Shown piece after piece: positions 1 to 64,000 of a stretch of 64,000 nt of DNA. The notes beneath the pieces are model-generated. The model searched no databases. It was not told where the DNA came from and saw only the letters and a list, made by a program, of their open reading frames with translations. The position numbers and the translations under genes were made by a program. The DNA is from Hydrogenovibrio crunogenus (GTDB taxonomy: Bacteria; Pseudomonadota; Gammaproteobacteria; Thiomicrospirales; Thiomicrospiraceae): the NCBI RefSeq assembly GCF_004786015.1, contig NZ_CP032096.1, positions 2,170,001-2,234,000 on the forward strand, written 5' to 3'. Each line of letters opens with the position of its first letter. Position 1 is the first letter of the stretch.

Positions 1-332
1 AGGTCATTCAAACCCGCATGGGTGAACCTGATGAAAATGGTCGTCGTCGAGCAGAAATGGTTGAAGGATCTGAAACCATCATTGATTGCGATGCCGTCAT
101 CGTAGCGTTTGGGTTCCAGCCGAATCCGCCAGAATGGTTTAATGACTTCGACATCAACTTGACAGATTGGCGCACTGTGGTTGCAAAAGAAGAGTCTGAG
201 TTCCCTTTCCAAACCTCAAACCCTAAAATATTTGCAGGGGGCGACATGGTACGAGGTTCAAGCCTTGTCGTACACGCTATCGCAGAAGGCCGGAAAGCAG
301 CTGAAGGGATTTTGGATTACTTAGAGGTTTAG
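1..332 (+). CDS. gltD: Glutamate synthase small subunit, C-terminal part (cut by window start)
   Basis: This is the last ~110 residues of a GltD-type NADPH-dependent oxidoreductase, which feeds electrons to the large glutamate synthase subunit in ammonium assimilation. The frame is open from base 3 with no stop, so the gene begins outside the window; the first ATG at base 18 is internal. Family signatures seen are a VIVAFGFQPNP segment typical of the second nucleotide-binding domain and a C-terminal FAGGDMVRGSSLVVHAI segment, which contacts FAD in this family. The stop TAG is at 330-332 and is followed 40 bp later by a strong terminator. Only the C-terminal domain is visible, so gltD is preferred over other GltD-like oxidoreductases (for example NfnB) by sequence feel only. 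Confidence 0.88.
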   Translation, partial: VIQTRMGEPDENGRRRAEMVEGSETIIDCDAVIVAFGFQPNPPEWFNDFDINLTDWRTVVAKEESEFPFQTSNPKIFAGGDMVRGSSLVVHAIAEGRKAAEGILDYLEV

Positions 333-372
333 GTTTAATAAGTTAAATTCCAACTTTCTTTCATTCAGATAC

Positions 373-401
373 AAAAAAGGCCGTTTTAAACGGCCTTTTT
401 T
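373..401 (+). terminator. Bidirectional intrinsic terminator after gltD
   Basis: Fourteen-base arms (A-run, GGCCGTTT / AAACGGCC, T-run) are separated by one base. A T-run lies on both strands, so it can serve gltD and the convergent ccoS. Confidence 0.85.
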
Positions 402-429
402 ATTATCCCGACCTTTAAGTTTAATTCTA

Positions 430-447
430 CCCAGGCCTGGGCTTTTT
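430..447. terminator. CCAGGCCTGG-type terminator between gltD and ccoS
   Basis: A 12-bp perfect palindrome CCCAGGCCTGGG (430-441) is followed on the plus strand by C and six T. It lies in the convergent gltD/ccoS gap, so it is a second stop for gltD transcripts. The core CCAGGCCTGG (431-440) is copy 1 of ten in the window. Confidence 0.6.
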
Positions 448-455
448 TGAGTCTT

Positions 456-677
456 CTAGCTGGAGGAGTTATCTTCTTTTGATTCTGATAATTCCGTCAT
501 TTTTGAATCTGTTTCTTTTTTCTTTAACTCTTCATCGAACTCTTCATCCATAAAAATGCTATTCGCCGCACCATCAAGATCATCAAATTGACCCGACTTC
601 GCCATCCAAATAAACACCACAACCACCAAAAACCCAAAGAAGAGCATCATAGGAATTAATCCAAATACCACATCCAT
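456..677 (-). CDS. ccoS: cbb3-type cytochrome oxidase assembly protein CcoS
   Basis: A 73-residue membrane protein: one N-terminal hydrophobic helix (about residues 5-25) followed by a short segment with the aspartate-rich pattern GQFDDLDGAA, the hallmark of CcoS, then a charged, serine- and glutamate-rich tail. CcoS is needed to insert heme and copper cofactors into cbb3 oxidase. An AGGAGA ribosome site lies 8 bases before the ATG. It follows ccoI by 29 bp, making it the last gene of ccoG-ccoH-ccoI-ccoS. The acidic tail is longer than in the shortest family members, but the total length is normal. Confidence 0.9.
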   Translation of the reverse strand: MDVVFGLIPMMLFFGFLVVVVFIWMAKSGQFDDLDGAANSIFMDEEFDEELKKKETDSKMTELSESKEDNSSS

Positions 678-706
678 ACAATCTTCTCCTTTTGTTACTT
701 AGATAA

Positions 707-3193
707 TCATTCTACCGATTTTTGACGGCGTTTTGCTATGGCATTTTTACTGTAAAACGATCGTATCCGTGCCGCATTTCCAATGACTACCAAACTACTT
801 AACGGCATAGTAATTGCCGCAATCAACGGTGTTAACATCGCTGCCATTGCCAAAGGTACCAGAGTGATATTATAAATAATTGAACTGGCAATATTTTCTT
901 TTATGGTTTTGAGCGTTCGTTCGGACAAGTCAATTGCCGTATCCACCGACAGCAATTCATTATTTAACAAGACAATATCCGCACAGTCCATAGAGACATC
1001 TGTTCCAGACCCTAATGCAATACTGACATCAGCCCGCGCCATTGCCGGGGCATCATTAATACCATCTCCCACCATGGCAACCATTTGACCGTCTTTTTGC
1101 AAAGTTTGAATCGCGAGGTGTTTTTGTTCAGGTAAAACCTCTGCCTGCAACGCCATGCCCCCTAATCGTTCTGCCACCGTTTCTGCGACCAACTGACGAT
1201 CCCCACTCAACAGAGTGACTTTCTTACCTCGCTGCTTAAGACGTTGAATCATCTCGACTGCATCGTCTCGTATCTCATCTTCTAAGAACAAAATCGCCAC
1301 AATACGGTTGTTTTGAGCCACCCATACACTGGTTTGCCCCAGCTGAGCTTTCTCCGCTTCCAATGCTCGTAGTTGCTCAGGTATGGCTAACTCAAACCCT
1401 TCTAACCATTGCGATGTACCGATCTGATAATGTTTACCTTGTACTTTCGCTTCCACCCCTTTTCCAGGATGCGCTTGAAAATAGGTCGTCTTCATATCCA
1501 ACGTTTTGAACTCAGGGTGCTGCGCTTGTAAGCTTTGTACAATTGCTTTTCCTAGAGAATGCTCAGAATGAAACTCAACTTTAACCAAATCTTTCAGCAG
1601 TTCATATTCACTTTCAATGTCATAAAAATTGTAATCTTTCAGCTGCATCTGACCTTTGGTCAAAGTACCGGTCTTATCAAATACAAAATGATCAATACTG
1701 TTCAAAACTTCCAACACAGCACCATTCTTAATCAGGATGCCATTTTGTGCTGAAACTCCCGAAGCAACGGCTGTTGCCATTGGTGTTGCTAAACCAAAAG
1801 CACAAGGACAGGTAATAATTAATACAGAAGTCGCAGCAATCATGGCTGTTTCTAAATCTGCATTAACAATCCAATAAACAAAACTCAAAGTTGCCAATGC
1901 AATCACAACTGATACAAACCAAGGCATAATTTTCTCAGCTGTACATTGAATCGGAGCCTTGGAACCTTGCGCATCTTCCACCATATGGACGATTTTCCCT
2001 AACATGGTGTCCTGTAGGATTGAAGTCACTTTGATAAACAGCGCGCCATCGAGATTCAAAGTTCCTGCTGAAACATGAGATCCTACCGTTTTAAAAACTT
2101 CTCGAGATTCACCACTCAACATAGATTCATTAACATTTCCAATGCCTTCAACCACCTCTCCATCTACCGGCACTTGGTCACCAGGCTTTACTAACACCAC
2201 ATCATTCGCTTGCAGTTTTCTGACTGGAACTATTTCTATGCCATTTTCAGTTTTTAACCGAGCGACTTTTGGTTGCAGATCCATAAGCCGTCGGGTTGAA
2301 TCAATGGCTTTGTTTTTGGAAATAGCTTCTAGGTAACGTCCAATCAACAATAGAAACATAAAGTCGATCATCGTGTCATAGTAGACATTGCCGGGATGCA
2401 GAGGATCAATTGTGACCCAGAATGAATAGAAGTACGTGGTTAAAATCCCCAATGAAATGGAGACATCCATTCCTACCGAACGGGCTTTTAGAGAAGTGAT
2501 TGCACCTGCTAAAAATGGCTTTCCAGAATAAGCCAGGGTAATTGTTGCAATGATAAACTCGATCCAGTGAAAGTAATGTCTAAATTCTGTATCTTCGTCG
2601 GCCCCTGCATAAAGCGCTACCGAAAACCACATGACATTCATCATCGCAAACCCGGCAAATCCTAACCGGTAAAGCAAGTCACGATTGGCTTTGCGGAAGG
2701 CTTCTTCACTGCTAGACGCATCATAAGGGGTTGCGTCATACCCAACGCGGTTTAACTCTTGAATGATTTGTGACAGCTTGATCTGGTCATTATCCCAACG
2801 TAGCTTGATTTGCTTATTGGTAAAATTCACTTTTGCCATCTGCACGCCATCCAACTTCGCCAGCGTATGCTCGATAAGCCAAATACAGGCAGCGCAATGA
2901 ATCGCTTCAGAAATCAAAGTAATTTCGCGTTTCTGATCCAGCCCTCCCACATATTGTGACTGAACTTCATCATAGTCAAAAAATTCAATATCTTTGTTAG
3001 GAGGTGGAGGAGGCGAAAAAAGCTCCCCTTCAGGCGTTCTTCGATAGAAGCTTTCAAGCCCTGCTTCATGGATGGCGTCACAAACGCCAGCACAGCCATG
3101 ACAGCAAAATTCTCGCTCGACTTGATTGATTTTACGCAGAACCAAGGCACCTTGATTAATGCCTTGACCGCAGTGGTAACAGGATGGATTCAT
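707..3193 (-). CDS. ccoI: Copper-translocating P-type ATPase CcoI (FixI)
   Basis: An 828-residue P1B-type ATPase that delivers copper for cbb3 oxidase assembly. In order: an N-terminal cysteine cluster (C5, C8, C30, C31, C34, C38), a heavy-metal-associated domain with CAAC at 100-103, membrane helices, the transmembrane metal site C462-P-C464, the phosphorylation motif DKTGTLT beginning at D506, and the GDGINDAPA hinge motif near residue 700. The N-terminal cysteine-rich extension is characteristic of the CcoI/FixI branch rather than general CopA exporters. It lies directly behind ccoH (13 bp) and ahead of ccoS. In this family the pump moves copper outward to periplasmic assembly factors, so the role is cofactor supply rather than detoxification. 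Confidence 0.95.
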   Translation of the reverse strand: MNPSCYHCGQGINQGALVLRKINQVEREFCCHGCAGVCDAIHEAGLESFYRRTPEGELFSPPPPPNKDIEFFDYDEVQSQYVGGLDQKREITLISEAIHCAACIWLIEHTLAKLDGVQMAKVNFTNKQIKLRWDNDQIKLSQIIQELNRVGYDATPYDASSSEEAFRKANRDLLYRLGFAGFAMMNVMWFSVALYAGADEDTEFRHYFHWIEFIIATITLAYSGKPFLAGAITSLKARSVGMDVSISLGILTTYFYSFWVTIDPLHPGNVYYDTMIDFMFLLLIGRYLEAISKNKAIDSTRRLMDLQPKVARLKTENGIEIVPVRKLQANDVVLVKPGDQVPVDGEVVEGIGNVNESMLSGESREVFKTVGSHVSAGTLNLDGALFIKVTSILQDTMLGKIVHMVEDAQGSKAPIQCTAEKIMPWFVSVVIALATLSFVYWIVNADLETAMIAATSVLIITCPCAFGLATPMATAVASGVSAQNGILIKNGAVLEVLNSIDHFVFDKTGTLTKGQMQLKDYNFYDIESEYELLKDLVKVEFHSEHSLGKAIVQSLQAQHPEFKTLDMKTTYFQAHPGKGVEAKVQGKHYQIGTSQWLEGFELAIPEQLRALEAEKAQLGQTSVWVAQNNRIVAILFLEDEIRDDAVEMIQRLKQRGKKVTLLSGDRQLVAETVAERLGGMALQAEVLPEQKHLAIQTLQKDGQMVAMVGDGINDAPAMARADVSIALGSGTDVSMDCADIVLLNNELLSVDTAIDLSERTLKTIKENIASSIIYNITLVPLAMAAMLTPLIAAITMPLSSLVVIGNAARIRSFYSKNAIAKRRQKSVE

Positions 3194-3206
3194 AATGATT
3201 ATTTGC

Positions 3207-3767
3207 CTAGGAGGCGTCTTGAACCATAATGGAGCGACCTAAATTAAAAACTTCTTCTCCTTTCGTCACTTCCATGACTAGGTCATACTTACCTTTCAAG
3301 GGCAGGTTCAATGTCCCTTGATATGTCCCTGTTTGACCTGTTGACTGAAGCACTAACTGACCGTCGTATTTTTTATTAGAAGGACGATAGTAATATAATA
3401 CAGCGCTATCAACATCAAATTCTTGACCGTTTTTATCCAGCACCTTAACAGTGACGACCTGATCAGAGCCTTCTTTTAACAGCGGCAGATCAATATTAAA
3501 CTGCCAACCAAGGTCTTCCATATGCTTTCTTTTTGCAATAATCGCACCCATGTTTTTTCCTTTCTCGTAAAAGTCAGGAATTGTCAGGCCGGGTGACGTC
3601 ACAATCGCCATACTGACCATAAAGAAATTAACAGTCAATACGACGGTAAGAATTAAGAACCACCCGATTACAAAAGGATTCTTCCAAGCGACGCTCCAGT
3701 CACGCTTATCTTTTTTAGCAGATGGTTTTGTTTGTTCTTCAAGATTTTCCAAGGATTTTTCCTCCAT
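3207..3767 (-). CDS. ccoH: FixH/CcoH family cbb3 oxidase assembly protein
   Basis: About 186 residues: a charged cytoplasmic N-terminus, one membrane helix (around residues 32-54), then a periplasmic domain of FixH type with a conserved PDFYEKGKN-like segment just after the membrane. CcoH is required for assembly and stability of cbb3 oxidase and works with CcoG and CcoI, its neighbours here. The start is ambiguous. The ATG at 3767 abuts the T-run of a terminator-like hairpin and has only a weak CAGGG site. A TTG at 3752 is preceded by a perfect GGAGG eight bases upstream and would give 181 residues. Confidence 0.88.
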
Positions 3768-3790
3768 AAAAAAGGCCCTGTTAAGAGCCT
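3768..3790 (-). terminator. Terminator- or attenuator-like hairpin between ccoG and ccoH
   Basis: On the minus strand an imperfect stem, AGGCTC..GGGCCT around a TTAACA loop, is followed by six T that run straight into the ccoH ATG. It would either reduce transcription into ccoHIS or sequester the upstream ribosome site. Confidence 0.45.
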
Positions 3791-3842
3791 AATTATACCT
3801 GAACTTCAGGCGCGACGACATCAGTAGTTTATTGAAATAGGC

Positions 3843-5312
3843 TTAACGCATTTTTGGCCCTATAAACATACTGTCGTAAGTTTCCTTGATATTAGGGTTA
3901 TTTAAATCCTGTACTTTTATCTGGATCGGTGTATTGGAGCTGGTCAAATCTTTCTTCGGTATTTTAACCAGCAGTGTTGCCGTCCCAACATTGCCTGGCG
4001 CAACATGAATCACTTTATCAACTATATATATTAAGCTATCAGGACCAGTTACAGTTATTTTTGCCGCAATAGGCTCATTACTTTTATCGACCACTTTGAC
4101 ATAGTATTTGTTCTGAATGGTACGGTCGCTCATTTGTACAAACAAAGGAGCTCTCTCATGTAGTACCTTTACATCAATAGGAGACATCGTTGCTAATCCC
4201 CAAATCATCGCTGCTGCAGCAAATGTCATAATGGATGTATAAACCAAAACACGCGGACGCTTATAAAATGGAACAAAAGCCTTACCTGCAAACTCAGCCA
4301 GTGAAGCATATCGAATCAACCCTTTTGGCTTTTTAATCTTTTCCATCACCGAGTCACATGCGTCAATACAAAGACCACAAGTAATACAACCGAACTGCTG
4401 CCCTTTTCGAATATCCACCCCTGTAGGACACACAGCCACACACAAATTACAGTCGATACAATCTCCTAGTTCTGGCGCTTCTTCCCCTGGTTTTGGACGT
4501 TTCATACGACCTCTAGGTTCTCCACGATCAATGTCATAAGTTGGCACAACTGTTTCAGTATCAATCATGGCCCCTTGAATACGGGCATAAGGACAAAAAC
4601 CAATACATACTTGTTCACGCATAAAACCTGCGAAGAAAAAGGTCGCCGCAGCAAGTCCTAAAATGATAGTGGTTTCTGTAACGGTCCAATCCAAAGTAAA
4701 CAGTCTTTCCCATAATCCAAACACTGGATCAAAATAGGCAACAAAACTAAACCCTGTCATAAACCCGATGATGCCCCATAAAATCCATTTTGGAATTTTC
4801 TTTTGAAGCTTACTGATGCTTAGCGGTGCTTGATCAAGCTTAACTCGCTTGTTAGGCAAACCTTCTATTTTTTCCTCTATCCAAGTAAACACATCCACCC
4901 AAACTGTGTGGAAACAAGCATAACCACACCATAGCCTTCCAGCGATCGCGGTTGTTGCAGCAAGCAATAATGCAAAGAAAAGCAAAATCATTGCAAGAAT
5001 CCAGATATCCTGAGGTAAAACGGTAATACCGAAAAAATGAAACTGACGATTCGCTAAATCGAACAAAATGGCTTGACGGTCATCCCAACGTAGATAGGGC
5101 CCAATAAATAAGGATAACCACATTGCAGCGACCAGCCACTTAATGGTTCTAAAAGTTCCGCTCATTCGTTTCGCGTGAACCGTTCCTTCTGTATGAACTG
5201 TTAATAATTCGACACCAATATGCTGTAGGTTTTTATTTGAGGTATCCATGTCATCCAGTAAAGACTTGGTTTGTGAGCTATTGGTATATTCTGTTTTATT
5301 TTCTTCTGACAT
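3843..5312 (-). CDS. ccoG: cbb3 oxidase accessory protein CcoG (RdxA/FixG polyferredoxin)
   Basis: A 489-residue membrane iron-sulfur protein. It has several N-terminal helices, a CGYACFH motif and a CIGFCPY motif within the membrane part, then two CxxCxxCxxxCP-type 4Fe-4S motifs (CIDCNLCVAVCP and CITCGLCIDAC), a further helix and a C-terminal immunoglobulin-like periplasmic domain (FixG_C). CcoG has been linked to reduction of Cu(II) before copper delivery to cbb3 oxidase. ATG at 5312 is chosen because AAGGA lies seven bases upstream; a GTG codon just before it is also in frame. The gene has its own upstream region with a large AT-only inverted repeat and sits behind the terminator of the structural operon. 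Confidence 0.94.
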   Translation of the reverse strand: MSEENKTEYTNSSQTKSLLDDMDTSNKNLQHIGVELLTVHTEGTVHAKRMSGTFRTIKWLVAAMWLSLFIGPYLRWDDRQAILFDLANRQFHFFGITVLPQDIWILAMILLFFALLLAATTAIAGRLWCGYACFHTVWVDVFTWIEEKIEGLPNKRVKLDQAPLSISKLQKKIPKWILWGIIGFMTGFSFVAYFDPVFGLWERLFTLDWTVTETTIILGLAAATFFFAGFMREQVCIGFCPYARIQGAMIDTETVVPTYDIDRGEPRGRMKRPKPGEEAPELGDCIDCNLCVAVCPTGVDIRKGQQFGCITCGLCIDACDSVMEKIKKPKGLIRYASLAEFAGKAFVPFYKRPRVLVYTSIMTFAAAAMIWGLATMSPIDVKVLHERAPLFVQMSDRTIQNKYYVKVVDKSNEPIAAKITVTGPDSLIYIVDKVIHVAPGNVGTATLLVKIPKKDLTSSNTPIQIKVQDLNNPNIKETYDSMFIGPKMR

Positions 5313-5351
5313 CACTTAATCCTTAGTCGTCATCATGCGCTGGATAGATTC

Positions 5352-5392
5352 TATAAAAAATATTACTTCAGGCATAAATAATATTTTTTATA
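5352..5392. promoter_or_regulatory. 14-bp AT-only inverted repeat upstream of ccoG
   Basis: Perfect arms 5352-5365 and 5379-5392, composed only of A and T, flank a 13-base spacer. It lies 40 bp before the ccoG ATG, where an operator or promoter element is expected. Function unknown. Confidence 0.4.
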
Positions 5393-5406
5393 CTCTCTAA
5401 TAAACG

Positions 5407-5434
5407 AAAAAAGGCCTAATAATATTAGGCCTTT
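5407..5434 (-). terminator. Terminator of the ccoNOQP operon
   Basis: Read on the minus strand, AAAGGCCTAATA / TATTAGGCCTTT arms (5410-5421, 5423-5434) are followed by a run of T. It separates the structural oxidase genes plus the 45-residue ORF from ccoG. Confidence 0.8.
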
Positions 5435-5462
5435 AATTAATTGGGTTACTTAACACTTCGCG

Positions 5463-5600
5463 TTAAGAATCCTTTTCATCTTTTTCCAGTCCTTCAATGC
5501 CTCGTGTTGCTTTCCAAGCAAAACCAATCAAGGCAACGATTGAAAAAACCACAGCAGCAATAGAACCCCATAAAACCCAGTCACTATTTAAATCATTCAT
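5463..5600 (-). CDS. Small single-helix membrane protein behind ccoP
   Basis: An intact 45-codon ORF starts with ATG at 5600 and has a GGAGA ribosome site seven bases upstream. The protein begins MNDLNSDWVLW, has one hydrophobic helix of about 18-20 residues (roughly 10-29), a basic AWKATRG edge and a charged tail ending EKDEKDS. By charge, the N-terminus would be periplasmic and the tail cytoplasmic. It is cotranscribed with ccoNOQP, lying 68 bp after ccoP and just before the operon terminator. I do not recognise a named family. It resembles in size and topology the extra single-helix subunits of oxidases, such as CcoQ or the CcoM subunit of Pseudomonas stutzeri cbb3, but this is inference from position and shape. 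Confidence 0.72.
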   Translation of the reverse strand: MNDLNSDWVLWGSIAAVVFSIVALIGFAWKATRGIEGLEKDEKDS

Positions 5601-5636
5601 TTCTGTCTCCTTATTGACATCAATCAATCTACTATG

Positions 5637-5666
5637 GATAAAGAGGGCAAAACTGCCCTCTTTATC
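5637..5666 (-). other. 13-bp perfect hairpin just behind ccoP
   Basis: Arms 5637-5649 and 5654-5666 (GATAAAGAGGGCA / complement) with a 4-base loop lie 2 bases after the ccoP stop. On the minus strand no T-run follows, so an intercistronic RNA-stabilising or partial terminator hairpin is more likely than a full stop. Confidence 0.6.
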
Positions 5667-5668
5667 TT

Positions 5669-6568
5669 TTACTGACCGCCACCAAGTGAATAAACATAAA
5701 CTGCTAAACGCTTAATGTTAACTTCTGGATCGGGTAAACGCTCTTTAAAGGCTGGCATAACTGCTTTACGAGTATTCTCTGTTAACTCGCCACCTTTTTT
5801 AACATTCACACCATAAGTAATGGTTTTGATGACTTCATCTCGATCACCACTGAAACGCCATACACCATCGGTTAGGTTCGTTGCACCAGCAGGTGCCAAT
5901 GGCTTACCAGCCGGACCATGACATGCTAAACACATCCCTTTGGTATAAACGGCTTTTCCAGCTGCATATTTTGGTTGATCCGCATTCCCTTCACTTAAAG
6001 CGATGACATAGTCAGCAACCTGTCCGATCTCTTCATCAGATAGGTTACCCATCATCCCTCTAGCAGGCATGTTACCAACACGTCCGTTTGAAATCGATGC
6101 TTTGATTTGAGCTGGCTTACCACCCCACAACCAATCATCATCAGCTAGCACTGGAAAGTTAGGATTTCCTTGTCCACCTGCTCCGTGACATGCTGCACAG
6201 TAATCACCGAACAACACTTTAGACGTTTTAACCGCATAGGTTTTCAATTCATCATTTTTAAGAATCTCATCGACAGACAAGGCTGCTAACTGCTCTTCTT
6301 GTTCTGCAAATTTTGCTTTACGCCAATTTTCCAGAACCGCTTTGTCTTCTTTATACTCTTCAATCTGTGTCCAACCAGCCAGACCTTCAAAGTGAGAATC
6401 TTTTAATGGAATTGTTGGGTAGTACAATGCATAAAAAACCATCATGACAAACCCAGCATACAAAGACAACATCCACCATAGTGGAGGTGGGTTATCTAAT
6501 TCACGAATATCTTCATCCCAAATGTGACCAGTGTTCCCTTCATCTGGCCAAGGATTATTATGTGCCAT
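5669..6568 (-). CDS. ccoP: cbb3-type cytochrome c oxidase diheme subunit III
   Basis: A 299-residue membrane-anchored diheme cytochrome c. The N-terminal region has one clear helix (around residues 33-52), then two cytochrome c domains with heme motifs C124-AA-CH128 and C213-LA-CH217, each with later methionine candidates for axial ligation (GNMPARGMMG and VMPAF). CcoP accepts electrons from soluble cytochromes and passes them to CcoO and the CcoN active site. GAGGAG precedes the ATG. It is the fourth structural gene of the operon, 21 bp behind ccoQ. Confidence 0.96.
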   Translation of the reverse strand: MAHNNPWPDEGNTGHIWDEDIRELDNPPPLWWMLSLYAGFVMMVFYALYYPTIPLKDSHFEGLAGWTQIEEYKEDKAVLENWRKAKFAEQEEQLAALSVDEILKNDELKTYAVKTSKVLFGDYCAACHGAGGQGNPNFPVLADDDWLWGGKPAQIKASISNGRVGNMPARGMMGNLSDEEIGQVADYVIALSEGNADQPKYAAGKAVYTKGMCLACHGPAGKPLAPAGATNLTDGVWRFSGDRDEVIKTITYGVNVKKGGELTENTRKAVMPAFKERLPDPEVNIKRLAVYVYSLGGGQ

Positions 6569-6589
6569 ATTTATTCTCCTCAGAATAAT

Positions 6590-6772
6590 TTAATCTTCAT
6601 CTAGTATTTTGAATTTTTCCTGCTCTAATTCTTTCTTTTTGCTAGGACGCAGCGTTCTAGCAAAGGTATAGAGCATGCCAAAAAACACGACAACCGTTAT
6701 AATTAGGCCAGCCCAGTCCGAGCCTGTCATTGCTGACCAATCGGTATCAAGGTAGGCTTCAAGATTACTCAC
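6590..6772 (-). CDS. ccoQ: cbb3-type oxidase small subunit CcoQ
   Basis: A 60-residue single-helix protein (helix about residues 20-39, followed by [15 protein letters not shown]). It matches the CcoQ pattern of a short membrane span followed by a basic charged tail; in other species CcoQ stabilises the oxidase complex. The start is a GTG that overlaps the end of ccoO by 8 bases, so translation is probably coupled. No independent ribosome site of quality is visible. Position between ccoO and ccoP is the canonical ccoNOQP order. Confidence 0.9.
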
Positions 6773-7595
6773 GGTAAGACTTACTATCGTCTAATTTAAC
6801 CATGGTGCCTAACACCTGAAGGTATGCAACCATCGCATCCATCTCGGTATACCCTTCAATCGCTTTATTGGCATTTTCAATTTCTTCATCCGTATATGGC
6901 ACACCTAATGTACGCATTACAGAAAGACGCTTTGTCATATCACGCTTTGTTCCAAAGAAATCTTCTGTAATCGGATTTTCTGCCAGCCAAGGATAAGCAG
7001 GCATTACTGACTCCGGAACCATATCCTGAGGACGTAATAAATGCATAACATGCCATTCATCCGAATACTTGCCACCCAAACGCGCTAGATCAGGCCCTGT
7101 ACGTTTTGAACCCCATTGCATAGGGTGGTCATACATTGACTCTGTCGCCAATGAGAAGTGACCATAACGTTCACGCTCATCACGGAATGGACGAATCATT
7201 TGTGAGTGACAAATATAACAACCTTCTCGCAAATAGATATCTCTACCCGCTAACTCAAGTGGTGTATATGGACGGACACCGTCACCGGCTTTCCAATCTG
7301 CAATCACCCAGTTACCGTTGCGATCTTGTTTATATAATGCTTTATCAGATACTAACTTTCCATCAGCATCTTGTGTAAAGGTACGCTCCCAAACTAACTC
7401 AGGGAATTTCTCGTTCTTTACGTTACCGTATTTATCGGTTTTTTCAGTATAGTCCACTGTTTCTTTTAGATAAAACAATGGGACGATTTCTACAATACCC
7501 GCAATTGAAACGGCTAGTGCAGTTGCCATGAACAGCCCGAAGATATTTCTCTCCAGACGTTCCTGTAAATTTTTAGGTTCTTGATTATCTGACAT
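6765..7595 (-). CDS. ccoO: cbb3-type cytochrome c oxidase monoheme subunit II
   Basis: A 276-residue membrane-anchored monoheme cytochrome c, with an N-terminal helix around residues 17-40 and the heme motif C126-YI-CH130 in the typical CcoO context [18 protein letters not shown]. The C-terminal part contains the family's [14 protein letters not shown] segment with axial methionine candidates. ATG at 7595 is chosen because GAGGAG lies 10 bases upstream; an in-frame TTG at 7613 lies within that ribosome site and cannot be the start. It passes electrons from CcoP to CcoN. Confidence 0.96.
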
Positions 7596-7674
7596 GAGTC
7601 TATTGCTCCTCAACTCATAATTTCAAAGTTTGCGACAGGACACTATCAACTGCCGCAATTCGATTGATACAGGA

Positions 7675-9105
7675 TTATGCGTTGGCTGTTGCCGCCGCTG
7701 TTTCCTTCGCATTCGCCATACGGATTGTCATAATAACGTTATACAACATTACGACCGCACCAGAGAAGAATAAAACCCCTCCTACTGTACGCATGACATA
7801 GTATGGGTGCATCGCCGCAACAGACTCAGCAAAAGTATATGCAAGCGTACCGTACTCATCATAAGCACGCCACATCAGACCTTGCATAATACCGGATACC
7901 CACATCGCTACGATATAGAACACAGTACCAATTGTCGCCAACCAGAAGTGGAAGTTAATCAGTTTCATAGAATACATTTCCGTATTCCATAATTTCATAA
8001 CCATATGGTAAAGCGCACCGATAGAAACCATTGCAACCCAGCCTAACGCACCTGAGTGAACGTGACCAATCGTCCAATCAGTATAATGTGAAAGCGCATT
8101 AACTGTTTTAGCAGCCATAACAGGCCCTTCAAAAGTTGACATTGCGTAGAAGGCCAAAGCAATAATCAAGAATCGCAAAATATAATCTGTACGAAGTCTA
8201 TCCCAAGCACCTGAAAGCGTTAACATCCCGTTAAGCGCCCCACCCCAAGAAGGAATAATCATCGCCAAAGAAATCACCGCACCTAAAGACCCAGTCCAGT
8301 CAGGTAGCGCTGTATATTGTAAATGGTGAGCACCTAACCAAACATAACCGAACATTAATGCCCAGAAGTGGATAACAGATAAACGGTAAGAATAGATAGG
8401 ACGCTGTGCTTGCTTAGGAACGAAGTAATACATAATCGCTAAGAAACCAGCTGTCAGGAAGAAACCAACTGCGTTATGCCCCCACCACCACTGAATCATG
8501 GCATCTTGAACACCCGCGAACAGTGAATAAGAACGGAACATAGATACTGGAATAGCAAGACCATTCACTACATAAAGATATGTGATGGCAATCATCATCC
8601 CCATAAAGAACCAGTTCGAAACATAAACGTTCGGGTGTGTTTCTTTATTTCGAGAAGCAATTGTCATGACAAAGTTTAACGTATAAAGCGTCCAAACCAG
8701 TGCAATTGCAATCGCCAATGGCCATTCTTGCTCATGGTACTCTTTACCTGTTGTCATCCCTAGAGAAATAGTCAAAACAACCGCTAACAAACCAATCGTG
8801 AACAAAATAGCGTTCACCCATGCCATGCCATTACTCCAAAGTCGAACGCCATTGGTGCGCTGAACTGTGTAGTAAGCCGTTGCCATCAATGTCATACCAC
8901 CAAAAGCAAAAATAACGGTATTTGTATGCATTACACGCAATCTTGCAAAAGTAATTTCTGCAATATCGAAGTTTAAAGCTGGCCATGCTAATTGCGCTGC
9001 GGCAAAAGTTCCCAAAAAGGTCCCTAGTACCAAAAACGTAATCGCACCAACAGCTAAGTACTTAACCACACCATCATCATATTGTGGTTTTGCTGTAGTA
9101 TCCAT
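7675..9105 (-). CDS. ccoN: cbb3-type cytochrome c oxidase catalytic subunit I
   Basis: A 476-residue, 12-helix heme-copper oxidase subunit with low-spin heme b and the high-spin heme b3/CuB oxygen-reducing site. The conserved histidine regions are visible: VMHTNT early in the protein, WWWGHNAVGFF and GAHHLQYTALPDW in the middle (CuB region), and the HVHSGALGWVAM segment for the heme ligands. It is a proton-pumping, high-oxygen-affinity enzyme. The AAGGGGG ribosome site is strong. It is first in the operon and transcribed away from hisB, with a 394-bp divergent region upstream. Confidence 0.97.
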   Translation of the reverse strand: MDTTAKPQYDDGVVKYLAVGAITFLVLGTFLGTFAAAQLAWPALNFDIAEITFARLRVMHTNTVIFAFGGMTLMATAYYTVQRTNGVRLWSNGMAWVNAILFTIGLLAVVLTISLGMTTGKEYHEQEWPLAIAIALVWTLYTLNFVMTIASRNKETHPNVYVSNWFFMGMMIAITYLYVVNGLAIPVSMFRSYSLFAGVQDAMIQWWWGHNAVGFFLTAGFLAIMYYFVPKQAQRPIYSYRLSVIHFWALMFGYVWLGAHHLQYTALPDWTGSLGAVISLAMIIPSWGGALNGMLTLSGAWDRLRTDYILRFLIIALAFYAMSTFEGPVMAAKTVNALSHYTDWTIGHVHSGALGWVAMVSIGALYHMVMKLWNTEMYSMKLINFHFWLATIGTVFYIVAMWVSGIMQGLMWRAYDEYGTLAYTFAESVAAMHPYYVMRTVGGVLFFSGAVVMLYNVIMTIRMANAKETAAATANA

Positions 9106-9244
9106 CAGTTGGATTCCCCCTTATAGTCAAAATTTAATCAACTCTTTTTCAATGGGAGACCAAATCCCAAAGCATAGAGCGAGTTCCTCAAGCGCATTAT
9201 ATGAATGTCCAACAAATGCAACCAGCCCTAAAGTTCCGAAAAAC

Positions 9245-9258
9245 TTAATCTAAATCAA
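9245..9258 (-). promoter_or_regulatory. FNR/Anr-like site upstream of ccoN
   Basis: TTAATCTAAATCAA matches the FNR consensus TTGAT-N4-ATCAA at nine of ten defined positions. It lies 140 bp before the ccoN ATG. Known biology: cbb3 operons are commonly induced by FNR/Anr at low oxygen. Confidence 0.4.
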
Positions 9259-9451
9259 CAAATTGACTCAAACTCGCTTTTAGACAGTCTCTCAACAAAA
9301 GAATCGACCTAAAAAATATCGACGCAATTATCTCAAAAAACGGATAGATTTTTAGCTTTCTATTACAAATTTTTTTTATAACACGTATTAAATTTTCCTA
9401 ACCCTCTAAAGTTAAACTAAAATTTAACCATTAAATTCAATCGAAAATAGC

Positions 9452-9457
9452 TATAAT
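9452..9457 (+). promoter_or_regulatory. Candidate -10 box of the his operon
   Basis: A perfect TATAAT lies 42 bp before the hisB ATG. No convincing -35 box is seen at the expected distance. Confidence 0.4.
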
Positions 9458-9499
9458 ATCGCCTTTTAATACCCTCTATCTTTAAAGGGAGTCAACTTC

Positions 9500-10087
9500 A
9501 TGCGTCAAGCGACTATTCAGCGAAACACTTTAGAAACGAAAATAGAACTGTCTGTTAACTTAGATGGCTCTGGAAAAGCCGACTTAAACACAGGCGTTCC
9601 TTTCTTGGAGCACATGCTGGATCAAATTGCACGGCATGGCTTAATCGACCTCACCGTTAAAGCGGATGGAGACACTCACATTGACGATCATCACACAGTT
9701 GAAGATATTGGCATCAGCTTGGGGATGGCGTTAAAAGAAGCAGTCGGTGACAAAAAAGGAATCAAACGTTATGGGCATGCATATGTCCCATTAGATGAAG
9801 CACTATCCAGAGTGGTCATTGACTTGTCTGGCCGACCTGGATTGGTTTTCAAAGCTGACTTCACCCGTGCCAGCATCGGCGGATTTGATACAGAGCTTGT
9901 CGCAGAATTTTTTCAAGGATTCACCAACCACGCTCAAACCACCTTACACATTGATTGTCTTCGTGGCAAAAACGCTCACCACCAAGCAGAAACGATTTTC
10001 AAAGCGTTTGGCCGTGCACTTAGAATGGCTTTAGAAACCGATGAAAGAATGGCTGATCAACTACCCTCAACAAAAGGTGCGCTGTAA
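9500..10087 (+). CDS. hisB: Imidazoleglycerol-phosphate dehydratase
   Basis: A 195-residue monofunctional HisB, the sixth step of histidine synthesis (IGP to imidazole-acetol phosphate). Diagnostic metal-binding histidine clusters are visible: [23 protein letters not shown] and, near the C-terminus, the GKNAHHQAE motif. The absence of the N-terminal phosphatase domain separates it from the bifunctional enterobacterial enzyme. GGGAG precedes the ATG. It is the first gene of hisBHAFE, with the next gene 3 bp away. Confidence 0.96.
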
Positions 10088-10090
10088 ACC

Positions 10091-10732
10091 ATGGCTGATC
10101 AAAAACTGGTAACCGTTATAGACTATGGCATGGGAAACTTGCGCTCTGTTGCTAAGGCAGCGGAGCATGCAGCTGACAGCAATACTCGAATCTGTATCAG
10201 TGATAAAGCCGAAGACATTCTTTCGGCTGATGCGATTATTTTTCCCGGACAAGGCGCAGCGAAAGCGTGCATGAAAGCATTAAATGAAACGAATATCATT
10301 CATGCCTTGACCCAGGCAGCTGCTGAAAAACCATTTCTAGGCATATGCATGGGACTACAGGTTTTAATGACCCACAGCCAAGAAAATGAAGGGGTGGATT
10401 GTCTTGATATCCTAAAAGGGGATGTTCAAAAATTTGACCTTAGCGCTCACCCAGAACTCAAAATGCCGCACATGGGCTGGAATCAGATACATCAAACAAT
10501 CGATCACCCTTTGTGGCATAACATTGAACAAAACAGTCGATTTTATTTTGTGCACAGCTATTTTGTCAGCCCGCATGACAAACAAATCATTGCTGGAGAA
10601 ACCACTCATGGAAACCGGTTTACCTCCGCCATTGCACAAAACAACCTATTTGCCATTCAGGCGCACCCGGAAAAGAGTGCGGACGCTGGCATACAACTCT
10701 TTAAAAACCTCCTAAACTGGAACGGGCAATAA
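10091..10732 (+). CDS. hisH: Imidazole glycerol phosphate synthase, glutaminase subunit
   Basis: A 213-residue class I glutamine amidotransferase that supplies ammonia to HisF. The nucleophile elbow GICMG with its catalytic cysteine lies near residue 84, and the histidine-glutamate pair appears in the C-terminal AIQAHPEKS segment. The N-terminal [12 protein letters not shown] is typical of HisH. It lies between hisB (3 bp) and hisA (16 bp), so it is part of the operon. Confidence 0.96.
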
Positions 10733-10748
10733 ACAAGAAGGTCTTCTC

Positions 10749-11489
10749 ATGTTATTAATACCTGCAATTGACTTAAAAGATGGCGAGTGTGTTCGACTTC
10801 GTCAAGGCTTAATGGACGATGCAACTGTTTTCTCCGGCGACATTGTTGCAATGGCAGAACGCTGGGTCAATCAAGGCGCTCGACGATTACATATGGTTGA
10901 TCTGAATGGCGCTTTTGAAGGAAAGCCAGTTAATGGAGAAGCGGTTTACCAAGTACGAGAAGCTTTTCCTGACCTTCCAATTCAAATTGGCGGCGGCATC
11001 AGAGACCTTGAAACCATTGAAGCGTATTTAAAAGCTGGTGTCAGTTACTGCATTATCGGAACAAAAGCCGTCCATACCCCAGAGTTTGTTGCGGAAGCGT
11101 GCAAGGCTTTTCCGGGGCATATCATGGTGGGACTTGATGCCAAGGAAGGCATGGTGGCTATCAATGGCTGGGCTGAAGTCACCGATCACAATGTTATTGA
11201 CCTCGGAAAACAGTTCGAAAATGATGGTGTTGAAGCGATTATTTATACCGACATTGGACGAGATGGCATGATGCAAGGCGTAAACATTGAAGCAACTCAA
11301 GCACTAGCAAAAGCGCTTAACATTCCTATTATTGCGTCGGGAGGCATCACCAATCTGGAAGATATCCGAGCTCTAGCCACCATCGAAGAAGATGGAGTTA
11401 GTGGCGCTATAACAGGACGTGCTATTTATGAAGGCAGCCTGAACTTTAAAGAAGGCCAGGCGCTTTCTGATGAATTATCAAAGGCGTAA
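10749..11489 (+). CDS. hisA: ProFAR isomerase (HisA)
   Basis: A 246-residue (beta/alpha)8 barrel that isomerises ProFAR to PRFAR, the substrate of HisHF. Features seen: N-terminal [14 protein letters not shown] with the catalytic aspartate, the GGGIR phosphate loop, and [12 protein letters not shown] with the second catalytic aspartate. GAAGGT precedes the ATG. It shares ancestry and fold with the downstream hisF, which repeats the same motif pattern. Confidence 0.96.
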
Positions 11490-11498
11490 GATTTCAAT

Positions 11499-12272
11499 AT
11501 GAGCTTAGCAAAACGAATCATCCCTTGCCTAGATGTCGATAATGGACGAGTTGTCAAAGGAGTACAATTCGTCGATATCCGCGATGCCGGAGACCCTGTC
11601 GAAGTAGCAAAACGCTATGACGAGCAGGGTGCAGACGAAATTACATTTCTCGATATTACGGCAACGGCTCACGAACGAGACACCATTATTCATGTGGTAG
11701 AAGACGTTGCGAGCCAAGTATTCATCCCTTTAACGGTTGGCGGCGGCATCCGTTCAATTGAAGATGTACGCACCATGTTGAACGCTGGGGCTGACAAAGT
11801 GGCGATTAACTCCGCAGCCATTTTCAATCCCGCTTTTGTCAAAGAAGCCTGTGACACATTCGGCTCTCAATGCATTGTCGTAGCAATTGACGCCAAAAAA
11901 GTCAGCCCTAAAGGCGAACCAGACAAGTGGGAGATCTTCACCCATGGTGGTCGCAAAGAAACCGGTATTGATGCAATTGAATGGGCCAAGGAAATGGAAA
12001 CACTTGGCGCAGGCGAATTACTGGTTACCAGCATGGATAAAGATGGCACCAAAAGCGGATTTGATTTAGCGTTGACCCGCACCATTTCAGACACCGTTAA
12101 AATCCCGGTCATTGCCTCAGGGGGCGTTGGCAAGCTTTCAGATTTATGTGACGGTATTACACAAGGCCATGCTGAAGCGGTGTTAGCCGCCAGCATCTTC
12201 CACTTTGGTGAACACACCGTCCAAGAAGCCAAACAAGCTATGCAAAAAGAAGGCATTGAGGTTCGATTATGA
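11499..12272 (+). CDS. hisF: Imidazole glycerol phosphate synthase, cyclase subunit
   Basis: A 257-residue barrel enzyme that joins PRFAR and ammonia to give IGP and AICAR. Seen: N-terminal [24 protein letters not shown] and [13 protein letters not shown], the family's catalytic aspartate segments, plus IASGGVG near the end. It forms the synthase with HisH encoded two genes upstream. It overlaps hisE by 4 bases (ATGA), indicating coupled translation. Confidence 0.97.
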
Positions 12273-12610
12273 GTAATGATATCTTATTACAATTAGACAA
12301 AATTCTAGACGCTCGAAAAACAGAATCACCCGAGACTTCTTATGTGGCCAGCCTATATGAAAAAGGGCTGGATAAGATTTTAAAAAAGGTCGGCGAAGAA
12401 GCGACTGAAACCGTGATGGCAGCCAAAGATGCCGAGTATACTCAAAACAACGACAACTTAGTTTATGAAGTGACGGATCTATGGTTTCATACTTTAATCC
12501 TGCTGTCACACCAAGGGTTGTCCAGCACAGACATCACCAATGAATTACAAAAACGATTTGGCCTATCCGGCCATGAAGAAAAAGCGAACCGTTCAAAAAA
12601 CGACGCATAA
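12269..12610 (+). CDS. hisE: Phosphoribosyl-ATP pyrophosphatase
   Basis: A 113-residue all-alpha NTP pyrophosphohydrolase of the HisE family, the second step of histidine synthesis. The diagnostic [15 protein letters not shown] metal-binding segment and the following [14 protein letters not shown] helix are present. It overlaps the end of hisF. HisE is a separate polypeptide here, and hisI is not next to it, so the cyclohydrolase must be encoded elsewhere. Confidence 0.94.
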
Positions 12611-12631
12611 TTTAAAATACAGGAAAATATC

Positions 12632-12952
12632 ATGACACCTGAAAAAAGTATTTTTAGTAAAATCATCGATCGTGAAATCCCGTCAGAAATTGTTTACGAA
12701 GATGAAAAGTGTATCGTCATTAATGACATCAATCCAAAAGCCAGAATACACCTGCTGGTGATTCCTAAAAAACCGATTGCTACTTTGTTTGACTTAGCAC
12801 CTGAAGACAAAGACTTGATGGGTCACATGATGTTATTACTGCCTCAACTGGCTCAATCTCAAGGACTAGACGGTTTTAAAACACAAATACATACAGGGGA
12901 ATCCGGTGGACAAGAAGTCTTTCATATCCACATCCACCTGTTAGGAAATTAA
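12632..12952 (+). CDS. HIT-family (HINT-like) nucleotide hydrolase
   Basis: A 106-residue histidine-triad protein. The triad motif HIHIHLLG lies at the extreme C-terminus, and the N-terminal SIFSKIIDREIPSEIVYEDE block is typical of HinT-type adenosine phosphoramidases. AGGAA precedes the ATG. It sits 21 bp behind hisE and may be cotranscribed; HIT genes commonly lie next to hisE/hisI in proteobacteria. The ORF ends only a few residues after the triad, slightly shorter than E. coli HinT. Confidence 0.93.
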   Translation: MTPEKSIFSKIIDREIPSEIVYEDEKCIVINDINPKARIHLLVIPKKPIATLFDLAPEDKDLMGHMMLLLPQLAQSQGLDGFKTQIHTGESGGQEVFHIHIHLLGN

Positions 12953-12972
12953 TTCAATTTAAATGGTTTTTT

Positions 12973-12994
12973 TGAAAGGCCTTTAAACCTTTCA
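12973..12994 (+). other. Short inverted repeat after the his operon
   Basis: Seven-base arms TGAAAGG / CCTTTCA with an 8-base loop. There is no T-run after it, so it is at best a weak transcription stop or 3' stabiliser for the his/HIT transcript. Confidence 0.3.
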
Positions 12995-13000
12995 TCCTAT

Positions 13001-13030
13001 TTGAAAAATATACTAAGAGTCTGCTATTAT
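13001..13030 (+). promoter_or_regulatory. Candidate sigma70 promoter of tatABC
   Basis: TTGAAA (13001-13006) and TATTAT (13025-13030) are spaced 18 bp apart and lie about 50 bp before the tatA ATG. Confidence 0.5.
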
Positions 13031-13078
13031 TAGCGGTCATTTTATAAAAGGGTCATCCTTTTTACTGGAGAAACAAAA

Positions 13079-13339
13079 ATGGGCATTAGCATTTGGCAAT
13101 TATTAATCATCCTAGCAATCGTTTTGGTTCTGTTTGGCGCCAAAAGATTAAAAAACGTTGGATCTGATCTAGGTGGTGCGATCAAAGGTTTCAAGAAAGC
13201 GGTTGCAGATGAAGATAAGAAAGAAGAAGAAAAAGCAACAGCAGAGCAAAAACTGGAACAGAAAGAAGGTGAAAACGTTTTTGATGTGAAGGCTGAGCAA
13301 AAAGCAGACGACAAAACAGAAACAAAAGACAAAGCATAA
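13079..13339 (+). CDS. tatA: Twin-arginine translocase subunit TatA
   Basis: An 86-residue protein with an N-terminal helix (about residues 4-20), the hinge [15 protein letters not shown] and the amphipathic helix [11 protein letters not shown], followed by a highly charged tail. TatA oligomers form the pore for export of folded, often cofactor-bearing proteins. A TGGAGA site precedes the ATG. It is the first gene of tatABC; tatB follows after 44 bp. Confidence 0.95.
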
Positions 13340-13383
13340 AACTGCTTTTCATTTCACTTCCACTTATTAAAGGCATACGCTAG

Positions 13384-13872
13384 ATGTTTGATATTGGTTT
13401 TTTAGAAATCATCGTCATTATGGTCATCGCACTCATCGTCATTGGCCCTGAGCGTATGCCTGAGGTGGCTCGGAAAATCGGTCAATTCATGGGAAAAACC
13501 AAACGGTTTATCAACTCCATGAAAGAAAACAGTGAAATCACTGAGACTGTGCGCGACTTGCAAAACTCTATGAATCTTGAAGAAGAGAAACGAAATCTCG
13601 AAAGTGTCAGCGATACGCTTCAAGATGACTTTTCTAAAATTCAAGATGAGTTTGGCATCGATCAAGAGATTTCACGCCCTTTCGACTCTGATGAACCGAC
13701 AGCATTTTCAGGCACGCAATTTAATAAGGCTCCCGCGCAGCCTAAAATGCCATTCCCTGATGAATCAAACCCTTCGACACCGGAAACCAATACAAAAGAG
13801 ACTGAAGAAATCAGTACTTCTGACGGGTCGACGCCCACTGATTCATCCTCTAAAAGTTCGAATAAATCATGA
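13384..13872 (+). CDS. tatB: Twin-arginine translocase subunit TatB
   Basis: A 162-residue TatB with the N-terminal MFDIGFLEIIVIMVIALIVIGPERMPE helix-hinge (glutamate in the helix and PERMP hinge are typical), an amphipathic helix to about residue 90 and a low-complexity tail rich in S, T, E and P. TatB forms the signal-peptide receptor with TatC. It overlaps tatC by 4 bases (ATGA). Confidence 0.95.
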   Translation: MFDIGFLEIIVIMVIALIVIGPERMPEVARKIGQFMGKTKRFINSMKENSEITETVRDLQNSMNLEEEKRNLESVSDTLQDDFSKIQDEFGIDQEISRPFDSDEPTAFSGTQFNKAPAQPKMPFPDESNPSTPETNTKETEEISTSDGSTPTDSSSKSSNKS

Positions 13873-14975
13873 GTCAAAGCGCACTGCCACCAAATGACCA
13901 GGAAATGACTCTGGTTCAACACCTGTTAGAGTTTAGGAACTCCGTTACTAAGGGAATTCTAGCGATTCTGGTCTTGTTCGTTATCTTATTCCCTTTTGCG
14001 AACGACTTATACCTTTATATATCGGAACCGTTATCACGTTTCCTGCCTGAAGGCACCAGCATGATTGCGACAGGTGTGGCATCACCTTTCTTAACGCCTT
14101 TCAAGTTAAGTTTGGTGTTGGCCATTTATTTGGCCATGCCATTTTTACTATTCCAGGTCTGGTCTTTCATCGCGCCTGCCCTTTATCATCATGAAAAACA
14201 ACTGGTAGGGCCTTTACTGTTTTTCAGTTCTTTCTTGTTTTATGCTGGCGGAGCCTTTGCTTATTATGTCGTTTTCCCTCTGGTATTTGGTTTCTTATCC
14301 ACTGCCGCACCGGAAGGGGTGACGGTTGCGACCGATATCTCTCTTTACTTAGACTTCGTCATCAAAATGTTCTTCGCTTTTGGAATTGCGTTTGAAGTTC
14401 CCATTGTCGTCGTGCTGTTAATTCTGACTCGCATGGTGTCTCCACAAAAGCTATCCCATGCTCGCCCCTATGTCGTGGTAGGCGCTTTTGTCATCGGCAT
14501 GTTGTTAACACCACCGGATATCGTTTCTCAGACATTACTCGCCATTCCAATGTGGTTGCTGTATGAAGCCGGCATCATTGTCGGCTCGGCCGTGCAAAAA
14601 GCGCGCCGGCGCAAAGACGAGGAAGATACCAATGAAGAAGAGAATGATACTGCGAAACAAAATCCAACCAATTCCGGTCAATCTAATGATAAAGCTTCCC
14701 CAGCGTCTGACGAAACAGACCCGTACGCTATTCCGGAAGAAGACTTTGATAACCGTTATGCAGACCAGCTTGAAGATGATGAAGATTGGGACAAAGCCTT
14801 TGATGAAATTGATTCCGAATTCTCCATCTTAGAGCAGGAATATAAAAAGCGTAAAGAAGCCGAACAAGCTGAAAAAGACGCTCAAAACAAAGAGGCGAAA
14901 AAAGAAGATGATGACCTTCCTTCTGACTCAACGCCAAAAGACTCATCAGACAAACCGTCGAAATCGGATAAATAA
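13869..14975 (+). CDS. tatC: Twin-arginine translocase subunit TatC with long acidic tail
   Basis: A 368-residue protein. Residues 1 to about 245 are an ordinary six-helix TatC, with the LLEFRNS N-terminal segment (receptor for the RR motif), FGIAFEVPIVVVLL and the final MWLLYEAGIIVG helix. Then about 120 residues are added, beginning with a basic KARRRKDEED patch and continuing as a strongly acidic, D/E/K/S/N-rich, probably disordered tail. E. coli TatC is 258 residues and lacks this. It overlaps tatB and is followed by a CCAGGCCTGG terminator. Confidence 0.95.
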   Translation: MSQSALPPNDQEMTLVQHLLEFRNSVTKGILAILVLFVILFPFANDLYLYISEPLSRFLPEGTSMIATGVASPFLTPFKLSLVLAIYLAMPFLLFQVWSFIAPALYHHEKQLVGPLLFFSSFLFYAGGAFAYYVVFPLVFGFLSTAAPEGVTVATDISLYLDFVIKMFFAFGIAFEVPIVVVLLILTRMVSPQKLSHARPYVVVGAFVIGMLLTPPDIVSQTLLAIPMWLLYEAGIIVGSAVQKARRRKDEEDTNEEENDTAKQNPTNSGQSNDKASPASDETDPYAIPEEDFDNRYADQLEDDEDWDKAFDEIDSEFSILEQEYKKRKEAEQAEKDAQNKEAKKEDDDLPSDSTPKDSSDKPSKSDK

Positions 14976-14983
14976 TGCTCAAG

Positions 14984-15016
14984 AACCACCAGGCCTGGTG
15001 GTTTTGAGGGCTTTTT
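14984..15016 (+). terminator. CCAGGCCTGG-type terminator after tatC
   Basis: A 20-bp perfect palindrome AACCACCAGG/CCTGGTGGTT (14984-15003) is followed by T-rich sequence (TTTTGAGGGCTTTTTTATT). It lies 9 bp after the tatC stop and covers the only plausible start codons of the next gene. Core at 14989-14998. Confidence 0.7.
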
Positions 15017-16746
15017 TATTCTTTTTCTCTTGTCTTCTTTTCCCTCTTTCTCTGTTTGCTCAGCCCGAATCTGCTTCCAAAAATGCTTTAGACCAACATG
15101 CCTCCCCTTATTTGGCGATGCATGGGCAAGATCCTGTAAACTGGCAACCCTGGCAACCATCTGTTCTTAAAACCGCTCAGCAAAACAATCAATTGATTTT
15201 CCTATCCAGTGGCTATTTTTCCTGCCACTGGTGTCATGTGATGCAACAAGAGAACTATCAAGATACAACCGTTGCCACTTACCTCAACCAACACTTCCTA
15301 TCCGTCAAAATTGACCGTGAATTATCACCAGACATTGATCAATACCTGATTCAATTTGCGCAAAAAGCGGCCGGTCATGCGGGATGGCCACAGCATGTGA
15401 TCTTAACGCCGGATGGGTTGCCCTTCTTCGCGTTTGTTTACCAACCCAAAGCTCAACTTCTCACTACCTTAAAACGCGTTGTCGCCCTATGGAAAAGTTC
15501 GCCCGATCAGGTTAGGCAAGCGGCCCTAAAGGCCATCTCAAAACCCGATCCTGTCCAAACACAACCCCTAAGATTAACGCAGCATGACTTCATCCAACGA
15601 TTCAATCAGCAGCTGTCTTATCAGGCAGATGAACTCAGCGGAGGCTTGAAAGCCAGCAATAAATTCCCGAATGCCGCCATTCTACAAACGGCATTTGACC
15701 AAAAAAACCGGCCGGACATGATTTCCGATTGGCTTCAACTAACCCTCGATCAAATGCAATCTCAGCACTTATTTGATCATGTAAATGGCGGGTTTTATCG
15801 CTATACAATTGATCCGGAATGGCAGACCCCGCACTTTGAAAAGATGCTCTACACTCAAGCGTTACTGGCAAAACTTTATTATCAGGCGGGGAACGAGTGG
15901 CAAAGAAAGGATTATATCGAGACCGCAAGGCAAACCTTAAAATATGCTGAAACCCACCTTTGGAACCCTAAAACTCAGCTTTTTAGAGGCAGCCAATCTG
16001 CCATTGATCAAAACAACATAGAAGGTGGCAACTATCTTTTGACAAAAGAAGCGCTTAAAAAAAAGCTGCCGCCTGACGCCTATGAGCAAGTCAGAACAGA
16101 GTGGCAACTTGATCAACCCGCCCCCTATGATGCAGGCTGGCACCCCAAGCCAACACGACAGTTTTGGCCCATTATTCAAGCCAGATTACAAAGTCATCCT
16201 GATACGATTCCAACCGATACCAAAAGCATTCTCGGTTGGAATGGATTAATGCTCTCTACCTACGTCACCGCGTATCAATCAGACCCTACACACTCCAAAC
16301 AAATAAAACAAAAAGCACAACGACTGGCCCAGCGTCTCGTCCAAGCCTTTCAAGCCGATCCACCACGTGCCTTTTCCCTTGAAAACAAACCAATGGGAAA
16401 AGCGAATATTCAGGATTATGCCTTTGTGCTTCAAGGCCTGAAAGACTGGCAGGCTATGACCAAACAACGCTCAATACAAACCACTCTCTTAAAACTCCAA
16501 CAACAGGCTGAAACCATCTTTTTGAGTTCCCAAGGGTGGCATTACAGCGATGCACCTCCGTTGCCGGGACAACATGGAATCTGGGCAATGGAAGACGATG
16601 CCCTCCCCAGTCCAACAGCGATTTTAGATTGCGGAAATTCAGCCCATCTGGCACACTCTCAAAATGAATTGCAACGCTACCCACTTGCTTATGCGAGCTA
16701 TGCGACTGCGTGGAACTGCCACTCTTTAACTGAAAGGACTGATTAA
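14998..16746 (+). CDS. Secreted DUF255 thioredoxin-like / six-hairpin protein
   Basis: About 582 residues of the YyaL/SSP411 (DUF255) family: a thioredoxin-like N-terminal domain with C-HW-C in SGYFSCHWCHVM, followed by a long alpha/alpha six-hairpin region resembling glycan epimerases. The conserved N-terminal block ASPYLAMHGQDPVNWQPW must be retained, and it is preceded by a good signal peptide (basic LRA, FLFFFSCLLFPLSLF, AQPES). The start is therefore GTG 14998 or TTG 15004, not the ATGs at 14908/14911 that overlap tatC out of frame. Family function is poorly defined. The Sec-type export signal is unusual, because most members are cytoplasmic. It lacks a twin-arginine motif, so proximity to tatABC does not make it a Tat substrate. 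Confidence 0.82.
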   Translation: MVLRAFLFFFSCLLFPLSLFAQPESASKNALDQHASPYLAMHGQDPVNWQPWQPSVLKTAQQNNQLIFLSSGYFSCHWCHVMQQENYQDTTVATYLNQHFLSVKIDRELSPDIDQYLIQFAQKAAGHAGWPQHVILTPDGLPFFAFVYQPKAQLLTTLKRVVALWKSSPDQVRQAALKAISKPDPVQTQPLRLTQHDFIQRFNQQLSYQADELSGGLKASNKFPNAAILQTAFDQKNRPDMISDWLQLTLDQMQSQHLFDHVNGGFYRYTIDPEWQTPHFEKMLYTQALLAKLYYQAGNEWQRKDYIETARQTLKYAETHLWNPKTQLFRGSQSAIDQNNIEGGNYLLTKEALKKKLPPDAYEQVRTEWQLDQPAPYDAGWHPKPTRQFWPIIQARLQSHPDTIPTDTKSILGWNGLMLSTYVTAYQSDPTHSKQIKQKAQRLAQRLVQAFQADPPRAFSLENKPMGKANIQDYAFVLQGLKDWQAMTKQRSIQTTLLKLQQQAETIFLSSQGWHYSDAPPLPGQHGIWAMEDDALPSPTAILDCGNSAHLAHSQNELQRYPLAYASYATAWNCHSLTERTD

Positions 16747-16749
16747 ACA

Positions 16750-17436
16750 ATGGGGTTACTCATCATTGGGTTTATCGTTTTATTTGCGATAACCTCTTTA
16801 CCCAATTTATGGACCAATCATATTCTCAAAAAATACAGCCGCCCGCACCCGGATATACCTGGAACCGGGGGGCAATTTGCGGAACATTTAATCAAAAAAT
16901 ATGAACTCCCCGTCACCTTGGAAGAAACACCTTCAGGTGACCATTATGACCCAGTAGAAAAAGTGGTACGTATTTCCTCAGAAAACTATCATTCCAATTC
17001 ATTGACGGCTATCACAACGGTTGCGCATGAAATTGGCCATGCCTTACAAGATAAGACCGGCTATGAACCCTTAACGCAACGAACGGTTTTGATTGAACGT
17101 TCTCAATGGATGCAAAAATTCAGCGGAATCGCCTTAATGATTACCCCTGTTTTAATTCCACTGCTTCACACACCCATGATAGGGCTAGTAACGTTTGGCG
17201 CTGGATTTATTGCCATGGGAGTGCCAGTCATGATTCATTTATCCACTCTGCCCGTCGAGTTTGATGCCAGTTATAAGCGCGCACTCCCACTCCTAAAAGA
17301 AGGACATTATCTTTCCAACAATGATCTGAAAAAAGCACATAAGATTTTACGTGCCTGCGCCATGACCTATGTTGCGGCATCATTATCGAGCCTGTTTAAT
17401 TTGTGGAAATGGATTCGAGCCATTAAAGGGCGCTAA
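16750..17436 (+). CDS. Membrane zinc metallopeptidase (YugP family)
   Basis: A 228-residue membrane protein with a first helix at the N-terminus, the zinc-binding signature VAHEIGHALQ (HEXXH) around residue 95, two further hydrophobic spans (about 125-170) and a last one near the C-terminus. This is the pattern of the putative neutral zinc metallopeptidase family typified by Bacillus YugP. Substrate unknown. It starts 3 bp after the DUF255 gene and is probably cotranscribed. Its stop codon overlaps the convergent comF stop by 4 bases. Confidence 0.88.
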   Translation: MGLLIIGFIVLFAITSLPNLWTNHILKKYSRPHPDIPGTGGQFAEHLIKKYELPVTLEETPSGDHYDPVEKVVRISSENYHSNSLTAITTVAHEIGHALQDKTGYEPLTQRTVLIERSQWMQKFSGIALMITPVLIPLLHTPMIGLVTFGAGFIAMGVPVMIHLSTLPVEFDASYKRALPLLKEGHYLSNNDLKKAHKILRACAMTYVAASLSSLFNLWKWIRAIKGR

Positions 17437-18131
17437 ACCACTTTATCGGTGGCTTTTGCGGCAACCCAAGCTTGTATATTTAAATGCGGATGACTGCGTT
17501 GCAAAGTCTGAGCAAGTTGATCCAGAGTGGCTCCCGTGGTCATCACGTCATCCAATAAAGCTACTTCTTTAATATCTGCAAGATTAGACGCCACATTCTC
17601 AATCACAGAAAAAGCATCTTTGACATTTTTCTGTCGTGCCTTCGCATCCAATAACGCTTGGGAGGATGTGGCTTTCACTCGAGACACCTCATTCGACAAA
17701 ACCGGAATCCCTGTCCTTTTAGAAAGCTGTTTCGCCAACTCTAAAGATTGGTTGAAGCCTCGCTCCAATAAACGTGAAGAATGTAACGGCACAGGAATAA
17801 TCACTTCAGTCAAACCGACATCCAAGCGATCCATCCATAAGTCGACCAACAACCGACTGATATGAATCTGTTGATCAAATTTTAGTGATTGAATCAAATC
17901 TTGCACCACACTCTCATAATAAAACGCCGCCTGAGTGCGATAGAATGCAGGTGGCGTTACCAGGCAACGCCCACAGATTTGTGTCTTCGACATTTTTTCA
18001 GCACAGACAGGACAACACCGGTCCGGTCGAATCATTTTTTTCAATAACTCGGGCGCTAAATCAACCGATGTACCTTTTTGTTCCGTTAACGCACAGACCG
18101 GTGGAAACAACCACTTTTCAAATCGGTTCAT
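17433..18131 (-). CDS. comF: ComF family phosphoribosyltransferase-like protein
   Basis: A 232-residue ComF/GntX-type protein: an N-terminal zinc-ribbon-like cysteine set (CCPVC ... CGRC), then a type I phosphoribosyltransferase domain ending in the PRPP-loop motif VALLDDVMTTGAT. ComF proteins are needed for natural transformation in several bacteria, probably in single-strand DNA handling, though the family is also found in non-competent species. ATG at 18131 (MNRFEKWLF) is chosen because the 41 extra upstream residues are unlike the family and would overlap bioB and its promoter. Confidence 0.88.
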   Translation of the reverse strand: MNRFEKWLFPPVCALTEQKGTSVDLAPELLKKMIRPDRCCPVCAEKMSKTQICGRCLVTPPAFYRTQAAFYYESVVQDLIQSLKFDQQIHISRLLVDLWMDRLDVGLTEVIIPVPLHSSRLLERGFNQSLELAKQLSKRTGIPVLSNEVSRVKATSSQALLDAKARQKNVKDAFSVIENVASNLADIKEVALLDDVMTTGATLDQLAQTLQRSHPHLNIQAWVAAKATDKVV

Positions 18132-18163
18132 ATTTCTTAAGATAGTTTGCTTGCTAAATAAGC

Positions 18164-18169
18164 TATAAT
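18164..18169 (+). promoter_or_regulatory. Candidate -10 box of the bio operon
   Basis: A perfect TATAAT lies 32 bp before the bioB ATG in the comF-bioB divergent gap. No clear -35 box and no BirA-type dyad were found. Confidence 0.45.
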
Positions 18170-18201
18170 AACGTAACGAAATGCAATAATGGAAAGAAGA
18201 T

Positions 18202-19218
18202 ATGGCACTGGGTGACGTACGCAACGATTGGACTCTCGAAGAGATTAAAGACATTATGAATCAACCGTTTAACGACTTGATGTTTCAAGCGCAAACGGTT
18301 CATCGTCAACACTTTAATCCAAATGAAATCCAAACCAGTACACTGGTTAACATTAAATCCGGTGGTTGTGCGGAAGACTGTGCCTACTGCTCTCAAAGTG
18401 CCCGCAACCAAACCGAAGTTGAAAAAGAGCAGATGATGGAAGTGCAAGAAGTCATTGAACAAGCTATGGCCGCCAAAGAAAAAGGTGCCACCCGTTTGTG
18501 TATGGGCGCGGCTTGGCGCAACCCGACCAAAAAAGACTTCCCACGCGTACTGGAAATGGTACGAGTCGTTAAAGATTTGGGATTGGAAACCTGTCTGACT
18601 CTCGGCATGCTGAATGATGATCAAGTCAAGCAATTGAAAGAAGCTGGGCTGGATTACTACAACCACAACCTGGATACATCAGAAGCGTTCTATCCTAAAA
18701 TCATCACGACCCGAAGCTATCAAGACCGTTTGGAAACCATTGATAAGGTGCAGGAAGCCGGTATCAATGTCTGCTCCGGAGGCATCATCGGCATGGGCGA
18801 GCAACACAAAGACCGTGCCGAACTTATCCGCACTTTCGGCACCATGCGCCATCATCCTAACTCAGTTCCGATCAACTTATTGGTACCGGTTGAAGGCACG
18901 CCTTTAGCCCATATGAAAGATAAAACCGATTCTTTCGAGTTTATCCGAGTCATCGCGACGGCACGGATCGTGATGCCACAAACTTACGTTCGATTATCTG
19001 CAGGCCGAATGGAATTGACTGACGAAGCGCAGGCCTTATGTTTCCTTGCAGGCGCCAACTCGATCTTTTACGGAGACAAGTTGTTGACGACCGACAACCC
19101 AGAAGCTGGGCATGATGAGCAATTGTTCGCGAAACTCGGTATTCAAATGCAGCAAAATGCCAAAGCGGAAGCCGCGGCCAAAAAACTCGCTGAACAAACC
19201 ACAGAGCTGACCGCCTAA
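18202..19218 (+). CDS. bioB: Biotin synthase
   Basis: A 338-residue radical SAM enzyme that inserts sulfur into dethiobiotin. The radical SAM cluster motif C-AED-C-AY-C is at about residues 57-64; [17 protein letters not shown] and the RLSAGR block, which hold substrate and the auxiliary cluster, are all present. Full family length. GAAAGAAG precedes the ATG. First gene of bioBFHC; bioA and bioD are not in the window. Confidence 0.97.
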
Positions 19219-19239
19219 CCCTGCGTACCAGTTTCTTAT

Positions 19240-20433
19240 ATGGCCATTGAATCTATCAAAAACCGTTTTGCGCCGGTTTTAGCAAAACGGGAAGCCGAAG
19301 CACTCTATCGCCGCCGTCCACTCGTCACGTCTCCACAAACGGCCGAGATGCAAATCAATGGATTACAGGTCATTAACTTTTCCTCGAATGACTATCTCGG
19401 CTTAGCCAATCACCCTGCACTCAAACACAGTTGCGAAACCATTCAAGACCTCAGTTATGGCTCCGGTGCGGCCCATCTAGTCACGGGACATCACTTGGAA
19501 CATCATCTGCTGGAAGATGAACTGGCCGACTGGTTAGGTTGTGATCGTGCTTTACTGTTTTCCACTGGCTATATGGCCAATTTAGCGGTTCAACAGACCC
19601 TGATGCAGAAAGGCGATTGGATCATTGCTGACAAACTGAACCATGCCTCTCTGATTGATGGTGCACGGTATTCCGAAGCCGAGCTTAAACGTTATCCTCA
19701 CTTGGACATGCAAGCATTGGAAGCACGCTTACAAAAAGCACAACAGGAAAACCGCCAATGCTTGATTGTCACCGATGGGGTCTTCAGCATGGACGGAGAC
19801 TGTGCTCCATTAAAAACCATTCAAACATTAGCCAAAACCTACCAGGCCTGGCTGTTTTTAGACGATGCTCATGGCTTTGGCACGCTGGGAGAACACGGTA
19901 AGGGAACATTGGCGCATTTCAACCTCACTCCAGATGAAAACACCATTATCATGGGGACACTGGGTAAAGCATTTGGCGCATCAGGTGCCTTTGTGGCCGG
20001 CAGTGACGTGCTTATCGAAACCTTGATCCAAATGGCTCGACCTTATATTTACACCACGGCCATGCCACCTATTAATGCTCGAGTCGCACGTACCGCTCTA
20101 AAACAAGTTCAACAGGCCGATGCGGAACGCGAAAAGCTAAAACGCAATATCGAACACTTTCAAACTGGAGCAAATCAACTCGGTCTGACTCTATGGCCAT
20201 CAGACAGTGCCATTCAACCCGTAATGCTGGGCGACAGTCTGCAAGCCATTCAATGGTCCGAGGCTTTAAAACAACAAGGACTTTGGGTCACGGCCATTCG
20301 CCCACCAACGGTACCTAAAAATACCGCCAGACTCCGGGTGACGCTATCTGCAGCACACACTGCGCAACACATTGAAAAATTATTACAGGCTTTAGCTCAG
20401 TGCCAAGATGATTTTCCAACATCAAACACGTAA
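19240..20433 (+). CDS. bioF: 8-amino-7-oxononanoate synthase
   Basis: A 397-residue PLP enzyme joining pimeloyl-ACP and alanine. Seen: NFSSNDYLGLA near the N-terminus, LNHASLIDGAR, DDAHGFGTLGEHG with the PLP-stacking residues, and GTLGKAFGASGAF with the PLP lysine. It lies 21 bp behind bioB. Codons for YQAWL contain a CCAGGCCTGG element. Confidence 0.97.
   Translation: MAIESIKNRFAPVLAKREAEALYRRRPLVTSPQTAEMQINGLQVINFSSNDYLGLANHPALKHSCETIQDLSYGSGAAHLVTGHHLEHHLLEDELADWLGCDRALLFSTGYMANLAVQQTLMQKGDWIIADKLNHASLIDGARYSEAELKRYPHLDMQALEARLQKAQQENRQCLIVTDGVFSMDGDCAPLKTIQTLAKTYQAWLFLDDAHGFGTLGEHGKGTLAHFNLTPDENTIIMGTLGKAFGASGAFVAGSDVLIETLIQMARPYIYTTAMPPINARVARTALKQVQQADAEREKLKRNIEHFQTGANQLGLTLWPSDSAIQPVMLGDSLQAIQWSEALKQQGLWVTAIRPPTVPKNTARLRVTLSAAHTAQHIEKLLQALAQCQDDFPTSNT
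19842..19851. repeat. CCAGGCCTGG copy inside bioF
   Basis: A perfect copy of the recurrent palindrome, in frame as codons for Q-A-W (CAG GCC TGG). Confidence 0.9.
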
Positions 20434-20442
20434 AATAGCGCC

Positions 20443-21276
20443 ATGGAAGAAATCACCCTGCATACTGACACCCTGCCTTATCTTGGCAACTTACCCACTG
20501 AGCAAGTCGAAAGCTTGACACTCATACATGGCTGGGCGGCAGAAAATTCGATCTGGGATGATTGGGCAAAAGAAACCCTTTGCCCCTATTTCGAAGTCAC
20601 TCTGATTGAGTTACCAGGGTTTGGACAAAGCCCCCCTTTTGAAACGCTGGCACAAGAAGACATCAATGCAGCCTGGTTGGCAGTTTTAGACGCTCAGCTC
20701 CCCGAGCAGACCCATTTATTAGGCTGGTCACTCGGTGGATTGCTGGCACAACAACTGGCTGAGCAGTTTCCAGAAAAAATCAAGACCCTTACTTGTCTCG
20801 CATCTACCCCCCGTTTCGTGCAGAACGATGGCTGGAAATGGGCTGTCAGTCCACCATTGCTTACTGATTTCATCAAAGCGATGGGCGTTGAGTATGGCGG
20901 TGTGCTGAAACAGTTCTGGCGATTACAACTGCAAGGTTCAGACAATGCGCGCCCCTTAATGAAAAAACTCACTCAACACATGACAAACCGACGTTTGCCG
21001 CATTATTTAGGATTGATACAAGGTTTGTATCTACTGCGTGACATTGATAACCGAGACTTATTGTTAAGATTGGAACAGCCAACCTTATGGCTACTGGGAG
21101 AACATGACCCTTTAATTCCGAAGGAATTAATAGAAGACCTTGCAAGCCTTCAACCAGATGGTAAAACCTGTCTAATTTCAGGTGCCAGCCACATGCCTTT
21201 TTTTTCACACCCGGAAGAAACGGCGCAACAACTGATTCAATTCCTTCAAGCGCACCCTTACAAAGCGGCCCCTTAA
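20443..21276 (+). CDS. bioH: Pimeloyl-ACP methyl ester esterase (BioH)
   Basis: A 277-residue alpha/beta hydrolase. The nucleophile elbow GWSLGG, the N-terminal LTLIHGWAAENSIW oxyanion segment, a GEHDPLIP acid segment and the C-terminal GASHMPFFSHP histidine complete the catalytic triad. BioH removes the methyl group that BioC adds, releasing pimeloyl-ACP for BioF. The position between bioF and bioC supports this assignment over a generic hydrolase. No clear ribosome site is seen before the ATG. Confidence 0.93.
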   Translation: MEEITLHTDTLPYLGNLPTEQVESLTLIHGWAAENSIWDDWAKETLCPYFEVTLIELPGFGQSPPFETLAQEDINAAWLAVLDAQLPEQTHLLGWSLGGLLAQQLAEQFPEKIKTLTCLASTPRFVQNDGWKWAVSPPLLTDFIKAMGVEYGGVLKQFWRLQLQGSDNARPLMKKLTQHMTNRRLPHYLGLIQGLYLLRDIDNRDLLLRLEQPTLWLLGEHDPLIPKELIEDLASLQPDGKTCLISGASHMPFFSHPEETAQQLIQFLQAHPYKAAP

Positions 21277-21279
21277 GAT

Positions 21280-22209
21280 ATGCAAAAATTCAGCAGAGCT
21301 CATATTCAAAAACATTTTAATCATGCTGCCGTCAGTTATGATGAAGCCGCCGTGCTGCAAAGACAAGTCGCAAGCCATGTTGATGAGCGTTTAGAACTAG
21401 TCATTATCGAACCTAAGAGCATTTTGGATGTCGGAGCAGGGACAGGGATCTTAACCCAAAAACTGATACAACGTTACCCAAACGCCAATATCGTCGGACT
21501 GGACTTGTCTCACAACATGCTTGAAAGGGCACAGAAAAATCTGGCTCGTTCACACTGGAAGGGGTTACCAAAGTTTCTATCAAACGTATTGGGATTGACA
21601 AAGCCTCAGGCTAAATTCATCAATGCTGATGCCAATCACATCCCGTTAGCCGATGACTCGGTCGATTTGATTGTCACGAACCTGATGTTGCAGTGGTGTG
21701 ATGATCTGGACACGGTCTTTCAAGAGTTTCGTCGCGTATTAAAACCTGAAGGGTTACTAATGCTCACTACTTTCGGGCCTGACACGTTAAAAGAACTGCG
21801 CCAGGCCTGGTCAAAAGTGGACGGTCAGGAACATGTCAATACTTTTATTGACATGCATGATATCGGGGATGCCTTGATTCGCAACGGCTTTGGTCAACCC
21901 GTCATGGATGTTGAGCACTTTACACTGACTTATGAAAAACCCATTGGCGTTTTAAAAGATTTAAAAGCGATTGGCGCCACGAATGCGACTGAGAACCGTC
22001 AACATGGTTTAATGGGTAAACAGCGTTTTATGCAAATGCTGGAAGCCTATGAACAACAACGTCAAAATGGATTAATCCCAGCAACTTATGAAGTGATTCA
22101 CGGTCATGCTTGGGCTACTCCCGAGGTGATAAAAGGACCCAACCGTAATCGTGAAGGGATAGTGGAAATCAGCCTAGATGAGTTCGCCAAACAAACCCAA
22201 TCGCTTTAA
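21280..22209 (+). CDS. bioC: Malonyl-ACP O-methyltransferase (BioC)
   Basis: A 309-residue SAM methyltransferase. The N-terminal FNHAAVSYDEAAVLQR block is specific to BioC; the SAM-binding ILDVGAGTGIL loop and LMLQWCDDLDTVFQEFRRVLKPEG block follow. It methylates malonyl-ACP to disguise it as a fatty-acid primer for pimelate synthesis. It starts 3 bp after bioH and converges with the LPP20-type gene with a 4-base stop overlap. About 20-30 residues (around 88-110) form an insertion compared with the shortest homologues. Confidence 0.95.
   Translation: MQKFSRAHIQKHFNHAAVSYDEAAVLQRQVASHVDERLELVIIEPKSILDVGAGTGILTQKLIQRYPNANIVGLDLSHNMLERAQKNLARSHWKGLPKFLSNVLGLTKPQAKFINADANHIPLADDSVDLIVTNLMLQWCDDLDTVFQEFRRVLKPEGLLMLTTFGPDTLKELRQAWSKVDGQEHVNTFIDMHDIGDALIRNGFGQPVMDVEHFTLTYEKPIGVLKDLKAIGATNATENRQHGLMGKQRFMQMLEAYEQQRQNGLIPATYEVIHGHAWATPEVIKGPNRNREGIVEISLDEFAKQTQSL
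21801..21810. repeat. CCAGGCCTGG copy inside bioC
   Basis: A perfect copy, in frame as codons for Q-A-W within RQAWSK. Confidence 0.9.
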
Positions 22210-23210
22210 AGATGACGCAACCCAACCACCTGATTCACCCCTTGTTGTTCTAGCTGTTTTTTTAGCTTAGTGGCGGCATTATTTAATGCCTGATCCAGAC
22301 TTTTAACCGCTTGGCCTTTTAAATGAATTTGATTGCCCCCAACTGAACTCCCTTGGCTTAAAATATCAATATTCAACACCACGCGTGCAATATGAAATCC
22401 ATAGGCTTGAGATGAATTAAGCTGGGTTCTCAAACGAACCACCGTTGCTGAATTTGAGGCAACTGAGGTCGCCACTCGGAATCCTTTCTGACTCAAGGCA
22501 TGTTGAATTAAACTCACCCATTTTTGACTGGGTTGATCCGCTTCAATTTTCCACTGAATTTGGGATTTTAATTGATTGGCTTGGTTTTGATAATGCGTTA
22601 AAAACTGTCGGTAAGATCGTAATGAAACAGTTGGATTTAACGTTTCCAGAATCCTGAGCGTCTGTTCGAATGTTTTTAATGAATCCAGGCTGTTTTGATA
22701 AAACAGATACTGTACTAAAGCACTGTTTTGGGATTGGTTTTGTTCCGCCGCAGTTAATAAAGAAACCTGTTGTTGCACTTGTCGCTTCAAGTCGTTAAAT
22801 AATTTTTTCTTACTCACTTTCAGCAATGCGACATATTTATCATACGACAATCGCTCCACTTCCAAAACCTGGTAATCCTGGATGGTGATCTCAGAAACTT
22901 GAGAACGAATCTGCTTCTGTGTGGTTCGATCGACAAGCGTATAAGTCGATTCTTTAACATTCAACCGAGTTTCAAAATCAGACGCCACCTGAATACTTAG
23001 CTGAGAAGCAATGTCCACTAACGCCGCTTGAATCGCCGCTTTTCTAGAAGTCCCTTCTCCTGCACCGTATAACGCCTTTCCTGCCTTGTCAGTCGGTAAC
23101 TGTAAAAACCATCCCGGCATCGGCTTTTCAGCCGTCGACAAAGGCTGAGTGCTTTGTGTACTGCACCCTTGTATGAGAAGAATCAACCAGACTACATTCC
23201 AAAGCTTCAT
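22206..23210 (-). CDS. LPP20-family lipoprotein
   Basis: A 334-residue predicted lipoprotein: a signal peptide with lipobox LIQGC at about residues 12-16 and a PGWF segment followed by a region of LPP20 type (LYGAGEGTSRKAAIQAALVDIASQL), the same fold family as FlgP of Vibrio and Campylobacter. The C-terminal half has no match I recognise. AAAGGA precedes the ATG. It is the third gene behind a chemoreceptor and a CsgG-like lipoprotein (11-bp gap). Outer-membrane or periplasmic location is expected. A link to motility is inference from the FlgP resemblance and from the upstream receptor. Confidence 0.75.
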   Translation of the reverse strand: MKLWNVVWLILLIQGCSTQSTQPLSTAEKPMPGWFLQLPTDKAGKALYGAGEGTSRKAAIQAALVDIASQLSIQVASDFETRLNVKESTYTLVDRTTQKQIRSQVSEITIQDYQVLEVERLSYDKYVALLKVSKKKLFNDLKRQVQQQVSLLTAAEQNQSQNSALVQYLFYQNSLDSLKTFEQTLRILETLNPTVSLRSYRQFLTHYQNQANQLKSQIQWKIEADQPSQKWVSLIQHALSQKGFRVATSVASNSATVVRLRTQLNSSQAYGFHIARVVLNIDILSQGSSVGGNQIHLKGQAVKSLDQALNNAATKLKKQLEQQGVNQVVGLRHL

Positions 23211-23221
23211 GCCATATCCTT

Positions 23222-24241
23222 TTATCGGGAAATTTGTGATAACGCTTTTTCACGCTTCAGCATGATTTGATCAATTCGAACCACAGCTTGGTTAATTTCA
23301 TCCACAGGCTCTTTCTGAAGTTTATCCGCCATTAAATAAAGACGTTTTGCATCTTCCAATTCACCTTGTGCTTCTTTAACCACCCCTAAATTATAAGCTG
23401 CTACATAGGATCGATTCTGAGTTGAAGTCAACAACGTCCCTAATAGTTGTTCTGCTTTATCCAAGCGCCCAGCTTCAATATAATCAATGGCGATGTCTAA
23501 TGTATTTTCTTGTTTCGAGGTGTAATCTAAATCAGGATCATCGAGTAATGAGACCGACATGGTGGTGTAATGAGGCGTCAACTGATACACAAATTCATTG
23601 GCGATTTCACTCGCTAATTTTCCTAAGCCATCAGACTTGGAAGGTAAAACATTACGATCATCTTGACAGTGCTTCCACTGGTAATTTTTTGAAAAAGCAT
23701 CGGCGTAAATAATATCGGCTTTACTCACATCCGTCATTTTAATATTCGCGCTCAAATCAATACTGCGGCTAAGACATGAAACTAGGTAAGATCGAATCTC
23801 TTTACACTTATCATCAATACATTTTGTCCGTTTTTCATAATGACGATTGTCTTTAACCGACGCTGAAATCACTTCACCAGAGATAAAGGCTTGTGCGCCT
23901 AAAATCTCTCCAGCTTCAACCATATTTGAATCGTTAACCACGCCGCTGTATTGCAGTTTCTGTTCTTCTAAAATGCGATCCATTTCGTTTCGGCTAACCG
24001 TTGTAAAGTACTTCTGACCATCCACAGTTTGGTTTGCCAACAAAGCCTCTATCTTGCCTGCCAAACCGACTGTATCGTCCTTGAAATCGGAAACGGCGAT
24101 TTGTTTTGTTTGGGCTGCACGGTCAATCTTAGCAGGCTCCAACACCTGAATCTTTACATTTTTTGAGCACCCTGTAGAGGCCAGCACCATCCAAGCCGCC
24201 ATAGCGAAAAACATGCCTTTCATCCGTAATGACATTTTCAT
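23222..24241 (-). CDS. CsgG-like lipoprotein with TPR-type C-terminus
   Basis: A 339-residue predicted lipoprotein with signal peptide and lipobox (LASTGC, about residues 20-25). Residues ~45-220 resemble the CsgG/LpoB/FlgO fold: IAVSDFKDDT, then FTTVSRNEMDRILEEQKLQ and LGAQAFISGEV, a pattern typical of CsgG-type proteins. The last ~100 residues form helical repeats (AGRLDKAEQLLGTLL, YNLGVVKEAQGELEDAKRLY) consistent with TPR. It lies 9 bp behind the PAS chemoreceptor gene and 11 bp before the LPP20 gene. No curli genes are near, so a csgG assignment is not made. Confidence 0.75.
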   Translation of the reverse strand: MKMSLRMKGMFFAMAAWMVLASTGCSKNVKIQVLEPAKIDRAAQTKQIAVSDFKDDTVGLAGKIEALLANQTVDGQKYFTTVSRNEMDRILEEQKLQYSGVVNDSNMVEAGEILGAQAFISGEVISASVKDNRHYEKRTKCIDDKCKEIRSYLVSCLSRSIDLSANIKMTDVSKADIIYADAFSKNYQWKHCQDDRNVLPSKSDGLGKLASEIANEFVYQLTPHYTTMSVSLLDDPDLDYTSKQENTLDIAIDYIEAGRLDKAEQLLGTLLTSTQNRSYVAAYNLGVVKEAQGELEDAKRLYLMADKLQKEPVDEINQAVVRIDQIMLKREKALSQISR

Positions 24242-24250
24242 TTACCTGTT

Positions 24251-27115
24251 TTATTTAATCACTTCAGGCAGCGCAGCCATTTGGACCTTTTTAGGAGCTG
24301 CCAACCTATTATTTTGTCCTGGCTTTACACGGAAGTAAGTGACCTGACTGCGCATCTCTTCCGCTTCGCTCTTAAGCATATCGGCTGCATGCGCTGTTTC
24401 TTCGACCAATGCCGCATTTTGCTGGGTCACACCATCCATGTCTTCAACCGCTTCATTGATCTCCTCAATACTCTTCGTTTGCTCGTTATTGGCTTTTGCA
24501 ATGTCTGAAATAAAACGGTCCATCTGTAAAATCATTTCCAGAATGGATGAAAACTCCTGTTCTGATTTCGCAACCAATCCTTCACTGTGCGCCACCTGAC
24601 TCACGCTCGTTTCAATCAAGCTTCGAATTTCTTTGGCGGCTTCTGCAGACTTTCCAGCCAAGGTACGAACTTCACCGGCCACCACAGCAAACCCTCGACC
24701 CTGCTCACCTGCTCTTGCAGCTTCTACCGCCGCATTCAGTGCCAACAAATTGGTCTGAAAGGCAATAGAGTCAATCAGTCCAATAATGTCGGAAATTTTC
24801 TGACTGGATTCTGACAGTTCCTGCATCGAATTCATTGTCTGAGACATGACCGCCGCGCCACTATCCGCTTGAACTTTAGCTGATGAAGCTAAATCGGAAG
24901 CTTCTTTGGCGCTGTCTGCATTCTTACGCACGGTTTGCGTAATCGACTCCATAGAATTAACGGTTTCTTGCAAAGTAGATGCTTGCTGTTGAATACGGTC
25001 CGATAAATCCTGACTGCCTGAAGCTATCTGACTGGAAGCATCATTCACGGTTTGCGATGACAACATTAACCCAGACACCGCACCACTGACATTATCCAAA
25101 GAGGCATTTAAAGCCTCTTTCATCACATTTAACTTCCCTTGATAATCGCCTTCAATGCGTTGCGTTAGATCGCCTTTAGATTGTGCGACAATCACATCCA
25201 CCGCTTCAGTCATACCATCTTCTAATTGGTCTAATGAGTGGTTAATATTGGTTTTCAACGCGTCCAATTCGCCCATCAAGTTGGCATTCAAACGGCTTGA
25301 AAACTCTCCAGCCGCGATATGCTCCATGGTCGCATTAATGCCGGTAACGGCTTCATGAGTGACTTTCATCGCATCTTGCAGATCGGACACCATCACAGAA
25401 AAATCCCCTTCAAACTGGGTTTGAGATTCAAAGTCATACGTGGCTTCCTTAATGCAATGAATCGCACGCTCAAGCTCGGAGATGACATCTTGAATCTTGT
25501 CCGCTGACATATTAACGTCTTCTTTTAGAATATTCAGATCACCTTTTGCATCCGCTTTATAGCGATGATCCAAATTGCCTTTCGACAAGGCGGATACCAT
25601 ATCAGAGACCCCTATCATTAATTGCTGAACCGACGTGACGTACAGATTAAAGTTCATCGCCATCCGACCGATTTCATCTTGATTTACCACTTCTGCCCGC
25701 ACCGACAAGCTGCCTTCTTCCGAAGCTCTTGACAGTTTTTGTGTCAAAGATTTAAGCGGCTTCAATACAAAACTACGCATTCTCCAATACACTTGGATCA
25801 ACAGCAGAATGAAGCCGCCTGTCATCGCAATTTGCGACACGTAAATCATAAAATACGTATCGCTTAACAATTTATCCAGAATGACCATCGGCTCTGAAAC
25901 CACATGAGCACCCACAACTTGGTCACCTTGCTTAACCTGTCCCAAGACCAGCAATTCATTATCCACCACCGCATAACCTTGAGCAGTTAAAAGCTTAATA
26001 TCAACGTCATTAAGCAATTGTTGAATTGGCGATTTTTGAAACCCTTCTGCCAAGTGGAATTGACCTTCCTCAAAGGCCAGCGCCGCATAACCGTGTTTGG
26101 ATTCTTTTTCTAAATCAGCCACCTGAGTTAACGGTAAACTAATCACCACCAAGCCAATCGTTTTATCCCCATAAGGCACGGGAACCTGTGCTTGAATGTA
26201 ACCGCCTTCTTTTTGGAAATGGACAGAGGTTTGTGCTTCTTTCGGCAGCGAACCAACATCAATATTGACCCCACTATTGGCAACTTTCTTTAAATCTGCA
26301 TCAAAGATTGCAATCCCAATCCCAGACATATTGGCGCGTTTGACATACTGTTCATAGTTGACTTTAACGATTTGCCACAGCACCGTATCTTGATGATCAT
26401 ACAAACCATAAATGACCGCAGAGTTTCCGGCTATCCCAACCGCATTCGTCAAAGCGATTTGGCTTTGACTCGAAATTTCCGAATCCAGGTTTTTCAATAG
26501 AAGTTCCTGACGGTCTTTCACGGCACCAGAATAAAGATTATCGGCGACATTCTGCAAATACACCTGTAATACCGCACTCCATATAATGGCCATCACAATC
26601 AAAGGAATGATGGTTTTACCCAAAATACTTTTTTGCGGTAATGGACTGAAACGTGCAAGCTTTTCCGAAAAAGGCGTCACAACAACCCCACCTTTAATAA
26701 AACGCTCGCCTTTTTGAATCAGAGCATAAGCACTTTCAGCCAACGCCACTTCTTTCTGGCCGATGGGGTTACGAATCGATTTATATCCGACAATTTCTCC
26801 ATTTTGAACAATAGGAGCAATGTTCGCTTCAACCCAATAATGGTCTCCATTTTTACAACGGTTCTTAACCAGTTGATGCCATGGTTGACCTTTTTTCAGC
26901 GTACGCCATAAATCTTCAAAGACTTTTTCAGGCACATCGGGATGGCGAATCAAATTATGGGGTTGGCCTTCTAACTCCTCCCATGAAAAGCCACTGACTT
27001 CAATAAATTCCTGGTTCGCAAACGTAATATTGCCTTGTAAGTCGGTTTCTGAAACAAGGATGTAATTACTGGGGATGTCATACTCTTTTTGGGTAACCGG
27101 AGAATTATTTCTCAT
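24251..27115 (-). CDS. PAS-containing membrane chemoreceptor with multiple HAMP-like units
   Basis: A 954-residue methyl-accepting chemotaxis protein. The N-terminal cytoplasmic PAS domain (about 12-115) carries the Aer-like segment [13 protein letters not shown]; a first helix at ~158-180, a periplasmic sensor of ~230 residues, a second helix at ~425-445, a canonical HAMP and several HAMP-like repeats (~450-690) follow. The signalling hairpin contains [31 protein letters not shown]. It can therefore sense both inside (PAS, possibly redox via FAD) and outside. ATG at 27115 is used; the preceding in-frame TTG has no better ribosome site. It heads an apparent operon with two lipoproteins. Confidence 0.92.
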
Positions 27116-27213
27116 CAACGTGCCTTTTTCCTGTGGTGCAACTTTCTTTTTATAAAGAAAATTATTTAATTATCATGTATTTATCAACCAATCCTTGGCT
27201 GATAGACATATCG

Positions 27214-29100
27214 TTAAAATTTAAAAAGTTTTTTCAGCTCTTCGCCAACGGCCTTTTCTGTTTCTTTTTTGACTTGATCTTCAAGCTTAGCGCTCAACAT
27301 TTTTTCAATATCTTGACTGTCTTTTTGCAACGACAATTGTTCGCCCAACAGCCCCTTCAGTTGCTGATTGATTGGACCGAGTTCTTGTTCCAGTCGAGCA
27401 TTCAACTCTTGTCTCAGTTGCGTTTTGACTTGAGCCACTTCCTTGTTCAAAGCTTTGTTAAACGCTTTTGACAGCAACTGATCCAAATTCGACTTCGCGC
27501 CAATATCAGGAGAGGTCACACTGCCTGTGATATCGGCCTTCACATTAAATTGATTCACTTCTTTAAAAATAGGCGCAATATAACGTGAGACGTCATCAGA
27601 CTTCGACCCTGACACGACCATATCCACCTTTTGATACTCTAAATTAATCAGTGCATCCACTTTATCCAACCCAACCAAGGACACTTGACCGGCCGCATCG
27701 ACCACCGCTTGGTTCATTGTCACGGGTAAAGTGTCATCTTTTAAAATAGCCCACTGCTTAATCTGGTACGCTGGCCATGAAAAATCAGCTTGATTGACCG
27801 GTGCTCCCGGCGTCACAAAATTACTCTGCCCTTTAATGCTTAAGGCATTGGGTTGCCCTTTTGGAGTCGCTTTAACATTAAACAAAATAGGCAATTTCGA
27901 GGACGGATGATCAAACGTAACCTGAGTCGCTTTTGCCTCTAAACGCCCCCATTTCATATCACCCGAAATATCCACTCGCTTAATAATAAAATCTGGTTGC
28001 GGATCATATTCCTTAAAAGCGACTTCCTCGCCTAATGCGCGCTGCGGAGCCTGAGCTTTTGCCTTGGCCTCTTCTGCCGCTCTTTCGGCTTGCATCGCTT
28101 TGAGCTTAGTAATAAACGGCTCTGCTTTGCGATACCATTTCAACCCGGTGTCAGTCCATTGTTGAATCTGGGGGCCAAATAACAAATACGTCACATTCGA
28201 CAAACCTGTCTGGTTCATCGCATATTTATCCATCAGACGATTGAAATCTTTCTGCGGCATCGATTTTAATGCCGCTACCTGTTGTTGAATTTTCGGCAAC
28301 TGCGTTTGCAACAATTGACTGGCTTTCTCAATCGATTGTTTTTTCCCTTCCAATTCAGATTTCAGCTGCTCAAACGCCTCTTTTTTAGCCGCGAAATTTT
28401 TATAATCACTTAGATCGCCTTGCGTTAATTCATTCAAACGTTTTTGGTAAGATTGCAAAGTTTGATCACTCGGCAAATTGTCTTGTAATTTTGCCCAAGT
28501 CTGCTCAACGTCATTTAACTGGCGTTCAATGTCATTCGCAGTTTCCACGGTCTGCAACGATTCACGCTTCAAAATCTCATCCGGGTTCGGCAAAGCCATC
28601 TTCGGTAGCGCAATTCCTGTGCTCTTTTTGGCTTCCTGTGCGTCAGCGGCAGCCTCTTTCTTTATTTTTTTAGGCAAGGCACCGGAGGTTTTCCGAGGTT
28701 GATGTAATGCCAAGTCGTTAAAAAAAACATCTTCAATTACTGTACGCCCCACCACCAAATGATAAAAATTCAATGATGCTCCAACCCGTTTGATCTCCAA
28801 AATATTTTCCATCGGATGTTCCGGATCCGTAATTTGTAGGTTTTGGACGCCCAGTTCCAAAGGCATTAATCCTAAGTCTAAACTGCCGATTTCAATTTTA
28901 GCGCCCCAGGCCTGGGAAGCATAATGCTCAAGTTGATTTTTCAAAACCAACGTAAAACTGAAATACCCTAACGCCAAAATGGCAGTGATTAACGCCGCAA
29001 AAACACCCAGGCCTGACCATCTAATCCAGCCTTTCGGAGATTTAACCGACTCTTTAGATCCAGCCGTGAGGGTATCGTTTGTTTGCTTTTCTGCACTCAT
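27214..29100 (-). CDS. TIGR03545-like inner membrane protein with coiled coils
   Basis: A 628-residue protein: a short cytoplasmic N-terminus, one membrane helix (about residues 29-53), then an AsmA-like start (AQAWGAKIEIGSLDLGLMPLELGVQNLQI...), long coiled coil (~195-290) and a C-terminal region rich in K, Q and E. This layout matches the uncharacterised family TIGR03545, which is characteristically encoded next to TIGR03546, as here. It overlaps that gene by 4 bases (ATGA). Function unknown; the AsmA-like part suggests an envelope or lipid-transport role, by inference only. Confidence 0.8.
   Translation of the reverse strand: MSAEKQTNDTLTAGSKESVKSPKGWIRWSGLGVFAALITAILALGYFSFTLVLKNQLEHYASQAWGAKIEIGSLDLGLMPLELGVQNLQITDPEHPMENILEIKRVGASLNFYHLVVGRTVIEDVFFNDLALHQPRKTSGALPKKIKKEAAADAQEAKKSTGIALPKMALPNPDEILKRESLQTVETANDIERQLNDVEQTWAKLQDNLPSDQTLQSYQKRLNELTQGDLSDYKNFAAKKEAFEQLKSELEGKKQSIEKASQLLQTQLPKIQQQVAALKSMPQKDFNRLMDKYAMNQTGLSNVTYLLFGPQIQQWTDTGLKWYRKAEPFITKLKAMQAERAAEEAKAKAQAPQRALGEEVAFKEYDPQPDFIIKRVDISGDMKWGRLEAKATQVTFDHPSSKLPILFNVKATPKGQPNALSIKGQSNFVTPGAPVNQADFSWPAYQIKQWAILKDDTLPVTMNQAVVDAAGQVSLVGLDKVDALINLEYQKVDMVVSGSKSDDVSRYIAPIFKEVNQFNVKADITGSVTSPDIGAKSNLDQLLSKAFNKALNKEVAQVKTQLRQELNARLEQELGPINQQLKGLLGEQLSLQKDSQDIEKMLSAKLEDQVKKETEKAVGEELKKLFKF
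28906..28915. repeat. CCAGGCCTGG copy inside the TIGR03545-like gene
   Basis: A perfect copy extended to a 12-bp palindrome (CCCAGGCCTGGG). It reads as Q-A-W on the minus strand. A nine-of-ten copy (CCAGGCCTGA) lies 100 bp away at 29007-29016 in the same gene. Confidence 0.9.
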
Positions 29101-29600
29101 TTCATCACCTCCGATAAAAAGCCAGCGCCTTTTGCCCCTTTTAAAACACGGATGATTTTAAATTTATTCACCCAGGTTAAGAAACGAGCTCGATAGGTTT
29201 TGACCAGTACCAGGAATAAGAAAAATGCTGGCAGGCTTAAAAGATAAGCGGTCAATACGCTGCCCATTACGATGGAGTTATTAAAGTGCAAAATACGCCA
29301 AAAGGCATTGTTATACATCTCTGTGAACATAGGCTGCAAACTTTCTATGTGCAAAACCCACAGACCCACTTGGTTGAATACCGGATCCAACAAGTACGCC
29401 AACCCACTAAAGAAAAGAGTGGACACAATCACGGCAGACAGATTGACTCTCAAAAGAAAAACCAAAGCCAATGTGAGCAGGTTATGCGGGAACAACAAAG
29501 GGGTCAGCCCCAGAATCATCCCCAGCACAAACGACAACGCAATTTGGCCGGGATATTGATTCGCATTTAATGCTTTGAACAGTTTAATCAACAATGACAT
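29097..29600 (-). CDS. TIGR03546-like membrane protein (DUF2062-like)
   Basis: A 167-residue protein with about four hydrophobic spans, beginning LFKALNANQYPGQIALSFVLGMILGLTPLL. It fits the short membrane family TIGR03546, which travels with TIGR03545. AGGAGA precedes the ATG by seven bases, and the end overlaps the partner gene, so the two proteins are probably made together and may form a complex. No catalytic motif is seen; function unknown. Confidence 0.8.
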   Translation of the reverse strand: MSLLIKLFKALNANQYPGQIALSFVLGMILGLTPLLFPHNLLTLALVFLLRVNLSAVIVSTLFFSGLAYLLDPVFNQVGLWVLHIESLQPMFTEMYNNAFWRILHFNNSIVMGSVLTAYLLSLPAFFLFLVLVKTYRARFLTWVNKFKIIRVLKGAKGAGFLSEVMK

Positions 29601-29631
29601 GCATTCTCCTAGTCCACTTTTTAGCGGGGGT

Positions 29632-31956
29632 TTAACTCATTTCCTGTGGATCAACATCTAGCGACCAACGAACTTTCTTGGCTTGGTTGGACGTATACAA
29701 CTGCGTTTCAACCTGAGCCAGCCATTGATGTAAAAAACCACGATGTGCACCTTGTAACAACAACTGATAACGGTATCGTCCTTGACGTCGGAGCATCGGA
29801 GCACTCACCGGCCCAAACACCTCCAACCCCTGTAATGCTTCCACTTTAGTACTTTCAGAATCATTTACTGATAAATACGAACGCAACAACGACATTTTAG
29901 CAAAGTTCAACGCACTTTTAACATCATTTAAGAAAGTCCAACCCGCATTTGGATCTACCGCCTCGGCTCGCAATAGCACCTGATATTGATAAGGCGGCAA
30001 ATCCGCCTGTTCACGCCCCTTCAAAGCTTCTTTCGCGAATGCTTCATATCCTTGCTCCACCAACACTTTCAGTAACGGATGCTCAGGATGATGTGTTTGA
30101 ATCACAACTTGTCCGGGCTTTTCTCCTCGCCCGGCTCGACCGGAGACTTGAACCACTAATTGTGCCATACGTTCGACCGCTCGAAAGTCACAACTGAACA
30201 AACCTTGATCGATATCAAGTAACCCGACCAAAGTGACCTTTGGAAAATGATGTCCTTTTGCCAACATTTGGGTACCGATGAGAATATCCGCATGCCCTTG
30301 ACTGGCCTGTTCTGTCAGGGCCATCATTTGCCCCTTATTACGCGTGGTATCTCGATCCACTCGTAATGTTTTAAAATCAGGAAACCATTGCTGGACTAAG
30401 GCTTCTAACCGCTCTGTGCCCTGCCCGATCTTGGTAAACGAAGCCGACCCACAACTTGGGCAATCCAACGGGGCTTTTGTCTGATAGCCACAATGGTGAC
30501 AACGCAGTTCATTGACTTGTTGATGAAAGGTCATATTCGCATCACAGCTTGGACAAGCTGCTTGCCAACCGCAATCATGGCACATCAGCACCGGTGCAAA
30601 CCCACGACGATTCAAAAACAACAGCACTTGTCCGCCCGCCTTCAAATGCTTTTCCATTAGTTCTCTTAAAGGTTCGGAAACACCTTCCTCTTCAACTTGC
30701 CCTCGAACATCCAACAACTGAACTTCCGGCATTTCAGCCTGACCGGCTCGCTGTTTTAAGTGCAGATGTCGATAACGTCCGCTTAAGGCATTATGAAGAG
30801 TTTCCAAAGAAGGCGTGGCGGATCCTAATACCACAGGCACATTTTCTAATTGCGCCCGACGAACTAGGCAATCCCGAGCTGAATAACGAAAGCCGTCTTG
30901 CTGTTTAAAAGACAAGTCATGCTCTTCATCCATAATGCATAACCCTAATTCAGCAAAGGGCGTAAAAATCGCTGAACGCGTTCCCAACAAAACATTTACC
31001 TGGTGGGTTTTCACCAATGACCAGGCGCAGTGACGCTCTTTATCATTAAGACCGGAGTGCATGACCGCAACGGGCGCCTGCAAATAAGCTTCAAACCGCT
31101 TAACCGTTTGCGGGGTTAACCCGATTTCGGGTACCAACACCAACACCTGTTTCCCTTGTGCGATGACCGATTCAATCATGCCAAGGTACACCTCGGTCTT
31201 GCCACTGCCCGTCACCCCTTCGAGCAAAAATGCATCAAAACCAGACGTTGCCAAAACCGTCTCCACCGCAACCTGTTGCTCGGCATTTAAAATGTGGCCA
31301 GGCCTGGCTGTTTTTTCACGCATCGGCATGGCATGCAAACAGCTTTTTTCGACTTCAGTGACCCAACCCTGTTCCTGAAATCGTTTCATAGGCAGGCGCC
31401 ATTGGTTCAAAGAACGGTTTAATATGTCCGCTGTCAACGCTGTGCCTTGCGTTTGTAGCAGTTGCCATAGCGCTTTTTGTTGTGTCGCCCGTGACGATAT
31501 CTGCTTCTCTGCTTCTCGCCCGGTTTCCGTCAATTGCCACGCCGGCACCCCTGCAACCTCGACCGTTTTTCCTTCTCTTAATCGTTTCGGCAGCGCTGTT
31601 TGTATCACATTGCCAATCGGCTCATGATAATAATGACTGGCCCAATTCAATAATGCCATTTCCTGTGCAGAAAAAATTGGCGTTTCATCAATCACGGCTT
31701 CAAGTGCTTTGAGTTTTTTAGAATCAACCGCAGCGTCCTCGCTCATTGCCATCACGATGCCAACCAAAGATTTATTACGAAAAGGAACTTTGACCCGCCC
31801 CCCAATCACAGGTAAAAAAGAAGAGGTCGGCTCTGTCGACTCTTCAGGTTCTAAGTCCAACGCCAATGTCTCGGTCTTGTAGTCGGCTGTTTCAGCTTGA
31901 ATACGATAATCCAAAGGGGATAAGAAAGGACCTGGCACGGCTACTTTAACGAACAT
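29632..31956 (-). CDS. priA: Primosomal protein N' (replication restart helicase PriA)
   Basis: A 774-residue superfamily 2 helicase that reloads the replisome at stalled forks. In order: an N-terminal DNA-binding domain, Walker A GVTGSGKTEVY, the DEEH box, a zinc-binding insert of eight cysteines (CHDCGWQAACPSC ... CHHCG ... CPSCGS) and helicase motifs GTQMLAKGHHFP and QVSGRAGRGEKPG. Typical length. It is transcribed toward the TIGR03546-type gene with a 31-bp gap. Confidence 0.96.
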   Translation of the reverse strand: MFVKVAVPGPFLSPLDYRIQAETADYKTETLALDLEPEESTEPTSSFLPVIGGRVKVPFRNKSLVGIVMAMSEDAAVDSKKLKALEAVIDETPIFSAQEMALLNWASHYYHEPIGNVIQTALPKRLREGKTVEVAGVPAWQLTETGREAEKQISSRATQQKALWQLLQTQGTALTADILNRSLNQWRLPMKRFQEQGWVTEVEKSCLHAMPMREKTARPGHILNAEQQVAVETVLATSGFDAFLLEGVTGSGKTEVYLGMIESVIAQGKQVLVLVPEIGLTPQTVKRFEAYLQAPVAVMHSGLNDKERHCAWSLVKTHQVNVLLGTRSAIFTPFAELGLCIMDEEHDLSFKQQDGFRYSARDCLVRRAQLENVPVVLGSATPSLETLHNALSGRYRHLHLKQRAGQAEMPEVQLLDVRGQVEEEGVSEPLRELMEKHLKAGGQVLLFLNRRGFAPVLMCHDCGWQAACPSCDANMTFHQQVNELRCHHCGYQTKAPLDCPSCGSASFTKIGQGTERLEALVQQWFPDFKTLRVDRDTTRNKGQMMALTEQASQGHADILIGTQMLAKGHHFPKVTLVGLLDIDQGLFSCDFRAVERMAQLVVQVSGRAGRGEKPGQVVIQTHHPEHPLLKVLVEQGYEAFAKEALKGREQADLPPYQYQVLLRAEAVDPNAGWTFLNDVKSALNFAKMSLLRSYLSVNDSESTKVEALQGLEVFGPVSAPMLRRQGRYRYQLLLQGAHRGFLHQWLAQVETQLYTSNQAKKVRWSLDVDPQEMS
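31298..31307. repeat. CCAGGCCTGG copy inside priA
   Basis: A perfect copy extended to the 12-bp palindrome GCCAGGCCTGGC. It reads as A-R-P-G on the minus strand, a different frame from the Q-A-W copies. Confidence 0.9.
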
Positions 31957-32173
31957 AAGAAGGGAAGAGTCCTTAGAAAAATTAAGCTTTAATGGGCTTC
32001 ATGATACAAAGCGACTTTGCAAACAATGTGCAAGCACATTATTGTAACCCTATCAGATGATGAGTCCAACAATCCTGATTGAAAAAGACGCCCAATCAGA
32101 TCGTCTTGAGAAAAGTTGTCATACGGTCCCGGCTTCCGCTAAACTTTTGTCTAGATTCAATAAGGAAGACTCC

Positions 32174-32647
32174 ATGATTCATTCTAAACTCATTCATTTG
32201 CTCGTTGGCGTAGTTTTAAGTTTAACGCCTTTTTATGCACAATCCGAAAACGCTCAACCCGCCACGAAAGAAAGTATCCAAACCCTGATGCAAACCACCG
32301 GGGCGGAAAACATGGCACAACAAATGGCCACCCAAATCATTCCCATGCTCAAAAAACTGGTGCCGGAAGCGCCTGATCGTTTTTGGGACGATTTTTTTAA
32401 AGAAATCAATGCCGAGCAAATTAACGAATTGATTATCCCTATTTATCAAAAGTATTTAACGGAACAGGATGTTCAAGCCATCAATGCCTTTTATCAAAGC
32501 CCCGTTGGCCAAAAACTTATTCGTGTTCAACCGCAAATTTCTAAAGAATCGATGATTGCGGGTCAACTTTGGGGACAACAAATCGCTGAAAAAGTGATTG
32601 CTAAATATAAACAACAAAAACAACAGCAAGAAAAAGCGCCTGAATAA
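32174..32647 (+). CDS. Exported DUF2059 protein
   Basis: A 157-residue protein with a Sec signal peptide (cleavage likely after FYAQS, about residue 22) and a helical C-terminal part. IYQKYLTEQDVQAINAFYQSPVGQKL is the core of DUF2059, a periplasmic family of unknown function. ATG at 32174 is chosen because AAGGAAG lies eight bases upstream and because the signal peptide begins there; 39 further upstream codons are open but look non-coding. It stands alone, 217 bp from the divergent priA. Confidence 0.82.
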   Translation: MIHSKLIHLLVGVVLSLTPFYAQSENAQPATKESIQTLMQTTGAENMAQQMATQIIPMLKKLVPEAPDRFWDDFFKEINAEQINELIIPIYQKYLTEQDVQAINAFYQSPVGQKLIRVQPQISKESMIAGQLWGQQIAEKVIAKYKQQKQQQEKAPE

Positions 32648-32665
32648 CGTGGCTTTTACCGGTAA

Positions 32666-32693
32666 ACACTTTGCATCAATCCGTGCAAAGTGT
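32666..32693 (+). promoter_or_regulatory. 10-bp inverted repeat upstream of trpB
   Basis: Perfect arms ACACTTTGCA / TGCAAAGTGT (32666-32675, 32684-32693) with an 8-base loop. There is no T-run after it. It lies 18 bp behind the DUF2059 gene and 53 bp before the trpB ATG. It could be an operator, a leader hairpin or a 3' stabiliser. Confidence 0.45.
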
Positions 32694-32746
32694 ATGCTTT
32701 ACAAAAATTTATTTTCACACTTAGAACAATAAAAACAGGAGCAAGC

Positions 32747-33949
32747 ATGTCCTATCTTAAAAACTTCCCCAACCAAGAAGGGTATTTCGGCGAATTCGGT
32801 GGCGCTTTTTTACCGCCTGAACTGGAGCCGCATTTCGAAGAGATTAATCAAGCTTATTTAACGTTAGGACGTTCTGCCGATTTTTTGAATGAATTAAAGT
32901 ATATCCGTAAGCATTACCAAGGTCGTCCGACCCCTGTCTATTATGCCCACAACCTCAGTCGAGAAATTGGGGCGCATATTTATATGAAACGAGAAGACCT
33001 TAACCATTCCGGTGCGCATAAGCTGAACCACTGCATGGCAGAAGCCTTGTTGGCTAAGCACATGGGAAAAACCAAACTCATTGCCGAAACAGGTGCAGGA
33101 CAACACGGGGTGGCGCTAGCCACTGCCGCCGCTTACTTTGGTATGGAGTGTGAAATCCATATGGGTGAAATTGACATTGCCAAAGAAGCGCCCAATGTCA
33201 CTCGCATGAAGTTACTTGGAGCGAATGTCGTGCCGGTTTCTTTTGGTGGTCGCAGCTTAAAAGAAGCGGTTGACTCCGCATTCCAATCCTACGTGCCTCA
33301 AGCTGACACAGCGTTATTCGCCATTGGCTCCGTAGTTGGCCCGCACCCTTTCCCAATGATGGTGCGCAACTTCCAATCGGTTGTTGGTTATGAATCTCGC
33401 GAACAGTTTTTGGAAATGGTCGGCGAATTGCCTGACCAGGTCGGTGCCTGTGTTGGAGGCGGTTCCAATGCGATGGGCATGTTTGCCGGCTTTATCGATG
33501 ATGAAAACGTAACGCTCAATGGGGTCGAACCGCTCGGAAAAGGCACCAAGCTTGGTGAGCACTCTGCCACCATGACGTATGGCAAACCAGGCATGATCCA
33601 TGGTTTCAAGTGCATGTTACTTTCGGATGAGGAAGGAAATCCCGCACCAGTGCATTCAATCGCCTCTGGTTTAGATTATCCAGGCGTCGGTCCGGAACAT
33701 TCACACCTCAAAATGGAAGGTAAAGTGAACTATCACGGCGTCACTGATAAAGAAACGCTGGATGCTTTCTACAAACTATCGAGCAAAGAAGGCATTATCC
33801 CTGCACTAGAAAGTTCTCATGCGGTTGCATGGGCGATGAAACATGGACAGGAAAACCCAGGCAGTACGATTCTGATCAATCTATCTGGCCGAGGGGATAA
33901 AGACATCGACTATGTCACGGAAAACTTCGGCTTCGGTGAAAACTTGTAG
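32747..33949 (+). CDS. trpB: Tryptophan synthase beta chain (stand-alone, divergent)
   Basis: A 400-residue PLP enzyme of the TrpB family. The catalytic framework is present: GAHK with the PLP lysine, [10 protein letters not shown] with the catalytic glutamate, GGGSNA phosphate-binding loop and LSGRGDKD near the end. The segment after the lysine ([12 protein letters not shown]) departs from the usual INNALGQALLAK, as do several N-terminal residues. ATG at 32747 has AGGAG six bases upstream; 19 earlier codons are leader. There is no trpA, trpF or other trp gene next to it, which is unusual because trpB normally precedes trpA. It may be the only TrpB or a second copy with another role. Confidence 0.88.
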
Positions 33950-33966
33950 CCTCCTTTCTTCAAAAC

Positions 33967-33995
33967 GGATTAGGCAAGAACCACTTGTCTAATCC
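33967..33995 (+). terminator. Stem-loop after trpB
   Basis: GGATTAGGCAAG / CTTGTCTAATCC arms (12 bp with one G-U pair) and a 5-base loop. The following sequence is pyrimidine-rich but lacks a T-run, so it is a weak terminator or an mRNA-protecting hairpin. Confidence 0.5.
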
Positions 33996-34052
33996 ATTCT
34001 CTCCCTGTCAACAAGTTACCAGCTTTACACTAAAACCTCTTATAATAAGCTG

Positions 34053-34883
34053 ATGCAGACTTCCTCATTCCCCATCGTCATTGACGGCCAACTTTTGCCA
34101 GATAAAGCGCATGCTTTGGCACAGCAATTAAACATTCCTCTAATGTCCCCTTCCAATACCGAAAAGGACAAGCCGGTGATGAAACTGGGGTGGTGGCAAG
34201 ACGGTAAAAAATCAGGCGATGACATCGGTGAAACAGATTATAAACTGGCATTATTTCCGCCCAACACCGGGCCGGTATATGTCGACTTTGTTACCGGCAA
34301 AAAAAATCATCGCCGTCAATTCGGTGGCGGGAAAGGCCAACCGTTGGCTCGTGCTGTACTGGCGGCCGAACACCCTACCATCATAGACGCCACTGCAGGC
34401 ATGGGAGGGGACGCCTTTGTCTTTGCCAGCCTCGGTTGCCAAGTCACTATGATTGAACGTTCGCCCATCATTGCCGCATTATTGCAGGACGCATTAAATC
34501 GAGCCCAACAAAATGATACACCCGAAGAAATCCAAGAAATAGTCAGCCGGCTCAGCTTAATCAATGACGATGCCACCCAATATTTAACGAATCAGACACC
34601 GATCTGTGATGTGGTGTACCTTGATCCGATGTACCCGGAAAAGAAAAAAAGCGCCGCTACCAAAAAAGACATGCAAGCTTTGCAACATCTGGTTGGTCCA
34701 GACATGGATAGTGAAACCCTTCTCAAGGCGGCACTCCATGTTGCGCAAAAACGGGTTGTTGTCAAACGTCCCAAAAACGCCCCCACATTAGTGGGAATCC
34801 AACCGAATGCTTCCATTCAAAGCCCCAACACGCGTTATGACATTTACGCCATCAAAGCGCTAAAAGCAGCTGGCAAACTTTAG
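34053..34883 (+). CDS. rsmJ: 16S rRNA (guanine1516-N2)-methyltransferase
   Basis: A 276-residue SAM methyltransferase of the RsmJ (YhiQ) family, which modifies G1516 of 16S rRNA. Seen: VYVDFVTGKKNHRR, the GGGKGQPLARAV block, DATAGMGGDAFVFASLG SAM loop, VYLDPMYPEKKKSA (the NPPY-equivalent DPMYP) and VVKRPKNAP. Full length. No strong ribosome site before the ATG. It lies 103 bp behind trpB with a stem-loop between, so it may have its own promoter. Confidence 0.94.
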   Translation: MQTSSFPIVIDGQLLPDKAHALAQQLNIPLMSPSNTEKDKPVMKLGWWQDGKKSGDDIGETDYKLALFPPNTGPVYVDFVTGKKNHRRQFGGGKGQPLARAVLAAEHPTIIDATAGMGGDAFVFASLGCQVTMIERSPIIAALLQDALNRAQQNDTPEEIQEIVSRLSLINDDATQYLTNQTPICDVVYLDPMYPEKKKSAATKKDMQALQHLVGPDMDSETLLKAALHVAQKRVVVKRPKNAPTLVGIQPNASIQSPNTRYDIYAIKALKAAGKL

Positions 34884-34953
34884 CACTTGCATCTCTTTCT
34901 TGGGCACGGTATGTTGTTAGCTCGGCTCGATTAAACTCAAATTCGGAGAGGTC

Positions 34954-35487
34954 ATGCGGTTACGGTATTGGTTAACAAGAGCGACAGCATTATTAGGCGT
35001 TTTCCTGCTCAATGGATGCACCCAAGTACCTGAAGGGGTCACTCCCGTCAGTCCGTTTCAGCTCCAATCTTACTTAGGACGTTGGTATGAGGTTGCCCGA
35101 CTGGACCATTCTTTTGAAAAAGGGTTAACCGAAGTAACAGCAACCTACTCTCGCCGAGAAGATGGCGGTGTTAAAGTCATAAACCGTGGTTGGAATAATG
35201 AAAAAAACAAATGGAAAGAAGCGATCGGAAAAGCTTATTTTCTGGGTTCGGAAAATGTTGGCAGCTTAAAAGTGTCTTTTTTCGGTCCTTTCTATGGCGG
35301 TTACCATATTGCCAAGTTGGACTCCGACTACCAAATGGCATTGATTGTCGGTCCTTCAAAAGACTATGCCTGGATTCTATCTCGACAAAAGCACCCGACC
35401 CAAACACAATGCGATGTCTATTTTAAGGCAGCGCAACAGCTTGGCATTAATCAAGAGCAATGGATTCAAGTCCAACCTTGTCGATAA
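34954..35487 (+). CDS. blc: Outer-membrane lipocalin lipoprotein (Blc-like)
   Basis: A 177-residue bacterial lipocalin: signal peptide with lipobox LLNGC (about residues 18-22), then the first lipocalin signature YLGRWYEVARLDHSFEKGL, TATYSRREDGG, VSFFGPFYGGYHIAKLD and WILSRQKHP. Blc-type proteins bind fatty acids or lysophospholipids and act in membrane maintenance or stress. GGAGAGG precedes the ATG. It converges with pdxH with 14 bp between stops. Confidence 0.93.
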   Translation: MRLRYWLTRATALLGVFLLNGCTQVPEGVTPVSPFQLQSYLGRWYEVARLDHSFEKGLTEVTATYSRREDGGVKVINRGWNNEKNKWKEAIGKAYFLGSENVGSLKVSFFGPFYGGYHIAKLDSDYQMALIVGPSKDYAWILSRQKHPTQTQCDVYFKAAQQLGINQEQWIQVQPCR

Positions 35488-35501
35488 ACAACGTTTTTAG
35501 T

Positions 35502-36143
35502 TTAAGGCGCTAAGCGCTGTTTAACCCATTGGTTATCTGCCAAGGTATAACAAATACGATCATGCAAACGATTATCCCCACCTTGCCAAAACTCGATTTG
35601 GTGAGGCGCCACTAAATAGCCACCCCAAAAATCTGGAAAAGGAATTTCTCCGGATTGAAACTTTTGTTTCATCTTTTCAAATTGAGATAACAATAACTGC
35701 TTTGATGAAATGACTTCACTTTGATGGCTCACCCAAGCCCCAATCTGACTGCCCTTCGGACGCGTTGCGAAATAACGCATAGACTGTTTTAAAGAAATTT
35801 TTGTCGCGACGCCCTGAATCTTAACCTGGCGCTCCAGCTCCAACCAGTTAAAGTGCAAAGCCACCTTAGGATTATGTTGAATGTCTTTGGCCTTTTGGCT
35901 TCGATAGTTGGTAAAGAAAACAAACCCATCGTGGCTGAATTGTTTGAGCAGAACCGTTCTTGTTGAGGGCTGAGTGTCTTCATTGACGGTAGACAACACC
36001 ATCGCATTCGGCTCTAACAACTCTGACTTTTGTGCTTGGTGGAACCACTTTTCAAATTGCACAAACGGATTTTCATCGGTATTGTTTTCATCCAAGCCAT
36101 CTTTTAAATAACGTTGTCTTAAATCGGATAAATTCAAAGTCAT
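35502..36143 (-). CDS. pdxH: Pyridoxamine 5'-phosphate oxidase
   Basis: A 213-residue FMN enzyme that makes pyridoxal 5'-phosphate, the cofactor of BioF and TrpB encoded nearby. Seen: N-terminal DLRQRYLKDGLDE, STVNEDTQPSTRTVLLK, FFTNYRSQKAKDI, WVSHQSEVI and the C-terminal FWQGGDNRLHDR signature. Its ATG overlaps the stop of the upstream CPXCG gene by one base (TAATG), so the two are cotranscribed. Confidence 0.95.
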   Translation of the reverse strand: MTLNLSDLRQRYLKDGLDENNTDENPFVQFEKWFHQAQKSELLEPNAMVLSTVNEDTQPSTRTVLLKQFSHDGFVFFTNYRSQKAKDIQHNPKVALHFNWLELERQVKIQGVATKISLKQSMRYFATRPKGSQIGAWVSHQSEVISSKQLLLSQFEKMKQKFQSGEIPFPDFWGGYLVAPHQIEFWQGGDNRLHDRICYTLADNQWVKQRLAP

Positions 36144-36328
36144 TAAAACGCATCCTCATGTAAAGCCTCTATCTCGACAGTTTCACCTTCGTCCACTTTG
36201 ATTCGAAAATGAATCGGATGACAGCAGACACTACAATCTTCAATATAATCCTGTTCGGAAACACTTGTATCGACCAAAACCGTGATGAGTTCCCAGCAAT
36301 AAGGGCACTGTATCGTTTTTTCATCCAT
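36143..36328 (-). CDS. CPXCG motif-containing cysteine-rich protein
   Basis: About 61 residues, with C-PY-C near the N-terminus and EDCSVCCHPI in the middle, the zinc-ribbon-like layout of the CPXCG family (PF14255). Function unknown; members are often found beside housekeeping genes. ATG at 36328 (MDEKTIQCPYC) is preferred, with GGGG about six bases upstream. In-frame GTG codons upstream would add only a few residues. It is translationally coupled to pdxH. Confidence 0.85.
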   Translation of the reverse strand: MDEKTIQCPYCWELITVLVDTSVSEQDYIEDCSVCCHPIHFRIKVDEGETVEIEALHEDAF

Positions 36329-36371
36329 CACCAACCCCACACCGACTTATTCCTAGCCTCTATCTTAAAAT

Positions 36372-36400
36372 AAAAAAGGCGCTCAATGAGCGCCTTTTTT
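36372..36400 (-). terminator. Intrinsic terminator of the polyferredoxin gene
   Basis: AAAAAAGGCGCTCA / TGAGCGCCTTTTTT arms with a short loop lie 21 bp after the stop of the minus-strand gene at 36422. It has T-runs on both strands. Confidence 0.85.
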
Positions 36401-36421
36401 AAATAAAGAATGATCTAGTTG

Positions 36422-37780
36422 CTACTGCGCTCTGGCCCAAAGCGTTAAAATGACCAATCCTAAATACACCCAAATAACCACCCCAGATGAAAAGTAAGCC
36501 ACACCCAGTCGAGTCCCCGACAAATTAAGTTGCTTCAGTTTTTGGTACAAAATCACACTGCTCACAATGACCGCAAGGAAATTAAAAAGGTTAAACAAAT
36601 GAATCCAGCCATCTCGATGGCTTGCCAGAGGTTTCATGACTGAATCAGAATTGATCAACCAATAATACGCATTTCCTAAATCCGGCGCATAGTGAATAAA
36701 GAAAAAACTCCCAATATGACTGAGCGCCCCAATCAACATCAAGGAGCCAAAAGCCAACCCAGCTGTTTCAAACACTTTCCAAAAATCAATTTGCGTGTAT
36801 CGACTGGTCAGCCACATGCCTCCCAAGGTCAAACTGAACGTCATAATGACCGCCATCAACAGCGCAACCAATCCAACCCAATCCATCATCGGAATGACGG
36901 GCATGACCATTTCTAACCAATTCCCCACTTGAAACCATGGCAGGCTCTCTTGAATCGGGCTGTGACCCAATGCATGGTGGAATCGCATGGCCATGGTAAT
37001 GACTGCCAAAAGTGTAATAAAGACCCAAATGGTCATTCGGTCTAACTGTTTCACCGGTTGAATTACTTGCTTGGCGAAAGAAGACACCTTCCACTGCACG
37101 GAATCACACGCTTGCGCACAGTCCATACAAAGCGTGCAGTCCTGCATATTATTCTTTTTCTCAAATAAATACGGGCGAAGATTCCACTGACAGGCTTTCA
37201 CACAATCAAAACTTCGACATGTCTGGCAATCAGACGACTGCGTTTCTAACCGGGCAAAACTGACCTTACCATAAGATTTAATCACCGATCCGATTGGGCA
37301 ACCGTAGCGGCAATAATCCATATTACGATACAAATAAAACCCGACCAACGCGATCATGGTCAGTACGAGAAAATACATCGCACTGACATAAGGCACTTTT
37401 AAGAAATCCGGGAAGACATAAACCGGCACCCAGTAGCTCAAGACCAACAACCCAAGCCCCCATGAACGATGCCGCATCCAATTCGGCATCAGTTTTTGAG
37501 GCCCTATCTTATTAAGGTACTTTCCAATAAAACTGTGCGGACAGACCGCGCAGAATAGCGGTCCAAACGTCACCATCGAGACCACTAAAAAGAACGGCCA
37601 AAAGAGAGACCAAAAAATGGCCACCGTATAAGGGTTGGCCGTTTCCGTCGGATACGTGATGCCAAAATAAACCGCACTGGAAAATAAAATAAGCACAGCC
37701 ATCCTAAGGGCGTTCAACATCCATGGATGACGCAAAATCGTTCCCAAAAAAGGCCAACGTAATAAATTATTTATTGCCAT
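36422..37780 (-). CDS. Membrane 4Fe-4S polyferredoxin (NapH/CcoG/NosR-like)
   Basis: A 452-residue protein with about nine membrane spans. Cytosolic cysteine motifs: CAVCPHSFIG between helices 2 and 3, YCRYGCPIG, then a ferredoxin-like domain with CQTCRSFDCVKAC and CTLCMDCAQAC (two clusters). The first two are the twin CxxCP-type motifs of the NapH/NosR/CcoG family, which move electrons across the membrane. The C-terminal half has five further helices with conserved histidines (RFHHALGH, SHIGSFFFIHYAPD), possible heme ligands. It starts 9 bp behind the TonB receptor gene, so a role in reductive use of the imported compound is likely. That is inference. Confidence 0.85.
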   Translation of the reverse strand: MAINNLLRWPFLGTILRHPWMLNALRMAVLILFSSAVYFGITYPTETANPYTVAIFWSLFWPFFLVVSMVTFGPLFCAVCPHSFIGKYLNKIGPQKLMPNWMRHRSWGLGLLVLSYWVPVYVFPDFLKVPYVSAMYFLVLTMIALVGFYLYRNMDYCRYGCPIGSVIKSYGKVSFARLETQSSDCQTCRSFDCVKACQWNLRPYLFEKKNNMQDCTLCMDCAQACDSVQWKVSSFAKQVIQPVKQLDRMTIWVFITLLAVITMAMRFHHALGHSPIQESLPWFQVGNWLEMVMPVIPMMDWVGLVALLMAVIMTFSLTLGGMWLTSRYTQIDFWKVFETAGLAFGSLMLIGALSHIGSFFFIHYAPDLGNAYYWLINSDSVMKPLASHRDGWIHLFNLFNFLAVIVSSVILYQKLKQLNLSGTRLGVAYFSSGVVIWVYLGLVILTLWARAQ

Positions 37781-37789
37781 GATCTTTCC

Positions 37790-39886
37790 TTAGAGTTGGT
37801 AACGATAATTTAATTGAATGTTTCTCGGGGCGCCGGGTGTATAAGCATAGGTTCCGCGCGTATCTTTCGAGACTTCTTCGGCATAACGCATGTCAAAAAC
37901 ATTATTGACATTCAATTGAAGCTTATGCTTTTTCATTTCATATCCCAGCATCATATTCGATACCATCTGATACCCATCATATTTTTCGCTATTGGCATCA
38001 TCGATATAATAACTGCCAAACCCTAACGCCTCCATTCGAGCTTGCCATTCATTCGATTGATACCCGACAAAAACGTTATACTGCTGTTCCGGAATAAAAC
38101 GCACTTGATTACCAGAATAATCATTACCGCTGTCCTCATATTCTAAATACTGGTAATCTTGCCAAGCAGCACTTCCTCCTAGCGTCACGGAAGGCGTTAA
38201 ACGATAGGAAGCGCTTAGCTCCGCACCACGCTTTTGCGTTTTCCCGGCATTCACATAATAAGTTGTCCAGCCATCTTTCACGCCAACAATCTCATCGGTT
38301 AAGTCTATCTGATACACCGCAACCGTCGTTGCCAATCTGCTTGCATTCAGCTTATAGCCCAATTCATACTGTAGTGCTGTTGACGCTTTGAGTTTATCTG
38401 CTTGACCATAAGCATAATTGGCGCTGACTTCGCTATCCGTCGGAGCCTGCTGTGCGCCACTTATTGTTCCATAAAGACGACTTTGCTTATTAAGCGCATA
38501 GTTCGCGGACACTTTTGGCGCAAACAAGTCATAACTGGCTTTATACGAATACGCTCCTTCACCGGCTTTATAACCTCCCGCTGCATAATCGAATGCATAA
38601 TACTGCTGACCTGAAATGTCCATATTCAAGTGGTCATAACGTAGCCCAGCCTCCAAAGTCCAATCGGGCGAAACCGAAACCGTTTGCTGGAAATAAGCAC
38701 CGCTCAATTGACTGCTTGCATCTTCTACTTGAGCCAGATCGCCTTTTTCATCAGACGAAATTTGAACAATACGCCCTGATGGAATGGTGGTGATATCACG
38801 ATATTTATATTTTTTACTATCGTCTCGAATATCCGCCCGCATCGTCAGCCCGAACACTTGGCTGGCAGGTTTGCCAAAGGCTGAGTGTTGACGGCTGAAC
38901 ATTAAATCTGTTCCGACAACATAATTATTTTTTGAATCATTGATAAACCCGGTCACCGGGTGAAGGTGTTCCCATTTGTTGACATAGAACTGAGGGTTAA
39001 ATTTAATGCCATTCCCCAGCTCTGTCTTATAACGGGTATTAAAGAACAATGTTTTACTGTCACGCGCACTGTGTGACCAAACTGACCCGGTATTGGCCTT
39101 ATCATTTAAGGTTTCTCCGGTGTTTTTATAGTAAGCAAACCCATCTTCATTCAATGAGCTTGGCAATTGCATATTGGATTCTTGATAGCTGAGCTCGGTT
39201 TCTAAGGTGCTGTCATCAGCAAAAAAATGTCCTTGCTTCACCGAAAACTGCGTGGTATCGAACTGATTATGTTCACGCCAATTATTATCTGTTTGGCGAC
39301 GAGAAAGCTGAACGGCAAAATTGTCATCATCTCCCGCCTGCCAGGTTTTATGAATCGCCGCATTACGGCTGGTTTCAGATCCTGCTCCCACTTTAAAATA
39401 ATCTTTTGAATCATCAAATACGGAAATGGATCGGACAGAGATAACCCCGCCACTGGCATTGGCGGCTTCAATGGAACCAGGTCCCTTAAACACTTCAACC
39501 GATTCCATATCATCAATATCAATGAAGTCGAAACGTGTAAAACTATCAGGGTCCGTCATCGGAACCCCATCTCGCATAACCATGATTTCACGCACACCAT
39601 AACGTGCCTTTAAACCAGCGCCTCGAATGATTAAACGAGAGTCATACCCACCGTTCTTACTCACCGCAATCACCCCGGGCATGGTTTTAATCACATCATT
39701 GATGTTACGGGCATTTTTATCTTCAATCGTTTTTCGATCAGCAACATCCACACTTTGAGACACATCTAAAGCTTTACGTTCTTCTTTGGTGGCGGTCACA
39801 GTAATGGCGTCTAACGTCGTTTGCGAAAAAGAAAAAGGGCTATACATCGCTGCTAACACAGCTAGTCCTACTTTTGAATGCTTCAC
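37790..39886 (-). CDS. TonB-dependent outer membrane receptor
   Basis: About 698 residues. A signal peptide (KHSKVGLAVLAAMYSPFSFSQ) is followed by a TonB-box region (LDAITVTAT), a plug domain (VIKTMPGVIAV, RLIIRGAG, VMRDGVPMTDPD, VEVFKGPGS) and a 22-strand beta-barrel ending in LNYRYQL with terminal hydrophobic residues. GTG at 39886 is preferred because GAGGA lies eight bases upstream and the signal peptide then starts properly; an ATG at 39910 has no ribosome site. The ligand cannot be read from sequence; an iron chelate or other metal complex is likely given the linked polyferredoxin. No convincing Fur box was found upstream. Confidence 0.9.
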   Translation of the reverse strand: MKHSKVGLAVLAAMYSPFSFSQTTLDAITVTATKEERKALDVSQSVDVADRKTIEDKNARNINDVIKTMPGVIAVSKNGGYDSRLIIRGAGLKARYGVREIMVMRDGVPMTDPDSFTRFDFIDIDDMESVEVFKGPGSIEAANASGGVISVRSISVFDDSKDYFKVGAGSETSRNAAIHKTWQAGDDDNFAVQLSRRQTDNNWREHNQFDTTQFSVKQGHFFADDSTLETELSYQESNMQLPSSLNEDGFAYYKNTGETLNDKANTGSVWSHSARDSKTLFFNTRYKTELGNGIKFNPQFYVNKWEHLHPVTGFINDSKNNYVVGTDLMFSRQHSAFGKPASQVFGLTMRADIRDDSKKYKYRDITTIPSGRIVQISSDEKGDLAQVEDASSQLSGAYFQQTVSVSPDWTLEAGLRYDHLNMDISGQQYYAFDYAAGGYKAGEGAYSYKASYDLFAPKVSANYALNKQSRLYGTISGAQQAPTDSEVSANYAYGQADKLKASTALQYELGYKLNASRLATTVAVYQIDLTDEIVGVKDGWTTYYVNAGKTQKRGAELSASYRLTPSVTLGGSAAWQDYQYLEYEDSGNDYSGNQVRFIPEQQYNVFVGYQSNEWQARMEALGFGSYYIDDANSEKYDGYQMVSNMMLGYEMKKHKLQLNVNNVFDMRYAEEVSKDTRGTYAYTPGAPRNIQLNYRYQL

Positions 39887-40057
39887 TTGGTTGGTCCTCA
39901 GTCCTATCATTTTTATTTTTAGCCCTATTCACAGGCCTATTAATTTCCACTGAAATTATAGGGATAAAGCAATTTAAAACGATTGAGTAACCTTGAGAAG
40001 AGTATGGAAAACTGAAGAAAAGGTTAAGTAATGCTTGTTAGATCAGTAATAAGGGCT

Positions 40058-40519
40058 TTAACGCTGACGCGCATATTGCGTCAATAATCGGTCCAAATGA
40101 TTGGCAAAGGCTTGACGATCCTTTTGATTCAGCGGCGGAGGCCCCCCAGTATCGATACCGCTGGAACGTAACGAGTCCATAAAATCTCGCATATTGAGAC
40201 GAGCACGAATATTTTCTGTGGTATAGAGTTCGCCGCGAGGGTTTAAAGCGATTGCTCCCTTTTCAATCGCTTCGGCAGCCAGCGGAATATCGGCGGTAAT
40301 GACCAGATCCTTCTCTGAAAGGCGTTTCACAATTGCATTATCGGCGATATCAAAGCCCTGTGTGACCTGTAAAAAATCAATATAAGAAGACTTTGGAATC
40401 CGCATCGTATGATTTGCCACCAGAGTCATTTGAACTTTAGCCCGTTGTGCTGCTTTAAATAAAATTTCTTTAATCACGACCGGACAAGCATCCGCATCCA
40501 CCCAAATATGCATATTCAT
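40058..40519 (-). CDS. YaiI/YqxD (DUF188) family protein
   Basis: A 153-residue protein of the UPF0178 family: N-terminal [23 protein letters not shown] and [25 protein letters not shown], a PIN-like nuclease fold by family knowledge. Function is not established. It lies 62 bp behind recQ with a terminator between, and 148 bp from the TonB receptor start. Confidence 0.9.
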
Positions 40520-40555
40520 TTTTCTTTATATTGATCCAATGACCGAAATCATCTC

Positions 40556-40580
40556 ATAAAAATAACCAGGCCTGGTCATA
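40556..40580 (-). terminator. CCAGGCCTGG-type terminator of recQ
   Basis: On the minus strand the stem ATGACCAGG/CCTGGTTAT is followed by TTTTTAT, starting a few bases after the recQ stop. The core is at 40566-40575, extended to a 12-bp palindrome. Confidence 0.7.
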
Positions 40581-40581
40581 A

Positions 40582-42396
40582 TTATTCAAACTGGCGCAGT
40601 TGATTGAGGAATTCAAAGCCATACCTGGCCAGTTTGCTTTCGCCCACGCCGTTGATCGCCAACAATTCCGAATCATTTTGCGGGCAGCGTTTCGCCATTT
40701 CAATCAAAGCGGCATCACCAAATACTTGATAAGCTGGGCGCTCTTCACTGTCGGCAATGTCTTTTCTCAAACGGCGTAACGTTTCAAAGCGCTCCAGTTC
40801 ATCTGCCGTTAAGTCGGCTTTATTTTTCTGACCACCACGAGTTGATTTGGGCACTTTATTACGTGGCATCGCCAGTTGCAGCGACACCTTGCCCTTGAGG
40901 AGGTCTCCCGCTTTCTCGGTCAGCTTGAGCACGGAATACTGTTGGATATCCTGAACCAAATACCCCAAATGAATCAACTGGCGGATAAGACTATCCCATT
41001 CCACCACTGAATATTCCTTGCCAATGCCATAGGTGCTCAAGCTTTGGTGGTTCAGCTGACGAATGCGCTCATGCTCCATCCCTCGTAGAACATCAATGAC
41101 ATGACGCACCCCAAACCCTTGATCGAGCCGATAGACGCAAGACAGCGCTTTTTGCGCGGCAACCGTGGCATCAAAAAATCGTGGCGGATTCAAACAAATA
41201 TCGCAGTTGCCACAGGCATGATCCGTTCTCTCGTCGAAATAATTCAATAACACACTGCGGCGACAAGATTGTGCTTCGGCAAAATCGACCATACAACTCA
41301 GTTTAAAGTTTTCAATACGACGCTGATCTTCATTCGGGTTATTCTCGACAAAATGCCTTGCGGTGACGATATCCTGTGCGCCGTAGAGCAGCAATGCTTC
41401 TGACTCTAAGCCATCTCGACCCGCTCGACCGGTTTCCTGATAATAACCTTCAATATTTTTCGGCAAGTCATAATGCACCACGAATCGCACATTCGGTTTA
41501 TCAATCCCCATGCCGAATGCCACAGTGGCCACCACGATATCCACTTCATCTCGAATAAATTGCTGATGCACTGCTTGTCGAACATCTCCTGGTAATCCTG
41601 CGTGGTAGGCTTTCGCCCGATAGCCTTTATCTTGCAATTGCAAAGCCACTTCTTCAACGCGTTTTCGACTCAGGCAATACACGATTCCACTCTCTTGGTG
41701 ACCTGGCCGAGCTTCCAAAAAGCTAAGCAATTGCTTCATCGGCTGTCGTTTTTCAAACACGGTGTAACGAATATTAGGGCGATCAAAACTGCTGACATGC
41801 ACATGAGGTTGATGCAAATTCAAGCGCTGTAAAATATCTTGGCGGGTCGCGGCATCGGCTGTCGCGGTCAAGGCAATAAACGGAACCTGCGGGAAATAGT
41901 CTCGTAATTGACCAATTTTGCTATATTCCGGCCGGAAATCATGTCCCCATTGTGAAATACAATGCGCCTCATCAATGGCAAAGAGTGCAATGGGTAATTG
42001 TTGTAACTGTTGAAAAAACGTTTGATTCAATAAACGCTCAGGGGATACATAAAGTAAATCTAATTGTCCGGTATGCAACTGCATCAGGACCTGATCGGCA
42101 GACTCATAATCCAAGGTCGAATTATAATAAGCCGCTTTCACCCCATTGGCTTTCAAAGCACTGACCTGATCTTGCATCAATGCAATTAACGGCGAGACGA
42201 CGATAGCCGTTCCTGGACGGATCAAGGCGGGAATCTGATAGCAAAGCGACTTTCCGCCCCCCGTCGGCATCAATACAAAACAATCTGAGCCCGCAACCAA
42301 ATCATCGATGATTTCGGCTTGATGGGAACGGAATGCATCATACCCAAAAACGGTTTGTAAAAGGGATAAGGCATTGGTAGCTTTCGAATCGGACAT
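40582..42396 (-). CDS. recQ: ATP-dependent DNA helicase RecQ
   Basis: A 604-residue helicase: motif I MPTGGGKSLCYQ, DEAH box (AIDEAHCISQWGHDFRPEY), motif VI QETGRAGRDGLESE, a zinc-binding RQC region (CRRSVLLNYFDE ... CGNCDIC) and a C-terminal HRDC domain (ERFETLRRLRKDIADSE). It acts in recombination repair and fork processing. Complete and of usual length. Confidence 0.96.
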   Translation of the reverse strand: MSDSKATNALSLLQTVFGYDAFRSHQAEIIDDLVAGSDCFVLMPTGGGKSLCYQIPALIRPGTAIVVSPLIALMQDQVSALKANGVKAAYYNSTLDYESADQVLMQLHTGQLDLLYVSPERLLNQTFFQQLQQLPIALFAIDEAHCISQWGHDFRPEYSKIGQLRDYFPQVPFIALTATADAATRQDILQRLNLHQPHVHVSSFDRPNIRYTVFEKRQPMKQLLSFLEARPGHQESGIVYCLSRKRVEEVALQLQDKGYRAKAYHAGLPGDVRQAVHQQFIRDEVDIVVATVAFGMGIDKPNVRFVVHYDLPKNIEGYYQETGRAGRDGLESEALLLYGAQDIVTARHFVENNPNEDQRRIENFKLSCMVDFAEAQSCRRSVLLNYFDERTDHACGNCDICLNPPRFFDATVAAQKALSCVYRLDQGFGVRHVIDVLRGMEHERIRQLNHQSLSTYGIGKEYSVVEWDSLIRQLIHLGYLVQDIQQYSVLKLTEKAGDLLKGKVSLQLAMPRNKVPKSTRGGQKNKADLTADELERFETLRRLRKDIADSEERPAYQVFGDAALIEMAKRCPQNDSELLAINGVGESKLARYGFEFLNQLRQFE

Positions 42397-42476
42397 AAAC
42401 TCTCTATATAATTAAGAACCGTTTTAAATCGGAGCGCCAAAATAAACGATTCTCCATTAAATAACAAGTCATACTC

Positions 42477-42490
42477 GTGGTTTAAACCAC
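42477..42490. promoter_or_regulatory. 14-bp palindrome upstream of the metal permease
   Basis: GTGGTTTAAACCAC, perfect, lies 16 bp upstream of the candidate -35 box of the next gene. Possible operator. Confidence 0.35.
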
Positions 42491-42505
42491 CAATGCAATT
42501 GAGTT

Positions 42506-42536
42506 TTGACAGCAAATAGAGTAGGCTTGCTAAAAG
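42506..42536 (+). promoter_or_regulatory. Candidate MerR-type promoter of the metal permease
   Basis: TTGACA (42506-42511) and TAAAAG (42531-42536) are separated by 19 bp, the long spacing typical of MerR-family promoters. The spacer edges form a dyad (AGCAA 42511-42515 / TTGCT 42527-42531). Confidence 0.35.
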
Positions 42537-42558
42537 ATTTCACTAGGAAGCAAGCCCC

Positions 42559-43644
42559 ATGATACTATTCGAGAACTTTCTGTCTTTAGCTCTAGAGTCA
42601 GCACCCTGGTTAGTGCTGGGGTTAGTGCTGGGTGGACTCATCAAAACATTACTGCCCATTGATTTTCTCAATAAACATTTACAAGCTAATGATTTAAGTG
42701 CCATCACCAAAGCCACTATACTTGGCGCTCCTTTACCACTGTGCTCTTGTGGCGTTGTTCCAGCAGCCGTAGGGTTGAGAAAAGCAGGCGCCTCCAAATC
42801 AGCCACGGTGTCTTTTTTAATTTCCACACCGGAAACAGGCGTTGATTCAATCAGTGTGACCTATGCATTAATGGGGCCGGTGATGGCAATTGTAAGAGCC
42901 ATTAGCGCCCTTTTCTCAGCATTTTTTACCGGGCTGTTGGTACTGATTTTTGGCAAAGAACGGCCTGCAAAACATGAACAACAAGAAGCTGAGATCCCTT
43001 CGTCTTGTTGCCAAGCCGAATCTAGCCGCTGCGATTCAACACCAAAAACAACCTCTACCCGTTGCTGTGGCAGCAACGATCATTCGAGTCAAACATCATG
43101 GTTGCAAAATTCATGGAAAGGCATTCGCTACGCCTTCAGTGACATGTTAGCTGATATCGTGGGTTGGTTAACCATAGGGTTAATTTTTGCCGCCATCGTA
43201 CAAACCTACATTCCGACAGATTTCTTAACCCAATGGGGCTCAGGGTTAGTGGCCATGATTATTATGCTGTTAATCGGTATTCCGATGTACGTCTGTGCCA
43301 CCGCTTCAACACCTATCGCTGTGGGGTTGATTTTGGCAGGCATTTCCCCTGGCGTAGCCTTGGTTTTTTTATTATCAGGTCCCGCCACCAACATCGGCAC
43401 ATTGGGTATTATTTCGCAACTACTGGGACGAAAAACCATGTGGCTTTATTTAGCCGGTACCGTTTTTTCCGCTTTGGCTGCCGGCTTGGTTTTCGATGCA
43501 CTGCTCGCACAATGGAACTGGAACCTTGTCACCTCAATGCAAGCTCATCATGAAACATTACCAATTTGGCTTCAAGCTTTAAGCTTGCTTATCCTCTTTT
43601 TGGCGGCACTGAAAATTTATTGGCACAAATGGTCAGCTAAATGA
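42559..43644 (+). CDS. SO_0444-type Cu/Zn efflux permease
   Basis: A 361-residue permease of the ArsP/YraQ (DUF318) superfamily with two four- to five-helix halves. Each half has a motif block: GAPLPLCSCGVVPAAVGLRKAGAS in the first and GIPMYVCATASTPIAVGLILAGISPG in the second. The linker (about residues 150-175) is cysteine-rich (SCCQ, SRCD, TRCCG) and probably binds metal. The layout fits the SO_0444 family of Cu/Zn efflux transporters. AGGAAG precedes the ATG. It is a single-gene unit with its own candidate MerR-type promoter and a terminator. Substrate is by family analogy only; an arsenical permease is the alternative. Confidence 0.85.
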   Translation: MILFENFLSLALESAPWLVLGLVLGGLIKTLLPIDFLNKHLQANDLSAITKATILGAPLPLCSCGVVPAAVGLRKAGASKSATVSFLISTPETGVDSISVTYALMGPVMAIVRAISALFSAFFTGLLVLIFGKERPAKHEQQEAEIPSSCCQAESSRCDSTPKTTSTRCCGSNDHSSQTSWLQNSWKGIRYAFSDMLADIVGWLTIGLIFAAIVQTYIPTDFLTQWGSGLVAMIIMLLIGIPMYVCATASTPIAVGLILAGISPGVALVFLLSGPATNIGTLGIISQLLGRKTMWLYLAGTVFSALAAGLVFDALLAQWNWNLVTSMQAHHETLPIWLQALSLLILFLAALKIYWHKWSAK

Positions 43645-43654
43645 CGTTAAACAT

Positions 43655-43687
43655 AAAAAAAGCCCTTTTAAGTAAAGGGCTTTTTAA
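43655..43687. terminator. Bidirectional terminator between permease and DUF2189 genes
   Basis: AAAAAGCCCTTT / AAAGGGCTTTTT arms with a short loop and T/A-runs on both sides. Serves both convergent genes. Confidence 0.85.
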
Positions 43688-43710
43688 TAAGCCAAAATAA
43701 TTAGAAAGGA

Positions 43711-44529
43711 TTACGGTTCTTGTCGTATTTCAACCAAATCATTAAAGGCGTGCCAACTGGCATAAGCCAATAACGGCATAATCACGACTAAACCAAGCCC
43801 CATCGTAGCAATCCCAATCGTCGCAAGGATGCCTAAAGTGAGAGCCCAGACCGTCATCACAGCTTTATTTTCCATGGTGACTTTATAACTCATGATCATT
43901 GCCGGAATAAAGGCCACTTTTTCATCTCGCAACATTAATGGCATCGTGACCACACTGATGGTAAAAACCAATGCCAAAACCGCGGCCCCCAATAGGAAAA
44001 AACCACTCATAAAGACCATGCCTGCTTCAGACGTTAAGAATCCCAACATCCCTTCGCTGGTATCAACAATTAACAGCGCTTCTGATCTTGCACCCCCTGC
44101 GATTACAATTGCCATCATTAACCAAAAACTTAAAATTCCCCCAAGCGTTAAGGCAAATAAGGCTATATTGGAACTATTGCTTCGCCATGCAAAAAGAGAC
44201 GAGATTAAATCCGGAGATAAGCCTTTTTCTAGTCGATAGGCAAGGTAATACAACCCCATCGCAAGAAATGGCATCACAAAAATAAAGGTCGCGCCAGCGA
44301 TTAACATCAACGGTGGAGCCCCTCTAAAAAAGGCCATCGTTAACATAATAATAAGCATCGACGCCAAGCCATAAAATAGAGAACCGAGTGGCGCACGAGC
44401 CATATCCTGCCAGCCCTTTATGAGCCAATCCCCTATTTGGTGAAGTTGAACTTCATGCGAAATCAAGACTTCGCCCTGTGGCATATCACTATAATGTCGG
44501 TGTGAATGAACTGTACTGACATGTGCCAT
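43711..44529 (-). CDS. DUF2189 integral membrane protein
   Basis: A 272-residue protein with about six membrane spans after a hydrophilic N-terminus containing several histidines (MAHVSTVHSHRHYSD). It fits DUF2189: GWQDMARAPLGSLFYGLASML, then FVMPFLAMGLYYLAYRLEKG and LALVFTISVVTMPLML. Function unknown. ATG at 44529 is chosen because AAGGAGGG lies four bases upstream; the earlier in-frame start is not preceded by a ribosome site. Confidence 0.85.
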   Translation of the reverse strand: MAHVSTVHSHRHYSDMPQGEVLISHEVQLHQIGDWLIKGWQDMARAPLGSLFYGLASMLIIMLTMAFFRGAPPLMLIAGATFIFVMPFLAMGLYYLAYRLEKGLSPDLISSLFAWRSNSSNIALFALTLGGILSFWLMMAIVIAGGARSEALLIVDTSEGMLGFLTSEAGMVFMSGFFLLGAAVLALVFTISVVTMPLMLRDEKVAFIPAMIMSYKVTMENKAVMTVWALTLGILATIGIATMGLGLVVIMPLLAYASWHAFNDLVEIRQEP

Positions 44530-44745
44530 AACACCCTCCTTATAATTCGACATAAATATCTATATAAAACAATATCTTAATGAAATTGCTTTACAACTAG
44601 TTCGATTTTAAAAAAATTAATCTCTCAGTAACAATGAAATTTTGTAAGGGTTTAAAGCGAGACAGATAACAAATATTAATACATGCCTGCTTTTTCTTGA
44701 TCGCACTGGCAAGCTAATTGCTTTATGATGGCTAACCAAAAATAG

Positions 44746-45963
44746 ATGGATAATTTCAATATGGCTTTTATGAACTATAACAAACCCAGTATTTTAAGAA
44801 AGATGCTGCTTGTATTCCTCGGCTTCGGCTTTTTTATGGGCATTTCATTTCCATTGTTTGCTAACTTATTTGTTGAATGGAAAGAAGGTATGCTGGCATG
44901 GTTCGTCCTCTCTTGTATCATTGCCGGGATCAGCATCGGGGTTTTCAATTATTGGTTATTGAACTACATGCTGTTAAATCGTTTAAAACGCATCGGTGAA
45001 GTGGCGAATGCGATCAGTAATAATGATGTCTCGCATAACTGCAGCCTCATCAGTTTCGACTTTATTGGCGACATGGCCAACAGCTTTAACCTGATGTCAG
45101 AAAACCTTAGAAATATGATCAGTCAGATTTCCGACGTTTCAAGCCATTTAAACCAGTCTGCCAACGAAATGGTTTCGGTCACGCATGAAACTCAAAATGG
45201 CGTCAGTCGCCAACAGGAAGGGACTCAGATGGTGGTCTCAGCCATTGGCAAAATGACCAACACGGTTACCGAAATGTCCAACAACACATTTGCTGCTTCA
45301 GAAGCCGCCGAAAAAGCCAACACGGCCACCCATGATGGTTCCATGGTGGTACAGGACACAGTCAGTTCGATTCAAGCTTTGGCCGATGAAGTAGAAAAAA
45401 CGGCCAATGCGATTCAGCTTCTAAAAGAAGACAGTGAAAATATTGCCACCGTTTTGGATGTGATTAAAGACATTGCCGAACAGACCAACTTGCTTGCCTT
45501 AAATGCGGCAATTGAAGCGGCTCGCGCTGGGGAAAATGGTCGAGGGTTTGCCGTGGTCGCAGACGAAGTTCGAACGCTAGCAAGTAAAACGCAAGAATCT
45601 GCTAAGAAAATTGAATCGATGATCGCCAACTTGCAGACAGCTGCTCAACAGGCAGTGGATGTTATGAATAAAGGTCGAGAACAAGCTTGCTCAAGTGTTA
45701 AAAAAGCCAACGAGGCAGGTGACTCTCTTAAACATATCGCCGCGGCTGTCAACACCATTACTGAAATGAACAACCAAATTGCCAACTCAGCGGAAGACCA
45801 ACGCAAACAGACAGAAGTCGTGAATAACAGTGTCAATCAAATTAACGACATCGCGCAATCGGTGGCTCAAGGCGCTGCGAAAACCGATAATGCGAGTAAA
45901 GAAGTGGATAATTATGCCGCACAACTTTCTACGCTGATCGGTCAATTCAAAACCTACAAATAG
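44746..45963 (+). CDS. Methyl-accepting chemotaxis protein without periplasmic domain
   Basis: A 405-residue receptor. Two helices (about residues 20-45 and 48-72) are separated by a few residues, so there is practically no periplasmic sensor. A HAMP-like segment ([20 protein letters not shown]) and the signalling domain with [34 protein letters not shown] follow. Such receptors sense membrane or cytoplasmic state, or signal through partners. The start is uncertain: codons at 44746, 44761 and 44770 are all possible, and none has a clear ribosome site. Confidence 0.9.
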
Positions 45964-45980
45964 GCCTCCTACGATAGGCC

Positions 45981-48900
45981 TTATGATTCTGACAGTGCCC
46001 GTTTAAGGGCACCTGTTTTTGCCTGGGGCGAACCGGTATTTTTTGCCACCAACGCATAAGCCACCGGCAGCACGAACAAACTTAACAGAGTTGAAAATGC
46101 GACCCCCCACAACAACACATAGCCTAAAATCTGACGGGTTTCTGCCCCCGCGCCCTCTGAAAACATCAAAGGAATGGTTCCAGCACAAGTCGTAAATGCC
46201 GTCATAATAATGGGCCGTAAACGTAGATGTGTTGCCGAGACCAAAGCATGATAGACCGGCACCCCTTTATCTCGTAATTGATTGGTGAACTCAACAATTA
46301 AAATCCCATTTTTAGTTGCTAAACCCAACAACATAATTAATGCAATCTGGCTGTAAATATTCAGACTTAACCCATAGAATAACAACGCATAAATGCCCCC
46401 TGCAAACGCTAACGGAACCGTCAACATAATGACAAACGGCTGAATAAAACTTTCAAACTGCGCAGCCAACACCAAAAAGACAACTAGTGTGCCAAATAAA
46501 AAGATCCAATACAGCGAACTGGTTGCTGTTTGAAATTCTTTGGACTGTCCTTTGTAATCAATTGTGGCTTCTGAAGGAAGTGTCTGACGAGTTAAATCAT
46601 TTAAATAATTTAAGGCCTGTCCCAATGACAAATGATCATCCAACTTTGCAGACAGTGTAATCGCCCGTACTCGATTATAACGATTCAAACTGGACGCCGT
46701 TGCATCTTCGCTCATGGAAACCAAACTCGACAAGGGAATCATCTGTTCGCTTCCATCAGCATTGAGATAAATTTGATTCAAGTCATCAGGAGTCTTAAAC
46801 CATTTAGGATCTGCCTTTAGAAGAATATCGTACTCTTCTCCATCATATTCGAATGTGGTCACCTTCTTTGAACCCAGCAAAATCTGTAATGTTTCAGTGA
46901 TATCCTGATGAGAAATCCCCAATGCGCGAGCACGGGCATAATCCACTTTCAATCGAAGTTGTGGTTTGCTGGGTTCATAATCCCAATCCAAACTGTTCAA
47001 CCCTGGATTGGTTTTCTCAATTGCCTGATCCATCAAGCCTTTCCATTGTTCCAATGCGTCATAACTAGGTCCCCCAATCACAAATTGCACTGGCTTCTGT
47101 ATACGGCCACCAATACTCGATCGCATCACTGGAAAGGCTTTCACTCCGGAAAGGTCTGCCAGATCTTTTCGAACCGAGCGCATGATGTCAAAACCAGATC
47201 GTCGTTGTGACCAATCATTCAGCACCACAATAACAAAACCTGAGTTAAAAACCTCTCCAGACCCGAATGAACGTGGCGCTCTAACAATCAAGCGCTTTAC
47301 CTCACCTTTTTCCACCAGAGGCATTAACCGATTTTCAATTTCATTCATATAACTTTGCATATAATCAAATGTGGCTCCTTCCGGTCCTTTTACCATTACA
47401 AAAAAGACGCCTCGGTCTTCTTTAGGCACATACTCTTGCGGGACTTTCTGAGAAAGGAAAACCATGGAAGCTATCACGCCTAAAAAAATTAACACGACCC
47501 AAACTGGATGACGTAAATTTTTAACCAATATTTTTTTAAACCGATGCCGTGAATGATGTCTTTTTTGACCGGTTGAGCCTGTTGTTTTAGAAGCAGACAA
47601 AATATTGGAAGCCAATGCAGGAGACAAGGTTAGGGCGACCCAGCTGGAAAAAAGCACAGCCACCGCTAAGGTAATGGCAAACTCTGAGAACAGGCGCCCC
47701 ACACTCCCTTCTAAGAACCCAATCGGTAAAAAGACAGCAATCAACACCATCGTGGTCGCAATAACCGCAAATCCAACTTGCCGGGTGCCAAGGTAAGCAG
47801 CGGCAATCGGTTTATACCCCAGATCCAAATGTCGTTGTGTATTTTCGAGCACCACGATGGCATCATCCACTACCAGTCCAATCGCCAGTACCAATGCTAA
47901 CAATGTCAGCAAATTGACCGAAAAACCTAGCATCCACAACACCCAGAAAGTGGCTATTAATGACACCGGCAATGTGACAGCCGGCACTAAAGCCGCACGG
48001 ACATTTTTTAAAAACACCAACATCACCAGTACCACCAAGCCTAAGGCGATAAATAACGTTTTGAACACTTCATTCACAGCTTGATGCACAAAAACGGAAG
48101 CATCATAACTGTCTTCCAAGTTCAGACCTTCAGGCAAGGTCTGATTAATCAACTCCTTACGTTCGTTGGCTAGCTCGGCAACGGTCAAGGTATTAGCATT
48201 AGACTGTTTAATTATCCCGATTCCGACCATCGGCATGCCATTTCCTTTAAAGAACCGACGCCGCTCTATCGCACCCATCTGAACTTGAGCCACATCTCCC
48301 AGAGTGATTTGACCAATTTGCTTATCTTGTTTAATGACCAGTTGTTTAAAATCTTCAACGCTTTGTAGCGGTTTTTCAGCTTGCAGCGTCAACATCACGT
48401 CATCTCCCTGGAGAGATCCCACAGGCAACTCAATATTTGACGCACGAATCTGATTCTCAATCTGCGTGGGCGAAAGCCCGTAAAGGGCAAGCTTTTGTGG
48501 GTTCAGCCAAACACGCAATGCAAACGATTGTCCTCCTCCGACTCGTACACGGGCAACGCCATCCAACACGGAAAAACGATCAACAATATATCGTTCCGCA
48601 AAATCCGTGAGTTCTGGAATGGTCATACGGTCACTGGCCAAGTTAAACCAAATGATCGGACTATCATCCCCATCGGCTTTTTCAACCTCCGGAGCATCGG
48701 CCGCAACCGGCAAATTATCGGCAATCCGGGAAACGCGATCTCTAATATCATTGGCAGCGGCATCAATATCCCGATTAATGCTGAACTCTACAGTGATGTT
48801 AGATCGACCATCAGTAGATTGGGAGGAGATATACTCAATTCCCGAAACGCCTGCAATGCGATCCTCAATCTGTTTCGTTATGCGACTTTCAACCACTTCG

Positions 48901-49067
48901 GCAGAAGCGCCTAAGTAAGTGGTTTCAATGGAAATAACCGGCGGATCCACATTCGGATATTCCCGCAAACTCATACGATCAAAAGCCATCAACCCAAAAG
49001 CCACCAATAAGAAAGAAGCGACGGTCGCTAAAACGGGTCGCTTAATCGACGTATCAGACAACCACAT
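45981..49067 (-). CDS. RND efflux pump inner-membrane transporter (HAE1/AcrB type)
   Basis: A 1028-residue transporter with 12 membrane spans and two large periplasmic loops. Seen: N-terminal SIKRPVLATVASFLLVAFG, LREYPNVDPPVISI, the proton-relay helix LALVLAIGLVVDDAIVVLEN with the DD pair near residue 405, and LMLLGLATKNGILIVEF in the second half. It is a proton-driven exporter of hydrophobic compounds. Its ATG overlaps the adaptor stop by one base. No outer-membrane TolC-type gene is adjacent, so a channel from elsewhere must be used. Confidence 0.95.
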   Translation of the reverse strand: MWLSDTSIKRPVLATVASFLLVAFGLMAFDRMSLREYPNVDPPVISIETTYLGASAEVVESRITKQIEDRIAGVSGIEYISSQSTDGRSNITVEFSINRDIDAAANDIRDRVSRIADNLPVAADAPEVEKADGDDSPIIWFNLASDRMTIPELTDFAERYIVDRFSVLDGVARVRVGGGQSFALRVWLNPQKLALYGLSPTQIENQIRASNIELPVGSLQGDDVMLTLQAEKPLQSVEDFKQLVIKQDKQIGQITLGDVAQVQMGAIERRRFFKGNGMPMVGIGIIKQSNANTLTVAELANERKELINQTLPEGLNLEDSYDASVFVHQAVNEVFKTLFIALGLVVLVMLVFLKNVRAALVPAVTLPVSLIATFWVLWMLGFSVNLLTLLALVLAIGLVVDDAIVVLENTQRHLDLGYKPIAAAYLGTRQVGFAVIATTMVLIAVFLPIGFLEGSVGRLFSEFAITLAVAVLFSSWVALTLSPALASNILSASKTTGSTGQKRHHSRHRFKKILVKNLRHPVWVVLIFLGVIASMVFLSQKVPQEYVPKEDRGVFFVMVKGPEGATFDYMQSYMNEIENRLMPLVEKGEVKRLIVRAPRSFGSGEVFNSGFVIVVLNDWSQRRSGFDIMRSVRKDLADLSGVKAFPVMRSSIGGRIQKPVQFVIGGPSYDALEQWKGLMDQAIEKTNPGLNSLDWDYEPSKPQLRLKVDYARARALGISHQDITETLQILLGSKKVTTFEYDGEEYDILLKADPKWFKTPDDLNQIYLNADGSEQMIPLSSLVSMSEDATASSLNRYNRVRAITLSAKLDDHLSLGQALNYLNDLTRQTLPSEATIDYKGQSKEFQTATSSLYWIFLFGTLVVFLVLAAQFESFIQPFVIMLTVPLAFAGGIYALLFYGLSLNIYSQIALIMLLGLATKNGILIVEFTNQLRDKGVPVYHALVSATHLRLRPIIMTAFTTCAGTIPLMFSEGAGAETRQILGYVLLWGVAFSTLLSLFVLPVAYALVAKNTGSPQAKTGALKRALSES

Positions 49068-50194
49068 TAGGGCACCTCTCTTTGAGGTACGGTTTTCTTG
49101 AGTAAGAGTTCTTGAGGCTGTCCAGACTGCATCGCTTTAATACGGACAGGTTTATTCAACGAAATTCGCATCAAGCCCTGACTGACAATAATGTCGTTTT
49201 CTCCAAGCCCTTTTAATACTTGTGTCAATTTGGCCTTTCTATCCCCCGTTTCAATTTCCACTTTCTGCAACTGGTATATTCCCGACCGTTCTGAAGGGGT
49301 TAATCGGTAAACAAACTGGCGGTCACCCAACATCAAGATGGCACTGTTGGGAATCATTAACTTGGCGTGCGGAGGCAAATGCAAAAAAGCTCGAACCATC
49401 ATATTTGTTTTCAATTCTGCTTTCGGATTCGCGATAAGTGCTCTTGCCTGTATCATGCGCAGGTTTGCTTCAACTCGCGGGGAAATGGCTCGCAACGCGC
49501 CTTTAAAACGGCGCCCTGGAAAGGAAGCCGTTTCAATCTCAACTGCCTGACCAATTTTTAAATTCGATAAATATTGGCTTGGAAGCAATAAATCCAATTT
49601 CATTTGACTGGTGTCGTCCAAGCTGACAATTTTCGTTCCAGCTTGAACCAAAGCGCCTACACTTAACTGACGAAACCCAACTTGACCGGAAAAAGGCGCA
49701 TAAATACGTCTGTCTGCTAACTGTGCTTGAATCACTTTTCGCTTGGCTTCGGAAGTCTTCCACAAACGATAACGCTCGTCAATTAAAGAACGCGTAACGG
49801 ACCCTCGTCCTTCAATCTCTTTAACCCGGTCATATTGACGTTTCGCTTCTTCAGTCGCTTCTTTCGCCTCTTCCAGCAAAGCCAACTCTTCTTGCGAATT
49901 CAACTCCACCAGCAGCTGACTTTTGCGAACTTTTTCACCATCCTTAAAATGAATAGCCTGGACAATCTCCGTCACATTAGCAGTAATATCAACCGACTCC
50001 TTTGCATGAAGCGTTCCTAAAACTTCCAAATCAACGGGGATTTTGACGGGCTTCACACTGTATGCAATGACAGGAACAGCTTGCGATTTAGAAGAAATCG
50101 ATGGGGTCGACTTAAGTTCATCAGCAAGAACTGAACTTGTCATCAAAAAAAGCCAAGCGTAATGGCCTCGCCACTTAAAAAAAACATCCAACAT
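49067..50194 (-). CDS. RND efflux periplasmic adaptor (membrane fusion protein)
   Basis: A 375-residue adaptor: N-terminal signal (DVFFKWRGHYAWLFLMTSSVLA), barrel-sandwich half-motifs (LGTLHAKESVDITANVTEIVQAIHFKDGEKV and RIYAPFSGQVGFRQLSVGALVQAGTKIV) around an alpha-helical hairpin (~105-150), and a beta-barrel/MP domain. ATG at 50194 is chosen because GAAGG lies nine bases upstream. It is cotranscribed with the transporter, which it links to an outer-membrane channel. No lipobox cysteine is visible. Confidence 0.93.
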   Translation of the reverse strand: MLDVFFKWRGHYAWLFLMTSSVLADELKSTPSISSKSQAVPVIAYSVKPVKIPVDLEVLGTLHAKESVDITANVTEIVQAIHFKDGEKVRKSQLLVELNSQEELALLEEAKEATEEAKRQYDRVKEIEGRGSVTRSLIDERYRLWKTSEAKRKVIQAQLADRRIYAPFSGQVGFRQLSVGALVQAGTKIVSLDDTSQMKLDLLLPSQYLSNLKIGQAVEIETASFPGRRFKGALRAISPRVEANLRMIQARALIANPKAELKTNMMVRAFLHLPPHAKLMIPNSAILMLGDRQFVYRLTPSERSGIYQLQKVEIETGDRKAKLTQVLKGLGENDIIVSQGLMRISLNKPVRIKAMQSGQPQELLLKKTVPQREVP

Positions 50195-50285
50195 GTTTAT
50201 TGCCTTCAAAAACAAATTACGGTAAATAATAATTTTCTATTATGACTTGAAATGCCTACGGAATATGCAAATAAAGTGGATTTAC

Positions 50286-51191
50286 TCACCCTTGATCCCA
50301 GTAAGCGTTGTTGCCAAAACGATCGACCAGAAAATCAATAAAAGCACGCGCTTTTTGAGAAAGAAAACGATTTTGTGGATACACCGCATAAGCATGCATC
50401 ATTGGAATTTTATGATCGGTTAAAAGAGGAACCAACTCACCTGTCGCCAAAGCCTCCCAAGCAATAAAGGTGGGTTCCAATACAATTCCGTGCCCGGCTT
50501 TCGCCATATTCAACAGAAAGCTGCCATTATTCGAATAGAGATGACTGGGCAAGTTCAAATGACGCTCTTTATTATCCGGCCCAATCAAGTGCCAATTCTC
50601 TGCGCCTTTCGACCCATAACGTAAAATTTTATGATGCTTCAAGTCTTCAGCCGTTTTCGGTGTGCCATGTTTTTTTAAATAACTCGGGCTGGCACACATC
50701 ACAAATCGAATCGGCGCAATTTTTCGTGCCTGAATCGTTGAGTCTTTTAAATCGGTAATACGAAAAGCCAAGTCAAATCCTTCTTCAACAATATCCACTT
50801 CCCGATCTGAAAAGTCGACATGCAATGTTAAATTAGGATGTGCCTGCGTAAAACTATCCAGCGCAGGAGATAAATGTTCCAGCCCAAACGAAAGTGGCAC
50901 GGCTAACCTTAAGGTACCTTCCAAACTGGCTTCTCGAGCCACCGTCATTTGATTCATTTCCGTCACCGAATCCAACACAGATAACGCTTTTTCATAATAA
51001 ACTTGGCCGGCTTCGGTTAAGCTTGATTTTCGAGTTGTGCGGTTGATTAACTTGGTTTCTAATCGATCCTCCAAGTCAGCCAGTCTTCGACTCACCGCAG
51101 ATTTTGCTAAATTCAATTGCTCAGCCGCCCGACCAATCCCTCCAGCCTCAACCACCCGGACAAAGACCTGAATATCTTCAAGTTGACCCAT
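50286..51191 (-). CDS. LysR-family transcriptional regulator
   Basis: A 301-residue regulator: an N-terminal winged helix-turn-helix (VRVVEAGGIGRAAEQLNLAKSAVSRRLADLEDRL) and a C-terminal substrate-binding domain resembling the DsdA/PA0477-like group (LAVPLSFGLEHLSPAL). ATG at 51191 has GAGGAG ten bases upstream. It is divergent from the pirin gene, and a 7-bp-arm inverted repeat lies in the gap, the classic arrangement for a LysR regulator controlling its neighbour. Confidence 0.94.
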   Translation of the reverse strand: MGQLEDIQVFVRVVEAGGIGRAAEQLNLAKSAVSRRLADLEDRLETKLINRTTRKSSLTEAGQVYYEKALSVLDSVTEMNQMTVAREASLEGTLRLAVPLSFGLEHLSPALDSFTQAHPNLTLHVDFSDREVDIVEEGFDLAFRITDLKDSTIQARKIAPIRFVMCASPSYLKKHGTPKTAEDLKHHKILRYGSKGAENWHLIGPDNKERHLNLPSHLYSNNGSFLLNMAKAGHGIVLEPTFIAWEALATGELVPLLTDHKIPMMHAYAVYPQNRFLSQKARAFIDFLVDRFGNNAYWDQG

Positions 51192-51224
51192 TATTTCTAT
51201 ACTCCTCAACACTCACCTCGAGAT

Positions 51225-51243
51225 TGTTCTATTTTTTAGAACA
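51225..51243. promoter_or_regulatory. Candidate LysR operator between regulator and pirin gene
   Basis: TGTTCTA (51225-51231) and TAGAACA (51237-51243) are perfect arms around a 5-base T spacer, a dyad of the size and form bound by LysR-type regulators. It lies 34 bp before the regulator ATG and 98 bp before the pirin ATG. Confidence 0.5.
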
Positions 51244-51340
51244 GTGTTTTTGGATTTTGCTGGTTTTTTACACTCAAATCAAGCGTTAATCTATTTCATA
51301 GGATAAAGAATCTTATTGCAGACATTCAAAGGAGAATCCC

Positions 51341-52183
51341 ATGAACGCAACCAAAGAAGTGATGATCGTGACACGCGGGATGCCGGCATCGGATGGTGCT
51401 GGCGTTCGCTTAACCCGACTCATCGGCCAACCGGAAATTCAAGATTTGGATCCATTTCTCATGTTGGATTTTTTTGAATCCGATGATCCGGATGATTATA
51501 TTGCAGGATTTCCACCGCACCCACACCGCGGATTTGAAACAGTCACTTACCTGCTCAATGGTCGGATGCGACATCAGGACAATCAGGGCAATGAAGGCGT
51601 CATTGAATCCGGAGGGGTGCAATGGATGACAGCAGGAAAAGGGGTCATTCACTCTGAAATGCCCGAGCAAGAAAATGGGTTGCTTAGAGGATTTCAGCTC
51701 TGGATCAACCTGCCAGGCCATGCCAAAATGAACCCGCCGGCCTACCAAGAGTTCACACCAGACCAAGTGCCGGTTGAAACCTGGGAAAATGGCACTGAAA
51801 TCCGAGTGGTAACCGGGAAAACCGAAAAAGGAACCGAAGGGCCGGTTAAAAACACTTTCGTGAACCCAACTTATTTAGACGTGAGCTTGGCGGCGGACAG
51901 TGAATTTAGCCAACCCTTAGAAACGGACAGTCACAGTTTCATCCTAGTGGTTGAAGGCAGTGTCAAAGTCGGCAACAAAGGTGTGCTTTTACAAAAAGGG
52001 ATGTTGGGCATTTTGTCTAACGGCGACAGCGTTCAAGTCGATTCAGGCAACACGCCGGGACGATTCTTATTGATCTCAGGGCAACCGATTCGTGAACCCA
52101 TCGCCAAAGGCGGACCTTTTGTCATGAACACGCAAGAGGAACTTCATCAAGCATTTGATGACTTCCGAAACAATCGTTTTTAA
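51341..52183 (+). CDS. Pirin-family bicupin protein
   Basis: A 280-residue pirin. The N-terminal cupin holds the metal-binding set HPHRGFETVTYLLNG, then the H in RHQDNQGN and a glutamate in IHSEMPEQENG; the C-terminal cupin is degenerate (HSFILVVEGSVKVG). Some pirins have quercetinase activity, while others regulate metabolism by protein binding; the substrate here is unknown. AAAGGAG precedes the ATG. It is divergent from a LysR gene and ends at a strong palindromic terminator. Confidence 0.94.
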   Translation: MNATKEVMIVTRGMPASDGAGVRLTRLIGQPEIQDLDPFLMLDFFESDDPDDYIAGFPPHPHRGFETVTYLLNGRMRHQDNQGNEGVIESGGVQWMTAGKGVIHSEMPEQENGLLRGFQLWINLPGHAKMNPPAYQEFTPDQVPVETWENGTEIRVVTGKTEKGTEGPVKNTFVNPTYLDVSLAADSEFSQPLETDSHSFILVVEGSVKVGNKGVLLQKGMLGILSNGDSVQVDSGNTPGRFLLISGQPIREPIAKGGPFVMNTQEELHQAFDDFRNNRF

Positions 52184-52201
52184 GTCGCCACTGCTTCCAA
52201 T

Positions 52202-52229
52202 AAAAAACCGCCAGGCCTGGCGGTTTTTT
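52202..52229 (+). terminator. 28-bp palindromic CCAGGCCTGG terminator of the pirin gene
   Basis: A perfect 28-bp palindrome: six A, CCG, CCAGG/CCTGG, CGG, six T. Core 52211-52220. Efficient on both strands; also ends the convergent chemoreceptor gene. Confidence 0.85.
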
Positions 52230-52266
52230 TGTTTTAAAGCGTGTCGACCACACGCTTCTTATCTCA

Positions 52267-54042
52267 CTATGCGATTCGCTTCATCAGGTTCGCATCACTC
52301 ATCGAATCTTCTGGGGCAGCTAATTGTGGCGATACCGTGAAAAAAGACATGTCTTTCTGCAACACTTGAGATTGATAACTGAGGCTTTCAGATGATGCAT
52401 TAGTCTCTTCAACCAGCGCCGCATTTTGCTGAGTCACAGATTCAATTTGCGCAATGGATTGACGTACTTGATTAATGCCTTGTGCTTGCTGAACCGAAGC
52501 GGTGGCAATTTGCTCAATCATTTCAGCTACTCGATCTACCGATTGATGAATGCCTTGCAACATCTCTCCCGAGTTGGAGGCCAATCCGGTACCAATATCA
52601 ATCCGCTCCACACTTTCGTCAATTAACTTTTTAATATCTCGTGCCGCTTCGGCAGACTTTTGAGCCAAAGCACGTACTTCACCTGCCACCACAGCAAACC
52701 CACGCCCGTGGTCTCCTGCTCGAGCCGCCTCAACCGCTGCATTCAGCGCCAGCAAATTGGTTTGAAAAGCGATGCCGTCAATCAGCGTGACAATCTCTGC
52801 AATTTTATGACTGGACGCCTGAATCGCATTCATTGCTTCAATGGTCTCTTGCATCACTTTTGCCCCTTCTTCCGCTTTCAACTGAACATCCGAAGCGACT
52901 TTGGCTGTTTCTTGAGCGTTATCGGTATTGTTTTGCACAGCAGAATTCATCTCCTCCATGGTTGCGGAGGTTTCTTCCAATGCGGCAGCCTGTTCTTGAA
53001 CCTGCTGATTCAGTGTTGCGGAGCCTTCAGACACTTCATGGGCTGCGGAACTCACTGTTTCCGAGGCATTCAATGCCGTAGCCACCACTTCGCCTAAACG
53101 GTCTGCCACAACTTCAAATCCATGACTGAGCCGACCGATACTGTCATCAAACATGGTTCTATTGGCAGGATCCAAATGGTCTTTCATTCTGGCCGTAATG
53201 TTTCCTTGGCTGAATTCGTCCAGCACAGAAACCGCATCGTCTACCACGGTCGTCAAAAGCAACGTACTTTTATTGGTAGAGACATCCGTTGCAAACTTCA
53301 CAAAGCGGGTTAATTTTCCTTCCTGGTTATAGACTGGATTGTAATTGGCTTCCAGCCAGATAGGGTTATCATTCTTGTCAAAACGTTCAAAAGTTCCGAT
53401 TTGCGCCTCCCCGTTTTGCAAACGTTGCCAGAATGCTGCATAAGCTGGGCTTTGTGCATAACTGGGCTCAACAAACAAACGATGGTGTTGCCCTTTGATT
53501 TCAGACAAGTCATACCCCATCGTTTGACAAAAGTTATCGTTTGCTTCGAGAATATTACCGTCTAAATCAAATTCAATTACCGCCATGGAGTTGTCAATCG
53601 CTTCCAGTTTCGCCGCGATTTTAACTTCCTGCTCAACCTGCTCGGTAATATCAGTGGCAAACTTGATGACTTTGATCACGCGTCCATTTTCATCAAAAAC
53701 AGGATTGTAATTGGCTTCCAACCAAATAAAATTACCTTGAGCATCCTGACGTAAAAAACGATCTTGAAAATAATCCCCTTGAGCCAGTTTTTGCCAAAAC
53801 TGCTGATATTCCAAAGATTGCTTGATTTCCTCCGGCACCAATACCCGATGGTGCTGACCTTTCAGTTCTGCTAAAGAAAACCCGACCACATTCAGGAAGT
53901 TTTCGTTCGCATCTAATATTTCGCCCTGCGGTGTAAAGACAATCATTGCCATAGAACGGTTGATGGCTTGAACAACGCCCTGCAATGCACTGTTTTCTTG
54001 TTCACAATCTTTTAATGTTTGTTTTATTTTCTGGTGGAACAT
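52267..54042 (-). CDS. Soluble chemoreceptor with two PAS domains
   Basis: A 591-residue cytoplasmic chemotaxis transducer with no membrane helix. Two tandem PAS domains (about 21-135 and 143-260) share the [22 protein letters not shown] pattern of heme- or flavin-binding PAS modules and are 50-60% alike by eye. A helical linker and the signalling hairpin with [40 protein letters not shown] follow. The layout resembles BdlA of Pseudomonas. ATG at 54042 (MFHQKIKQT) has AGGAG six bases upstream; the 35 open codons before it are not coding-like. Confidence 0.93.
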
Positions 54043-54243
54043 ATCAACTCCTGGCGTTTTTTGATCTTTCATTCTGAACGTCATGGTAACATGACATAAA
54101 TCAATACTTCTGGCCAATATTGTTGCACACTTTGAATAATTATACAAATTCTATACAACACTGTACAACATATCTCACCTTAAAACGACATCAGCAACCG
54201 AGATTTTCATATCCAAAATGCTTTCTCGTCACTTTACTGGACA

Positions 54244-54271
54244 TTGCAAAATTTTCGGTCTACGCTAATAC
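54244..54271 (+). promoter_or_regulatory. Weak promoter candidate for the DsrE-like gene
   Basis: TTGCAA (54244-54249) and TAATAC (54266-54271) with 16-bp spacing, about 35 bp before the ATG. Confidence 0.3.
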
Positions 54272-54306
54272 ATGAAATGTCATTGATTTTTTAAAAGGAT
54301 TTTGCC

Positions 54307-54792
54307 ATGCGTTTTTTTAAGTTACTTCCGCTATTGCTCATCAGTTTTTTCTTGGTAACCAGCATGACGGCTCAAGCCGCCGATGACGGTGCCAAAGTGG
54401 TTTACCATGTGGACTTCAAGAACCCCACTCGCTACTCCGCTACCTTGACCTCCATCAACAACATCATTAACTTTTACGAATCACAACTAATGGAAGCCGA
54501 AGTTCATTTGGTCTTTGTCGGCTATGGCTTACGCTTTACCACGGACGATGCCCTCAAAGGCACGCCATATGCGGCTGACAAAGCGCTTTTGGAACGCCGA
54601 GAGGAACTCAAAGGTCGCTTAGATGCGTTAATTAATGTTCGTGGTGTGAAAGTGCATCTTTGTGATAAAACTCGCAAAGAAGTTGGATTGGATAAAGCGA
54701 AAGTCTACAAAGGCATTGACCTGACCGCTTCAGGCGTGGCTAAAATCGCCATGTTGCAAAGCGAGGGATTTGCTTATCTGAAAATCCAATAA
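54307..54792 (+). CDS. Secreted DsrE-like protein
   Basis: A 161-residue protein with a clear Sec signal peptide (RFFKLLPLLLISFFLVTSMTAQA, cleavage near residue 24) and a DsrE/DsrF-fold domain. It has KVVYHVDFKNPTRYSATLTSINNIINFY, VHLVFVGYGLRF and a single cysteine in VKVHLCDKTRKEVG, at the position used for sulfur binding in the family. A periplasmic sulfur-carrier or sensor role is plausible in a sulfur oxidiser, but this is inference. AAAGGA precedes the ATG. A single-gene unit ending at a 28-bp palindromic terminator. Confidence 0.85.
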   Translation: MRFFKLLPLLLISFFLVTSMTAQAADDGAKVVYHVDFKNPTRYSATLTSINNIINFYESQLMEAEVHLVFVGYGLRFTTDDALKGTPYAADKALLERREELKGRLDALINVRGVKVHLCDKTRKEVGLDKAKVYKGIDLTASGVAKIAMLQSEGFAYLKIQ

Positions 54793-54825
54793 GCTAAACA
54801 GGGTTGACGCTTTATTGAGCTTTAT

Positions 54826-54853
54826 AAAAAATGACCAGGCCTGGTCATTTTTT
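54826..54853 (+). terminator. 28-bp palindromic CCAGGCCTGG terminator
   Basis: A perfect 28-bp palindrome: six A, TGA, CCAGG/CCTGG, TCA, six T. Core 54835-54844. Same length and plan as the one at 52202. Confidence 0.85.
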
Positions 54854-54980
54854 GTTTTTTCAAGCCAAATTAAGCCCTTATTTGCGATTTTCACATCAGT
54901 TAAGGTAGAATATTTGCGACTAAAAAAAACAATATTGAAGTCGAATCAACGCAACTTCCAGCCGCCAAAATGAGACCCGA

Positions 54981-55559
54981 ATGACAAACATCACCCCTGC
55001 TCTTGTCCAGTTTGTAATCAAACAAAACCAATTTCAAAAATCAATCGGACATCTGACTGCATGGCTGGCACTCTCTCTGGTTCTTCTATCAGCGTTGATC
55101 GTTGTATTGCGATATGGCTTCAACAGCGGTTCTATCGCACTTCAAGAAACCATCCTGTATAACCATGCGATCTTTTTTATGATGGGAATGGCTTATACAC
55201 TTCAGCAAGACCGTCATGTCCGAGTGGATGTATTTTATAGCCAAATGTCTGTCTCTCGTCAGGCCTGGGTGAATTTGATCGGCGGGTTTGTATTTGCTTT
55301 ACCGACCCTCATTTTTTTACTCTGGGTAAGCTGGGGATATGTCAGTGGTAGCTGGGCCATTCAAGAAGGCTCTTCTGAAGCCGGCGGACTGCCTTATCTT
55401 TATCTACTCAAAACGTTCATTTTGATCATGGGCGGACTCATGCTTTTGCAAGTCCTTGCTATGATTTCGGAATCTTATTTGCAAATCACCGCCCCTGACC
55501 ATGATGGAGTGAAAGCACTACTGGTGCAAAAACAATCCGATCGCAAGGAGATGTTTTAA
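54981..55559 (+). CDS. TRAP transporter small permease (DctQ type)
   Basis: A 192-residue protein with four membrane spans and the DctQ core FFMMGMAYTLQQDRHVRVDVFY. It partners the large permease in sodium-driven uptake of organic acids. It overlaps the dctM-type gene by one base (TAATG). A near copy of the palindrome (TCAGGCCTGG, 55259-55268) lies in its coding sequence, again as Q-A-W. No substrate-binding protein gene is adjacent. Confidence 0.92.
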   Translation: MTNITPALVQFVIKQNQFQKSIGHLTAWLALSLVLLSALIVVLRYGFNSGSIALQETILYNHAIFFMMGMAYTLQQDRHVRVDVFYSQMSVSRQAWVNLIGGFVFALPTLIFLLWVSWGYVSGSWAIQEGSSEAGGLPYLYLLKTFILIMGGLMLLQVLAMISESYLQITAPDHDGVKALLVQKQSDRKEMF

Positions 55560-56932
55560 TGGAATTTCTTGCGTTAATACTCTTTGCCCTTGTTTTTATC
55601 GCCTTAATGATCGGCTTTCCCGTGGCCTTGACCCTATCTGGGGTGTCACTGTTATTCGCTTTGGTGGCTGTCCAATTCGGTTGGTTTGATATGGCTTTTT
55701 TACAAAGCATTCCCAATCGCGTTTATTCGATTATGAGCAACCCGACTTTAACCGCCGTGCCATTGTTTGTTTTTATGGGCATCATGTTGGAACAATCCAA
55801 ACTGGCCGAGCAGCTGCTTGGCACAATGGATGAAGTCATGCGAGGGTTTAAAGGCGGCTTAGGCTTATCAGTCATTCTGGTCGGAGCGCTACTGGCCGCC
55901 AGCACCGGGATTGTCGGAGCAACAGTGGTCACGATGGGGCTACTGGCCTTACCAACCATGTTAAAACAAGGCTATTGCCCCAAGCTGGCAACTGGTACCA
56001 TCTGCGCTTCAGGTACGTTAGGCCAAATCATTCCGCCATCCATTATTCTAATTCTACTCGGGGATGTCTTATCTTCGTCTTATCAACAAGCACAACTTAA
56101 TCAGGGAATCTTTTCGCCTGAAACCTTATCGGTCGGCGATCTCTTTATCGGAGCGCTTTTCCCTGGCATGCTGCTCGTAGTGCTGTACATGCTCTACGTG
56201 TTCACAATGGCGATGTTAAAACCTGAAACCGTTCCAGCCGACTCAAATGTGAAACACCCACCAGGCTTAGGTAAACGTGTCATCAATAGCTTGATTCCGC
56301 CACTGGCTCTGATTTTATTGGTATTAGGTTCCATTTTAGGAGGCTATGCCACGCCGACGGAAGCAGCCTCTCTTGGAGCACTTGGCGCCATGTTGCTTGC
56401 AGCCGCCAAAAACCGTTTGAACCTCACCATGATTCAAACCGTAATGCGCGGCACACTCCAAGTCACCAGCATGATTTTCTTGATTTTTATCGGTGCGGCC
56501 TTTTTCTCACTGACTTTCCGCGGGCTGGGCGGTGACGAACTGATGCAGGAATTTTTAATGGATCTACCCGGTGGCGTCTTTACCGCGGTACTCATCGTCA
56601 TGGTCTTAATGTTCATTATCGGATTCTTTTTAGATTTCATTGAAATCACTTACATCATTGTGCCGGTCGTCGCGCCCATCTTGCTTATGATGGGCGTTGA
56701 TCCAATCTGGCTTGGTATTATGATTGCGATTAACTTGCAAACCGCTTTCCTCACGCCGCCCTTTGGGTTTGCATTGTTTTATTTACGCGGCGTGACGCCT
56801 CCTTCAGTTAAAACCATCGATATCTACAAAGGGGTCATGCCTTATATTTTGATTCAACTTTCTGTGTTGGTTATGCTCGCCGTTTGGCCAGAACTGGCGA
56901 CTTGGTTGCCCAGCGTAATCTATGACAATTAA
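55559..56932 (+). CDS. TRAP transporter large permease (DctM type)
   Basis: A 457-residue, 12-span permease of the TRAP large subunit family. Seen: GFPVALTLSGVSLLFAL, TAVPLFVFMGIMLEQS, AASTGIVGATVVTMGLLALP and GTICASGTLGQIIPPSIILILLGD. The extended loop after this block and the MIFLIFIGAAFFSLTFRG region fit the subgroup that handles larger or mannitol/keto-acid-type substrates; the exact substrate is unknown. AAGGAG precedes the ATG. The expected DctP gene is not in the next 7 kb. Confidence 0.93.
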   Translation: MEFLALILFALVFIALMIGFPVALTLSGVSLLFALVAVQFGWFDMAFLQSIPNRVYSIMSNPTLTAVPLFVFMGIMLEQSKLAEQLLGTMDEVMRGFKGGLGLSVILVGALLAASTGIVGATVVTMGLLALPTMLKQGYCPKLATGTICASGTLGQIIPPSIILILLGDVLSSSYQQAQLNQGIFSPETLSVGDLFIGALFPGMLLVVLYMLYVFTMAMLKPETVPADSNVKHPPGLGKRVINSLIPPLALILLVLGSILGGYATPTEAASLGALGAMLLAAAKNRLNLTMIQTVMRGTLQVTSMIFLIFIGAAFFSLTFRGLGGDELMQEFLMDLPGGVFTAVLIVMVLMFIIGFFLDFIEITYIIVPVVAPILLMMGVDPIWLGIMIAINLQTAFLTPPFGFALFYLRGVTPPSVKTIDIYKGVMPYILIQLSVLVMLAVWPELATWLPSVIYDN

Positions 56933-57060
56933 CCTCATGGAAAGACGCTGTTTTGGCGAAAATTCACTTAAACAGTGATTTGCTTAAAAAAATCTTAAAG
57001 CGCATTGAAAATGCGCTATGATTAAAACAATTATGGCTGCTTATATAAACTTAGACTCGA

Positions 57061-59172
57061 ATGCATACTGAACTTGAAGAAAAGCATTTAAAAGCTCTAA
57101 AAACCTCACACACTCAAACCCTCGAAATCATTAACCGTTTCGATGAAGGGGTCGCTCTCTTCACTGCCGATGCCAGCCCGATTTTATTCAACCAACCGTT
57201 TAAAGATTATTACCCCGCGTTGGAAGCGCCGCAAAAATTCTATCAAGAGATCGTATTATTCAAGCAAAAGCACCGTGGTGAAACCTTTGATTTAAAAACC
57301 TGGTTACAAGCGTTACACCAAAACAAAGAAGCGCCACATTGCCAAGTCTGGTTGAAAAGCTCACAAAGGGAAACGGCTGTTCCCGTTCGCTTGCAAGCCT
57401 ATTGGATTGACCTTCATACCACGCCACATATTCTGCTTATTGTCACAGACCAAAGCCTGAGCAAACAAATCACGGCACAAAACAAACTGATGGAAGCCAG
57501 CTATGCGGGCCAATTTGTGACCAATTCTCAAGGTTATATCAAACAACCTAACCATGCGTTCTGTGCCTACACCGGACTCTCCCATCAAGCCCTGAATGAA
57601 CTGACTTATCTGGACTGGTTAAAGCAGCAAGTCAGCTTCAAAGTTCCCTTTGAAAAAGTCGTTTCTTCTCTTTTAAGGGAGCATTTCTGGACGGGCGAAG
57701 TACAAATTCATACGACAAGCGACAGCACTTTTTATGCGGTCTTAAGTCTTTCTATGATTCTAGACGAGTCTAAAAACGTCGAGCATTTCATTGGTGTCTT
57801 ACAAGACACAACAGATATTCGTGCCGCACAAGCTGAAATTCAGCAACTGGCTTATTTTGATAAACTGACGGGGTTAGCCAATCAAACCTTATTAAATGAC
57901 CGCATCGAAAAAACACTACAAGACAAAACCTCAATCACCCCTTATCGCGCGCTCTACCTGATTAATCTGGATGGCTTTAAAATCATTAACGACACCTTTG
58001 GTCACACAACAGGCGACCAACTTCTCACTCAGGTGGCTCAAAAATTAAAACAAAAACTCCCAGAAGAATCCATGCTGGCTCGCTTGAGCGGTGGAAGCTT
58101 TGCCATACTTTACACATGTAAAACTCAAGACCTTCAACTCGCCAAAGAAGACATCAACCAATATGGTGAACAACTCTTAGATGCAATCGATGATCGCTAC
58201 AAACTGGAAAAACACTCCATTCATAGCGCCGCCAGCATCGGGATTTGCACGTTTGCATTAAACCAACCGGTTTCATTGGACAGTGACCAGTTGACGCGTT
58301 ATGCCAATATGGCAATGCATGAGGCCAAGAAACTGGGCGGTAATCAAGCCTATTTATTTGAAGACACCTTAATTCAAAAAGCCAAGCGCCGCTTGGAATT
58401 AATCGAAGCTTTAAATCACTCCGAGCTGGATGATGAATTTCAGATCTACTTTCAAGCACAAGTCGACAAGGATAAAAGAATCGTCTCGGCCGAAACACTA
58501 CTCCGCTGGGTGCACCCAAAACTTGGGGCTGTTTCTCCAAGTAAATTTATTCCGGTTGCGGAAGAAGGACGTCAAATCATTAAAATTGGTCTTTGGGTGC
58601 TGCATAAAGCGTTTTTGCAAGCCAAAGCATGGAACACCATTCACCGTAACATTCGTATTGCCATCAATGTCAGTCCGGTTCAGTTTCATGAACAAAGTTT
58701 CATTGAGATGATTATCGGCCTGATTAAGTTCACCCAAGTCGATCCCAAAACCATTACTTTGGAGTTGACTGAAGGCGTCTTAATTAAAAATGCCAAGCTG
58801 GCATTGCAAAAAATCCAGCACCTCGTCAGTTTAGGATTTGAAATTTCGATAGATGATTTCGGTACAGGGTATTCTTCTTTGAGTTACCTGCAAAGACTGC
58901 CCATTCACGAACTTAAAATAGATAAAACATTCATTAACCAAGTGCCCGGAAATATCGATGATGAAGCCATCGTAAACTCCATCATTCAACTGGCATCCAG
59001 CAAACAACTTAAAATCGTCGCTGAAGGGGTTGAAACCCAACAACAAGCGCAATACCTAATCAATCGTAATCCCGAAATGGTCTTACAAGGCTATCTTTTC
59101 AGCCAACCGCTTCCAGCTGTTGAATTTGAACAAGAACTGATTAAATCTGACGCTCGCCATAAAACGGCTTGA
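57061..59172 (+). CDS. PAS-GGDEF-EAL c-di-GMP protein (GGDEF degenerate)
   Basis: A 703-residue cytoplasmic protein: an N-terminal PAS-like region (about 15-125), a second PAS (~140-255, with a TDIRAAQAEIQQLAYFDKLTGLAN junction), GGDEF (~265-430) and EAL (~440-690). The GGDEF signature is S343-GGSF347, losing the metal-binding residues, so cyclase activity is unlikely. The EAL domain keeps E478-TLLR482, IDDFGTGYSSLSYL, LKIDKTFI and AEGVET, so phosphodiesterase activity is plausible. No ribosome site is clear. It ends at a CCAGGCCTGG terminator. Confidence 0.93.
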   Translation: MHTELEEKHLKALKTSHTQTLEIINRFDEGVALFTADASPILFNQPFKDYYPALEAPQKFYQEIVLFKQKHRGETFDLKTWLQALHQNKEAPHCQVWLKSSQRETAVPVRLQAYWIDLHTTPHILLIVTDQSLSKQITAQNKLMEASYAGQFVTNSQGYIKQPNHAFCAYTGLSHQALNELTYLDWLKQQVSFKVPFEKVVSSLLREHFWTGEVQIHTTSDSTFYAVLSLSMILDESKNVEHFIGVLQDTTDIRAAQAEIQQLAYFDKLTGLANQTLLNDRIEKTLQDKTSITPYRALYLINLDGFKIINDTFGHTTGDQLLTQVAQKLKQKLPEESMLARLSGGSFAILYTCKTQDLQLAKEDINQYGEQLLDAIDDRYKLEKHSIHSAASIGICTFALNQPVSLDSDQLTRYANMAMHEAKKLGGNQAYLFEDTLIQKAKRRLELIEALNHSELDDEFQIYFQAQVDKDKRIVSAETLLRWVHPKLGAVSPSKFIPVAEEGRQIIKIGLWVLHKAFLQAKAWNTIHRNIRIAINVSPVQFHEQSFIEMIIGLIKFTQVDPKTITLELTEGVLIKNAKLALQKIQHLVSLGFEISIDDFGTGYSSLSYLQRLPIHELKIDKTFINQVPGNIDDEAIVNSIIQLASSKQLKIVAEGVETQQQAQYLINRNPEMVLQGYLFSQPLPAVEFEQELIKSDARHKTA

Positions 59173-59177
59173 TATTT

Positions 59178-59197
59178 GACCAGGCCTGGTCTTTTTT
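59178..59197 (+). terminator. CCAGGCCTGG-type terminator of the GGDEF/EAL gene
   Basis: A 14-bp palindrome GACCAGG/CCTGGTC (59178-59191) is followed by six T, six bases after the stop. Core 59180-59189. Confidence 0.8.
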
Positions 59198-59360
59198 GAC
59201 ATCTTTTGTAAACAAAAACAGATATTTATTTCAATTTACTGTAGAATGCCTCTTTTCTAAATGCCTGCCTGTACTGTTATTCATTATTTAAGAGTATTTT
59301 GTTTGCAACGAAATATTCTGTTTTGGGGATTAAAAGCCAGCATAACGCTGAGCAAACAGG

Positions 59361-59410
59361 GTGGCATTTGCTTATTAGACTTTGTCTGTGAAAAAACACA
59401 AAGTCGCCAC
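59361..59410 (+). promoter_or_regulatory. Extended stem-loop in the helicase mRNA leader
   Basis: Two nested inverted repeats are stacked: GTGGC (59361-59365)/GCCAC (59406-59410) and GACTTTGT (59378-59385)/ACAAAGTC (59398-59405). The 3' arms are contiguous and the 5' arms are separated by 12 bases. It ends 21 bases before the ATG, close to the AAGGA site. Likely a regulatory leader structure. Confidence 0.45.
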
Positions 59411-59431
59411 TCATGTTAAAAAGGACTCCAC

Positions 59432-61156
59432 ATGAATACAGAGATCAAATTTTCCGATCTAGGGCTTTCTGCGCCCATCTTAAAAACCCTTGAAGAAATA
59501 GGGTATGAAACCCCATCTCCTATCCAGGAACAAGCAATTCCCGTTTTATTGAAAGGCGGAGATATTTTAGGGATGGCGCAAACCGGTACCGGTAAAACCG
59601 CTGCATTTGCTTTGCCAATTCTATCTACCATCGACCTCAAGCAAAAAGACCCTCAAGTTTTGGTTCTTGCACCGACTCGTGAATTGGCTATCCAAGTAGC
59701 TGAAGCATTCCAAACCTTTTCCCGTGGCGTAAAAGGGTTACACGTACTGCCTATTTACGGCGGTTCAGAATATGGCACCCAAATACGCGCTCTAAAACGC
59801 GGGGTTCACGTCGTAGTGGGCACACCCGGTCGTGTTATGGATCATATTAAAAAAGGCACTTTAAAGCTGGATAGCTTAACGTCGATGGTTTTGGATGAAG
59901 CAGACGAAATGCTTCGCATGGGCTTTATCGATGATGTTGAATGGATTTTGAAACATACGCCAGACTCGCGTCAAATCGCCCTATTTTCTGCAACGATGCC
60001 GAAAGAAGTGCACCGTATCGCCAACACTTACTTACAATCTCCAACCGAAGTTATCATCAAGCAAAAAGCCGCAACCGCTTCGTTGATTGATCAGAAATAC
60101 TGGTTGGTTAGTGGGTTGCATAAACTAGATGCCTTAACACGAATCTTAGAAGCTGAAACGTTTGACGGCATTATTATTTTCGTACGTACCAAAACGGCTA
60201 CCGTTGAGTTAGCAGAAAAACTAGAAGCCCGTGGTTACGCTGCCGCAGCCTTAAATGGGGATGTCGCTCAGAATCAACGTGAACGTACCGTTGATCAACT
60301 GAAAAAAGGCAAGTTAGACATCTTGATTGCCACGGATGTTGTGGCGCGAGGATTAGACGTTGAACGAATCAGTCACGTCATCAACTATGACATTCCTTAT
60401 GATAACGAATCTTACGTTCACCGTATCGGTCGTACCGGTCGTGCAGGCCGAAGTGGAACTGCGATTTTATTCGTTGCACCAAGAGAGCGCCGTTTATTAC
60501 GCTCAATTGAAGCGTCCACCAAGAAAAAAATCACCCAAATGGAATTACCAACCGCACAAGAAATCAACGATAGCCGTATTACGCGCTTTAAAGATAAAAT
60601 CGTTGATGCGGCGCAAGGTAAAGATCTCGATTTCTATCAAAAAATGGTCGAATCTATCGAATCTGACAACAATATTCCAGCCATTGAAATTGCGGCTGGC
60701 TTAGCCAAGTTGTTTCAAGGGGATGTACCTTTCTTCTTAGACGAAAAGCCAATTAAACATAAAGAGTTTAAAGAGCGTGATGGCGGCCGTGAAAGAAATC
60801 CACGTCGTGCCAAAGGCGAAAGAAGTGAGCGTGGCGATCGTGGCAACCGTAGTCGTCGTCAAACACCGCCTAATGAAGGAATGGCTCGCTTTAGAGTGGA
60901 AGTCGGCCGTCAACATGGTGTCAAACCTGGCAACATCATTGGTTGTATTGCCAATGAAGCAGGTTTAGATGGTGAGTTTATCCAAAAACTAACCATTGAA
61001 GACAGCTACAGCATGGTGGATTTACCATCAGACATGCCTAAAAACGTTTTCAATGAATTGAAAGGTGCATGGGTCTGTGGTCAACAACTTAAAATCAACC
61101 CGGTTAAAGACGTGTCTCAAAGTGCGAAACGTCGTTTAAAACCGCGTAAAAAATAA
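59432..61156 (+). CDS. deaD: DEAD-box RNA helicase (DeaD/CsdA type)
   Basis: A 574-residue helicase: Q motif (FSDLGLSAPILKTLEEIGYETPSPIQEQAIP), AQTGTGKTAAFALP, LDEADEMLRMGF, SAT, and HRIGRTGRAGRSG, then a basic RG-rich linker (GGRERNPRRAKGERSERGDRGNRSRR) and a C-terminal DbpA-type RNA-binding domain (FRVEVGRQHGVKPGNIIGCIANEAGL). Such helicases act in ribosome assembly and RNA decay, especially in the cold. AAGGA precedes the ATG. The 230-bp leader with a stable hairpin is consistent with post-transcriptional or cold control. Confidence 0.95.
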   Translation: MNTEIKFSDLGLSAPILKTLEEIGYETPSPIQEQAIPVLLKGGDILGMAQTGTGKTAAFALPILSTIDLKQKDPQVLVLAPTRELAIQVAEAFQTFSRGVKGLHVLPIYGGSEYGTQIRALKRGVHVVVGTPGRVMDHIKKGTLKLDSLTSMVLDEADEMLRMGFIDDVEWILKHTPDSRQIALFSATMPKEVHRIANTYLQSPTEVIIKQKAATASLIDQKYWLVSGLHKLDALTRILEAETFDGIIIFVRTKTATVELAEKLEARGYAAAALNGDVAQNQRERTVDQLKKGKLDILIATDVVARGLDVERISHVINYDIPYDNESYVHRIGRTGRAGRSGTAILFVAPRERRLLRSIEASTKKKITQMELPTAQEINDSRITRFKDKIVDAAQGKDLDFYQKMVESIESDNNIPAIEIAAGLAKLFQGDVPFFLDEKPIKHKEFKERDGGRERNPRRAKGERSERGDRGNRSRRQTPPNEGMARFRVEVGRQHGVKPGNIIGCIANEAGLDGEFIQKLTIEDSYSMVDLPSDMPKNVFNELKGAWVCGQQLKINPVKDVSQSAKRRLKPRKK

Positions 61157-61210
61157 AAAACGTAATCGGCTTGGCTAACAACCAAACGTCTACAAACCGT
61201 TTTTAGATTA

Positions 61211-61238
61211 AAAAGCCAACTTTGTTTGGCTTTTTTTT
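61211..61238 (+). terminator. Intrinsic terminator of deaD
   Basis: AAAAGCCAA / TTGGCTTTT arms with a 6-base loop, then T-run, 55 bp after the stop. Confidence 0.85.
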
Positions 61239-61415
61239 ATGCTTAACCCCTTCTTTTCACCACCTTATAACTAATCACGCCTTATAAAAACCTTGAATAG
61301 CCAGATATATTTCATTATCATCCCATACATATATGTTTATTCCCATAGTATTTAAACGGTCAAACAAGGCATAAAAAACAACGCTTGTTTTACGAACCCC
61401 GAAGAGGACACCTTT

Positions 61416-64000
61416 ATGTTTAAAACCATTCGCGCCAAGTTGCTTGGCAGTTTCATCCTAGTCGCGATTCTCGTTATTTTCATGTCCATCTTCAGTGTGA
61501 GCAAAATCTTTGATTCCGCAGACGGGTTTAAAGATTATCACGGCATGGCCAGAGATGCGGTACTGGCAGGAGAAGTTCAAAGCAATATGCTTAAGGTTCG
61601 CATGACTGTCAAAGGTTACCTTGTCGACCCTGTCAAAAAAGAAGTGGAACAATTTAATCACTACTATGACAAAACAGCCGAACTGATCCAGAAAGAACAA
61701 AAAGAGATTCAAGATCCTGAACGGGCCAAATTGATTGATCAGATAGACGAAGCTTTAATTACTTACCGCTCCAAATTTGATTCTGTTCAAAAATTAATGG
61801 ATGAGCGTAACGACATCGTTTTTAATAACCTGAATAAAAACGGCAAAACACTGGAACAACTTATTACCAGCGTTCAAAGAAGCGCTTATCAGGATCAAAA
61901 TGTTGAGGCAGCGAACAAAGCAGCAGAATCCCTTCGCACCTTGTTATTAGCACGCATTTATGCCATTAAATTCATGGAAGCAAACCAAGCCGCCGACATG
62001 GAACGTACGCTAAGTGAATTCGATCACCTTAATGAACAGGTGCTCGACTTAGAGGCCTCGATTCAGAACCCGACGCGGACTGAGCAATTAGGACAAGTTA
62101 AACAATTAATCACAGAATACCAATCTGGTGTGAATGAGTTAAATCAAGCAATTAGCAATCGTAATTTGATCGTTAACAATGACTTGAATGTCATAGGGCC
62201 TCAAATAGGCAAATGGGCCGACGACGTCCAGATTTCCATCAAACGTGATCAAGACCGTATCGGACCAGAAGTTCAGGCGTTGAATGACAGCATTATCAGT
62301 GCGATGATTATTATTTCAATCATCATTACCGCCCTTTCAACCATCATCGCGATCTTTATTCCTCGCTCCATTGCACGAGGTATCTCCGGCATTCAATCCA
62401 CCCTTTCTAAGGTCAGAAAAACCGGTGATTTCTCGATTCGTGCCGATGAAGAACGTCAAGATGAAATCGGTGAAATGGGGCGCTCTGTGAACTTCTTACT
62501 GAACAATATGCAAAATGCGATTCAAGAGGCAAATAAAGTCGTCACCGCCCTAGCGAAAGGGCAATTTGACCAGCGTGTTACTGCGGACCTTAATGGTGAT
62601 TTAAATACCTTGAAAGAAGGGATTAACGACTCGGCCGATTCAATTGATCAAACCATGAAAGAACTTGGTCGAGTCATGGAATCAATGAACAACGGTGATT
62701 TCAACATTACAGTCAATGCCGATGTAGAAGGCGATTTCCTTAAAATGGTGAACAATGTCAGCGCCACCATGAAAGCACTTAACAGCTCCATTTCCGACAT
62801 CATCAATGTAATGGATGCGATGCAACAAGGTCAATTCAACAAACGGGTGGAAGCCGAAGCAAAAGGGGATCTACTTACCTTAAAAGAAGGTATCAACACG
62901 TCAATGACGGCATTAGACAGCGCGATTGAAGATGTTACGCGAGTGGTCGTTGCCCAATCTGAAGGAGACTTAACACAAAACATCACGGCAGATTACTATG
63001 GTGAGTTGAAGACATTGAAAAATGCCATCAATACCTCTGCTGCCAAACTGACCGATGTGGTTACGAAAGCGATCAATGCCACCAACATTGTGAACAGTGG
63101 TGCCACGGAAGTCGCGCAAGGATCAATGGACTTAAGTCAGCGTGTTCAAGAACAAGCTGCAGCATTGGAAGAAACCTCTTCTACCATGGAAGAGATGAAC
63201 TCTGCCGTTCAGAACAATGCCGAACATGCCAAACAAGCAACCGATGTTGCGCATGATGTTCAGCAGAAATCCACTGAAGGCTCAAGCGTCATGCAACAAA
63301 CCATTGAAGCCATGAATGCGATTCAAGAATCAAGTCATAAAATCTCTGAAATCGTTACCTTAATCGATGGCATTGCTTTCCAAACCAACTTATTGGCGTT
63401 GAACGCTGCGGTTGAAGCCGCTCGCGCCGGTGATCATGGTCGCGGCTTTGCAGTGGTTGCTGGTGAAGTACGTGCCTTGGCGCAGAAGTCAGCCGATGCG
63501 GCTAAAGACATTACCAACCTGATCAATGAAAGTGTGACACGTATTGACCAAGGCACCAAACTGGCATCTGAATCTGGTGAAGTATTATCAACCATCAACC
63601 AATCAATTGATAACGTCGCACAAATGATTGAACACATCGCTCAAGCCTCTGTTCAACAAACAGAAGGGATTGAACAAGCCCATAAAGCCATCAGCCAGAT
63701 AGATGAAGTCACACAGCAAAATGCGGCCTTGGTGGAAGAAACCTCTGCCGCGGCAGAAAGCATGAGTGAACAAGCAGGCATTCTAGAAAAAGACATGGCT
63801 TTCTTTAAAACCGGCAATGTTGCTCAAATCTCAAACACAAAGCCGACACAAAAACCTGTTCAACAATCACAAACGGCTCCTGCGGCGCTACCGTCACCTA
63901 AACAAGAAAAACCAAAAGAGAAACAAAAAGAAACGGCGCCCACTCAGAAACAAGAACCGATAAAAAGCCCTAACAACCCTGCTTCTCAACCAATTAAAGA
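61416..64000 (+). CDS. Methyl-accepting chemotaxis protein with tandem HAMP units (cut by window end)
   Basis: Open for 861 codons without a stop, so the gene continues past the window. ATG at 61416 has AGAGGA nine bases upstream. Residues 9-29 form the first helix, ~30-292 a helical periplasmic sensor of about 260 residues (size and helical content fit an HBM-type four-helix double bundle), ~293-313 the second helix. A HAMP and three further HAMP-like repeats ([42 protein letters not shown], plus SEGDLTQNI) follow, then the signalling hairpin with [22 protein letters not shown] at about 660. The end is a P/Q/K-rich linker. Confidence 0.92.

Follow-up and report, generated by a model that had tools for sequence, protein, structure and literature searches.

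A conserved pair of a TonB-dependent receptor and a membrane polyferredoxin with a likely link to copper acquisition

Bacterial copper acquisition is poorly known. The only pairing of a copper receptor with a reductase found described in the literature searched is CrtA-CrpH (2026). In Bordetella pertussis the TonB-dependent copper transporter CrtA works with the PepSY_TM protein CrpH, an inner-membrane candidate periplasmic copper reductase with an essential histidine, which is encoded in the operon of CrtA (PMC12914433, PMC13038864). Other systems to be compared are the OprC/NosA receptors (TIGR01778; PMC8610252) and CcoG, which reduces copper in the cytoplasm (PMC13038864). Here we describe a gene pair in a 64-kb stretch of the Hydrogenovibrio crunogenus genome (the window), consisting of a TonB-dependent receptor and a membrane polyferredoxin (PFD). 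It would belong to the type that combines a receptor with an envelope metal reductase, here with an unusual electron source, and no description of it was found in the literature searched. We read the pair, with a probability of about 0.6, as a copper-acquisition module, which would import a Cu(II) chelate, reduce it to Cu(I) by PFD, and hand the metal over to chaperones. CrtA-CrpH is the closest parallel: both have a receptor and an inner-membrane candidate reductase in one operon, ExbBD-TonB, PCuAC, and ScoI are associated in some loci, and the copper would serve heme-copper oxidases. The differences are that PFD is a polyferredoxin without relation to the PepSY_TM proteins and would receive its electrons on the cytoplasmic side, and that the pair lies under response-regulator-type repeats, with no CruR seen.

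The features of the locus are listed in Table 1. The receptor gene precedes the PFD gene, and the gap of 9 bp and both ORFs given by the earlier note were confirmed. The longest form of the receptor ORF (37790-39910) encodes 706 aa; homologs begin at its residue 9, a GTG start. Because of the short gap and the hairpin with T-run after PFD, the two genes probably form a unit ended by a terminator. A DUF188 gene is located upstream of the pair; on the downstream side there is a small ORF bearing CPxC-type motifs, and also pdxH. Within the window the pair has no ABC transporter gene as a neighbor, again as noted before, and no RNA families were found in the window (Rfam). The genome is represented by one 2.45 Mb contig; its FecCD is part of a heme-like cluster at a distant position.

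Table 1. Features of the receptor-PFD locus (window positions).
Feature	Coordinates	Strand	Basis
TonB-dependent receptor	37790..39886	minus	Pfam Plug and barrel; AF2 model; PDB match; homolog-supported start
Polyferredoxin PFD (452 aa)	36422..37780	minus	Fer4_5; alignments; AF2; topology
Imperfect repeats CTTAA/CTTCA/CATAC/CTCAA/CTCAA, spacing 9-11 bp, 5' of the receptor	39983..40028	minus	Read from sequence
Hairpin and T-run aaaaaaggcgctcattgagcgcctttttt, 3' of PFD (probable terminator)	36370..36400	minus	Read from sequence

According to the earlier note, its reading would be refuted if the pair were not conserved outside this strain. PFD occurs in 6 of the 12 genomes from the same genus (the window genome included), in other family members, in 23/249 Campylobacterota and 28/136 Aquificota genomes, and in one distant gammaproteobacterium, always as a single copy. 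The pair is thus conserved in three phyla, so that this refutation does not apply, and its carriers are mostly sulfur- or hydrogen-oxidizing bacteria. Where the contig permits, the receptor almost always precedes PFD, with a gap of 8-13 bp in the 15 related loci measured (in Campylobacterota, the ORFs of the neighborhoods were read at loci other than L088 and L106). Both genes are present at 41 loci, with well-matched distance matrices (Mantel r 0.87, 0/2000 permutations), so the association is not due to chance; the pair is best regarded as an ancient two-gene unit. The third partners sought by the earlier note exist as well: genes for ExbB, ExbD, and TonB are neighbors of the pair at many loci, behind it or on its flanks, and NosL and DsbD_2 were found in others.

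The receptor is a member of the TonB-dependent receptor superfamily, with Pfam matches to PF07715 (Plug, 78.5 bits) and PF00593 (TonB barrel, 160.3 bits). Its AF2 model (pLDDT 86) has a plug and a 22-strand barrel, and the fold gives Z 36-40 to FecA, BtuB, and FhuA. The closest PDB entry by sequence and fold is PqqU (YncD), followed by FecA and siderophore receptors; the score is 237 bits for PqqU vs 99.5 bits for 9rvq (titled TonB-dependent receptor, 732 residues), which we take to be CrtA. We know of no PFD partner of PqqU in E. coli. With the PqqU model NF041535 the receptor reaches 147.7 bits, far below the equivalog cut-off (1200). By sequence, the receptor is a family distinct from PqqU/FecA, though PqqU/FecA-like. 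The OprC/NosA model TIGR01778 was absent among its matches (E<=0.001), and the aligned receptor orthologs share no invariant CxxxM. Instead of CxxxM-HxM the window receptor has an HxH loop motif: W313, H315, H317, P318, and V319 (W-x-H-x-H-P-V) are invariant in 41/41 orthologs and are located at the top of strand 7 and extracellular loop 7-8 (strand order of the AF2 model). This position can be likened to the region of the CrtA ligand residues, which are located on strands 7-9 (PMC12914433), and H315 and H317 may bind the metal chelate. What the receptor has in common with OprC/NosA, a type that is also present in the window genome, is a promoter site (see below) and, putatively, a copper cargo.

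Iron would be another conceivable cargo. In a ferric-siderophore module a xenosiderophore would be taken up, PFD would use low-potential electrons to reduce Fe(III) in the periplasm, and Fe(II) would enter via FeoB. The top family score of the receptor is TonB-siderophor (220.7/223.5 bits), and its resemblance to FecA and PqqU points the same way. FeoAB is present in the genome, an ABC partner would not be needed, and the other receptors of the genome resemble B12, thiamine, possibly Zn, and Cu types. The double-cubane protein and ATPase of some extended operons (see below) are low-potential donors that would suit tight ferric siderophores. The promoters speak otherwise: no significant Fur box was found in 42 orthologous and 9 variant promoters, although the window genome does show a Fur-like palindrome at feoA, and the promoter site of the pair is common to copper genes. 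With the NosL fusions also standing against iron, we consider a siderophore function unlikely, and the iron limitation put forward by the earlier note is not supported as the signal.

For the copper module, PFD is the candidate reductase. Fer4_5 (above the cut-off) is the sole Pfam domain recognized, and the cysteine motifs are those of Fer4_5-class membrane polyferredoxins. About nine membrane helices in the AF2 model (pLDDT 83) and 12 cysteines invariant in 58/58 homologs agree with the earlier description of a nine-helix 4Fe-4S protein. These cysteines, which would hold up to four 4Fe-4S clusters, lie in a NapH-like N-terminal half; the C-terminal half is a four-helix membrane domain with the conserved histidines that had been noticed there (n=58), namely H268 (95%) and H269 (98%) at the periplasmic end of helix 5 and H355 (95%) in helix 7. 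The positive-inside bias (K+R per residue 0.136 inside vs 0.047 outside) predicts cytoplasmic cluster-bearing loops and a periplasmic C-terminus, in agreement with the NosL domains fused to the C-terminus in relatives. Delivery of electrons to the periplasm would agree with the predicted periplasmic position of the conserved histidines and of the C-terminus. In most PFD homologs the sequence closes with a His-rich tail, predicted to be periplasmic, which speaks for the copper module; the window PFD has no such tail.

The earlier note placed PFD in the NapH/NosR/CcoG superfamily. The N-terminal half of PFD is similar to NapH/MauN and NosR in the Fer4_5 CxxCP motifs and two ferredoxin-like clusters (weak matches), but the score with TIGR02163 (NapH/MauN) is 26.1 bits, over residues 70-228 only, far below the cut-off of 213. 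PFD also has the extra four-helix domain and lacks the N-terminal periplasmic FMN-binding domain of NosR, as the protein starts at the first membrane helix. CcoG/FixG/RdxA resemble PFD as membrane proteins with ferredoxin clusters and a link to copper and cbb3 oxidase; in contrast, PFD has the C-terminal His-bearing membrane domain, and no CcoG/FixG model was among its NCBIfam matches. The proposal that PFD works as CcoG does is a poor analogy since CcoG works in the cytoplasm, while the reductive metal system proposed with it is plausible. The PepSY_TM metal reductases (CrpH, FpvG, FoxB) are a different group, as Pfam gave no PepSY match for PFD. The PDB sequence search returned nothing at E<=1, and Foldseek and VIA-align returned generic helical bundles only, with no convincing match, which is not proof of a new fold. 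A Pfam match to Yip1 in the C-terminal half of two PFD variants was taken as weak membrane-domain similarity.

The assignment of the metal comes mainly from the promoters and fusions. Direct repeats with an 11-bp period were detected upstream of the orthologous pairs: identity reached 0.371 at lag 11, compared with about 0.31 at the remaining lags and with 0.279 for lag 11 of control DNA further upstream, and three-copy TYAA chains were present in 5/42 upstream regions vs 0.06 in shuffles. Direct repeats with this spacing are typical of OmpR/PhoB-family response regulators. In Campylobacterota the site has the form TTAACAY-N4-TTAACAY and is common to operons with quite different receptors. A genome-wide search of 14 genomes gave 26 sites vs 11 for the reversed control. 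Six of the 26 are the PFD operons themselves; among about fifteen other promoter-like sites, eight precede copper genes at distances of <110 bp. These encode PCuAC with SCO1 (L196), OprC-type receptors (L197, then ccoN; L201; L206), NosL (L200, L203, L205), and DsbD_2 followed by ccoNOQP (L199). Most gene families behind the sites were verified by Pfam and NCBIfam; for the OprC-type receptors, which carry CPNRMDP (CxxxM), TIGR01778 was the best family, below its cut-off. One site is located near nosZ, and about half of those outside the PFD operons have no recognizable copper gene, which counts against the copper module. Copper was not an assumption of the motif search, and the enrichment therefore counts as independent evidence. 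On account of this common site and the NosL fusions, the pair is most likely part of a copper-acquisition regulon, and the hint of copper in the earlier note is probably right. At L204 the site lies between a divergent response regulator gene and a gene for a small secreted protein. This regulator is orthologous to those near the PFD operons at L091 (beside the pair) and L098 (near an extended operon), with which it shares 42-43% identity; all three are 42-52% identical to each other. A copper-linked two-component regulon in Campylobacterota is proposed.

The putative copper-regulon promoter is clear in the Campylobacterota orthologs, weaker in Thiomicrospiraceae, the family of the window genome, and degenerate in the window. 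In this family the repeats are CTTAA or CTCAA every 11 bp, in up to four perfect copies; perfect arrays of three to four copies were found in relatives L004, L006, L008, and L010. Repeats occur in 4/16 promoters of OprC-type receptors vs 9/224 controls (p 0.007; the 224-gene control set includes two PFD promoters), and the OprC-type receptor of the window genome itself has the same kind of repeats. The search for VTYAA repeats in the family gave mostly chance sites and no clear regulon. The repeats upstream of the window receptor fail the strict repeat test and are probably a degenerate version of the conserved response-regulator-like site; this counts against the copper module, as do the absence of the His tail from the window PFD and a receptor which is not OprC by model and nearer to PqqU than to any copper receptor.

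Four Campylobacterota PFDs (L092, L093, L096, L107) have a NosL domain with a CxM motif at the C-terminus. NosL is a periplasmic Cu(I) chaperone that binds Cu(I) (PMC6530538). The fusion would also be consistent with a role of PFD in cuproenzyme assembly, in which its electrons serve the reductive maturation of periplasmic copper centers (CuA thiols or CuZ of N2O reductase), with the receptor acting only as its copper supplier. The DsbD_2 partner and the site near nosZ agree with such a role, and low-potential electrons would suit cluster activation. NosZ is present in 13/23 PFD genomes vs 62/226 other Campylobacterota genomes (p 0.007, a statistic that ignores phylogeny). NosZ cannot be the sole purpose of PFD, however, because the other 10/23 PFD genomes are without it. 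The identity of the strict partner, which is the receptor and not an oxidase or nos gene, also counts against assembly. We regard assembly as distinctly improbable; it shares the assignment to copper with the uptake reading.

In the copper-uptake reading, the receptor would use TonB energy to import a Cu(II) chelate through the outer membrane. PFD would accept low-potential electrons on the cytoplasmic side, for instance from ferredoxin, via four putative Fe-S clusters, and the electrons would cross its His-bearing membrane half, probably by heme b or a metal site. At the periplasmic face Cu(II) would be reduced to Cu(I) and the metal released from the chelator; it is on the anatomy of the protein that we infer this reduction. 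Cu(I) would pass to periplasmic chaperones, the PFD-fused NosL in some Campylobacterota and PCuAC/SCO1 elsewhere, which would supply cbb3 oxidase and, where present, N2O reductase. An OmpR-type response regulator may bind the 11-bp direct repeats and control other copper genes together with the pair; its identity and the direction of control are presumed. If true, this would be a second, unrelated receptor-plus-reductase solution for copper besides CrtA-CrpH, and it would suggest a function for an unannotated polyferredoxin family.

In seven Campylobacterota genomes the operon is extended: besides a divergent receptor and a longer PFD it encodes a second polyferredoxin and a double-cubane-type protein, and usually DsbD_2. 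Six of the seven also encode a BadF-type activator ATPase. At L096 the double-cubane-type protein scores 345.7 bits, just below the NF040772 cut-off of 350, and the BadF-type ATPase 232.8 bits (cut-off 125.4). Together these proteins resemble an ATP-driven supply of low-potential electrons directed at the periplasm, and they hint at a function that double-cubane proteins may have in the cell envelope. Reduction of Cu(II) needs no very low potential, yet these operons add the double-cubane-type protein, which counts against the copper module. It is conceivable, though doubtful, that PFD represents a class of periplasmic copper reductase not known before, which draws ferredoxin-level electrons from the cytoplasm. 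In the seven operons (mostly with the BadF-type ATPase, plus the second polyferredoxin), ATP hydrolysis would then power the transfer of low-potential electrons through the membrane to the metal that the receptor brings in.

Some pairs in Aquificota adjoin hydrogenase or hyp genes, a hint of nickel that also counts against copper. At L119 and L121 a DUF4198 gene comes after the pair, with hypA- and hypF-like genes further on, and at L123 and L127 a group-3b-like hydrogenase does; weak similarity to DUF4198 was also detected at the C-terminus of fused PFDs. Uptake of nickel, or of mixed metals, for NiFe hydrogenases is very unlikely: these neighbors are confined to a handful of Aquificota, no reduction is required to import nickel, and the promoter signal points to copper genes. 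The carriers of the pair are chemolithotrophs dependent on copper oxidases, and their habitat is often sulfidic water, which is poor in copper.

In seven Campylobacterota loci (L096, L097, L098, L101, L102, L103 and L107), a single operon joins a TonB receptor gene to genes for two polyferredoxins and for a double-cubane-type protein; genes for the activator ATPase of the latter and for DsbD_2 are also present in most of the seven. These operons apparently encode a line that delivers low-potential electrons to the envelope, driven by ATP. Mutually orthologous OmpR-type response regulators adjoin TTAACAC repeats in L204, L091 and L098, and are candidate copper-responsive regulators in Campylobacterota. 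The repeat site was also detected upstream of a gene with weak similarity to cytochrome bd subunit I (L207, genome G617); the product is perhaps a copper-free oxidase, turned on under copper shortage.

In Aquificota, the pair is followed in L119 and L121 by DUF4198, a beta-barrel-like gene, and then hypA-like and hypF-like genes. A group-3b-like NiFe hydrogenase operon was found downstream of the pair in L123 and L127.

The window genome carries a single OprC/NosA-type copper receptor gene. Its frame changes downstream of the plug domain, whereas the copies in relatives are full-length; the gene may be broken, or the frame change may be a sequencing error. The adjoining SCO1-like and PCuAC-like genes are both intact. 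Another TonB receptor gene (L085) has a leader resembling a TPP riboswitch and is followed by a PnuC-like gene; the role of this locus is probably thiamine uptake. A Cu/Zn efflux transporter gene of the SO_0444 family (445 bits; cut-off 300) lies about 2.6 kb from the pair.

Coordinates of the features discussed
Feature	Position	Strand	Remark
SO_0444-family Cu/Zn efflux transporter gene	42559-43644	+	NF033936
TonB receptor gene with TPP riboswitch-like leader	L085:7250-9622		
OprC/NosA-type copper receptor gene	L087:6790-8902 (G000:C1 about 1730789-1732901)		
OmpR-type response regulator gene	L204:722-1384		TTAACAC repeat site at 1425
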